Origin: a virus
Length of the DNA: 37,301 nt
Virus record (IMG/VR): IMGVR_UViG_3300037342_000049
Location: 1 to 37,301 of that record
Reading direction: 5' to 3' (one strand)
The notes below the pieces were generated by a model. The model saw only the letters and a list, made by a program, of their open reading frames with translations. It had not been told where the DNA came from and did not search any database. Of the stretch, positions 1 through 37,301 are shown in pieces. Position 1 is the stretch's first letter. Each line of letters begins with the position of its first letter. The position numbers and the translations under genes were made by a program.

Positions 1-127
1 ATATATAAATTTTCATTTTAATTAAGGAAGTGTTTGCATTTTAATTAGGAATCTTTAATATTGATCTCGTACGAAATCTAATTAAAGACTCCTAAGGCAA
101 AGTGTCGCAAACACTTCCTTAAAAGTT
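1..127. repeat. Left copy of the 127-bp contig overlap (circular junction)
   Basis: Bases 1-127 are identical to 37175-37301. An exact direct repeat at both ends of a contig is the signature of a circular or circularly permuted molecule. 127 is also a common assembler k-mer length, so the exact size is probably an assembly artefact and not a biological terminal repeat. The unique genome would be 37174 bp. Confidence 0.95.
21..121. repeat. Nested imperfect palindrome, about 100 bp, at the genome junction
   Basis: The outer arms TTAAGGAAGTGTTTGC (21-36) and GCAAACACTTCCTTAA (106-121) are perfect 16-bp inverted repeats. The inner arms TTAGGAATCTTTAAT and ATTAAAGACTCCTAA match at 14 of 15 positions. 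The centre is the self-complementary TCGTACGA (67-74). All three layers share one axis near base 70.5, so the element could extrude a long cruciform or act as a large dyad binding site. On the circle it lies just upstream of the replication-initiator-like gene (36236-37159) and downstream of the 191-692 regulator operon. An origin, an operator or a terminator are all possible; the sequence does not decide. Confidence 0.75.
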
Positions 128-129
128 AA

Positions 130-172
130 ACACCCTAGCAGACAATCCGAAAGAGTGCCTGCTAGGGTGTAC
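130..172 (-). terminator. Rho-independent, probably bidirectional terminator
   Basis: ACACCCTAGCAG (130-141) pairs perfectly with CTGCTAGGGTGT (160-171), giving a 12-bp stem. It is flanked by T-rich tracts on both sides: ACTTTTTTC when read on + and TTTAACTTTT when read on -. It sits immediately after the stop of the leftward 191-466 gene, so its main job is probably to end that leftward transcript. Confidence 0.75.
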
Positions 173-190
173 TTTTTTCAGGATTTTTAA

Positions 191-466
191 TCAATCTTTT
201 TCGCACGCGCCATCTAATCCGCCGGTTTCTTCCAATGTGTCCCAAATTTTGAAGTTCGCGTCAGCTATTTTTACCATTTCTTGAAACATCTCCGCGCGAC
301 ATTCTTTGCGTATGACTTTGTGCACGATTATAAAGAACGAGGTACTTAAGATTTTGAGGATTCTGTTATTATCATGTGGATAAAGATTTTTTAGCAAAGT
401 CAGCACAGTATTAATATCACTGAAACAAACTCCTTCTTCATCAGTCTTTGTTAAGTTTAACTTCAT
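191..466 (-). CDS. Hypothetical protein, partner of the Cro-like regulator
   Basis: This is a 91-residue protein I do not recognise. It is mainly helical with a hydrophobic middle (around ILSTSFFIIVHKVI) that is too mixed to be a sure membrane segment, and an acidic C-terminus. The start is supported by an AAGGAGCGAAAA ribosome site ahead of the ATG. It overlaps the end of the upstream HTH gene by 26 bases, so the two are co-transcribed and probably translationally coupled, and they share the terminator at 130-172. A small regulator or a toxin-like partner of the HTH protein are both possible, but neither is shown by any motif. Confidence 0.75.
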   Translation of the reverse strand: MKLNLTKTDEEGVCFSDINTVLTLLKNLYPHDNNRILKILSTSFFIIVHKVIRKECRAEMFQEMVKIADANFKIWDTLEETGGLDGACEKD

Positions 467-692
467 TTTTCGCTCCTTTTTTTCTTGAAATTCCGTTTTT
501 AATCATCTCCCAAGCTAGGACTTCGCCGCGGGTAAGCTGCTCAACTTTCATCGCTAATTTAAAAGAGGGTCTATAACCCATTTTGAGCTGATATATGCGA
601 GTCACAGAAGAGCCCAAATCCTCAGCGAATTTCTTAATAGAAAAATCTTTATTTTTTTTCTTTTCAAAATGTATCCAATCGTTTATGTCCAT
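441..692 (-). CDS. Cro/YdaS-like helix-turn-helix regulator
   Basis: This 83-residue DNA-binding protein has a central helix-turn-helix (FAEDLGSSVTRIYQLKMG, roughly residues 20-37) followed by a third helix and a basic tail. The layout resembles Cro and YdaS-type phage repressors, including the closing pattern VEQLTRGEVLAWEM. An upstream in-frame ATG at 794 exists, but AAAAGGAGG lies 8 bases before the ATG at 692, so I choose that start. It diverges from the early rightward operon at 812. An inverted repeat at 742-764 touches both promoters, so the protein probably controls both directions, including its own gene. The family assignment comes from pattern, not from a search. Confidence 0.85.
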   Translation of the reverse strand: MDINDWIHFEKKKNKDFSIKKFAEDLGSSVTRIYQLKMGYRPSFKLAMKVEQLTRGEVLAWEMIKNGISRKKGAKNEVKLNKD

Positions 693-715
693 ATAGAGTG
701 CCTCCTTTTGCATCA

Positions 716-745
716 ATTGTAAATCGGGGCGAAAGTTTTTAGCAA
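716..745 (-). promoter_or_regulatory. Leftward promoter of the regulator gene
   Basis: On the minus strand TTGCTA (740-745) and TACAAT (716-721) are separated by 18 bases, close to the sigma70 consensus. The transcript would begin near 709 and run through the AGGAGG site into the gene starting at 692. The -35 box overlaps the left arm of the inverted repeat at 742-764. Confidence 0.55.
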
Positions 746-789
746 GAAGAATGTTTTTTCTTGCCTCAAATTGCACAAAATGATAACAT
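742..789 (+). promoter_or_regulatory. Candidate operator and rightward early promoter
   Basis: GCAAGAA (742-748) and TTCTTGC (758-764) form a 7-bp inverted repeat with a 9-base spacer, a typical size for a dimeric HTH repressor site. A rightward promoter can be drawn as TTGCCT (761-766), 17 bases, TAACAT (784-789), whose -35 overlaps the right arm. A protein bound here would touch both divergent promoters. The promoter boxes are weak matches. Confidence 0.4.
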
Positions 790-811
790 GGCAATATGAA
801 AGGAGCGTTGT

Positions 812-1021
812 ATGAGATTTAGAATTGAGAGAAAAAACGGCGAAATGTTTGCGATTCCTATGTGTCGCAATGCAGATTTGGCGTGCAAGTTTGCTAAAGC
901 AAAGTATCTAGACTGCGAGCAAGTGAAGATACTGCAAATGTTTGGCTTGCCGATCGCGGAACAGGATTTACACAAAGAAGATGTGCAATATTTTTATGTT
1001 AAAGGAGATAGACATGAGTAA
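812..1021 (+). CDS. Small early protein, first gene of the recombination operon
   Basis: This 69-residue protein has a good AAAGGAGC ribosome site before its ATG. It has no motif I recognise. It is the first gene after the divergent regulatory region, and its stop overlaps the start of the RecT-like gene, so it is the promoter-proximal early gene and likely translationally coupled to the annealing protein. Proteins in this place are often host-takeover or regulatory factors, but that is only context. Confidence 0.8.
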   Translation: MRFRIERKNGEMFAIPMCRNADLACKFAKAKYLDCEQVKILQMFGLPIAEQDLHKEDVQYFYVKGDRHE

Positions 1022-1913
1022 TGAAGTAGCAAAGATAGAACCGAAGGTTTTATCTGAGATGAGAAAAAATGTAATGACAATGCCTGAGGCTGGAGAGCTG
1101 ATTCAGTTTACGGAGACGGCAAAGTTGCTTTCGACGTGCCCGTATTATCAGAAGCTAGGGCCCGGCGGCGTGCTGGCTATTTGGTTAACCGCAAGAGAAA
1201 TGGGTCTACCACCCATGACTTGCTTAAATGGTGGCATGTACACCTTTTCCGGAGCTGTGACGCTATCGTCACAGATCATGAATATGATGATCGTGAAGGC
1301 GGGTCACCGAGTAGATATCTTGACGCTCAATGAAAATAAGTGCCATCTTCGTTTTCATCGGTCTGATAGATCGGGTGAAGTGTCGAACTTTGAGTATGAA
1401 TACACAATGGAGATGGCCCAAAACGCCGGCCTCGCGAATAAAGATAACTGGAAGAAAAACAAGCGTGACATGCTATTTAGCCGCGCTCTATCCGGTGGCG
1501 CTAGAAAGTTTATGCCCGATGTGATCATGAATGCCTATGTACACGGGGAGATAATTGAAGAAGATGAATCACCAAGATCGATTACTCAAAATAGTGATCA
1601 AAATCATATTCAAGTTAAAAATATTTGCAATGAGAGTTCAAATTCAGTATTGGAAAGCAAGGATAATGCGACAAAAGTTATACAGCCAATTTCTGAGATG
1701 GAAGCTGAAGAACTGGGACAAATAATGTCGCAATGCTCTCCCGAATTTAAGTCGCATATCGCGACTAATTTGCTAAAGAGATATAACTTCACCGCATATT
1801 CGGATTTGCCGCGGGCGACATTTGAGAAAGCTCTTGAGCAAGCGAAGGAAAACAAAGAGCAATACCAAGCGTCATTAAATGAATTGCAGGAGACGGCTGA
1901 TGTTCCATTTTGA
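1014..1913 (+). CDS. RecT-like single-strand annealing protein
   Basis: This 299-residue protein resembles the RecT family of phage annealing proteins, which load on single-stranded DNA and promote annealing in homologous recombination. What points there is the central stretch WLTAREMGLPPMTCLNGGMY, then a segment rich in SSQIMNMMI, an RSTG-like turn (RSDRSGE), and a K-rich segment before the closing helix ending at about residue 190. The last 100 residues are an acidic, low-complexity tail. The start at 1014 is set by AAAGGAGATAGAC; a longer frame from 942 lacks a site. A YqaJ-type exonuclease lies directly downstream, the usual partner of a RecT/Bet protein. Subfamily is uncertain without a profile search. 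Confidence 0.8.
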   Translation: MSNEVAKIEPKVLSEMRKNVMTMPEAGELIQFTETAKLLSTCPYYQKLGPGGVLAIWLTAREMGLPPMTCLNGGMYTFSGAVTLSSQIMNMMIVKAGHRVDILTLNENKCHLRFHRSDRSGEVSNFEYEYTMEMAQNAGLANKDNWKKNKRDMLFSRALSGGARKFMPDVIMNAYVHGEIIEEDESPRSITQNSDQNHIQVKNICNESSNSVLESKDNATKVIQPISEMEAEELGQIMSQCSPEFKSHIATNLLKRYNFTAYSDLPRATFEKALEQAKENKEQYQASLNELQETADVPF

Positions 1914-2046
1914 GCAAGAATTGGATAATGTGTCAAATGTTTTAGTGTCTGTTGAATTTCAGGGATTAACGCCACTAGAAACTTTGCTAAAAATATTTAA
2001 AGAAAATAAAAAATTTAATGAGGAAAACGCAAATGAAAGCATTTGA
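1900..2046 (+). CDS. Small protein bridging the annealing protein and exonuclease genes
   Basis: This 48-codon gene begins inside the end of the RecT-like gene after GCAGGAGACGGCTG, a usable ribosome site, and its last 14 bases overlap the exonuclease start. The product is acidic and then Lys/Asn-rich, probably one helix (LTPLETLLKIFKENKKFNEE). The double overlap suggests it mainly couples translation of the two neighbours. No family is recognised. Confidence 0.6.
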   Translation: MFHFEQELDNVSNVLVSVEFQGLTPLETLLKIFKENKKFNEENANESI

Positions 2047-2908
2047 AATAATACCGCTCCAGCAAAACACCAAGGAATGGCATAAATTTCGATTAGGAGG
2101 CATCGGCGCATCTGAAGCAAGCTCTGTGCTCGCTATTGATCCTTGGCGCACTCCTTGCCAACTATGGGAGCAAAAACTAGGACTTAGAGAAGGGGCAAAA
2201 GAAAATGACGCTATGAGGAGGGGAAAAGCTCTTGAGCCTGAAGCCCTGTCGAAGTTTATGGAAATTATTCAAATTCCAGTTGCTCCGCAAGTGTGCAAAA
2301 GCACCAGATGGTCGCATATGTTTGCAAGCATGGACGGGATGTCAGAGGACGGAAAAACGGCTGTAGAGATAAAATGTCCAGGGCTGCACACGCATATGAT
2401 AACTGTTAACGGCAAGGTTCCGGATTATTATATCCCCCAACTTAATCACCAAATGCAAGTGCTTCACTTGGATAAAATACATTATATGAGTTACTGCCCT
2501 GAATATGAAGATGCGCCTATCGTAATTCTAACACATTGCCGCGACGAGAGCGCAGACGATCTAGTTGCTAAAGAAGCTATTTTTTGGCAGAATGTCAAGA
2601 CTTTTACGCCGCCGGCTTTGACAGACAGGGATTATACTAAGCAATATGATGAACAGTTTGAGCACTGGGTCAAGGAGTATAAGAGACGCGATGAGCTAAT
2701 AAAAGCGCTTCAGAACGAGAAAGAAGGATTCAGGGCGCTTATGCTTGCAAGGGCTAAAGATAATTGCATAGAAGGAGCGGGTGTTCGAATTACACGCTAT
2801 GCAGTTAAAGGGAGAGTAGATATGGATCGGGTGAAGGAAGAGCTTTTGTCCGGCGTTGATCTAGAGCCTTATAGAAAGGAATCGACAATACAGTGGAGGA
2901 TTTCGTGA
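2033..2908 (+). CDS. YqaJ-type (lambda exonuclease family) recombination nuclease
   Basis: This 291-residue protein belongs by motif to the YqaJ viral recombinase family, a PD-(D/E)XK 5'-3' exonuclease that resects duplex ends for the annealing protein. Visible landmarks are GIGASEA near residues 24-30, RGKALEPEA at 63-71, the catalytic aspartate in SMDG (D101), the VEIKCP core (E112, K114) and the QLNHQMQVL helix near 136-144. The start at 2033 is preferred to the ATG at 2018 because GAGGAAAACGCAA lies just ahead. Together with the upstream RecT-like protein it forms a complete two-part recombination module, useful for replication or circularisation in a phage with no visible polymerase. Confidence 0.93.
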   Translation: MKAFEIIPLQQNTKEWHKFRLGGIGASEASSVLAIDPWRTPCQLWEQKLGLREGAKENDAMRRGKALEPEALSKFMEIIQIPVAPQVCKSTRWSHMFASMDGMSEDGKTAVEIKCPGLHTHMITVNGKVPDYYIPQLNHQMQVLHLDKIHYMSYCPEYEDAPIVILTHCRDESADDLVAKEAIFWQNVKTFTPPALTDRDYTKQYDEQFEHWVKEYKRRDELIKALQNEKEGFRALMLARAKDNCIEGAGVRITRYAVKGRVDMDRVKEELLSGVDLEPYRKESTIQWRIS

Positions 2909-3126
2909 CAGAAGAGTTTGTAATAAATTATCCTAATCCAAATGCAGAAACGATTTTCAACGTGAACATCAATGGGAAAAGTGAATGGGTGATGAAGATT
3001 ACGCGGAAGGGCATTTTCTTTAATCGAGAAAAATTTCCGGACGCCACTAGAGATGAATTTGCCAATTCTATAATAAGCATTTTGGAAACGCATTTGGCAG
3101 TAAAATTTAAAAAGAGGATTTCATGA
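2905..3126 (+). CDS. Hypothetical protein, GTG start
   Basis: This 73-residue protein reads cleanly as a short mixed alpha/beta domain (residues such as FNVNINGKSEWVMKITRKG suggest two beta strands). I do not recognise it. The GTG at 2905 overlaps the exonuclease stop by four bases (GTGA) and is preceded by GGAGG, so I prefer it to the GTG at 2893. It is translated with the recombination genes. Confidence 0.75.
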   Translation: MTEEFVINYPNPNAETIFNVNINGKSEWVMKITRKGIFFNREKFPDATRDEFANSIISILETHLAVKFKKRIS

Positions 3127-3314
3127 ATAAGGATTTAAAGCCATGTCCGTTTTGCGGGGGAGACGATATTCATTATGTTTGTAATTTTCCCACAGGGTTC
3201 TTTTCTTGCCAAGAGTGCAAGGCTGATGGCCCCCTTTTGCCTCGCAATGTATTATGGAATTCAGAAGAAGAAAAAATGCAAGAAGCTAAAAATTGGTGGA
3301 ACGGGAGGATTTAA
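3123..3314 (+). CDS. Lar-like restriction alleviation protein (zinc ribbon)
   Basis: This 63-residue protein has the Lar pattern: CPFCGG at residues 8-13, then CQEC about 20 residues on, GPL, and a closing WWNGR. The four cysteines would hold one zinc. Lar from the Rac prophage relieves type I restriction by modulating host restriction and modification. Most phage members are assigned by the motif only, so a direct role here is inferred. It overlaps the previous gene by ATGA and the next by one stop base. Confidence 0.85.
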   Translation: MNKDLKPCPFCGGDDIHYVCNFPTGFFSCQECKADGPLLPRNVLWNSEEEKMQEAKNWWNGRI

Positions 3315-3700
3315 TGAACTGGAAAAATAAAATTATGCAATATACTGCGACTGATGAAGCACTTTTGAAAAAGTCGCAGCGCAAATACAGCCAATATTAT
3401 GACAACATGGCACTGCTGAAATTCTCGATCTTTTTAGTCCCTATGCTGATTTACTGCCTTTGCGCTTACGCGAATGAAATCCATTGCCCCCATTGTGAAA
3501 ACCCAATAGAAATTCTTATAATGCGAGGCCCCCCTTCTTCCCCGGACGGGGTTTGGTGGCGATGTCATGTTTGTCATTCGCAAAATTGGAGCGAGAGTTG
3601 TGATTGGCAAGGATATTATTACTGCGGAAAGTGCGGGGAAAGGGCTATAAATCCGCAAAAGGTACCGAGCAACGGCTTTCCCGGAACGCCAAAGAGATGA
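3314..3700 (+). CDS. Membrane-anchored zinc-ribbon protein
   Basis: This 128-residue protein has an N-terminal charged helix, one clear hydrophobic segment (LLKFSIFLVPMLIYCLCAYA, about residues 34-53), then three Cys pairs: CPHC, CHVC and CGKC. The layout suggests a membrane anchor carrying one or two zinc ribbons, the last resembling a rubredoxin-like knuckle. The ATG at 3314 follows GGGAGGATTTA; the longer frame at 3293 begins inside the Lar gene without a site. Function unknown. Confidence 0.8.
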   Translation: MNWKNKIMQYTATDEALLKKSQRKYSQYYDNMALLKFSIFLVPMLIYCLCAYANEIHCPHCENPIEILIMRGPPSSPDGVWWRCHVCHSQNWSESCDWQGYYYCGKCGERAINPQKVPSNGFPGTPKR

Positions 3701-3861
3701 AGTGGACAAATATTATTCTTTATGTTTTTCAGTACATTGGATTAACCACAAGCGGCATGTGTGCAATGAAAGATAAAATGGAGGCAGCCATTTTATTCAT
3801 GTTATGGAGTATATTCATACAGATTTTGGCAATTACATCGGAAATTAGAGATAAATCATGA
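3697..3861 (+). CDS. Small membrane protein
   Basis: This 54-residue protein is largely hydrophobic, with two candidate membrane segments (IILYVFQYIGLTTSGM and AAILFMLWSIFIQILAI). The ATG overlaps the upstream stop as ATGA, and the gene ends in an ATGA overlap with the next, so translation is coupled. The longer frame from 3604 lies inside the previous gene. No family recognised. Confidence 0.7.
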   Translation: MKWTNIILYVFQYIGLTTSGMCAMKDKMEAAILFMLWSIFIQILAITSEIRDKS

Positions 3862-4106
3862 GTGCTGTTCAATTAGAATTATTTCCTGATTTTCATTCTG
3901 TGAATGAAAATATAGCTAAATACAAAGAGTCCTCTGATAAGGTCAGGCGCGGCGTTTTTGCTAAAGTTGGTGAATTAAAGAAAGAAATAGACACACTAAA
4001 AACGCGCGTAGAATCACTTGAGAATCATTTGCGTGACGTCACGCAAATGCTCGACAAGTTATTGGGGACGACTAAGGTCGTCGAATTCAAGCAAGAGGCG
4101 ATGTGA
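3858..4106 (+). CDS. Coiled-coil early protein
   Basis: This 82-residue protein has a heptad-rich middle (VGELKKEIDTLKTRVESLEN, about residues 36-55, and on to LLG), typical of a short dimeric or trimeric coiled coil. The N-terminal LELFPDF is reminiscent of a peptide motif used to bind partner proteins, but no partner is evident. Its ATG overlaps the previous stop by four bases. Confidence 0.75.
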   Translation: MSAVQLELFPDFHSVNENIAKYKESSDKVRRGVFAKVGELKKEIDTLKTRVESLENHLRDVTQMLDKLLGTTKVVEFKQEAM

Positions 4107-4426
4107 TGGAATGGTTTAAGCCATCTGAGAAGTTGCCTCCACAGGGAAAAAAGATACTTTACTTAGATAGAGGAGATATTTACGTTGTCCAGAGATACAA
4201 AGACCTATGGGTGCCGATTCCTTTTGTTGATTCAAAATATGCATTCTTTTCGCCTCCTGAATACTGGGCTAATATTACTGATTTACCGAATGGGCTCACG
4301 GGGAAGTTGCGGATTTTTTGTAATAAGGATAATACGATGTATTTTATAGATGAATTTGAAGAAAAATTCCCAGAGGAATATCAGATTTTTTATAACGCAA
4401 CAAAAAAAGCATGGGCGCAGAAATAA
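4106..4426 (+). CDS. DUF551-like protein, first copy
   Basis: This 106-residue protein opens with EWFKPSEKLPPQGKKILYLD, which fits the phage DUF551 pattern (W-x-x-x-x-x-LP-x-x-G-x-x-V/I-L). That family is small, common in phage early regions and has no known function. The ATG at 4106 sits after AAGAGGCG; a GTG one codon earlier is equally open. A second member follows at 4509, so this is a tandem pair of diverged paralogues. Confidence 0.75.
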   Translation: MEWFKPSEKLPPQGKKILYLDRGDIYVVQRYKDLWVPIPFVDSKYAFFSPPEYWANITDLPNGLTGKLRIFCNKDNTMYFIDEFEEKFPEEYQIFYNATKKAWAQK

Positions 4427-4508
4427 TGATAAAATGTTATTTCCAAAAAACACACTGAAAGATAGATCAGAAGGCTCGTTAACGCAACATAATAACCGGA
4501 ATCAGACT

Positions 4509-4742
4509 ATGGAATGGGTTAAGTGCAGTGAGAGACTTCCCGAAGTTGAGGGATATTATCTTATATTTTGCGATAATCGGCGATGTTTGGCTGAATATTA
4601 TCATTCGGTTTGGTATACGGGCGGCTTTATAGACGAGTGCGAAGGCGAAAGGGAAGTATTTAGTTCATTCGATTCTCTAAACGAATGGGTGCGAGAAAAA
4701 ACTACACACTGGAGGCCTCTTCCAGGCACACCAAAGGATTGA
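4509..4742 (+). CDS. DUF551-like protein, second copy
   Basis: This 77-residue protein begins EWVKCSERLPEVEGYYLIF and ends THWRPLPGTPKD, the DUF551 hallmarks at both ends (the closing THW-x-P-LP is typical). It is a diverged paralogue of the gene at 4106. The start is uncertain: no strong ribosome site precedes the ATG at 4509, and in-frame ATG codons at 4434 and 4350 are possible. I choose 4509 because similarity to the family begins there. Confidence 0.75.
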   Translation: MEWVKCSERLPEVEGYYLIFCDNRRCLAEYYHSVWYTGGFIDECEGEREVFSSFDSLNEWVREKTTHWRPLPGTPKD

Positions 4743-4743
4743 T

Positions 4744-4917
4744 ATGAATCTAAAGCCTTACATAAAGCATCTTAACACACATGGCGTTCTATCCTCATGC
4801 TTTCTAAGGAAGAAATTTAAATTAGAACATAAGGCAGCCATTGAGATATTACAAGGTATTGCAGACGGCTATTCCAACGTATATTTTAAAAATAAAAACC
4901 AAATAGAGGTAAGATGA
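4744..4917 (+). CDS. Small basic early protein
   Basis: This 57-codon gene lies one base after the DUF551 stop and ends in an ATGA overlap with the next gene, so it fits the operon exactly. The product is basic with a helical look (KFKLEHKAAIEILQGIADGY). Such small basic proteins can bind nucleic acid, but no motif is clear. Confidence 0.65.
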   Translation: MNLKPYIKHLNTHGVLSSCFLRKKFKLEHKAAIEILQGIADGYSNVYFKNKNQIEVR

Positions 4918-5159
4918 GTAAGCCAAGGACGCCCTTTGAATATCTACCAGGAAAAGAGAATCCTCAATTCCTAGAAGATGGGAAAAGAATATACAATGAT
5001 ATGAGAAGGAAGTATCCAAACGATACAATAGAAGATCTAGACAATATATTAAACGGCCTTTGCGCAGCTCTCACGTGTCTGATTGGTGCTAATGTTGAAA
5101 GCGATAACCGAAAGGTAATGATTCAACTCGTGCATAAGATCTTGAGCCAAAACCTATGA
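4914..5159 (+). CDS. Hypothetical early protein
   Basis: This 81-residue protein appears helical, with a conserved-looking end (ALTCLIGANVESDNRKVMIQ) and no known motif. It overlaps its neighbours by four bases on each side (ATGA), so it is translated as part of the early operon. No function is proposed. Confidence 0.75.
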   Translation: MSKPRTPFEYLPGKENPQFLEDGKRIYNDMRRKYPNDTIEDLDNILNGLCAALTCLIGANVESDNRKVMIQLVHKILSQNL

Positions 5160-5365
5160 CATTCATGACCCCGGATCAATTCTTTGCTTGGATGGAAGAA
5201 CAAAAATGCCGCCTATGCGATACTAAAGCTAAATGGTTTCCCTATGATCTGGGAAAAGCTTATTGTGACGAGCATTATCCTCTTAGGGAAGAAAAGGCTT
5301 TTGGAATTTGTGCCAGTCTTAATGATCGCGAGGGATCTTCTTGTGAGGATAAAAGCGAGCTTTGA
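5156..5365 (+). CDS. Small zinc-finger-like protein, last gene of the early operon
   Basis: This 69-residue protein contains CRLC and, after a short linker, YCDEHY, giving a CxxC...CxxH set that could bind one zinc. It starts in an ATGA overlap with the preceding gene. Its 3' end overlaps the 3' end of the leftward gene at 5319-6215 by 47 bases, so the early (+) and late (-) operons converge here. No hairpin terminator with a T-run is obvious in the overlap. Confidence 0.7.
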   Translation: MTFMTPDQFFAWMEEQKCRLCDTKAKWFPYDLGKAYCDEHYPLREEKAFGICASLNDREGSSCEDKSEL

Positions 5366-6215
5366 ATTCATCTCTTGGCATATATTTAGTAGGCATCCCA
5401 TACGAGTTTACTCTTGAGGCATGCCTCTCCTCGCATGTAAAATACCAGAGCCCATTTTCTTCAATCATCAGGACTTGAGCACAATGCTTATACCAACGCT
5501 TTAGGGAATCTTCACTTATTAAATTCCCTTCAAAATAGAATGAGTAATCGTACGAATTAGACGTACAGTTGCCAAAAACAAGCGCCGATGAATATCTATA
5601 AATGGTATACTGACTATTTTGAGCGTCACAAAATTGTAAAGCATCCAGTTGATATTTATCGTTTAGAAAATATCTTTTCAAATCCACGTCCCACAAATAC
5701 CAGTCGTTATTTTGTTTTACCTCAATAAGTGTATGGCCGTTATCGTAACTATTCCAAGGATCGAGTGTAAGGAAGAGGACAATTCGGCTCTGAATGTTAT
5801 ATGAATTCAATATGGCTTGATAAAAATACGAAGCGCTTCCGCATATCATTTGGATTTTACGCGTCTCAGCAATCTTCATCTTATCTGAAAAGCTTTTCTG
5901 GTCGTCCTCATATCCATGCCAATGCACCCATGCCAGGCTTTTCATGAGTGTGAGAAAATTTTTGTTATAGACAACCCTTTGAATGTGAGACTTTCCTATA
6001 TCACCAATCCTATAAACGCCCTCCCTGCTCATATCGTAGTGAATTCCTTGATGAATATATGTTCCCGGAGGAATGATCAACGAATTATGTAAAGGATACT
6101 GAGCTTGTTTTACCGTTTTAAGTGTAGTACAGTTATCGCCGCTAACAAAGTAGGCAAAATCATGAGACAAAAGAGGAGTAGAAAATAAAAAAAAAATCAG
6201 GAAGTATTTAATCAT
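5319..6215 (-). CDS. Secreted transglutaminase-like cysteine protein
   Basis: This 298-residue protein starts with a short Lys and a hydrophobic stretch (YFLIFFLFSTPLLS), a probable Sec signal peptide. The middle matches the transglutaminase-like core: a nucleophile in MICGSASYFYQAIL (C125), then GHTLIEV (H161), then WYLWDVD (D176), in the usual C-H-D order and spacing. Such domains act as proteases, peptide or isopeptide hydrolases, or crosslinkers. It is the last gene of the late operon and its ATG overlaps the tailspike stop (ATGA). A role in envelope breakdown, lysis or modification of a surface protein is possible. No cell-wall binding domain is visible. The triad is seen in the sequence; the activity is inferred. 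Confidence 0.75.
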   Translation of the reverse strand: MIKYFLIFFLFSTPLLSHDFAYFVSGDNCTTLKTVKQAQYPLHNSLIIPPGTYIHQGIHYDMSREGVYRIGDIGKSHIQRVVYNKNFLTLMKSLAWVHWHGYEDDQKSFSDKMKIAETRKIQMICGSASYFYQAILNSYNIQSRIVLFLTLDPWNSYDNGHTLIEVKQNNDWYLWDVDLKRYFLNDKYQLDALQFCDAQNSQYTIYRYSSALVFGNCTSNSYDYSFYFEGNLISEDSLKRWYKHCAQVLMIEENGLWYFTCEERHASRVNSYGMPTKYMPRDEFKARFYPHKKIPRDH

Positions 6216-7549
6216 GCAATACGCCTAGCTTGGATAACTCCGGTGACAGTTACCGTTGCAGATGTAGCCGCAACATAAGCATTCAGATAATAGGTAGTTG
6301 CGCCGGCTGTATTCACTGTTGCGGGCCCTAAAGATTGTGTAGGAGTGTTAGCCGTAGTTAAATTGTATTGGGTTTCAGCCGTTGCTGGACTAACAGCTAG
6401 TCCATCAATAGGAGTAAAATTGCTTGACGATGTTGCTAAAGCTCCTTGAATAGTTGTGGGAGCGACTGCAACCGAAAAAGAATAGACCAATTTTCCCGTG
6501 ATTATCCAAGTGCCTGCCGTTGGCGTAAATGAAGTAATGTTGGTTATAGTATTTACTGACGTACTCACGCCTGCGCTATTTTGAGTCGTTAAAGTTTCCC
6601 CTATATATCCCGCCGTCGGAGCAGTAGACGACTGATTGCCTATGGTGCCTTTAGGCGTTAGAGTTGTCGCGCTAAGAGTTCCTATTGTGTTTTCCTGCGC
6701 TAAGGTGCCACCATATACTAACGTGCCAGCTCCACTTATGGCTGCCGAATTGGTGCTATTAAGGGAAATATTGGAGACCGTCAGTGTGGCGGAGGCTCCT
6801 ATGGTAATAGGTGTTGCACTTCCCGTACTAAATGAGCTGTTTTCTACGAAAAATGGTGCTGCTCCTGTAGTGGCATTTTGATTGATAGCAGCGCTATTTA
6901 CGCCACTCGTGTCAAATCTAGTGCTATACACAAGCAACTTCGCGGTGGTGCCTGAAAGAGTCGTGGGATTTCCTACAAAACAATTGATATAAGTTAACGG
7001 CCCCCCGGACTGGGTATTAGCCGTTGTCGAGAGTCCCCCGTTGTTTAAAATACATCCTTCCAAAAAGAAAGAGCCATTTGTGGAGGAAAAATAAGCGATT
7101 CCGGTGGTGCTTAGTCCTCCTGTGCAATTGTATATATTGACTGCCGCCGCAGAGTTAGATCCTGTTGAAGAAATGCCTGTATTGTTTGTGCAGCTCAAAA
7201 AGGAATCATAGATATTAAGAATAGTAGCGTTAGCGCCAGTCAAAGAAACGATATTGGCTGAATTGGTTAGTAATTCTATACCAGAAATGGAACACGTTCC
7301 GGAATAGGAACAATTTATGGTACCCTGGATCACGGTGGCGGAAGTAGAAGCCGACCCTGTCCAGGATACAATGTCAACACCGGCAATCATAGTGAGATTG
7401 CCCATGTATGTTCCAGGCCCTACAACTATTGTCCCTTGGTAGCCCGATGTAAACGCGGCAGTTAAAGCGGCAGTAATTGTTAGGAAATCCCCGTTGCCAT
7501 CCTGTCGGACTAAAAATCCATCGGAAACTGAGTAATTACGATAAGCCAT
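6212..7549 (-). CDS. Parallel beta-helix tailspike or tail fibre
   Basis: This 445-residue protein opens with a pectin-esterase-like signature (VRQDGNGDFLTITAAL, then IVVGPGTY), the usual first turns of a right-handed beta-helix. A long Asn/Ser/Thr-rich solenoid with N-I-Y turns follows, then an Ala/Thr-rich C-terminal region (TPTAGTWIITGKLVYSF onward) that looks like a beta-sandwich or trimerisation head. Phage proteins of this build bind or cleave host surface polysaccharide. I choose the ATG at 7549, after GGGATAAAA and just past the upstream stop; a longer frame to 7615 would overlap that gene. No catalytic residues can be named. Confidence 0.75.
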   Translation of the reverse strand: MAYRNYSVSDGFLVRQDGNGDFLTITAALTAAFTSGYQGTIVVGPGTYMGNLTMIAGVDIVSWTGSASTSATVIQGTINCSYSGTCSISGIELLTNSANIVSLTGANATILNIYDSFLSCTNNTGISSTGSNSAAAVNIYNCTGGLSTTGIAYFSSTNGSFFLEGCILNNGGLSTTANTQSGGPLTYINCFVGNPTTLSGTTAKLLVYSTRFDTSGVNSAAINQNATTGAAPFFVENSSFSTGSATPITIGASATLTVSNISLNSTNSAAISGAGTLVYGGTLAQENTIGTLSATTLTPKGTIGNQSSTAPTAGYIGETLTTQNSAGVSTSVNTITNITSFTPTAGTWIITGKLVYSFSVAVAPTTIQGALATSSSNFTPIDGLAVSPATAETQYNLTTANTPTQSLGPATVNTAGATTYYLNAYVAATSATVTVTGVIQARRIA

Positions 7550-7557
7550 TTTTATCC

Positions 7558-7977
7558 CTAGTTTAAGGAGACTTGATTCTGATATTGATTTAGCATAAGG
7601 ACAAACATAAACCATTCTTGCATAGATATCGTTACACGGGAGGATCGCGTTGCGATGGCTGCTGAAGTTGCTACAGGCACGTAATTAATATTAATTACTG
7701 TAGTTCCTGCACTGCTTTGATTGTATGTGATATGCTCTACGCCCGATATAGATTCTGTGATGTCGAAATTGCAGAGCGGCCAAATAAGACCTACACTAGC
7801 GTTGACGATAGGAAAATTGATAATCAGTAGGTTATTAAAAGCATTTATATATTTTGCAAAGAGCAGAAAGTCACTTTTGACTAGATTGTACGATGTTTCA
7901 GATTGAAAAGTGATCTGATTACTTGCATAGCTAATTTGATCGAGTTGAGTGGGGTTAAAGAAAGTAATGCTTTGCAA
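7558..7977 (-). CDS. Tail-region structural protein with uncertain, possibly ATC, start
   Basis: This protein of about 139 residues lies among the fibre genes. It is unrecognised, beta-rich, and ends in Q/N-rich sequence. No ATG is usable. A TTG at 7977 opens the listed frame but has no ribosome site. The same frame stays open upstream for 14 codons to an ATC at 8017-8019, which sits 5 bases after a perfect AGGAGG (8025-8030). The added peptide, ALTSTTSFDINDG, looks like genuine coding. True translation therefore probably starts at that ATC, or the codon is a mutated or misread ATG. Confidence 0.7.
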   Translation of the reverse strand: MQSITFFNPTQLDQISYASNQITFQSETSYNLVKSDFLLFAKYINAFNNLLIINFPIVNASVGLIWPLCNFDITESISGVEHITYNQSSAGTTVININYVPVATSAAIATRSSRVTISMQEWFMFVLMLNQYQNQVSLN

Positions 7978-8040
7978 CCCATCATTAATGTCAAAACTTG
8001 TAGTACTAGTGAGTGCGATAAATGCCTCCTTTTAAAAAAA

Positions 8041-9093
8041 TTAATACACCTCGTAAGACGTCCCATTGAAGAGCACTTGTATGGAGGCATAATTACTTGC
8101 AATGGTATAGGTCGTCTGACCATCTATCGTGACGGTTCCTCCGACGGTAGTTACGCTTATGTGGTCAGCTGAGGCATTCCCCGAAAAGTCTTTAATGATA
8201 AACAGGCGATTGGTTGTCGGGGCATTCGGAAGTTTTATTGTTATCGCACCACCAGAGCTAACGCACGATATGTAATAGTCTGTTGCTACGGCATTGTAGG
8301 ATAAAGCTGATACACTCGTATAATTTGTCATGTATTGGGCTTGAGTGGAATTGATCGTCAGAGTGCTTCCCGACCCACTTGTATTGATATTTCCCGCTGT
8401 GCTAGTACCGCTTGTTGTTACACCAAGGCCGATGATATTCCAATTGCCCGCCGAAGGTGATAGGGCGCCCCCGGTTTGTCCTGTTATAGTCTGGCCGACC
8501 GTAGCCGTATTTATGCCGATTGTTATGCTATTGGCTGCATTTGTGATAGTAACTCCGGTTCCCGCGCTCAATGTGGCCGCAAGCGGCGCGCCGCTGGACG
8601 ACCCGATAATAAGCTGGCCATTTCCAGTTAAAGGCGTAATGACGGGAACCCCACCTGTCCCTGTAGTCGCAACGCCGTTGACTACTGCTGGTGTTGCCTG
8701 AATGGAAGAGCTGCCATTGCCATACAAAATACCATTTGTGGTATATGTAGCAGGTGCGTATGGCCCTATCAGAGAAAGAGTGTCTTGATTTGTGCCTCCT
8801 GTAACCGCTATTTGATTAGCTGTTCCAAGAAGCCCAAAATTCCCCGAGGCGTTAGGGCCGATAGAATTTATTGTTTGGATTGCTGCCGTAGATCCGCCGA
8901 GAAGAGATACTTCGCCACCCGTCACTGTGAATTCGGCAGGATTGAATGAGGCTACTCCGACCGAGGATGTAGTTGCATTTACTCCAGATACTACGACAGA
9001 TCCGACCGTTGGACTTGCTGTAACTCCATTGGTTCCTGTTACTGAAGTGACTACGCCGCCGCCTGATGATGGACTTTTATAAATTTGACTCAT
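8041..9093 (-). CDS. Gly/Ser/Thr-rich tail fibre protein
   Basis: This 350-residue fibre-like protein has a short N-terminal attachment stretch (MSQIYKSPSSGGG), a long repetitive shaft of GTNG, ITGQTGG and TNGILYGNG-type turns, and a compact C-terminal domain with YYISCVSSGGAITIKLP and a Gly/Thr-rich beta end finishing in YEVY. That last domain resembles a common C-terminal module of phage fibres and adhesins. AGGAG precedes the ATG. It probably forms a trimeric receptor-binding fibre. Confidence 0.75.
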   Translation of the reverse strand: MSQIYKSPSSGGGVVTSVTGTNGVTASPTVGSVVVSGVNATTSSVGVASFNPAEFTVTGGEVSLLGGSTAAIQTINSIGPNASGNFGLLGTANQIAVTGGTNQDTLSLIGPYAPATYTTNGILYGNGSSSIQATPAVVNGVATTGTGGVPVITPLTGNGQLIIGSSSGAPLAATLSAGTGVTITNAANSITIGINTATVGQTITGQTGGALSPSAGNWNIIGLGVTTSGTSTAGNINTSGSGSTLTINSTQAQYMTNYTSVSALSYNAVATDYYISCVSSGGAITIKLPNAPTTNRLFIIKDFSGNASADHISVTTVGGTVTIDGQTTYTIASNYASIQVLFNGTSYEVY

Positions 9094-9099
9094 GTTCTC

Positions 9100-9426
9100 C
9101 TATACACTCAATGCATTCACGTAAGAAATCGAAAAAGTTCCGGTACCAGTCCCATAAAATGCAGTTCCAATTGGCGGAGTGAAATTAGATGCCAAATGCG
9201 ATTTATCCCGGAGATCCAGAACTAGAGCTTCTCCCGCCGGAAAAGTTCTCCATAAATTGGCAGGAGCTGTCCCATTGACGTAAATGGCAGCAGGCGCAGC
9301 ACTTTGATTATCAAAAATTAGAATGACTGGATTTACTGGCAATGTCCCGATTAACGCATTTGTTCCGGTAAGAGTTGCCGAAATCTCGGTTCCAAATTGA
9401 CAAATACTACTATTATTTACGGACAT
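9100..9426 (-). CDS. Small structural protein
   Basis: This 108-residue protein is beta-rich, with a core such as PVILIFDNQSAAPAAIYVNG that suggests a jelly-roll or Ig-like capsid/tail decoration fold. The ATG at 9426 follows AAGAGGAAAT; a longer frame from 9462 overlaps the upstream gene and lacks a site. It sits between two fibre genes with tight spacing, so it is likely a virion component. No family recognised. Confidence 0.7.
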   Translation of the reverse strand: MSVNNSSICQFGTEISATLTGTNALIGTLPVNPVILIFDNQSAAPAAIYVNGTAPANLWRTFPAGEALVLDLRDKSHLASNFTPPIGTAFYGTGTGTFSISYVNALSV

Positions 9427-9434
9427 ATTTCCTC

Positions 9435-9707
9435 TTAAGCTGGCTTGGGATCTTGGTTGCACGCTTCTGGTAGAGCATTAAAATTTTCCATCAAAGAATC
9501 AGGAATAGGATTTTCGCCCAATTCTTTTTGCAACGCTTCTGAAACTTGCGCTTGCTGTTGCTTCGCCGCATCTTCCATTTGAGATATAATTTTTGTAAAT
9601 TGAAACAGGATTTCTTTTGCTATTGGATAATATGTTTCTGGGTCAATAAGCAGAATCGCTTGTTTATTTTCAACCGTTATACTTATAGTTAGTAAATTTT
9701 TTATCAT
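9435..9707 (-). CDS. Helical late protein, possible fibre chaperone
   Basis: This 90-residue acidic protein has a short beta start and then a long helix (FTKIISQMEDAAKQQQAQVS). AAGGAATGT precedes the ATG. It lies directly after the giant repeat fibre gene. Small helical proteins next to fibre genes are sometimes assembly chaperones, but that is inference from position. Confidence 0.65.
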   Translation of the reverse strand: MIKNLLTISITVENKQAILLIDPETYYPIAKEILFQFTKIISQMEDAAKQQQAQVSEALQKELGENPIPDSLMENFNALPEACNQDPKPA

Positions 9708-9722
9708 ACATTCCTTGTTATA

Positions 9723-12011
9723 TTATGTTGGCCTTACAATGATATATGCGAAACTTGAAACGTCTGTCGTTGCCGTAGTTCCTGTTGCCGTAGTGGATGT
9801 TACTGTAAAACTTGCGCCAGCGCTAATTGTGTAGAACAGCTCACCTACTGCTGGCGTAGCGTTCAAAGCGGTTCTCGTAAACAGTATTACATCTCCCGCA
9901 GCTATATTTGTATTTGCAATTGTTACAGTTCCTGCGACCAAAGTTCCTACACCGATAGAGTTAGTGGCAGCGAAAGCTGCGCCTTTTATTTCAAGAAATT
10001 TTCCGGCCGTTGCGATCTGAAGATTTGCCCCTGTGACATTAACGCCGCCCGATCCTGCATTGATTGTTGTGGTGCTTGAACTATTCGTAGATCCCAGTGA
10101 GAGCGAATTTATACCGGCTCCTGTGGCAATAGCAACAGTTTTCCCACCGGTAGAATTAGCGATATTGATCGTTTGCGCTCCGGTTCCTGGGGCTATAGAA
10201 ATAGTCCCTGTCTGAGCCCCAGTTCCTCCGATTTGAATTGTTCCAGTAGTCATTGCTGTGCCAATTTCAACAGATCCGGCCAGCTGCGCATTAACCAATT
10301 GTAGATCTGTCGCGCCAGCTCCTGCGCCTATTGCGATGACATTCGTTCCTGAGGAGCTTCCTAATGTTAAAATACCTGTTTGAGCTGTGCCTCCGATCGT
10401 AATTGTGCCTGTCGTTGTGGCCGCGCCTATAGTGTAGGTCGATGCTGCATTACCATTTAACGTAAAATTCCCTGTACCAACAGAAAGGGCCATGCTAGAA
10501 GCACCCGTTACAGAACCAATAGTTATAATATCAGCTGAGCCGGTAGCCCCTATCGCAATAGTTTTTGTGCCGGTTCCAGCTGCGGCTATATTCACTGTTT
10601 GATTACCCGTTCCCCCCGCAATTGTTACAGTGCCCGTCCCTGCTGCTGTACTTCCGATAGTCAGGGTGCCGGTGGTTTGAGCGCCACCTATTGCAATATT
10701 GCCCGTTGTCATTGCTGTTGCAATATTGACCGCACCCCCAGTTTGAACATTGGCAATGCTAACAGTCGAAGCGCCGGAGCCATTTGCAATTAATACACTA
10801 TTGGTACCGGTTGAGCTTCCAATTGTTATAGTGCCCGTCTGACCCGTTCCACCAATTGTTATAGTGCCCGTGGTCATGGAAGCGCCGACATTTACAGCGC
10901 CTGCGGCTTGAGCATTGGCTATATCGACAGTCCCAGCGCCTGTTCCCCCCGCGATAATAACTGTATTCGTGCCAGAGCTTGACCCTAAGGTGATGGTTCC
11001 AGTCTGTGCCGTGCCACCGATTGTAATAATTCCTGTTGTCATAGATGTTCCAGCAACAATGGAGCCAGCTATCTGATTGATAGCGAGATTTAAAGTGGTA
11101 GCGCCTGTCCCATTTGCTATAGCAAATGTATTAGCTCCTGAAGAGCTACCTAAAATCATATTACCTGTTTGAGCTGTGCCTCCGATCGTTATCGTCCCGC
11201 TTGTCGTTGCAGCTCCAATTGCGTAAGTGGTTGTCGGTGCCCCATTAAGAACAAAGTTTCCAGTTCCTGCCTGCAAGGTTAGAGAGGCTGCTCCCGTTGT
11301 AGATCCAATGGTTACAAGATTTGCAGACCCATCGTTTGCTATCCCGACTGTATTTCCGCCCCCACTTAATGAAAAATTTCCCGCCCCAGTAGCTATAGTA
11401 ATTGCTCCAGAGGATCCGCCGATAGTTGTTGTTCCTGTGCCAGTGGCATTTAAACTAACAGTTCCTGCCGCCGTCAGATTGGTGAATGTTCCTGCGGCTG
11501 GCGTTGTGCTTCCAGTAGCTGGAGGCGCGGCAAAAACAGCCGATAAATTACTCGGCTGAACTGCTAGAGCCGTAACGCCAGGAATTGTTGCCGTCCCTGC
11601 TACAGCCTGAGCATTTGTGGCTAAATTTGTTATTCCCGTCACCCCTGTCTGGGCTATATTAGCCCCGGCTAATACAACGCCTTGTACGTAATTGAATACG
11701 TCGTTAGTCAATGGTACAATTGCACCTGCTGGAGCTGTCCCCCCCTCTAATTCGGCAAGAGTTCCTAATGTCACTGTCCCGGCGGACGAGGTTGTTGCCG
11801 GACTGCTTGTTCCAGTCAACCATGTTCCTAGAACGGAATCGACAAATGTATATATAACCTTTGGAGTTACTGCATCATTTATCCACACCTGCCCTAAAGG
11901 GTAATTTACATCTAGCCCATTTACAGGCGTTCTTTGGGCGATTACAGGAAGAGGAAATACTGGAACAGTTGAGCCGCCGATTCCGTAGGCTTGACGTATT
12001 TGTTGACCCAT
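9723..12011 (-). CDS. Large repeat-rich tail fibre
   Basis: This 762-residue protein is the longest fibre in the window. Residues 1-110 form a distinct N-terminal domain (VWINDAVTPKVIYTFVDS, then GTLAELEGGTAPAGA) that probably attaches to the tail. From about 190 to 650 it consists of Gly/Thr/Ile-rich repeats with the core G-T-I-T-I-G-G-T-A-Q-T-G, likely a beta-solenoid shaft. The final 80 residues (AGDVILFTRTALNATPAVGE on) form a separate beta head. A weak AAGGAT site precedes the ATG. It starts the fibre block, facing the rightward small-gene island across a 134-base divergent intergenic region. Confidence 0.8.
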   Translation of the reverse strand: MGQQIRQAYGIGGSTVPVFPLPVIAQRTPVNGLDVNYPLGQVWINDAVTPKVIYTFVDSVLGTWLTGTSSPATTSSAGTVTLGTLAELEGGTAPAGAIVPLTNDVFNYVQGVVLAGANIAQTGVTGITNLATNAQAVAGTATIPGVTALAVQPSNLSAVFAAPPATGSTTPAAGTFTNLTAAGTVSLNATGTGTTTIGGSSGAITIATGAGNFSLSGGGNTVGIANDGSANLVTIGSTTGAASLTLQAGTGNFVLNGAPTTTYAIGAATTSGTITIGGTAQTGNMILGSSSGANTFAIANGTGATTLNLAINQIAGSIVAGTSMTTGIITIGGTAQTGTITLGSSSGTNTVIIAGGTGAGTVDIANAQAAGAVNVGASMTTGTITIGGTGQTGTITIGSSTGTNSVLIANGSGASTVSIANVQTGGAVNIATAMTTGNIAIGGAQTTGTLTIGSTAAGTGTVTIAGGTGNQTVNIAAAGTGTKTIAIGATGSADIITIGSVTGASSMALSVGTGNFTLNGNAASTYTIGAATTTGTITIGGTAQTGILTLGSSSGTNVIAIGAGAGATDLQLVNAQLAGSVEIGTAMTTGTIQIGGTGAQTGTISIAPGTGAQTINIANSTGGKTVAIATGAGINSLSLGSTNSSSTTTINAGSGGVNVTGANLQIATAGKFLEIKGAAFAATNSIGVGTLVAGTVTIANTNIAAGDVILFTRTALNATPAVGELFYTISAGASFTVTSTTATGTTATTDVSSFAYIIVRPT
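10077..11297 (-). repeat. Internal 55-codon (165-bp) repeats in the fibre gene
   Basis: Copies of the G-x-I-x-I-G-G core begin at fibre residues 272, 327, 382 and 437, exactly 55 residues apart, and again at 535 and 590. A longer block at residues 239-278 recurs at 502-541 (shared GTGNF-x-LNG and TIGAATT). The repeats have diverged at DNA level, so they are old, but they could still recombine and change shaft length. Confidence 0.8.
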
Positions 12012-12145
12012 AAAATAAATCCTTTGTAATTACTAAAATTTAAATTGATTAGAAAAAAAAAGATTGTCAAGAAGATTTAAAGGAAAGTTTAGGGGTTGAT
12101 CAGAATGTATCAGGATGATAAAATGTCATCAAAGCATGAGGCTTT
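12012..12145. promoter_or_regulatory. Divergent intergenic region
   Basis: These 134 bases separate the leftward fibre gene from the rightward small-gene island. They are AT-rich with an A9 run. A weak rightward promoter could be TTGATC followed 15 bases later by GATAAA, upstream of the gene at 12146. No hairpin terminator is visible. Confidence 0.3.
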
Positions 12146-12355
12146 ATGGGCTGGGAACACATTTTAGCTTTAATAATAGGGAATGGAGCAGTGATTGTGC
12201 CTTTGTTTCTCTGGAACAGGAGCGAGTCGCGCGCCGACATTCGTCATATGGATGCAAAACTTGAATCGACGAGAGAATTAGTAAGAGCAATTCATGACGA
12301 AATGAGAGATTTTCATAACCGACTATGCATAATTGAGGAAAGAAATAGGAAATGA
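12146..12355 (+). CDS. Membrane/coiled-coil small protein, paralogue 1
   Basis: This 69-residue protein has an N-terminal hydrophobic segment (HILALIIGNGAVIVPLFLW) then a charged helix with heptads, ending DFHNRLCIIEERNRK. It is clearly related to the gene at 12388 (same DFH-x-RLC-x-x-EERNRK end) and more distantly to 12846. The size and topology would suit a holin-like or membrane-tethered accessory protein, but there is no specific motif. It is transcribed against the surrounding late operon. Confidence 0.75.
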   Translation: MGWEHILALIIGNGAVIVPLFLWNRSESRADIRHMDAKLESTRELVRAIHDEMRDFHNRLCIIEERNRK

Positions 12356-12387
12356 CTTTAATGATGTATGAAAAAAGATGAGGTTTT

Positions 12388-12606
12388 ATGGATTGGACAA
12401 TAATACTTACATCGGCAGGAACGGTAGCCGCTTTAATAGGTGTAAACGTTACCCTATTTTCTTGGCTTAGATCTGATATTAAGGAAATTAAGACGGAGGC
12501 AGCCGCAGACAGAAGAGATATACTTCAGCTAATCCGTGCTATACAGCACGAAATAACTGATTTTCACGGCAGACTTTGTGCTCTAGAAGAAAGGAATAGG
12601 AAATGA
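12388..12606 (+). CDS. Membrane/coiled-coil small protein, paralogue 2
   Basis: This 72-residue protein has the same plan as its neighbour at 12146: a start of the MxW type, one hydrophobic segment (IILTSAGTVAALIGVNVTLF), an acidic helix and the end DFHGRLCALEERNRK. Both genes carry a GAGG(C/T)TTTATGG-type ribosome site, so the duplication included the translation signal. A holin-like role is possible but unproven. Confidence 0.75.
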   Translation: MDWTIILTSAGTVAALIGVNVTLFSWLRSDIKEIKTEAAADRRDILQLIRAIQHEITDFHGRLCALEERNRK

Positions 12607-12633
12607 ATAAAAGCATTGAAGAACTCGTAGAAA

Positions 12634-12849
12634 ATGACAACAGATAAGTACCTTTCCATAGCGGAATTTGCCAAAGAGTTTAAGGTTTCTTCTCAGACGG
12701 TTAGACGAGCCATAAAAGCCGGCAGAATTCAAGCGTTTCAAGTAGGCGCTGGCAAAAAAGCTCAATATAGGATATCTCACCTAGAGATAGAAAGGATCAT
12801 GCAGATGAGTTTTGAGGAATGCGTTAAGAACATTAGGAGTTTAAAATGA
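12634..12849 (+). CDS. Excisionase/MerR-like helix-turn-helix protein
   Basis: This 71-residue protein opens with YLSIAEFAKEFKVSSQTVRR, a winged helix-turn-helix of the excisionase/HTH_17 type: helix 1, turn, recognition helix, then a wing (QVGAGKKAQYRIS). Phage members act as transcription regulators or recombination directionality factors. No integrase is present, so a regulatory role is more likely. Its ribosome site is weak, but a 14-codon ORF at 12603-12647 spans the start and could deliver ribosomes. It overlaps the next gene by ATGA. Confidence 0.8.
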   Translation: MTTDKYLSIAEFAKEFKVSSQTVRRAIKAGRIQAFQVGAGKKAQYRISHLEIERIMQMSFEECVKNIRSLK

Positions 12850-13040
12850 ATTGGGAACAAGTTTGGACAATTGCAGGTATTAACATAGCCATGTTCGGAA
12901 GTCTTGCTGGTATAATTATATGGACTGTTGGCAAATTGGATAGTGATATTAAAGGGTTAGGAGCAAGACTAGATGGCCATGCTCAAAGGATAGATCAGCT
13001 CTATAAGATGTTCGTTGACCTGCTTAAGGAGAAAAAATAG
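12846..13040 (+). CDS. Membrane/coiled-coil small protein, paralogue 3
   Basis: This 64-residue protein shares the plan of those at 12146 and 12388: MNWEQVW, one hydrophobic segment (AGINIAMFGSLAGIIIW) and a helix with heptads (IKGLGARLDGHAQRIDQLYK). It lacks the conserved DFH-RLC end. The ATG overlaps the HTH gene stop (ATGA), so the regulator and this membrane protein are translated together. Confidence 0.75.
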   Translation: MNWEQVWTIAGINIAMFGSLAGIIIWTVGKLDSDIKGLGARLDGHAQRIDQLYKMFVDLLKEKK

Positions 13041-13041
13041 A

Positions 13042-13251
13042 ATGAGAATAGATGATTTAGACCACGACACAATGTTTTTATTCATGACAATGATGCAAGC
13101 CGCCTTAAAATTAAGAGATATGGGACGGTCAAAGAAAGAATTCGTTTTATTTGCAGACGAGATTTGGAATTCCATGGAATTAAACGACGAAAACGAGTTA
13201 CGGCGGATTTTGGCCGAGAAGATGCTTTCAGATTTGCAGCAAAATTCTTAA
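13042..13251 (+). CDS. Hypothetical helical protein
   Basis: This 69-residue acidic protein is all-helical in appearance (MFLFMTMMQAALKLRDMG, then NELRRILAEKMLSDL). The ATG at 13042 follows AAGGAGAAAAAATAGA and begins right after the upstream stop; a frame from 13015 overlaps the previous gene. No function is assigned. Confidence 0.7.
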   Translation: MRIDDLDHDTMFLFMTMMQAALKLRDMGRSKKEFVLFADEIWNSMELNDENELRRILAEKMLSDLQQNS

Positions 13252-13263
13252 AGGAGACAAGAT

Positions 13264-13350
13264 AATGGGCGGATTTTTAGTCGGATGTTTTATACTTGGA
13301 AAGGTCGTTTTTTGGGGATTGGTTTGTAACTATATCTTCTTTGGAGATTA
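13264..13350 (+). CDS. 28-residue membrane peptide
   Basis: A strong AAAGGAGACAAGATA site precedes this 28-codon ORF, whose product is a single hydrophobic segment (MGGFLVGCFILGKVVFWG onward). Its TAG overlaps the stop of the convergent 869-residue gene by three bases. The close fit between the two neighbours and the ribosome site support a real gene. A tiny holin or a regulator of the neighbouring membrane proteins is conceivable. Confidence 0.6.
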
Positions 13351-15957
13351 GCGCATCCTGCGCGGTTCTTTTAATTCTCTTTTTCTTATAGGTTTATCAG
13401 GCCATTTCATTTTCACCATTTTAGCAAATCGATTCATTGCCTCGGAATTATTGTTGATCCTAAACACTCCATCACCTGGCACGTCGAATTCTATGCGTTC
13501 CCCTTTAAATTTAGATGGATTGTCTAAAACATCTTGTACTTTCTCTAAGATATATTCTTTCTGCTTTTTCAGTCCGTGCTTTGATATGTCTTGTCGTTTG
13601 ACTTCTTGTACTTTCAAGTCGGTTAATGATTTCTCAGTTTCCTTTTTCGGTTCTGTCTTCTTCTCTGCTTTTGAAAGTTTTTTTGATTTCTCTTCAGTTT
13701 TAGGCAATTCTTGCTTTGCCGGCTCTTTATGCTCGATCTGCTTTTTTGGAGATTCTAACTCTGTTATTTTATTGCCAAAATGAACTTTTCTTCCTCCTTC
13801 AAAACTTTCTACAGGGATTAGTCCGATTTCTGGCCCTTCTTTTATAGAAACTACTGTTGTTGCCTCGACTCCTCCAGCATATTTGCCCGTTTCATACATA
13901 ATGCCAAGTTTTCCATCTGGCAACTCTATTATTCTTTTATCCCCTGCACCTCTCGCTTGAAATTCTCCTAATTTGTCAGCATCTTCTTTTGACACAAACC
14001 AGGTCTTTTCACTTTTCTCTTGCAATCCTTGTTCCTGTTTTCCATGTTCATGTCTATATGCTTTATTTCGTGTAGTCGTTCCATCTTCATTTATGGTGTA
14101 TGTAGAACCTTTTTCAGTTTTAAAACTTTTTGCAGATTCTTTATTTTCTGGATTTTTTAATAACTTTCTTTCTGGCTGAATGCGTTCAGTTTTCGCTTCG
14201 AACGTTTCACCTTTTGTCCGTTTTGACCCTGGTTCTTTCGGCAAAATATCTGGCTCTATCGCCTTTATCTCTTTTTCTGCTGTGGCGAAGTCGCCTTTCT
14301 TGAGATCTTTAATAGCCTTGCGGAAATTTATAGCCAATTTTGGCTTATCTATCACGGCATTTATTAGTTGCCGATACGCAAATTTTATAGCGTCCAATCC
14401 GGCTTTTGCATAACCAATAGGTTTATAAAGATTGTAGCCGATCAATGTAGAAAACAAATTTTTGTATCCCTTATCTTTGGCAATCTTGAGCATCTTATAA
14501 GGCTGTTCAGATGAAATAAGATCTTTCATTAACTGCTGAAATTCTACATACCCCTTTTCTCCTAATGCCCTTTTGAATATGCGCTGATAATTTTTGTCTT
14601 CAAATAATTCTTTCGCTTTCCCGTGATTGATCTTGTCCTTGAATAAATCATTCACGAAACCATCTATTTCCTCGGCATCTTTTATTTTTGTCCACCGTGC
14701 ATTTCCTTCTTTGAAGACCGGCGTTAATTCGGATTCGGGATAAACTCGTTCCATTGTTGCAGCAATGGCTCGATTTCTGTCTAAAAGCGCGTCTCTCTTT
14801 GCTCTATTAAACGCCTTTGATGATCCTGGTTCGAAATACTCACCTAGGGAAGCATTGTTTTTTCTATACTGGGAAACCAACTCACCAGCTGTTATATTTT
14901 CGGGGATGATACCTTGAGAAGCTTCTTGCATACTCTTAATATAGCTTTTATCATATTCACTTAACTCAAATCCCTTAACATTTTTCCTAACTGTATTCGA
15001 TAATTCCTCGCGCAATATATTTGAAGGGAAATTCCCTGGAATATTATCAGCAATCTTTTGTGCTTCTTCAAGCAATTCAGCACTGGCCTGTTTATATGCT
15101 GGATCATTCTTAAGATTTTGAGCGGTTTCGCCTACTGGACTTTCATTAATAATTCTATCTGAAATATCTCTGAAATCTTTTTCTACTTTCTCATTTATCT
15201 TCTCAATCTTACTTTCTGGGAATTCCTTCCTTTCCTTGAGATTTTCGAATTGCCTTTCTGTTAACCCAGAAGGTTTTGTCTTCTTCCCTATCGTTAGATT
15301 ACCGCCGCCAGGCGTTACACCTTTTAGGACACCAAACGCGGCCAAATCAGCGAATGGCTCCGGTACTCCTGCCTGTTGTAACACTTGGCTTGCTCCTGCG
15401 ACCCCAGCGCCTAGGACTGGTCGATTCAGATTTGTATTCGCTCCTCTGAACGTGGTTCCATGTGGGGCATGAGTCGTGCCTGCTTTTGGAATAATTTTCC
15501 CTGCTGTCGAAGCCAATCGCGTAAATTTTTGCAATCCCGTTTTAGGCTCTAAAGGCAACCCGGTTTTATTCTCTACTTCTCGCGCTATATTTGAAATTGT
15601 CGGAAAGTATTTCAAAGCATTTTCGGTAGCTTCCATATACTTTTCTTCATCAAATGGAATTCCTTCCCGCTCGGAGATCTCGCGAATCCTATCAATTTCC
15701 TCAGGGTCTAATGCTTCGCCCATACCGAGAAACTGTAATCCACCGGCTGCAAGACCTGGCTTTGTTCCTTCTGCGATTGCTTGGGGGATTTGAGATAATA
15801 ATCTTGCGGTACTTTTCCAAAAACCTTCATCATATTTTCCTCTAACTTCATCGGAATTCGCCACTTCCTCAAAAGGGTTTTGCTTTCCCTTTTTCTTTGA
15901 AGATGAATGAATCGCATTTGGATACAATTCTTTAGAAACTTGCTCGAAAGGATTCAT
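13348..15957 (-). CDS. Large internal virion (DNA ejection) protein candidate
   Basis: This 869-residue, highly charged protein has a 250-residue N-terminal part with two similar NPFE-x-V motifs (NPFEQVSK, NPFEEVAN) and Gly/Ala-rich segments such as VLGAGVAGASQVLQQAG that could enter a membrane. A helical middle is followed by a Lys/Glu-rich C-terminal third. Placed after the hub genes as the last and largest of three consecutive proteins of this style, it fits the ejection proteins of podoviruses, which leave the capsid to form a channel across the host envelope. No enzymatic motif is visible. The ATG overlaps the upstream stop (TAATG). Confidence 0.6.
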   Translation of the reverse strand: MNPFEQVSKELYPNAIHSSSKKKGKQNPFEEVANSDEVRGKYDEGFWKSTARLLSQIPQAIAEGTKPGLAAGGLQFLGMGEALDPEEIDRIREISEREGIPFDEEKYMEATENALKYFPTISNIAREVENKTGLPLEPKTGLQKFTRLASTAGKIIPKAGTTHAPHGTTFRGANTNLNRPVLGAGVAGASQVLQQAGVPEPFADLAAFGVLKGVTPGGGNLTIGKKTKPSGLTERQFENLKERKEFPESKIEKINEKVEKDFRDISDRIINESPVGETAQNLKNDPAYKQASAELLEEAQKIADNIPGNFPSNILREELSNTVRKNVKGFELSEYDKSYIKSMQEASQGIIPENITAGELVSQYRKNNASLGEYFEPGSSKAFNRAKRDALLDRNRAIAATMERVYPESELTPVFKEGNARWTKIKDAEEIDGFVNDLFKDKINHGKAKELFEDKNYQRIFKRALGEKGYVEFQQLMKDLISSEQPYKMLKIAKDKGYKNLFSTLIGYNLYKPIGYAKAGLDAIKFAYRQLINAVIDKPKLAINFRKAIKDLKKGDFATAEKEIKAIEPDILPKEPGSKRTKGETFEAKTERIQPERKLLKNPENKESAKSFKTEKGSTYTINEDGTTTRNKAYRHEHGKQEQGLQEKSEKTWFVSKEDADKLGEFQARGAGDKRIIELPDGKLGIMYETGKYAGGVEATTVVSIKEGPEIGLIPVESFEGGRKVHFGNKITELESPKKQIEHKEPAKQELPKTEEKSKKLSKAEKKTEPKKETEKSLTDLKVQEVKRQDISKHGLKKQKEYILEKVQDVLDNPSKFKGERIEFDVPGDGVFRINNNSEAMNRFAKMVKMKWPDKPIRKRELKEPRRMR

Positions 15958-17234
15958 TACCAGCTGTACCCTTTTTTCTTAGCTATTTCCATAGCCTTTT
16001 TAGCATCACCCTTGGCCTCATGGACTATCTGCTCAATAATATTCTTATCTTCTGGGTCATTCAAATCGAGTGGAATTTTCTTTCTGGCTTCTGCATTCTG
16101 AATGATCGATTTTTGCTCGCCTAAAATTTGATTAAATAAAGCCTCTAATTTCGGCTTGGCCTTTTTTTCTACTGCCTCATTAAACTGTAAAACACCCAGA
16201 TCTTCCGAATCCTCTATTTCCGCAGCCGCTTGAGCCCTTATAATATCGGCCCTTAATGCGTTAGTTCTAGACCTAAGAACTGCTTTTTTCTGCTCGTCAG
16301 TAAGGTAAATATCTGCAATTTTATTCTCTAAAAGGTCGATTTCTTTAATTTTTGTTTGTCCTTGAAAAATATTGCGCAAATCTCCAAATTCTTCTACCAA
16401 GCCGGCCTTATATTCTACCGTATCAGGTGATAGTAATCTCTTGCCTAAATTCAGGGGGAGCGCCTCCGCTAAAGTTGCAAATGTAGGATCATTTAAATCA
16501 CCCTTCTCAATCAATTCTATTAATTGTTCCTTATTCTGAATTCCCCTTTCTGCCGCCTGGGCTTTTTCTGCTAATTTTGTCCGGATTGGCAATGTTTCTT
16601 TTCTTAGCTCTTGTGATCTTGCACGACCAGTCTTTTCTTGCTCTGAAAATAAATCTGCTTCTGCCTTTGCATTTTCTTTTGAAACGCCATTATCGGTAAG
16701 CAATTGATATTTTTTAGGAGGAGATGACTTTTCATATCTGGGATCATTTCTAGTTTGCTGAATTAAATTCAATTGTTCAGAATCTATAGGTTGAGATGCT
16801 TGCGTCTTTTTCTGGGTTCTATTATTCTCTTGCTGCAATTGCATCGATTGAATTCCCTTGATTACTTGTTGTTGGGCGTCAGGATTCAACCCCTCAAACT
16901 CCTGTTCATCAATAGGTTCGCCGCGTTGCAATTTGCCAAAGACTTTCGCAAGACTCTTTTCACCTTTCTCTTGCCTTCTTTGCTGTTCAATAGCGATAGT
17001 TTTCTCAAGTAATCCTTGGCCCACTTCGCCGTAAGGTTGAAGCGCCTTAACTAGAGACTGTGACTTATCAGCTTGTGATGCTTTCTTAAAGGAAGGATTG
17101 CTGATAGTGTCTTCGAGTGCCTTATTAGCAAAATAATTAGCACTAAAGTTGCTTAAGGATTGTCCGATCGACTCCCCTATCCGCTCTTTCATTAAATCGC
17201 GTCTTGACGGCCCAAGTTTGATAAACTGCGTCAT
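15957..17234 (-). CDS. Internal virion/ejection protein candidate
   Basis: This 425-residue protein is almost entirely helical, rich in Glu, Gln and Lys, with long coiled-coil-like stretches (IEQQRRQEKGEKSLAKVFG) and no signal peptide. GAGGGAGT precedes the ATG. It lies between a short Gly-rich protein with a membrane segment and the 869-residue protein, matching the three-gene ejection cassette of P22-like phages (gp7, gp20, gp16). The assignment rests on position and composition only. Confidence 0.55.
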   Translation of the reverse strand: MTQFIKLGPSRRDLMKERIGESIGQSLSNFSANYFANKALEDTISNPSFKKASQADKSQSLVKALQPYGEVGQGLLEKTIAIEQQRRQEKGEKSLAKVFGKLQRGEPIDEQEFEGLNPDAQQQVIKGIQSMQLQQENNRTQKKTQASQPIDSEQLNLIQQTRNDPRYEKSSPPKKYQLLTDNGVSKENAKAEADLFSEQEKTGRARSQELRKETLPIRTKLAEKAQAAERGIQNKEQLIELIEKGDLNDPTFATLAEALPLNLGKRLLSPDTVEYKAGLVEEFGDLRNIFQGQTKIKEIDLLENKIADIYLTDEQKKAVLRSRTNALRADIIRAQAAAEIEDSEDLGVLQFNEAVEKKAKPKLEALFNQILGEQKSIIQNAEARKKIPLDLNDPEDKNIIEQIVHEAKGDAKKAMEIAKKKGYSW

Positions 17235-17243
17235 ACTCCCTCT

Positions 17244-17897
17244 TTAGTATTGTTGACCCATTGAATTACGTCTTAATGGGGTATTTGGGGAAGGGGTTTC
17301 ATTTTGCCTATTTCTTAAATAATCGGCGAAGTAACCAGCAGATTGAGGTATAGCATTCGCCACCCCTCCCCATAATCCGGCACCTCTTTCTTTATATACA
17401 TTCGAAAATTGAGGGTTGCCAAGTCCTGTGCTTGCTAATTGATTATATTGCCCGAGAATGTCTTGTATTGAGTTTCTGCGCACTCCTTCCTTTAGCCCCG
17501 CTAAATTTGCATTCAATCCCGCTTGTGCGCCTCCGATTGCTTGTCCAAATCCAGACGACCTAAGTGCCCCAGCTCCAGCAAATCGCTCAGCAAGTTGCGG
17601 CAAATCATGCTCCTCGAATTGATTACGATACGGAGCTTCAAAATCATTATATGCGCTAGATTGCGGGTTCAAATATTGCTGCAACATCCCCATAGCATTT
17701 TGATACCCGCCCCCAGGGCCAGCCATTCCCATTGCTTGCTGAATCAGGTTGTTTTGAAATTGCTGCTGTTGTTTGGTTTGAGTTGAAACTTGTTTATTTT
17801 TATCCTTTTTACCGCTATTGCTTAGCAAGCCCCCGCCAATCGCTCCAGTAGCGGTAATTAAGGCAGCTAATAAGGCGTCATCTATTCCAAATACCAT
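17244..17897 (-). CDS. Small ejection/pilot-like virion protein
   Basis: This 217-residue protein begins with a hydrophobic Ala/Gly segment (ALLAALITATGAIGGGLLS) followed by a Gln-rich stretch and an amphipathic Gly/Ala region (AERFAGAGALRSSGFGQAIG). This resembles DNA transfer or pilot proteins of short-tailed phages. AGAGGTGATTT precedes the ATG. It is the first of the three-gene ejection cassette. Confidence 0.55.
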   Translation of the reverse strand: MVFGIDDALLAALITATGAIGGGLLSNSGKKDKNKQVSTQTKQQQQFQNNLIQQAMGMAGPGGGYQNAMGMLQQYLNPQSSAYNDFEAPYRNQFEEHDLPQLAERFAGAGALRSSGFGQAIGGAQAGLNANLAGLKEGVRRNSIQDILGQYNQLASTGLGNPQFSNVYKERGAGLWGGVANAIPQSAGYFADYLRNRQNETPSPNTPLRRNSMGQQY

Positions 17898-17906
17898 AAA
17901 TCACCT

Positions 17907-18422
17907 CTAACTTTTCAAATATTCTATTGTCCAATAGGCCTGAGTTAAATTCGATCCCGTATTATTTGTAACCGTGATCGTCTGCGCAGTTGGCACTGTG
18001 TTATTGAAGCTTACATTAAAATCCATTCCGGTAAAGACATAAATCGGCCCTGCAATTGTGGCAGCTCCAAAGCCATGAACGGGAATCAAAATCCCATTGA
18101 TCAGTGGCGACGCTGCAAATGTAGTCGCACCAGGTGGTATTGGCCCCGCATTCAAAACGACCAAATCATAGGTCATTCTATAACCATTCCTGAACCTTTG
18201 CGGATCGGGCGTAGTTGTTCCTGTGTGATACCTAAAATACTGCTGAAAATTAGCCACTTCTTGTAAGAAATATAAAGCCCCTTCCTTCGTATTCACAGCA
18301 TTAATCATTCTCTTCATTAAAAGAGAAATAATCTCCTGGAACACCTGTGAATCCACTTGTGGAATCTCTAAAGAGATTGGCAGTTGGTTTGCCTGTAAGG
18401 CTGGATCACTGCTAAAAGACAT
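17907..18422 (-). CDS. Structural protein of the tail/hub region
   Basis: This 171-residue protein has a helical N-terminal half (VFQEIISLLMKRMINAVNTK) and a beta-rich C-terminal half ending QAYWTIEYLKS. GGAAGGGCGG is the ribosome site. Its start overlaps the large hub gene by 11 bases. The position between hub and ejection proteins makes a virion role likely, but I do not recognise the family. Confidence 0.65.
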   Translation of the reverse strand: MSFSSDPALQANQLPISLEIPQVDSQVFQEIISLLMKRMINAVNTKEGALYFLQEVANFQQYFRYHTGTTTPDPQRFRNGYRMTYDLVVLNAGPIPPGATTFAASPLINGILIPVHGFGAATIAGPIYVFTGMDFNVSFNNTVPTAQTITVTNNTGSNLTQAYWTIEYLKS

Positions 18423-20739
18423 TTTTACCGCCCTTCCTAAGCCATATTCGCATGGCGTTTAAACTCCACGTATTTTGGTGGGTGACTATATTATTCATTA
18501 AATTATCGTCATAAGTCATCACGATATTGATAAAATTAGCCGAATAACCAGCATAGAACCTATGCCACGCAATATCTGAAGCCGGCAAAAATGGAACTGG
18601 CAAAGTAGTTTCAACTTCTTTATTTCCTATAAGCAAATTCCCTTGCTGTGAAAATGAAGTATTACCAAATAACTGCACCGTCATGGCGACCATATCAGAA
18701 CTACCAGACTCTGGCACGCCTGTAAGAAAGTCAATATAGATGATCTTGAACTGAATACCTTCTGTTATGAAGGGATTAAAGTCTTTAGTCTGTACATATA
18801 GTTGTGGCATTAATGCCACTGTACCCAATCCAAAATATATCGCTGTGCTCGTCGGGGTTCTCACATAATCGGTGATATAGGTTGTACCATTCCATTGATA
18901 GATAAGGATATTATTAACATCAATAATCAACCCGACTTCAAAAAGCTGACCATTTAAATTGGTTACAACGGGATTTCCGGCCCCATCCTGAAAGATAAGA
19001 CCATTCAAAAGGATAATGTCTCCTATCTCAAGGTTGTGATTAACAATGGTTAATTGTACAGCTGTCAAGATATCTACCGGTATGATAACAGCTGTAATAT
19101 TTAACTGAGGGTCATTCATCACCCGATCAATGTAACAAAAATAGTGAATATAACCTTGCTGATTCCCAGATACAGGAATAGGGAAAAGACTTTGACTTGC
19201 CGGGTCATCCCATGAAACAGGATCATCCCACGTTACAGTTAAACTATCCCACGTAATTGCATTTGGCGACTGATAAATTCCGAAAAATGTCACATTGTCA
19301 CGATAAGTAGCCCACGCAGCATTGCGATAATTATAGACCAAAACACGATTAGGGAAAATATTATTAGGGTCTTCAGTGGAATCATTGTAACACCAATAAA
19401 CCAATTCTTTTTGAAAATCGCGCACACCACAAACGCGCTTTACACCATTATTTGCATTTTTGAACCCAAAGACAGTGTCGGGAATGAGTTCATCTATTCT
19501 AGAAACAGCCACACTATTAGCTTGCGTTATCCCCTTATCTCCCACCGCAAATACAACAGGATCGAAAATAACAGGAGAATTGGTTGACTCGCATCCAAAA
19601 TCCGAAGTAATTCGCTCCCATAGGAATGGAACCCCATATTCACCTACATATCTTAATTGCCATGTGGAACGTTCAAAATAGACGATGAGAGTATTTTTAT
19701 TGAATTCGCAACTAATAATTGTTTCATTAGTCGGCGCATCAATAAACCCTCCTCTGCCAAACACATCAGATCGCCATCCATTTGTTTGATCTGTGGGATC
19801 TCCTATTTGCGAAAATCTGCAACGATTGAAAAAGTTTTTTGCTAACGCTGCACCACTTGCTGTAGGTCCTTCCCATGTATTTAGCAGTAAGAGTCTGCCA
19901 TAATAGGCAATAATCAATCTCGCTTGAAAAATTGAAAACGAAATTGGAGCGACCACTGGTGAATTAGAAACGACCGGTTGGAAAACAACCCACCCTGTAC
20001 TTTGATAATAGTAAATGGGATCATATGTAGGAGGAACATTATTTCCATTATTGAAATTCGTGGCGTAGAAAAGCTGAATGTCATCCGTTATACCTCGATA
20101 GTTGGTCGCCCAAAAGAAGTCAGCATTTCCGCCCGTCCAGGTTACAGCTAATGTTGACGCTAATTGCTGGAAAGCCATCCCAACAAACAAATAGGCATAT
20201 TTCGTGTCAAAAAAGATAGTATTTTCATTGTTATTACTCGCGTTAGGAATGTCCCACGTGAAAATTCCCATTACCGGAAGCCCAGGCGCATAGGCAAAAG
20301 TTATAACGACAGGCGCACCAGGATCTCCCGTTACTAATCCAATTTGAGTAGTATTGTAATTTATGAAACTTCCCGCTGCTGCTGGAACTCCATTATCTAA
20401 TAGCAATCCATTATGCGGAACCACCTCGGTGAAAGTTTGCGTCACAGGGGAGCCGATTGTGACTGAAATGCTTCCGGGTATTATTTGCGCTCCAGCTTCT
20501 AGACCTAATTGCACCTGAAGAATAGTAAGAAAATTTCCTGCGCCATCCGTTAGCCCTAAAGATTGGCTTTCAATGACTCTTTGGAGTTGTCCAAGTAGTT
20601 TATTCCCTTCTTTCTTAACCACTCTATTTCGATATGATCTTGCATTATATAACTCTTGAAAGGCATTATCCGGCGTTAGAAATGGTTTTTTATCGGCCTC
20701 AAAACCCATATCTAAGGGAGCTATAAAGTAGGGCTGCAT
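18412..20739 (-). CDS. Tail hub/nozzle-like protein (P22 gp10 type)
   Basis: This 775-residue protein starts PLDMGFEADKKPFLTPDNAF and then NARSYRNRVVKKEG, which fits the start of P22 gp10-like packaged-DNA stabilisation or hub proteins. The long middle is made of beta blades with Trp/Tyr-rich strands (WQLRYVGEYGVPFLWERI, VYWCYNDS, LVYNYRNAAWATYRDN) and probably forms a beta-propeller. Several WDDP motifs occur near the centre. The gene is followed by ejection proteins and preceded by an adhesin-like and a connector-type gene, consistent with closing the tail. A T7 gp12 nozzle-like role is the alternative. Confidence 0.7.
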   Translation of the reverse strand: MQPYFIAPLDMGFEADKKPFLTPDNAFQELYNARSYRNRVVKKEGNKLLGQLQRVIESQSLGLTDGAGNFLTILQVQLGLEAGAQIIPGSISVTIGSPVTQTFTEVVPHNGLLLDNGVPAAAGSFINYNTTQIGLVTGDPGAPVVITFAYAPGLPVMGIFTWDIPNASNNNENTIFFDTKYAYLFVGMAFQQLASTLAVTWTGGNADFFWATNYRGITDDIQLFYATNFNNGNNVPPTYDPIYYYQSTGWVVFQPVVSNSPVVAPISFSIFQARLIIAYYGRLLLLNTWEGPTASGAALAKNFFNRCRFSQIGDPTDQTNGWRSDVFGRGGFIDAPTNETIISCEFNKNTLIVYFERSTWQLRYVGEYGVPFLWERITSDFGCESTNSPVIFDPVVFAVGDKGITQANSVAVSRIDELIPDTVFGFKNANNGVKRVCGVRDFQKELVYWCYNDSTEDPNNIFPNRVLVYNYRNAAWATYRDNVTFFGIYQSPNAITWDSLTVTWDDPVSWDDPASQSLFPIPVSGNQQGYIHYFCYIDRVMNDPQLNITAVIIPVDILTAVQLTIVNHNLEIGDIILLNGLIFQDGAGNPVVTNLNGQLFEVGLIIDVNNILIYQWNGTTYITDYVRTPTSTAIYFGLGTVALMPQLYVQTKDFNPFITEGIQFKIIYIDFLTGVPESGSSDMVAMTVQLFGNTSFSQQGNLLIGNKEVETTLPVPFLPASDIAWHRFYAGYSANFINIVMTYDDNLMNNIVTHQNTWSLNAMRIWLRKGGKNVF

Positions 20740-20745
20740 TGTAAC

Positions 20746-21372
20746 CTATCCCAACGCTAATAATTGATAATACACATTAAATCCTGCTGCCGGTGTGCCG
20801 CTAGAATTGAGATTTGTAAAAGTAATACTATTTGCGGTTGAACTTACGGCCTGATGAAACGATCTAGTGGATGGTGGACTTGCTTCAGTTGCTAACCTGG
20901 TGAGTTGAACATTGTAAAGGATCGCCCAAGATGCCGGAAAAGTCACGGTTTGCGTAGCATTTGCCGCAAAAACTGTTCCAAATATCATAAAAATATTGCC
21001 GAAAGTGAATGTTTGATACCCCGTTCCAGAAGCGCCACTTCCTGAATAAGTAGGTGTAAAAGCTCCAGGCCCTAACCCAGTAGTTATTTGAGTGTCTGGC
21101 CCAGTTGCTACTTGTCCTGGTGGCTGAAAAAAAAGGAATGGCGCCCCGCTAATGGATTTGGAATAGACCGCAATTTCATTTGCCAAAGTTCCCGGAGAGG
21201 TTGTTAGCGGCGTTGGGAAATGGATTACGTTATGTTTGCCTTTAGTAGATTGCATGACATCGAAATGATCAACAGCTATCGTAGCCGCTAGGACTGTGAA
21301 ATTATTCTGAATAAGAAACTTGGTTTGTCCGAGGGTCTGGCCTGTTGTGGGAGTATTTGGAGTAAATGACAT
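20746..21372 (-). CDS. Tail fibre or appendage protein
   Basis: This 208-residue beta-rich protein begins NTPTTGQTLGQTKFLIQNNF, a stretch seen at the start of some phage appendage proteins (T-L-x-x-T-x-x-x-I-x-x-NF), and ends in a Phe/Gly-rich domain with FGNIFMIFGTVFAANATQTV typical of receptor-binding tip domains. AGGATAAAGA precedes the ATG. It lies between connector and hub genes and is most likely a virion appendage or adhesin. Confidence 0.65.
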   Translation of the reverse strand: MSFTPNTPTTGQTLGQTKFLIQNNFTVLAATIAVDHFDVMQSTKGKHNVIHFPTPLTTSPGTLANEIAVYSKSISGAPFLFFQPPGQVATGPDTQITTGLGPGAFTPTYSGSGASGTGYQTFTFGNIFMIFGTVFAANATQTVTFPASWAILYNVQLTRLATEASPPSTRSFHQAVSSTANSITFTNLNSSGTPAAGFNVYYQLLALG

Positions 21373-21380
21373 TCTTTATC

Positions 21381-21557
21381 CTATTTATGAAACGATTTCA
21401 GAGTCTCAGCTAAATGTGCTCTTTTGCCTATTGTTCCCCCTTTTTTCTCCGCCGCTTTCAGCTTTTTTTCAGGAATTTTCTCTCCTTTTTTGGTATGCAA
21501 TTCTTTTCTCAAACTTCCAGGGTGCTTTATGGCACCCTTAATCCAATCTTTTGCCAT
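21381..21557 (-). CDS. Small conserved basic phage protein
   Basis: This 58-codon gene has a clear ATAGGAGATTGAA site. The product is very basic and starts DWIKGAIKHPGSLRKEL with KKGEKIP following and GKRAHLAETLKSF near the end. This pattern is common as a small conserved protein in many tailed phages, where its role is unknown; it may bind nucleic acid or travel in the virion. It fits neatly between neighbouring late genes. Confidence 0.8.
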   Translation of the reverse strand: MAKDWIKGAIKHPGSLRKELHTKKGEKIPEKKLKAAEKKGGTIGKRAHLAETLKSFHK

Positions 21558-21590
21558 TTCAATCTCCTATGTAAAGCTGCTTTACATTCA

Positions 21591-22703
21591 TTAAAATCCA
21601 CCACCAGATCCCCAGCCCCAACCACCACCATCATAGTTATGGGTAAGCTGATCTGAGAATATTGTCTGTATTCTTTGTGTCCCAATTTGCGCATAGGTGC
21701 GTGTATAATTAAGAGTATATCGTTCAGCCAATCCCTTATCGCAAAATTGAACTCCATCGCTATCAAGTCGGTCTTCGAATATTTTTTTCGCGGCTCCATA
21801 AGCTAGAGTTTCCCACCATTCAGCCTGCTCTGGCACTCCGGCATAATTGGGAACATCATCGTTCAATGTCCCTAAAAGAACTTGTGAAGGCAGCCGATAA
21901 GCCACTATTTCTATAGTAAAGCCACCTATTGGAACGGGTCTTAGTGTGAATTGATTTTGATAAAAGAGTATTGACAACGGGATTGTCATTTGGGATGGAT
22001 TGTATTGAATCTGTATTGGTGTGCCAGCTAAAATTCCTACAGTAAAATTAAGCGTGATCGCTCCTGTGGTGTATGAGATTGTGCTAGGAGTCGCCACTTG
22101 TTGTCCTATTAAATTGCCCTCTCCATCATCTGTAACATTGATGGTATTGCCATTAATATCAAACGTTGTGATGAGTATGTTTTGTACCCTACTAATATTC
22201 GTCTGAGGGAAAGGAACTGGAACCCCAGCTGGAAATACTTGGGTGGAATTCAATGGAGACTGAACCATCGGATTATTATTCTGACTTCGAATAATAATAA
22301 GATTAGGATTAGTATTCCCAGCTGGACTTGCAAATCCTGTATATGGCCCTGTGCCACCATTACCAAATGTAAAGTTATTGCAATACTGCCAATTGTAATT
22401 TGCCCGATAGAAGCTCCATGGCTCCTGGAATAGTTTAATATGTCTTTTCATACACATAGCCGGAGCTTCAACAGTAGAGAAATGCTCGCTATCGAAAGGA
22501 TACACATCAACCCCTCGGACAGTATTGAATGTATAAATATCCTTGAGTTTTAGACTCCTAAACTGCGCCGGGAAGTCAAATAGATAAAAGCTATTGATAT
22601 AGTCAATTATCTGCGAATCAGTAAGCTGAAAATCATTACTGGTGCAAGTGATTAGTCTTGCCTTGTTAATGATAGCTGCTAAATTGCCTATTCCTATACC
22701 CAT
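21591..22703 (-). CDS. Head-tail connector/tail accessory protein candidate (P22 gp4-like)
   Basis: This 370-residue protein has a helical N-terminus (IGNLAAIINKARLITCTSND, then DSQIIDYINSFYLFDFP) and a helical region near 295-345 (YGAAKKIFEDRLDSDGVQFC) around a beta-sandwich insert, ending in a Gly/Trp-rich tail. The N-terminal plan and position (after capsid, before hub) fit the tail accessory factors that plug the portal in short-tailed phages. The start is uncertain, with only a weak GGATCC site, and overlaps the upstream gene by 10 bases. Confidence 0.55.
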   Translation of the reverse strand: MGIGIGNLAAIINKARLITCTSNDFQLTDSQIIDYINSFYLFDFPAQFRSLKLKDIYTFNTVRGVDVYPFDSEHFSTVEAPAMCMKRHIKLFQEPWSFYRANYNWQYCNNFTFGNGGTGPYTGFASPAGNTNPNLIIIRSQNNNPMVQSPLNSTQVFPAGVPVPFPQTNISRVQNILITTFDINGNTINVTDDGEGNLIGQQVATPSTISYTTGAITLNFTVGILAGTPIQIQYNPSQMTIPLSILFYQNQFTLRPVPIGGFTIEIVAYRLPSQVLLGTLNDDVPNYAGVPEQAEWWETLAYGAAKKIFEDRLDSDGVQFCDKGLAERYTLNYTRTYAQIGTQRIQTIFSDQLTHNYDGGGWGWGSGGGF

Positions 22704-23083
22704 TGTGGATCCAATGTGTCAAAACAATCTTCTAAATTCATTGTCGCAGTTCCTGGAATTATGCCTGATCCCGCTGGCACGCATACGGGAGGAGTATTCG
22801 CGCCAGCAACCGGATAAACAAATGGCGTGTAATTCGTGCTGTCTATAGCAACCGTTATTGTATTAGGTGTTAACTTTTGCACGATTGCCTTCTGATTATT
22901 CAATTCGAATGTCCCGTACGGCGGCGACACTCGAAATGAAATGTATTCTCCTAGTGAATAGTCATGATTTTCTGTGAATTGGACAGTCGTCATTTGCCCC
23001 AAATTAATAGCGTTTATATAAAATAAACTCGGCACCATCACTTCAGTAAATATCGTTTGTCCAGGAATCACATGAATGCTCAT
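22694..23083 (-). CDS. Structural protein sharing a domain with the 351-residue protein
   Basis: This 129-residue protein is a single beta domain that resembles residues about 200-325 of the protein at 23525-24580. Both have an R-x-x-P-PYG / Q-I-P-V-PYG turn, then the I-T-I/V-x-V/I-D-T/S core, F-x-x-F-VYP, CxPAGSGI, and a closing LL/LED-x-FD. One is likely a decoration or neck subunit derived from the other. CAGGAGTG precedes the ATG. The fold resembles a small Ig-like module. Confidence 0.7.
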   Translation of the reverse strand: MSIHVIPGQTIFTEVMVPSLFYINAINLGQMTTVQFTENHDYSLGEYISFRVSPPYGTFELNNQKAIVQKLTPNTITVAIDSTNYTPFVYPVAGANTPPVCVPAGSGIIPGTATMNLEDCFDTLDPQWV

Positions 23084-23478
23084 GCCACTTTCACTCCTGG
23101 AATAGAGATAGGGTCTATTGCAGTAAGAGGAATAAATCGCACTCTCGATATCTTATTAAACTTCGTTGGCACTCCCCTCTTACCTCTGCTGTCTAAGTTC
23201 TCATCCAAATAACGAATTTTCTTATAGGTATTATTCAGATGAATCATTAAATGCCTTGGAATATCCACGATCTCACCATGCGCGATTTTAATAGATCTAA
23301 GTGGTTCGCCTGGATAAAATCGATAGCTAAACTCAATCCATCCCCCTTGCGCATCCACAAACTCAAACAGGCCATTGATCATCTGCTCATCGCGTTTGCG
23401 CATAGCCTTGATCATCTCATCCGATCTTTCCTTTGTGACCGTATTTCTGACCTGTTTTTTATATTCTGTAACTTCCAT
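23080..23478 (-). CDS. Hypothetical head-region protein
   Basis: This 132-residue protein has a helical start (EVTEYKKQVRNTVTKERSDE) and then a beta domain with FSYRFYPGEPLRSIKIAHGE. GAGGTGAAAA precedes the ATG. It overlaps the next gene by ATGA. It sits in the head completion area, so a capsid or neck role is likely; no family is recognised. Confidence 0.65.
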   Translation of the reverse strand: MEVTEYKKQVRNTVTKERSDEMIKAMRKRDEQMINGLFEFVDAQGGWIEFSYRFYPGEPLRSIKIAHGEIVDIPRHLMIHLNNTYKKIRYLDENLDSRGKRGVPTKFNKISRVRFIPLTAIDPISIPGVKVA

Positions 23479-23492
23479 TTTTCACCTCACAT

Positions 23493-23518
23493 TGGGGTAG
23501 GGACTTTGTCCCCACCCA
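23493..23518 (-). promoter_or_regulatory. Strong intergenic RNA hairpin in the late operon
   Basis: Between the genes at 23525 and 23478 the leftward RNA can fold TGGGTGGGGAC against GTCCCTACCCCA with a three-base loop. It has no T-run after it and lies just before a ribosome site, so it is more likely a processing, stability or translation element than a terminator. Confidence 0.45.
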
Positions 23519-23524
23519 TTAAAA

Positions 23525-24580
23525 TTAAGCATTTGTAATTGCATTAAAATAATCACATTTAAAGGCCATCCATTGCATAGTTGCACCAGCAATACCTACT
23601 GCGCTCGTCCCAATCTGCATCACATATTGATTACGATTGTCAAAAGCATCTAACAAGTTAGTTCCTGGAGGCGACTGAGGAATAGTTGCCGAACCATTAT
23701 AGGGCACAATTCCCGACCCAGCAGGGAAACACGTAGCCGGAGACGGGCCCCCTTGTACAGTCGCGGAAGTTGGATAAACAAAAGCGGGGAATCCTGTCGT
23801 ATCAACATTAATAGTGATAGAGGATTCTGTAGCCGTATTTGTCACAACCAAAACCCTAGGCGCTCCAGCAGGAGAGGCTTTTGTAAGATTACTCAAATTT
23901 ATCATCCCGTACGGAACTGGAATTTGGAAATCTACAATCTCCCCAGGTGTAAAGTCATTCGGCCTGAAGAAATAGACCTTCGCCGGATTCGCTTGCGTGA
24001 TATATGCAATAGGCCTAGCTCCTGGATAATATTTCGATGGATAAACTTTCTGATAAAATCCAGTCGTTCCATTAGCGATAATCAAACCAGCAGTGGCGGC
24101 AGTAGCTCCATAACCGAGCGTTATGCTCGTATTTGTCGTGATGGCAGTTATCTGATAAAGAGTGGAACCGCTAATTTCTAAGGCCCCGCTCACATTGATT
24201 AACCTTACGGTATCTCCAACGCTTAGACCTGCTGTATTTGCTGTTGAAACGACAAATGTGGTTCCATTGATAGCAGTGATCGCCACTTTGCTAAAGGTAG
24301 GTGGAGACGCCTGATTAATAAATGTGAACCCGTTTGTTGTTCCGATTATAGAAGATAAGGCATTAGTAGTGACTGTTTGCGCCAAACCTAGGTAAGAGCC
24401 GACAACCATGGAACTATACCATTCTGAATAAACCGGACTAACGGCAGCAGCAGATCCCCAATTTGTAATATCCTTAACGAAAAACCAATCCGGCTGGTCG
24501 CTAAGAGCAATTAATTGACTCACAATTGTTGCAGGATTAACATAAGTACCCCCGCCGATAAATGAATAAGGCAATGCCAT
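23525..24580 (-). CDS. Head-associated structural protein
   Basis: This 351-residue protein follows the capsid gene with a strong TAAGGAGGTTGTTTT site. The N-terminus (MALPYSFIGGGTYVNPA) and a Trp-rich stretch are followed by an Ig-like segment with VGDTVRLINVSGA, and a C-terminal beta domain that recurs in the 129-residue protein at 22694. It could be a decoration or head-fibre protein. Its ribosome site begins at the last base of the capsid stop codon, so its translation may depend on ribosomes finishing the spliced capsid message. Confidence 0.65.
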   Translation of the reverse strand: MALPYSFIGGGTYVNPATIVSQLIALSDQPDWFFVKDITNWGSAAAVSPVYSEWYSSMVVGSYLGLAQTVTTNALSSIIGTTNGFTFINQASPPTFSKVAITAINGTTFVVSTANTAGLSVGDTVRLINVSGALEISGSTLYQITAITTNTSITLGYGATAATAGLIIANGTTGFYQKVYPSKYYPGARPIAYITQANPAKVYFFRPNDFTPGEIVDFQIPVPYGMINLSNLTKASPAGAPRVLVVTNTATESSITINVDTTGFPAFVYPTSATVQGGPSPATCFPAGSGIVPYNGSATIPQSPPGTNLLDAFDNRNQYVMQIGTSAVGIAGATMQWMAFKCDYFNAITNA

Positions 24581-24592
24581 AAAACAACCTCC

Positions 24593-24683
24593 TTAAATAC
24601 CGGTTGAGCGTAAATTTTCAAGCCACAAGTCATTCGTGATGCACTGCCCTTGATAAAACGAGCAACCAGCTGTATGTCTTAAC
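24593..24683 (-). CDS. Major capsid protein, exon 3 (C-terminus)
   Basis: This exon supplies the last 30 residues of the capsid protein. After splicing, the first G completes the split AT|G codon from exon 2, followed by LRHTAGCSFYQGQCITNDLW and LENLRSTGI, then TAA. The stretch NDP-C-M-L-R-H-T-A-G formed at the junction parallels the NDP-x4-TVGW motif I recall near the C-terminus of N4-gp56 family capsids. The exon ends right at the ribosome site of the next gene. The exon start is predicted from the intron fold, the reading frame and a P10-like pairing of GUUAAGA with the intron 2 guide (six of seven positions). Confidence 0.8.
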
Positions 24684-24940
24684 CATTCTATTACTTTCGG
24701 CAACAGCTTGCCTACTGACCAATTACTTGGCGGGGGAACCGCTTCGAATTCCCCTCTACAGGTTTCCTCTGTAGTTTGGACTATCGCATCCCCAAAAGGG
24801 GTCCGAACACTTAGTCTCTCACGCTGGTAAACATATTCTATTCAACATAATTACCTTGCGCCTTATCGCCCTAAGCAGCTTGCTCGTAGGCTTCTAAGTC
24901 AATCAGTTCAGATTTTACATGCACATTTAAAAAGATTTTT
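24684..24940 (-). ncRNA. Group I intron 2 in the capsid gene (ORF-less, 257 nt)
   Basis: Read leftwards, the elements are: P1, exon CATGCAT (24941-24947) with guide GTGCATG (24918-24924), including the U.G pair at the splice site; P3, TCTGAAC (24906-24912) with GTTCGGA (24802-24808); P4, CTTA/TAAG; P5, CCTA-AGCA/TGCT-TAGG; P6, GCGC/GCGT; P6a, GGTAA/TTACC; P7, GACTA (24812-24816) with TAGTC (24779-24783); P8, CCCC-TTTT-GGGG; P9, CTACAG-AGGAAAC-CTGTAG. J8/7-P7 reads ATGCGATAGTCC, close to the usual group I core. The intron ends in G. Most stems differ from intron 1 by compensating changes, which is strong evidence for an RNA fold. Subgroup not assigned. It carries no complete ORF. Confidence 0.9.
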
Positions 24941-25005
24941 ATGCATGGGTCGTTGTTATATCCAGGAGGCAGATAGATAAATCTAGCTTTTCCTCCGGCC
25001 TGCCA
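24941..25005 (-). CDS. Major capsid protein, exon 2 (65-nt mini exon)
   Basis: This short exon encodes WQAGGKARFIYLPPGYNNDP, then Cys and the first two bases of a split codon. It lies between two group I introns. The left boundary follows the 5' splice pairing of intron 2 (U.G at CATGCAT). The right boundary follows the 3' end of intron 1, where exon bases TGGCA can pair with TGTCA of the intron 1 guide (P10). Both boundaries keep the capsid frame: exon 1 ends on a codon boundary and exon 2 plus exon 3 restore the split codon. The F-I-Y-x-P-P-G...NDP order fits the capsid family. Confidence 0.85.
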
Positions 25006-25798
25006 CTTGCTGTTACTTTTATGACCATGTATAAACATGGCGGATACTTCATTTCTGAGTATCTCCCAAGGTTTCCTCTTGGGTTCGGAACATCGCATCA
25101 CCTTTCGGTGTTTTCTCGCTTGTTCTCTCAGCGTGGTGTTTATGCTCGTGATGTAAATAGAAATGACACGTTGAACAGAGCCAAATGACATCATAAGGGT
25201 TTGAATAATCTTCATGATGGGCATGAGGAGTACATGATTTATCACATTTAGAACATTGTTTAGGTCGAATAATCTTGCCTGTTTCAACCGCATACATTGT
25301 TCTATCATGTACTCTTCTTTTTTCTGGATTTTTCTTGTCCCAATTTGAAGTTCTTTCGTTCCTTTTTTTACGTCCATTCTCCGTATTATAATACTTTCTG
25401 GTTGCTTCGAGAGACATTTCCCTGGCTTTTCCCAGATTTCTTTCGTACCAAGAACGGCTTTGCTTAAGTCTTTTTTCTCTATTCTGTTTTTGCCATTCAG
25501 AAACGTAAATCTTCTTGTTTGCAATAGCTTCGGCAGACTTTTTTGATCTCTTAACGCTTTCACAACAGCATTGACGACATCTAGGATTGACGCCATCTTT
25601 GGAGCATTTAAGTTTTCCGAATTCATTGTAATCTTTTTCTTCTTTACATCTTTTACAATTTCTCATATGGCTCCATTTACGGGTTTGCCATACGATATTA
25701 TCAAAACACCTTCGCCCTTGTCACCATAATTACGCAGCTATTGCATAATCGTAGGCTTCCAAGTCAATCAGAGAAAATTTATAGTGGTCTGACACTTT
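25006..25798 (-). ncRNA. Group I intron 1 in the capsid gene, with HNH gene in P6a (793 nt)
   Basis: Elements in order: P1, exon AGTGGTT (ending at 25799) with guide GACCACT (25783-25789) and the U.G pair; P3, TTTTCTC (25771-25777) with GAGAAAA (25111-25117); P4, CTTG (25760-25763) with CAAG (25717-25720); P5 including ATTATGC/GCGTAAT; P6, GGCG/CGCT; P6a, GGTGTTT (25704-25710) with AAACACC (25135-25141), whose loop holds most of the HNH gene; P7, GAACA (25121-25125) with TGTTC (25088-25092); P8, CACC-GAAA-GGTG; P9, CCCAAG-AGGAAAC-CTTGGG (25065-25083). The J3/4 sequence TGATTGA and the P9 loop AGGAAAC are identical to intron 2, while the stems covary. The intron ends in G at 25006. Confidence 0.92.
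25049..25666 (-). CDS. Intron-encoded HNH homing endonuclease
   Basis: This 205-residue protein has an N-terminal zinc knuckle (C4/C7 and C30/C33), a basic helical middle with repeated arginine/lysine blocks, and a C-terminal HNH module: CSKC (138-141), HAHHEDY (148-154), then CSTCHFYLHH (164-173). HNH homing enzymes cut intron-free alleles so the intron can be copied in. The ATG follows TGGAGCC within the P6a loop. The last 30 codons run through P6, P7, P3, P8 and P9, so the same bases encode both protein and ribozyme core; translation and folding must therefore compete. The gene is inside the capsid gene, on the same strand. Confidence 0.92.
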   Translation of the reverse strand: MRNCKRCKEEKDYNEFGKLKCSKDGVNPRCRQCCCESVKRSKKSAEAIANKKIYVSEWQKQNREKRLKQSRSWYERNLGKAREMSLEATRKYYNTENGRKKRNERTSNWDKKNPEKRRVHDRTMYAVETGKIIRPKQCSKCDKSCTPHAHHEDYSNPYDVIWLCSTCHFYLHHEHKHHAERTSEKTPKGDAMFRTQEETLGDTQK

Positions 25799-26590
25799 AA
25801 CCACTTTGTAAGACTCTTTAGCGCAGACAAAGCAATTAGCAATATCATTGCCAAGCATCGAAGCACCAGGCGTTACAGATCCTTGTGAAGAAACGAACAT
25901 ACGAACGTTATTTACGCCGCCCCATTCGGTTTGTAGGGTCTTTTCAACATTAGGATATTGAAACTTCCTTAGGAACTGCTGAATGTTGTTGAATACCGGT
26001 ATCATTCTAGTTGTAGCCAGCATGATATAGGCATCACCAATCGGCGATGTTCCTATCTTCAATTCGCCAGGGATCATATCCGTAATGTATTCTGCATCAT
26101 TATTTTGCAGAATCGTTACAATGTCATCTGTATCACTCAAACTCATTTCAGTCGGCAAATCGCCGTTAACACCACCCACGCAATTTACTACGGAGGCTGT
26201 TGCTTCTAGTTCATCACGAACCAAAACATCCTGAGTTTCCCTCATTGCCTGCCCCAAACGGGCTGCTGCGCTATTGAGGACTGGGTCTTCGTTCGTTATT
26301 GTCACCTGTCTCGTCATAACAATATAAGTTGAGAAAACGCGGACTCTACAATCTACGTCTACTCTATTCAATTGTTGCGGAGGAGGATTGTTCATGGCGT
26401 CATCATTAGGCACAGGGAACAGGTTTAGCCTGTCGTACCTTGATTGCCTATCGATAAAACCTTCGTTGTCTGGCAACTCCACTGGAACAGCGCCTAACAT
26501 GTGAATTAGATTGCGTTCAGGAGTTGACAGAAGCTTAGAATTATAACGCTGCTGAATTTGCGACGGCAGCGTGGCTAAAGAAACTGTCAT
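25799..26590 (-). CDS. Major capsid protein, exon 1 (N4-gp56-like, residues 1-264)
   Basis: This exon encodes 264 residues and ends ANCFVCAKESYKVV at a codon boundary. Without splicing the frame runs on to a stop at 25730, giving a 286-residue product whose last 22 residues are intron sequence. The start follows GAGGTGATAA. Position after the scaffold gene and family pattern (LSTPERNLIHMLG, RVFSTYIVMTRQVTI, LVRDELEATASVV, GDAYIMLATTRMIPVF) point to an HK97-fold major capsid of the N4-gp56 type. Spliced with exons 2 and 3 (join 25799-26590, 24941-25005, 24593-24683, all minus) it makes 315 residues. About 50 C-terminal residues depend on two splicing events, so virion production should require intron removal. 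Confidence 0.9.
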
Positions 26591-26602
26591 TTATCACCTC
26601 GG

Positions 26603-27370
26603 TTAATAACCGAAGCCAGCCTTACGAGCGTGACCTATCATTTCTTCATAAATACTTTTCTTCTCGACCTCTGACATTCTGTAGGCTTGAGCCATAGGCC
26701 GTTTATCGGAAGTATGGGGAGATGGCACAGTTTTAGAATTCTCCTTGATCTTCCGCTCAACTTCCTTGTCTCGCCTACTCTCTGGCAGTTTTTGAGATAA
26801 ATTCAGCGCTTTAATGTATTTATAAGATTGTAATCCGATTAAAAATGGATCTTGAGAGGCAACGATTGTCTTAGCTAACTCCGGCTCTTGATCTTCTAAA
26901 AGTTCTAAAGTTTCGGGGTTAACCACTTCGTCGAAATCGGGGAACTTCTTTTTCAAGTGATCCATGAACTGGGCTTGATCACGCTTTTTTAACATCTCCT
27001 CGACATCATTGAGAGTCTGTTTGCGGATCTTTTCACTATTCCTCTCTAAAAGCTTTTCAACTTTACCTTTAGGCAGGTATTCATCTGCTGGAATCGTATC
27101 CAATTCATTGACTTCTTGCGCTTGAGGAAGTTGCTGAACAGGCATCCTAAGAAGCTTTTCATTAATTTCCTTCTGCAATTGAAGTTCTCTTTCGAGATCT
27201 TTAGCCTTATTTTCCATTCTGCGCCAATTTCGATCCTGACGGGATTCTTTTCGTTCAGTCTCTAATTGTTTTTGAATAGGTTCTTCAGGCTGAGAAGCAG
27301 TTTCTACTTGAGAAGCTTCCGCCGGGTCGATCGGCAACGTATCGCTGTTTTGAAGTATCTCTTCTTCCAT
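26603..27370 (-). CDS. Capsid scaffolding protein candidate
   Basis: This 255-residue, highly charged protein is mostly helical with coiled-coil stretches (RRMENKAKDLERELQLQKEI), an acidic N-terminus and a basic helical C-terminus (MSEVEKKSIYEEMIGHARKA). It directly precedes the capsid gene with a 12-base gap. This matches scaffolding proteins, which template procapsid assembly through a basic C-terminal helix and then leave. AAAGGATAATT is the ribosome site. No protease motif is visible. Confidence 0.85.
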   Translation of the reverse strand: MEEEILQNSDTLPIDPAEASQVETASQPEEPIQKQLETERKESRQDRNWRRMENKAKDLERELQLQKEINEKLLRMPVQQLPQAQEVNELDTIPADEYLPKGKVEKLLERNSEKIRKQTLNDVEEMLKKRDQAQFMDHLKKKFPDFDEVVNPETLELLEDQEPELAKTIVASQDPFLIGLQSYKYIKALNLSQKLPESRRDKEVERKIKENSKTVPSPHTSDKRPMAQAYRMSEVEKKSIYEEMIGHARKAGFGY

Positions 27371-27495
27371 AATTATCCTTTGTTGCGCACGGTGGGGCGC
27401 ATTTTTGCACCGTAGAGTAAACGCCTTTAAAGATGGACGAATCTTATCTTGATTAATAAGCAGAAAAATTTTAAATATCTAGAAAAAAAGGTTTT

Positions 27496-27732
27496 ATGAT
27501 CTGCTTAGGATGTCTTGAAATAAGAAGAGATTGCGATTTTTTGATGGGGAATGTTTTGTGTTACCGCTGTATTTTTAGGGAAAAGACAAAAAATATGATT
27601 CCCGTTAGGAAAAAAGAGAAATGCAAGATTTGCGGTATTGCGTTATCTAGAGGAAGATGGTCATATTGCTCGGAGGAGTGCACGGAGATAGGACGCATAA
27701 AATTTATGCATGACGTTAAGTTACCGGGTTAA
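27496..27732 (+). CDS. Small zinc-finger protein on the opposite strand of the late block
   Basis: This 78-residue protein has CLGC...CYRC and CKICG...YCSEEC, eight cysteines that could bind two zincs, with basic linkers. It is read rightwards, against all its neighbours, and overlaps the end of the leftward gene at 27716 by 17 bases. AAAAAAAGGTTTT precedes the ATG. The regular Cys spacing makes chance coding unlikely. It could be a transcription factor or a late moron-type gene. The 125 bases before it lie upstream of the scaffold gene and must hold its promoter. Confidence 0.7.
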   Translation: MICLGCLEIRRDCDFLMGNVLCYRCIFREKTKNMIPVRKKEKCKICGIALSRGRWSYCSEECTEIGRIKFMHDVKLPG

Positions 27733-28288
27733 ACTCTGGGGAAATGACTTTGCCTAATGATTTGGGAACCCTGAATTCCATCTTCTTATCTTTGAAATTG
27801 GGATTAGCTTTCCAGTTCCCATTCTCATCCTTCATAAAGCCAAAATGGTAGAGGTCTACGCGCTTCCAAGCTCTAATCTGTGTAACCAACTCTTCATCGA
27901 AGAGGCCAACGCTCTTAATCATATTTTCCATCTCAGACCAGTGAACCAAGCACCAGCAAAAGCGAATTTCGTTAGTTTTTGGATTACACCAGAAAACTAT
28001 TGTGTCATCCTCAGGATAGGGGCGCCACAGAAACGCTCGGATCGTTCTATGAATCGCCCTTGGCATTTGCAAATCTTTTTTCTCATGCACTTGGATATAG
28101 AACGGCCTTCCTTCGTGCGGATCTGAAAGAATGGTATCATTAAGGTCATAAACAAGACTTGACATGAGTTCATTTGTCATATCTCCCACTTCAATGCGAT
28201 TAGGTGAATTAATCTCCTGAATCGTCAAATCTCGGTATGTTTTTCCCACAGTTTCACGTGAAGGATCAAACCGACTTTTATATTCCAT
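27716..28288 (-). CDS. Hypothetical late protein
   Basis: This 190-residue protein sits between portal-side small genes and the scaffold. It has a Trp/Phe-rich centre (AFLWRPYPEDDTIVFWCNP) and looks like a folded alpha/beta domain, but I do not recognise it. The ATG follows AAGAGGAAAAAGAAAT and overlaps the upstream stop by one base (TAATG). A head-assembly role is suggested by position only. Confidence 0.7.
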   Translation of the reverse strand: MEYKSRFDPSRETVGKTYRDLTIQEINSPNRIEVGDMTNELMSSLVYDLNDTILSDPHEGRPFYIQVHEKKDLQMPRAIHRTIRAFLWRPYPEDDTIVFWCNPKTNEIRFCWCLVHWSEMENMIKSVGLFDEELVTQIRAWKRVDLYHFGFMKDENGNWKANPNFKDKKMEFRVPKSLGKVISPEFNPVT

Positions 28289-28431
28289 TATTTCTTTTTC
28301 CTCTCTTCAGCTTTCATCTTGTGTCCATATATATTCGCATCTTTCATCTTGTCACTTGTACGCTTATTGGCTAAATCTGTGATCTCTTTTTCTGGAAGAC
28401 TATTTTTCGGCATCGAATTGTGCTTTTTCAT
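28288..28431 (-). CDS. Lys-rich micro-protein
   Basis: This 47-codon gene encodes a very basic, probably helical peptide ending KAEERKKK. It is joined by one-base TAATG overlap to the gene downstream and follows the 48-codon gene upstream with a single-base gap. AAAGAAGAAATAAC provides a purine-rich lead. It is one of three consecutive basic micro-genes between portal and scaffold; similar small proteins occur in virion gene clusters, but function is unknown. Confidence 0.65.
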   Translation of the reverse strand: MKKHNSMPKNSLPEKEITDLANKRTSDKMKDANIYGHKMKAEERKKK

Positions 28432-28432
28432 G

Positions 28433-28579
28433 TTATTTCTTCTTTTTTTCTTTTTTCTTCATCATTTTGGCTCCATAATCGCAAACCTTGTCTCGCTTTT
28501 TGTCTGCCTTAAGTAATGACGATTCTTCTTTCTGGAGATGTTTGGTCTCTTTTTGAAGATTGTGTATTTTCTTATCCAT
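28433..28579 (-). CDS. Lys-rich micro-protein with coiled-coil start
   Basis: This 48-codon gene encodes a charged helix (KKIHNLQKETKHLQKEESSL) ending in a run of lysines. Its ATG overlaps the upstream stop by one base (TAATG) and its own stop lies one base before the next ATG. Such packing supports real coupled genes. A DNA-binding role would suit the charge, but there is no motif. Confidence 0.65.
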   Translation of the reverse strand: MDKKIHNLQKETKHLQKEESSLLKADKKRDKVCDYGAKMMKKKEKKKK

Positions 28580-28737
28580 TATTTTTTATTCCTTTTGGGT
28601 TTATGAACTCCGTCAAATGCCTGACCAGAGAATTTAAGAACACGTTGTTGGTGACCTTCAATAGCGCGCTCTTCAGGGCTAATTGTCTTCATCGTCTTCA
28701 TGGAAGGATTTATTGGGCCTTTTTGTTTTTCAATCAT
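28579..28737 (-). CDS. Small basic late protein
   Basis: This 52-codon gene has an ATAGGAGTTATAT site. The product (KTISPEERAIEGHQQRVLKF, then AFDGVHKPKRNKK) is basic with one predicted helix. It begins the run of three coupled micro-genes. Family not recognised. Confidence 0.7.
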   Translation of the reverse strand: MIEKQKGPINPSMKTMKTISPEERAIEGHQQRVLKFSGQAFDGVHKPKRNKK

Positions 28738-28821
28738 ATATAACTCCTATGTAATAGATGGGGCTGTACTTCAGGAGGTGTTCTAGGCTTTAACTAACTC
28801 CTTATCGCCTTGGCCCAAAAA

Positions 28822-29100
28822 TTAAGAATATCGTCCGATATAACCTTGCTTCTCTATATCTTTAGCAGCTTTCTTTTCGTCTCTGTTGTGACGCTCAATA
28901 TAACCAGTGGTATCACTGAATCCGGCCTGCGAAAAGACGGCTTTTGGATGCGAATAGTCGTCGACAACAGGATTCATATCGCCTTGTTTTACTCCCTTAT
29001 GGGACATGTGATGTTCTTTATCCATGTGATGAGGGCCTTGATGCGTATCTTTCATGCCATCCATTACAGAATGTTTTTTTGAATGATGTTTTTTAGCCAT
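28822..29100 (-). CDS. His-rich small late protein
   Basis: This 92-residue protein is rich in His and Lys in its first half (KKHHSKKHSVMDGMK, HHMDKEHHMSHK) and ends SDTTGYIERHNRDEKKAAKD with IEKQGYIGRYS. The His clusters could bind metal. The second half resembles a short helix-rich motif seen in small virion-associated proteins. AAGAGGTTGTAA precedes the ATG, which overlaps the portal stop. Role unknown. Confidence 0.75.
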   Translation of the reverse strand: MAKKHHSKKHSVMDGMKDTHQGPHHMDKEHHMSHKGVKQGDMNPVVDDYSHPKAVFSQAGFSDTTGYIERHNRDEKKAAKDIEKQGYIGRYS

Positions 29101-31123
29101 TTACAACCTCTTGATTTGAAGTTTGATTTGCTTGTGCTTTATTACTCTCTGCTTCTTCAAGGCTCTTGACCATTTCAATACCCTGCAAGAACATGTTTAA
29201 ATCCATTCCCTGGATCTCTTTAACAGCTTTCACTAGATTTAGAACTGCCGCTGTCTTGTCTTCTTCTGCTCGCTGTAATCGTTCGGCGTTCAAGGCTTTG
29301 TCTAATTGTATTTTAGCCATTCTTTCCGCTGCAAGCCCTTCTTGAGAATGTGCATAAGATATTTTCGTCTGATTGTCAACTTCAAATTGCTTCATCTGCA
29401 TCTGATGGGCTTCTTCTGCAATTTTCTGTTGCGCTTCTTTTGTCGCCTTGATTTTCTCGATAATCCGGTCTTTATTTGGGATATCCATTGCTTCGATAAT
29501 TTCGTCTTCAGGAAAGTTCTCGCCGATTATTTCTCGAAGGTGTAGGATTTTCCCTAGTTCTAGTTGCTGAAGTGATTCGGTAAGGGCTTCTTGCTTCAGT
29601 TTGCAACCATATTTATAAAAGGCTTTATTATCAAATTCCGCCGTGGGTTCTTCACCTATGATCAGTTTGACCTTACCATATGTCCAATTGCCTTGTATCC
29701 ACGCTACTTGGTAATCTCCGCAAAGCTTCTGATATTCATCGAAGTTGTCGAATAACTTAGTCAATGTCGTCACACCGGCCGTTGTACGCATCATCGCGAT
29801 AATTCCGGCTTTGTCGTTAATCTCCGTGCCGAGCATTGTTTCGTTAACGCCAGAAATTAGATTCATTACTTGCTTATATCTCTCTTCCATCTCAAGCATG
29901 ATTGGAGGAGGAGGAACAATAGGCATCGGCTGCACATCATCCATCGAGAATGAACCATCTATTGTAAGTACGCGCCCATTACTACTATTCAATGAATCGT
30001 CAGGAGTAACTAAAGCTCCCTTCTTAACCTTAAGTCCTTGCTGCTGAGCCTCAATCACATCGTTGGCATATACCTTGATTCTATTGAAAAGGTATTGGGA
30101 ATCGCGTAAATCCCGGGTTATACCCCTAAATTTGTAGGCATAATACGGAGTATCTGCATTAAAATAGGCTAGACACGGCACCACCGGGTATTTATCAGTG
30201 TGATAGGGATCGGGTTCGTCTACGAAGACTTTGTCATTAACTACTATCGTTCGGCGCACTGTTGGCTTTCGTCGATTGATGAACTTAATTTGATCCCCAA
30301 AATTCATTTTGATTATGCGTGCATCCTCTTCATCGCCTACGAACTCTTGCACCTCTTCAGTCTTTTTATCGATCATGAAAGTAGCTTCACGGTCTGAGAG
30401 GTACCAATATTCGTCAAATGCAATAAGGTTCGGAAATTGGATTTGATAGACTTCCGGCATATAATAGAACTTATCGTCCCTATAAGTGCCCTTAGGCAAC
30501 CCCAAGATCTGATCTTCATATTCTGGATACATTCTAGCTGCTTCATATCTATCGTAGAACGTTCTTACCCACCAGAATCTTGCGTCCATCATATCATGAC
30601 GCCTAAAGTATGGGTCAAATAGGCACGATTTCATATCTACGTATCGGGCGTCCAATTCTCCGGAAATAATATCGCAAGTCGTATTCTTGACAAAGTAAGT
30701 GAAACCAAGACCTTGTGTTAATGCACCCTGCTCGAATGTGTCCGAATAGACATTGTAGAAATTCCCTCTATTGTGCATGTAATAGAGACATTTAGAGAAC
30801 TGATCGCTTGTCTTCTGCGCGTTTGGATGCATCGGCATGCATACAGAAGACTTTCGATTCCTACGCTGATAGCCCGATACCATCTGAATGTGAGAATTGA
30901 TAATATTGAAATTCCATATCTTCTTGCGATAGGTTGCAACTCCTGGATACAGCAAGCCCCATATCTCGGCATCCCCCATAGCGAAACGCTGGTCTGTATC
31001 AGCCTGATACCATTGGGTCTGTAAGATGTTAATGCAATCGGTGTAATTCCTGTGCATACCTTGACGGAGACTCAAATCTATTTCAGTTGATGGCCAGAAG
31101 AGAGGATCAGAATTGCGAGGCAC
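29093..31123 (-). CDS. Portal protein (P22 type)
   Basis: This 676-residue protein is the right size and has the expected plan for a P22-like portal: an N-terminal stem region (DCINILQTQWYQADTDQRFA), the wing with IINSHIQMVSGYQRRNRKSS, a crown with FRGITRDLRDSQYLFNRIKV, and a long C-terminal helix rich in Gln/Glu/Ala that would form the barrel inside the capsid. The portal is the dodecameric DNA entry and exit channel to which the terminase and tail bind. The start is a GTG at 31123 with AAGGAG 7 bases ahead. The tRNA-Asn gene lies just upstream. Confidence 0.92.
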   Translation of the reverse strand: MPRNSDPLFWPSTEIDLSLRQGMHRNYTDCINILQTQWYQADTDQRFAMGDAEIWGLLYPGVATYRKKIWNFNIINSHIQMVSGYQRRNRKSSVCMPMHPNAQKTSDQFSKCLYYMHNRGNFYNVYSDTFEQGALTQGLGFTYFVKNTTCDIISGELDARYVDMKSCLFDPYFRRHDMMDARFWWVRTFYDRYEAARMYPEYEDQILGLPKGTYRDDKFYYMPEVYQIQFPNLIAFDEYWYLSDREATFMIDKKTEEVQEFVGDEEDARIIKMNFGDQIKFINRRKPTVRRTIVVNDKVFVDEPDPYHTDKYPVVPCLAYFNADTPYYAYKFRGITRDLRDSQYLFNRIKVYANDVIEAQQQGLKVKKGALVTPDDSLNSSNGRVLTIDGSFSMDDVQPMPIVPPPPIMLEMEERYKQVMNLISGVNETMLGTEINDKAGIIAMMRTTAGVTTLTKLFDNFDEYQKLCGDYQVAWIQGNWTYGKVKLIIGEEPTAEFDNKAFYKYGCKLKQEALTESLQQLELGKILHLREIIGENFPEDEIIEAMDIPNKDRIIEKIKATKEAQQKIAEEAHQMQMKQFEVDNQTKISYAHSQEGLAAERMAKIQLDKALNAERLQRAEEDKTAAVLNLVKAVKEIQGMDLNMFLQGIEMVKSLEEAESNKAQANQTSNQEVVNG

Positions 31124-31185
31124 TAGACATCTCCTTGTGAGACATCTCGCGTATAATCAGAAAAATTTTAATTGTGAATAAAAAA

Positions 31186-31257
31186 CTCCAGGTGTAGGGA
31201 TCGAACCTACGACAAATGCGTTAACAGCGCACTGCTCTGCCTCTGAGCTAACCTGGA
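31186..31257 (-). tRNA. tRNA-Asn (anticodon GTT)
   Basis: On the minus strand the 72-nt gene has a 7-bp acceptor stem (TCCAGGT/ACCTGGA), D stem GCTC/GAGC, anticodon stem GTGCG/CGCAT with loop CTGTTAA (anticodon GTT), a five-base variable loop and T arm GTAGG-TTCGATC-CCTAC. The discriminator is G and the CCA end is not encoded. A T6 run follows. It is in the late operon between the TerL-linked gene and the portal, so it must be cut out of a long transcript or have its own promoter. Confidence 0.95.
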
Positions 31258-31351
31258 ATAAAATTGACTTTGCACGAAGAATATTTGTTCAGCGAAATTT
31301 GCCTTCCGGCCGCTATTGAAGGAGAAGTTATTTCGTACATGTCCAATTCCA

Positions 31352-31732
31352 TTAATGCTCCATGAAAGTAATCGCGCTGCCTTCATCATCGACTTGCGTT
31401 GTTGTGATCTGCAATTTGTCTTTCACTTTCTTGATTGAAGATTGCAAAGGAATTTCGTCTTTATACCAGTCATTTTGTGAAGCTTTAACCTTTGTCAACT
31501 GCACTAATCCTCTAAATTGTTTCAGACAATCGTCCGCTTTGATCATCTCTTTTGTCATGCGCTCAATTTTGCGTTCGAATTCACCAAACATCGACATGAC
31601 TTTATGAATGGCTTTTTCAAGATTTAAGGGATCCTTAACAGTTAACTTAGATTCTAACAAAACAAGAATCTCTTCAATTCGGACAATCCTATTCATTAAA
31701 TCTTGAAAGTCTGAGTCGTCAATCTCTTTCAT
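31352..31732 (-). CDS. Coiled-coil protein linked to the terminase
   Basis: This 126-residue protein has a helical N-terminal part with heptads (FQDLMNRIVRIEEILVLLES) and then a charged helix and a basic end. Its ATG overlaps the TerL stop (ATGA), so it is coupled to the terminase. The GTG at 31744 is possible but lies in the TerL end. It may help packaging or be a neck component; there is no motif. Confidence 0.7.
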   Translation of the reverse strand: MKEIDDSDFQDLMNRIVRIEEILVLLESKLTVKDPLNLEKAIHKVMSMFGEFERKIERMTKEMIKADDCLKQFRGLVQLTKVKASQNDWYKDEIPLQSSIKKVKDKLQITTTQVDDEGSAITFMEH

Positions 31733-33216
31733 CTTCCAAACCACGCATTTAAAGCTTTTGTATCCGAATCTTTTGCCCTATTTGGATTAATCTTGTCAAG
31801 ACCAGAACAGAGATAGCGAAAGGCGTCTGCGCCATGACTCGCATCGTCGTGAGCCGGGTCTGACGACCACCCTCCTATTTTAGATGACCATGTTTTCTTA
31901 TAGTTTTCCAAAGCTAGAATCCCTTCTTTGCATCTCCCTTTATCAAACCAACACTTCCCTAAAGTATTCCGAACAAGATTAATACCGTCCCTAAGAGAAT
32001 GCGGTTCCAAAACAATACCTGATAAATTAAATTGTCTAGCCTGTTGAACAAAAGTAATTCCAGACCTATCACGTGAGTTAGCATCATGAGGCCAAATATG
32101 TGTTCCATATGTATATCCTTTTGAAGCAAGCATACCAACGCATAAGTTTAAGGGCATATCCCTTTTTTGGAAGTAGTCAATTATGTTAACATCGCCCTGT
32201 CGAGTTATTTGGAAGAACCATATACACATAAAATCGGCCTGCCCTAGATCCCACGCAGTATAAACAGGAAGGGCCCTGTCATAACTGACATTGCAAATAT
32301 GGCCCCCAGCATAAAGCTCTTGCATTTGCGATGAGTACCAAAATCCCTCTTGAGAGGCCGCGAAAGCCTCTTCCGGCGTAGACGGATATTCGCGTAGCAT
32401 ATCTTCTTTCTGTGTCTCATACTTCTTTGCGTACCAATATTTCTGACTATCGTCTAACACAATTCCATCTAGGAAGAGCTTGGCATAGTATTCTTGGAGA
32501 TCTTTACTGATTGTTGTGGCATGCTCAAGTCTGTATTCGGGGTGCTGCCACCAGGGGAAGAAGAAGAACTTGAAATCCAAAGGCGATAAAGGGATAGAGC
32601 TTCTTTGTCTTTCGAGCGCTTTTTGGCACATATCATAGAAATAGCCCTCCTTTCCTTCTGCTGTGCTTTCGATAACTATTTGCTGACCTGCATGGACAGT
32701 ATTGAGAGATCCTGTGATGATCTCTTTAGCTTTCTCCGGATACTTTGCGCATATCTTGCCAAACTCACTCACGTGCAAACACTGCAATGTACTAGACCGC
32801 AAAGAAGTGCCTACACGAATTACAGAACCATGAGAGAAAGCGAGTTCGTCGGCTGAGTCTCCCACCAGTCTAAATGCAGGGCGCACCCTAGGATCTAAAG
32901 TATCGAATGAGAACTTAAGCCTGTCTGTGAATATGTCTTTTCCGTCATCTCTTGTCTGTGCGATGATTCCCACTTGCGTGTTCCGGCTCCATAGAATTTG
33001 ATCGAGTTCATCAATGCAAAACCCTGTTGTCATGCCTATCTGACGACATTTCAAGATGATTTTAAAAGGATGCGGATCGAATAATACGATTTTCTGCGCC
33101 CAATTAGGCTCAAACCGTATTATGCGCTTGTCCGGCGTCTTTATCTTGTAAAGGTTGTTTAGCCTCCAAGCCCGGTCGCTGAGAAGATTTATCGCTGTTT
33201 CTTCGCTCACACGCAT
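31729..33216 (-). CDS. terL: Terminase large subunit
   Basis: This 495-residue protein is the packaging ATPase-nuclease. The ATPase part shows CRQIGMTTG at residues 57-65 in the Walker A position, LHVSE (147-151) as the Walker B and IESTAEGKEG (182-191) after it. The nuclease part shows WDLG (D323), HDAN (D378) and HGADAFRY (D464), the three acidic sites of the RNase H-like fold. The Walker A lysine is replaced by Met in the GK(S/T) position; several phage terminases carry such variants, with an arginine or lysine nearby acting instead. The start overlaps TerS by 107 bases, with GGAG about ten bases upstream. Confidence 0.93.
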   Translation of the reverse strand: MRVSEETAINLLSDRAWRLNNLYKIKTPDKRIIRFEPNWAQKIVLFDPHPFKIILKCRQIGMTTGFCIDELDQILWSRNTQVGIIAQTRDDGKDIFTDRLKFSFDTLDPRVRPAFRLVGDSADELAFSHGSVIRVGTSLRSSTLQCLHVSEFGKICAKYPEKAKEIITGSLNTVHAGQQIVIESTAEGKEGYFYDMCQKALERQRSSIPLSPLDFKFFFFPWWQHPEYRLEHATTISKDLQEYYAKLFLDGIVLDDSQKYWYAKKYETQKEDMLREYPSTPEEAFAASQEGFWYSSQMQELYAGGHICNVSYDRALPVYTAWDLGQADFMCIWFFQITRQGDVNIIDYFQKRDMPLNLCVGMLASKGYTYGTHIWPHDANSRDRSGITFVQQARQFNLSGIVLEPHSLRDGINLVRNTLGKCWFDKGRCKEGILALENYKKTWSSKIGGWSSDPAHDDASHGADAFRYLCSGLDKINPNRAKDSDTKALNAWFGR

Positions 33217-33547
33217 CGTGTATTATCTCCAACATCTTCACTTCGTCAATCACTTCGCCCTCTCGCTGCTTTAAGCGATTCTTTCCCAGCCAAATAAGCA
33301 TTGTGTTATCACCCTTCACGGCTTTATCGAATTGGGCCTTACGGAGCATGCTGTCGCCCTGTTCTTTTTTTCTGGCCGCATAAGCGGTAAAGGATACCTT
33401 GTGCTTTTCTTCTACTTTTCGATAGAAGGTATCATGATGCATGTTAAAGTGTGGGGCAATTTCCGTGCCTTTGCATCCGGCTAAAAGATATTCATCTACT
33501 TTTTCCCAATCAACATGCTTTACATTTTTAGGGATAGTGCGCTTCAT
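33110..33547 (-). CDS. terS: Terminase small subunit
   Basis: This 145-residue protein has an N-terminal helix-turn-helix (VDEYLLAGCKGTEIAPHFNM, then HHDTFYRKVEEKH), a helical middle (KKEQGDSMLRKAQFDKAVKG) and GDNTMLIWLGKNRLKQRE, the stretch typical of phage small terminases and related DNA-binding proteins. It recognises the packaging site and activates TerL. The C-terminal third overlaps the TerL start. It is the first gene of the leftward late operon, 400 bases from the divergent early operon at 33955. Confidence 0.88.
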   Translation of the reverse strand: MKRTIPKNVKHVDWEKVDEYLLAGCKGTEIAPHFNMHHDTFYRKVEEKHKVSFTAYAARKKEQGDSMLRKAQFDKAVKGDNTMLIWLGKNRLKQREGEVIDEVKMLEIIHDACERRNSDKSSQRPGLEAKQPLQDKDAGQAHNTV

Positions 33548-33608
33548 AATCCGACCATAAACAATAAAATTTTAAATGTAAATGAGTCGATTACATCTTG
33601 TTACATAC

Positions 33609-33640
33609 TAAATCGTTAAATATCGGTAGCTAATCGTTAG
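33609..33640. promoter_or_regulatory. Direct repeats between the divergent late and early operons
   Basis: The octamer AATCGTTA occurs at 33611-33618 and 33632-33639, 21 bp apart, which is two helical turns on the same face. They lie between the TerS start (33547, leftward) and the rightward promoter at 33659, suitable for a regulator that separates early from late transcription. Evidence is positional only. Confidence 0.35.
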
Positions 33641-33658
33641 TTCGAAGAAAAAAAGGGG

Positions 33659-33686
33659 TTGCGCATAAATGGATATTTGTGATAAT
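33659..33686 (+). promoter_or_regulatory. Strong rightward promoter of the second early operon
   Basis: TTGCGC (33659-33664) and GATAAT (33681-33686) are separated by 16 bases, and TG at 33678-33679 one base before the -10 makes it an extended -10 promoter. Transcription should start near 33693 and read through a 260-base leader into the gene at 33955. Confidence 0.65.
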
Positions 33687-33799
33687 ATGTTTTTATTCGA
33701 GCGCACATGTCTCCCTGGAGCCTCTATAGTAGTAAAAGAGCAGGTTGAGCGGTGAGTGAGAGCGGTGTAATGGCAACAATAATGAAGAGGAGAATTTTT

Positions 33800-33867
33800 A
33801 TGGGATTTGAACAAGCTGAAGCTTAAAGGGCCGCGGAAGCGGGAAATTTGATAAACCCGCCTCCGCG
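33800..33867 (+). promoter_or_regulatory. Leader peptide and hairpin upstream of the second early operon
   Basis: An AAGAGGAG ribosome site precedes an 8-codon ORF (MGFEQAEA, 33800-33826). Five bases after its stop comes a hairpin: CGCGGAAGCGGG (33832-33843) with CCCGCCTCCGCG (33856-33867), 11 of 12 pairs. No T-run follows, so it is not a standard terminator. A translated leader next to a strong stem is the plan of ribosome-dependent attenuation or mRNA stabilisation. The 33693-33954 leader holds no longer credible gene. Confidence 0.5.
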
Positions 33868-33954
33868 CGAGTAGAGGAAACGAAAAACAATACACAGGTT
33901 CGGGATTGTCTGGGCAGAGAATCACCGTTACCGTTTACACAAGGATAATTGTAT

Positions 33955-34185
33955 ATGGGGAAGTTAAAAGAGTCAATAGAGATTGAAGATGCATTGAGAT
34001 CAGATTATATCATGCACACGAAAATGGGTTTTTTTGTGCATGATGAGGCGCTCATGTCTAAAATATCGCAAAAAATGCGCATGATAAAGAGACATGTTGA
34101 TGAGATAGACACATTTAGCAGGGAGATAACGGAAATGATCTATGAGCTAGAAGATGAATTAGTAATGGCGAGGGGGATTATATGA
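33955..34185 (+). CDS. Helical protein, first gene of the second early operon
   Basis: This 76-residue protein is helical and charged (SREITEMIYELEDELVMARG near the end) and probably forms a coiled coil. AAGGATAATTGT precedes the ATG at 33955; a TTG two codons earlier is less likely. It ends in an ATGA overlap with the next gene. Function unknown; it is under the strong promoter at 33659. Confidence 0.75.
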   Translation: MGKLKESIEIEDALRSDYIMHTKMGFFVHDEALMSKISQKMRMIKRHVDEIDTFSREITEMIYELEDELVMARGII

Positions 34186-34346
34186 ACTACGATAGGACAA
34201 TGGAGGCATATGAAGAAGGGCTAGCTCAAGGTGTAGATGAGCAAGCCGACGAGCGGGAGAAAGACCGCTCTTCTGATGAAGGTGACTTAGATTTTCTGGA
34301 TCTTGATCTTGAAAGTGAGTTTGATAGGATGTGCTATGAAAGTTAG
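34182..34346 (+). CDS. Acidic small early protein
   Basis: This 54-codon gene encodes a very acidic protein (DEGDLDFLDLDLESEFDR). Such DNA-mimic-like charge is common in phage inhibitors of host DNA-binding proteins, but no specific family is evident. It begins in an ATGA overlap with the previous gene and overlaps the next by 11 bases. Confidence 0.7.
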   Translation: MNYDRTMEAYEEGLAQGVDEQADEREKDRSSDEGDLDFLDLDLESEFDRMCYES

Positions 34347-34473
34347 AACGACGATAAGCATTGAGGGAAAGGTTTTGAAAGAGTTTCAAAAGCTTTGCAT
34401 AGACTTGAATGTAACAGTTAGCAGTGAGATAGAGAGATTGCTAAAAGAAGTCGTGACCGGGATGAAAAAATGA
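34336..34473 (+). CDS. Ribbon-helix-helix (Arc/CopG-like) DNA-binding protein
   Basis: This 45-residue protein fits the ribbon-helix-helix fold: a beta strand (VRTTISIEG), helix 1 (LKEFQKLCIDLN), a turn with VTVSSE, and helix 2 (EIERLLKEVV). Dimers use the strand to bind DNA. The gene is in a coupled early operon right after the acidic gene, like an antitoxin-type or operon repressor. It could act at the direct repeats near 33609. Confidence 0.8.
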   Translation: MKVRTTISIEGKVLKEFQKLCIDLNVTVSSEIERLLKEVVTGMKK

Positions 34474-34637
34474 ATTTACAGCGGAAGATTGGGGGTGTTC
34501 TATATTTTTTTAAGCTCGTGGCGTGTATTCTTTTTTTATTTGGACAAGATAGGGGGGCTATATTTTTAGTGCTGCTAATAATATCGATTTGGTTGTCTTT
34601 TATATTTACAGAATTATATTTCAAGGATTTTAAGTGA
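34470..34637 (+). CDS. Two-segment small membrane protein
   Basis: This 55-codon gene encodes a hydrophobic protein with two membrane segments (VLYFFKLVACILFLFG and AIFLVLLIISIWLSFIF) around a short polar turn (QDRG). That is a typical class II holin or accessory plan, but position in an early operon makes a late lysis role less likely. It overlaps both neighbours by four bases. Confidence 0.7.
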   Translation: MNLQRKIGGVLYFFKLVACILFLFGQDRGAIFLVLLIISIWLSFIFTELYFKDFK

Positions 34638-35131
34638 AAACTGAACATTTGTATTGTAGAGAAGAAAAGCTGCGATGGTGGGGACAAGGAGAATGGCTCG
34701 ATGAGCCCGATATAGTAGAATTTGAACATTTGGGATTTACTTGTAAAGTCTTGCGCGTGTGCTTAGAAGATGGGCGTGATTTAAAGCATAGATTTGGAGG
34801 TTTTTTAAATGGATATGTTGCAATACCTTCCGATCATCCTTTTTATCAAAAAGCATATGAAAAAATTCCTATAAATTGTCATGGGGGGTTGACTTTCGGC
34901 GAATGTACCGATCGCCACTTGATAGGGTTTGACTGTGCCCACAGCTTCGATTATATTCCCAGCACTGAGCATCTCAAAAAAACCATTCCATCACTAATTA
35001 AAATAGAAAAAGAATTGGAAGGGCTTAAAAAAAATTCTATGTTTAAAGACAGCCCGATTTTTCAAAAAACATATAGAAATATGGAATTTGTGATCGCAGA
35101 ATGCAAAAAGATAGCGGAGCAGTTAAAATGA
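34634..35131 (+). CDS. Conserved phage protein of unknown function
   Basis: This 165-residue protein contains GYVAIPSDHPFYQKAYEKIP, then CHGGLTFGECT and LIGFDCAHSFDYIP. The pattern G-Y-V-x-I/L-P-x-x-HP, HGGLTF and IGFDC-x-H recurs in a widespread phage family of unknown function. The conserved His, Asp and Cys residues hint at a metal-bound enzyme. A C-terminal helical pair follows. It starts with GTG overlapping the previous stop (GTGA). Confidence 0.8.
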   Translation: MKTEHLYCREEKLRWWGQGEWLDEPDIVEFEHLGFTCKVLRVCLEDGRDLKHRFGGFLNGYVAIPSDHPFYQKAYEKIPINCHGGLTFGECTDRHLIGFDCAHSFDYIPSTEHLKKTIPSLIKIEKELEGLKKNSMFKDSPIFQKTYRNMEFVIAECKKIAEQLK

Positions 35132-35229
35132 AGTGGTGGGTAACAACTTTTACTATTTATGATCGGATCATTTTATATATGATGTTTGGATATTTAATAG
35201 CACAAATAGCGAGACAGCTTAATGAATAG
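35128..35229 (+). CDS. Micro membrane peptide, last gene of the operon
   Basis: This 33-codon gene overlaps the previous stop (ATGA) and encodes a Trp-rich, hydrophobic segment (YDRIILYMMFGYLIAQIARQ). It is the last gene of the rightward operon and faces the leftward gene ending at 35238. Function unknown. Confidence 0.6.
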   Translation: MKWWVTTFTIYDRIILYMMFGYLIAQIARQLNE

Positions 35230-35237
35230 CTGCGAGT

Positions 35238-35390
35238 CTATTTTTTCTTAGGCTTCTTGATTTTAGCACCGGATTTGCGAGCTTGATTTAGACTTGCGGC
35301 TATGGCTTGCTTCTGCGGATAGCCGCTGTGCATCATCTCCGAAATATTTTTTGAAACCGTTTTTTTGCTTTTGCCTTTAGTTAGAGGCAT
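35238..35390 (-). CDS. DUF6496-like small basic protein
   Basis: This 50-codon gene encodes PLTKGKSKKTVSKNISEMMH, then SGYPQKQAIAASLNQARKSG, a pattern common in phage genomes (GKS...I-x-x-NI...G-x-PQ-x-QA-x-A-x-A-L...AR). It is a small basic, probably nucleic-acid-binding protein of unknown role. Ribosome site GGGGGTGCTC. Confidence 0.8.
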   Translation of the reverse strand: MPLTKGKSKKTVSKNISEMMHSGYPQKQAIAASLNQARKSGAKIKKPKKK

Positions 35391-35499
35391 GAGCACCCCC
35401 GGTTGCTATTCCGAGCAAGAAAAGAAGAAGGAGCAGTAGCCCAAAAATGCACATAATCTTGACCGGATGCTTGCAAAAAAATTCTGCTATTTCGTTCAT
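35377..35499 (-). CDS. Small single-span membrane protein
   Basis: This 40-codon ORF has a polar start and one hydrophobic segment (IMCIFGLLLLLLFLLGIATG). It overlaps the next gene by 14 bases. The ATG lacks a good ribosome site (a pyrimidine-rich TTTCTTTTCAC lies upstream), so the gene is tentative, though the membrane segment is clean. Confidence 0.45.
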   Translation of the reverse strand: MNEIAEFFCKHPVKIMCIFGLLLLLLFLLGIATGGAHASN

Positions 35500-35512
35500 G
35501 TGAAAAGAAATA

Positions 35513-35698
35513 TCAAAAAGTTTTTGGTGGGTCAATAAGTTTTTTAATTTCCTCCTTAGAAAGTCGTCTAAAATTGGAGTCTAAAATCAAACCTGGTTCT
35601 GAATCATAATCATAAGAGCTGGCCGATGATTCTAATAGATCCCTGAGAAGGTTATCTTCCTGAATTCTCGTAAGGACGCCCAAATTATTCCCACGCAT
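35513..35698 (-). CDS. Hypothetical small acidic protein
   Basis: This 61-residue protein starts after AAGAGGTCTAATAG and overlaps the nuclease stop by 14 bases. It is acidic with a helical middle (RIQEDNLLRDLLESSASSYD) and an end resembling a helix capped by KKLIDPPKTF. Family not recognised. Confidence 0.7.
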   Translation of the reverse strand: MRGNNLGVLTRIQEDNLLRDLLESSASSYDYDSEPGLILDSNFRRLSKEEIKKLIDPPKTF

Positions 35699-36155
35699 CT
35701 ATTAGACCTCTTAGCTTGGGCAAATTTTCCGCAAACCATTTGCTATCAATGACCATTAAAACTTCTTGGGGATAATATTTGCGAAAACGTTTAATTTTCG
35801 TAAAACTTCGTGCGTCCATGTATCCTTTGACTTCTATCCAATGGTGGTACTTTCTGCAAGTCCAGACTTGAAAATCGGGCAGATAAGCACGAGTGCCACG
35901 CTTAATTTTATCAAACCAAAAGGTTTTAGGCTCATATTCCCAATCCAAGATTTCGTCTCGACACTTCAAGAATTGGAGGTAGCGGGCATAGTTCGCCTCC
36001 ATTTTGGATTTGAACCAGATCTTTCGTTCGCCAATTGTACGCCACCCGGCAATGGCCGGGAAGCTCTGTTTAAATTGCCCCAGATCTTTGAGCAATTCCG
36101 CATTGCCTTCGCATCGGGAAGCCATGATCTTCAGAGAATCTCGCGAAATACCCAT
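35685..36155 (-). CDS. PD-(D/E)XK endonuclease (DUF1064-like)
   Basis: This 156-residue protein shows E53 in KMEANYARYL, a YLPDF motif (D94) and EVKG (E108, K110), the core of the PD-(D/E)XK nuclease fold. The order and size fit the DUF1064 phage family, thought to include branch or junction resolving enzymes. A basic region follows (FTKIKRFRKYYP). It would help resolve recombination or replication intermediates before packaging, and complements the RecT and exonuclease pair. AGGGCAAAAGA precedes the ATG. Confidence 0.85.
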   Translation of the reverse strand: MGISRDSLKIMASRCEGNAELLKDLGQFKQSFPAIAGWRTIGERKIWFKSKMEANYARYLQFLKCRDEILDWEYEPKTFWFDKIKRGTRAYLPDFQVWTCRKYHHWIEVKGYMDARSFTKIKRFRKYYPQEVLMVIDSKWFAENLPKLRGLIDAWE

Positions 36156-36214
36156 TCTTTTGCCCTGTGTTGCGTTTTCTTGTATAACCCAGGGGGTGGG
36201 TCCAGGTCAATCAT
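36131..36214 (-). CDS. Possible 27-residue ORF between the initiator and nuclease genes
   Basis: ATG at 36214 opens MIDLDPPPGLYKKTQHRAKE and seven more residues, ending inside the nuclease start (overlap 25 bases). It would fill the 80-base gap and couple translation of the nuclease, but no good ribosome site precedes it. Low confidence. Confidence 0.3.
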   Translation of the reverse strand: MIDLDPPPGLYKKTQHRAKEWVFREIL

Positions 36215-36235
36215 TTAGCGCATTCTGGAGCAATT

Positions 36236-37159
36236 CTATTTGAATTCATATTTTCTTAAAGCATTATCGAGCTGCTCATTAAAACCTGAATCGTCATATC
36301 TTATCGCCACTGGCTCTTTTTGTCCTCCAAAAACTATCTCAACATGTTGATTTAAAATATCTATTCTGCCGAATTTCGATGCCATATCGGCTTTAGATTC
36401 TGCGTACCTCTTGGCTTCTAATATTTTATCTTCCCTAGACTTAGGTATTTCGGGTTGCGTTTCGCACGCCCATTTAAGGGTTTGAATTATGGAAGTCTTG
36501 ATTCCCTTCTTTTTTTCTGCGTCATATGTGAAAGCAACCGCATGCTTAACGGCTTCTTCGGAAAACTTCTGGGTAATCAACTCCTTTTCCTTTAACTGAA
36601 TCGGAAATGAGATAAGACAGTCGTAGATTTTTTGTTTAGAAGAAACAGCAGCAGGCGCGCAAGCGCCGGGAGGCGGAGCCTCCTGTTGTTGTTCTTCGTC
36701 TGGATTTACATTAGTACTTAGTAGGGCGGGATTTTCCGGACCGGAAAACCCCGTCCGGTCCAAACCATAACCTGGAGGCTGTTTACCTAGATAGGGGTCA
36801 CCAGACCTGTTTTTCCCGTCCGGCAAAAATATTTTGAATTCTGATATTTCATATTGATAAGGTTGAAATTTCCCCTTCACTTTTGGTCGGGTTCGACTTA
36901 CATAGCCGCCCTGTATTAATTCTTCGATAGCCGAATTGAGGTAATCCTCCCCTATATTAAGCGCGTATTGAATTTGCGAATGATATAACAGCCAATTATC
37001 GGGAAGATGAAGAAAATAAAGCAAAACCCCTTTTGCCTTGGGAGAAATCGACCTATCACGAATCATCTCATTAGAAATAATCGTAAATGGGTGTTTTTTG
37101 TCATGAGGGGATCTTTTGAATGACGGTTGGTTAATTTCCTGAAGTGACTCGTGAGACAT
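36236..37159 (-). CDS. Replication-initiator-like helix-turn-helix protein
   Basis: This 307-residue protein has an N-terminal winged helix: FTIISNEMIRDRSISPKAKG, LLYFLHLPDNW, then IQYALNIGEDYLNSAIEELI and GGYVSRTR. This is the HTH_36-like plan of phage replication proteins (O or DnaD-like). A low-complexity linker (EEQQQEAPPPGACAP) leads to a helical C-terminal domain, probably the site for binding a host helicase loader. No ATPase motif is seen. AAGGAG precedes the ATG. The nested palindrome lies directly upstream of its start, so the protein could act there as an initiator or autoregulator. Confidence 0.75.
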   Translation of the reverse strand: MSHESLQEINQPSFKRSPHDKKHPFTIISNEMIRDRSISPKAKGVLLYFLHLPDNWLLYHSQIQYALNIGEDYLNSAIEELIQGGYVSRTRPKVKGKFQPYQYEISEFKIFLPDGKNRSGDPYLGKQPPGYGLDRTGFSGPENPALLSTNVNPDEEQQQEAPPPGACAPAAVSSKQKIYDCLISFPIQLKEKELITQKFSEEAVKHAVAFTYDAEKKKGIKTSIIQTLKWACETQPEIPKSREDKILEAKRYAESKADMASKFGRIDILNQHVEIVFGGQKEPVAIRYDDSGFNEQLDNALRKYEFK

Positions 37160-37174
37160 GTGTAGAACTCCTTA

Positions 37175-37301
37175 ATATATAAATTTTCATTTTAATTAAG
37201 GAAGTGTTTGCATTTTAATTAGGAATCTTTAATATTGATCTCGTACGAAATCTAATTAAAGACTCCTAAGGCAAAGTGTCGCAAACACTTCCTTAAAAGT
37301 T
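37175..37301. repeat. Right copy of the 127-bp contig overlap
   Basis: Identical to bases 1-127. The leftward promoter of the initiator gene must lie in or near it: on the minus strand TTGCGA and, 18 bases on, TTTAAT form a weak sigma70 match inside the palindrome. The same bases make up the nested palindrome described at 21-121. Confidence 0.95.

Follow-up and report, generated by a model that had tools for sequence, protein, structure and literature searches.

Two probable group I introns in the major capsid gene of a 37.3-kb phage, and a capsid-gene intron hotspot among its relatives

How does a phage encode a full-length capsid protein when the plain reading frame of its capsid gene ends at 286 residues? 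The question is raised by IMG/VR virus record IMGVR_UViG_3300037342_000049, all 37,301 nucleotides of which were analyzed here and are referred to as the window. Its two ends carry a 127-nt direct repeat (1-127 and 37175-37301), and the window therefore probably represents an entire genome, either circular or terminally redundant.

According to an initial annotation of this DNA, a 65-nt exon of the major capsid gene is flanked by two group I introns. In this study, that proposal emerged as the best reading of the locus, on the grounds of fold, P1 and P10 pairings and uninterrupted homologs. We consider it about 95% probable that the major capsid gene of this phage is interrupted by two self-splicing group I introns. 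Exon boundaries, a covarying fold, splice-site pairings, relatives at the same sites, and selection on both the intron ORF and the exons are observed directly.

Exons and product of the capsid gene

The gene lies on the minus strand. Exon 1 (25799-26590; 792 nt, residues 1-264) was defined by its ORF, by its match to the PHROG 1357 major head protein (E = 1.6e-14) and by uninterrupted homologs. Exon 2 (24941-25005, minus strand; 65 nt) encodes WQAGGKARFIYLPPGYNNDPC and the first two bases of M286, and exon 3 (24593-24683, minus strand; 91 nt including the stop) provides the last base of M286 and then LRHTAGCSFYQGQCITNDLWLENLRSTGI. To delimit these two exons, we aligned a capsid profile to the DNA with a splice-aware program of our own that has terminal-T and terminal-G rules built in. 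On the window, the program placed introns of 793 nt (25798-25006) and 257 nt (24940-24684), in agreement with the proposed splices. The terminal G of an intron is imposed by the program, and only its agreement with the reading frame constitutes a test. The figures predicted earlier proved exact: an in-frame splice of 792 + 65 + 91 nt yields a 315-residue product, and read-through yields 286 residues, composed of 264 residues plus 22 wrong ones (the intron-encoded tail KVSDHYKFSLIDLEAYDYAIAA), with 51 residues lost.

Homologs in viral contigs were used to examine the spliced frame. Among the 80 that were kept, 75 were uninterrupted, 76-84% identical over the full 315 residues, and had no internal stop. 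This sample favors the best-scoring genes, and was not used as a source of intron frequency because the best-scoring genes are the uninterrupted ones. In 69 uninterrupted alleles, pN/pS was 0.233 in exon 1 vs 0.069 in exons 2 and 3 read in the spliced frame, which is the pattern of strong purifying selection on the two short exons.

The spliced protein also scored higher than the read-through form against the PHROG 1357 major head protein (66.3 bits, E = 4.5e-18, vs 54.7 bits). The suggested N4-gp56 label did not hold: PHROG 1357 was the best match, and Pfam Phage_capsid_4 was reached only at E = 0.1. Genes for a terminase and a P22-like portal, i.e., a head-gene neighborhood, are located upstream. 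Family match and neighborhood together identify the predicted product as the major capsid protein. An AlphaFold model of this protein built from 29 relatives was poor (mean pLDDT 32). DNA matches to isolate phages were short ones only, the useful ones being to Desulfovibrio phage 7757 and Podoviridae sp. ctn9Y15.

Regulated alternatives could accompany full splicing: skipping of exon 2 would yield a 281-residue protein whose tail differs, or the 286-residue product of read-through might serve in the virion. For neighboring group I introns, exon skipping has been reported in the SIOphi polymerase and Twort orf142 genes (PMC11878797), it has been investigated for tandem introns (PMC10136302), and the middle exon here is just 65 nt long. 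However, skipping this exon shifts the frame, and the many intron-free alleles have neither alternative tail; therefore, neither tail is essential in the group. We regard such alternatives as improbable, and full splicing to the 315-residue protein as the preferred reading.

Ribozyme core and splice sites

A 21-nt stretch of the intron core was found in 38 viral contigs, and 17 compact introns of this family were aligned for covariation analysis. The stems named in the initial annotation were all present and covaried far beyond chance. Across P3, P4, P5, P6, P7, P8 and P9, 97.3% of cells were paired, and 23 of 33 pairs had changes on both sides. Double-change cells numbered 135, compared with 38.4 +/- 5.4 in shuffled and 20-29 in slid alignments. 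Covariation was seen in P3, P4, P6, P7, P8 and P9, and the two counted P5 pairs were invariant. RNAalifold recovered the same helices except the pseudoknotted P7. These introns thus possess the catalytic core P3-P4-P5-P6-P7-P8-P9 with a P3/P7 pseudoknot. In P7, the outer pair across a bulged base was A-U in 12 introns and G-C in 5, and the pair 160-201 was an invariant G-C. The bulge and outer pair correspond to those of the guanosine-binding site of group I introns, in which a bulged base of P7 adjoins a conserved G-C pair.

Intron 1 (25006-25798, minus strand; 793 nt) has the 5' splice site GTGGTT/AAAGTG and the 3' splice site AGCAAG/TGGCAG, as assigned by splice-aware alignment, covariance model, P1 and P10. 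Its P1 (25783-25805) pairs exon AGTGGTT (25805-25799) with intron GACCACT (25789-25783). From the sequence and covariance model alignment, the 5' strand of P3, TTTTCTC (25771-25777), pairs with GAGAAAA (25117-25111), and P9 is CCCAAG/CTTGGG (25065-25083). The model alignment also delimits a P7/P3/P8 block (25088-25125) that contains P7 5' GAACA (25125-25121), the 3' strand of P3, P8 (25110-25099) and P7 3' TGTTC (25092-25088).

Intron 2 (24684-24940, minus strand; 257 nt) has no ORF, and its splice sites, ATGCAT/AAAAAT (5') and TAGAATG/GTTAAG (3'), were assigned by covariance model, splice-aware alignment and P10. In its P1 (24918-24947), exon CATGCAT (24947-24941) pairs with GTGCATG (24924-24918). 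The 5' strand of P3, TCTGAAC (24906-24912), has the partner GTTCGGA (24808-24802), and all seven P3 pairs covary. The covariation alignment also supplied the P7/P3/P8 block (24779-24820), with P7 5' GACTA (24816-24812) after the bulged base, the 3' strand of P3, P8 (24801-24790) and P7 3' TAGTC (24783-24779), and the P9 helix CTACAG/CTGTAG (24756-24774).

Each intron has a 7-bp P1, with the U.G at the 5' splice site that had been claimed for both. A P1 of at least 6 pairs ending in U.G occurred at 37 of 44 donors of relatives, which were picked by protein alignment alone, vs 11% of random T positions. The P10 pairings in the window comprise 5 and 3 pairs. Over 95 introns, a P10 of at least 3 pairs was present in 78%, compared with 26% when exons were shuffled.

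We also searched with a covariance model of the family, R1, which was trained without intron 1 and partly with intron 2. It detected intron 1 as two halves split by the ORF, with 40.9 and 41.8 bits (E = 3.1e-9 and 5.4e-9). Its score for intron 2 (140.5 bits, E = 2.6e-34) is high by construction because this intron is among the training sequences. The next match within the window had an E value of 0.35. R1 also gave weak matches (E = 0.012-0.06), at the correct places, to introns already known in T4 nrdD and Twort orf142.

The initial annotation had proposed that the absence of a match to the Rfam group I model would refute the introns. RF00028 was indeed silent, with no match to either intron at the gathering score or at E values up to 10, and it recognized none of five loci that carry close relatives of these introns. 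Yet the positive controls matched (T4 nrdD at 105 bits; Tuc2009 at 43 and 27 bits). RF00028 misses the whole family, and its use as a refutation test would therefore have misled. It is a detection model and describes no defining structural feature, and the absent match reflects a gap in model sensitivity. Gene callers truncate such capsid proteins, and the standard RNA model gives no warning.

Splicing, mobility and origin of the two introns

Splicing chemistry, endonuclease activity and homing are deduced from the features above. The guide sequence of each intron would pair with the exon end, forming P1 with its closing U.G and locating the 5' splice site. Guanosine would be bound in P7, and the next exon would be aligned through P10. 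Two transesterifications per intron would then join exons 1, 2 and 3 into an mRNA that encodes all 315 residues of the capsid protein.

Intron 1 contains a 205-aa ORF (25049-25666, minus strand) that was absent from the initial account. It matches the PHROG 2340 endonuclease (E = 3.7e-33), a family also known from DNA polymerase genes of Bastillevirinae, where it resides in group I introns (PMC11878797). ORFs 69-76% identical to it are located in introns at the same codon 264/265 of other phages. A pN/pS of about 0.25 points to purifying selection. This match and the residence at a fixed intron site identify the ORF as an HNH-like homing endonuclease whose cleavage is putative. There was no Pfam match for the protein, and a profile search against solved structures returned nothing credible. 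The 3' end of the ORF codes through P3, P8, P7 and P9 of its own intron (25049-25125, minus strand), and this DNA is therefore protein code and ribozyme at once. Intron 1 would be mobile: the endonuclease may cut intron-less alleles at codon 264/265, and repair would copy the intron in.

At the site of intron 2, the introns of L093, L144 and L181 contain long ORFs. That of L144 matches PHROG 2340 (E = 2.8e-33), and the ribozyme around it differs little from the one in intron 2. Intron 2 is the ORF-less counterpart of an intron that bears an endonuclease at codon 286 elsewhere. Having lost its endonuclease, it would persist by accurate, neutral splicing, perhaps aided by co-conversion with intron 1, which is 65 nt away. 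It may be co-carried when intron 1 homes, because repair of the cut could copy the adjoining 65 nt together with intron 2.

The origin of the pair was examined in an intron tree based on 3' cores, with the guide sequence excluded (124 columns); many of its forks are open. Intron 1 fell among site-265 introns and intron 2 among site-286 introns. Over the family tree, 26 changes of site label were counted, vs a mean of 38.7 and a minimum of 33 when labels were shuffled. The 5' cores of the two introns are identical at 22 of 23 nt, as they would be if both had arisen by local tandem duplication within this gene. However, the shared core is near-invariant across the whole intron family, and each intron is closest to an intron at its own site elsewhere, intron 1 to that of L101 at site 265 (87%) and intron 2 to that of L144 at site 286 (91%). 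Duplication is therefore very unlikely, and the two introns of the window most likely represent separate lineages at two sites. Some genes do hold sister introns at different sites, e.g., L108 (sites 96 and 261) and L118 (sites 15 and 223). In the tree, the two introns of each such gene are closest to one another, a placement suggestive of within-genome jumps to new sites.

Capsid genes as an intron hotspot

Intron frequency was estimated in a sample in which relatives were gathered by their portal gene and not by intron content. Among 61 complete capsid genes in this sample, 28 (46%) were interrupted: 33 had no intron, 22 had one, 3 had two, 2 had three, and 1 had five. It had been thought that two introns in a capsid gene would be uncommon, a view that fails within this phage group. 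The capsid gene of L143 (12526-15204) has five introns, at codons 181, 219, 265, 286 and 299, and those of L108 (8396-11198) and L112 (45-3114) apparently also have about five. These three were the densest capsid genes observed in the gene family. Insertion sites with a good P1 numbered at least 13 in the portal-selected set and over 20 when more distant capsids were included. Intron counts in the distant capsids depend on our own alignment program and its terminal-T and terminal-G rules; unmasked gene-structure runs on these genes gave spurious introns and were replaced by runs limited to covariance model matches. In L186, a distant intron-containing capsid homolog (1-768, minus strand) and the portal gene (5473-7440, plus strand) are on different strands, which departs from the usual gene order.

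In 27 whole contigs with model matches, the matches clustered in one place, which was the capsid gene wherever checked. ORF-holding introns at codons 265-301 mostly carry HNH-like ORFs on the sense strand. Some introns at codons 104-144 have LAGLIDADG-like ORFs antisense to the capsid gene (L086, 1876-2379, minus strand; L139, site 144; L185, site 116). That the gene is a broken one with inserted DNA that is never removed, or an assembly artefact, could be read from the plain frame ending at 286 residues, but this is the least probable explanation, since L017 and L018, contigs from other samples, hold both inserts with exon 1 100% identical, exons 2 and 3 are strongly conserved, and relatives have dozens of inserts elsewhere in the gene that share the ribozyme core and restore the frame on removal.

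Taken over all sites, the data did not support a preference of introns for the most highly conserved DNA (0.764 vs 0.756, p = 0.32); the six C-terminal sites do fall in the most conserved stretch. Genes with an intron at site 265 also had one at 280 or 286 in 3 of 3 cases (L083, L135 and L143), vs 7 of the 58 other genes of the portal-selected sample, by a hand count with a hand-calculated Fisher p of about 0.003 that is uncorrected for relatedness. This pairing, which possibly reflects co-conversion, is a lead and no result.

Introns of the family were also observed outside this phage group. In L131 (3692-5207; MW202674.1, 16569-18084), the annotation divides a P22-type coat gene into two "P22 coat protein" genes, one on either side of a family intron (125 bits). 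In L130 (461-4236; Desulfovibrio phage 7757, PV062637.1), an unannotated nrdD-like gene (anaerobic ribonucleotide reductase) contains a family intron with an HNH-like ORF and apparently an intein too.

Intron-bearing phage capsid genes are already known, and the window is a further case in an unusually rich hotspot. In Lactococcus phage Tuc2009 (NC_002703), a group I intron with an HNH endonuclease gene likewise splits the major head protein gene, but there is one intron, and it is visible to Rfam though below the cut-off, whereas the family of the window is wholly invisible. In mycobacteriophage LittleE, the major capsid gene is interrupted by an 819-bp intron, probably of group I and with an endonuclease, and splicing of this intron was proven by RT-PCR and N-terminal sequencing; unlike here, this is a single intron in an HK97-type siphovirus capsid gene of a larger phage (PMC3706429). 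Group I introns also split the MCP of Delta and Zeta crAss-like phages, known from metagenomic genomes, into up to five fragments, but the Zeta genomes are 145-192 kb and have introns and inteins in many genes (PMC7886860), whereas here the phages are 37 kb and the family was seen in the capsid gene only. The Bastillevirinae share with the present phages several group I introns per gene (up to three) and PHROG 2340 endonucleases, and their splicing was shown in vitro or in infected cells; their introns differ in residing in DNA polymerase, terminase, thymidylate synthase and ribonucleotide reductase genes, and are mostly IA-like and found by existing models (PMC11878797). What may be new is the intron density in a small-genome phage group and a family outside the public RNA model; a search of the open-access PMC literature found no prior description of such density or of this family.

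Taken together, the data raise the tentative possibility, which we hold to be somewhat less than even, that the capsid gene serves as a dedicated nursery, in which one Rfam-invisible group I family occupies at least 20 sites, with up to five introns per gene, through homing at old sites and within-genome jumps to new ones. Its endonucleases may cut the capsid gene of co-infecting intron-less phages; such action against co-infecting phages has been reported for an intron endonuclease of phage PhiPA3 (PMC11620839).

Phage introns are said to favor genes for nucleotide and DNA metabolism; why they do so has been called an open question (PMC11878797, PMC12350094). The present case stands in contrast: a late structural gene with a very abundant product carries introns, at many sites, in nearly half of the alleles sampled. 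In these phages, alleles with no intron, with an endonuclease-bearing intron and with an ORF-less intron coexist at the same sites, and nature thereby supplies a data set on the homing cycle.
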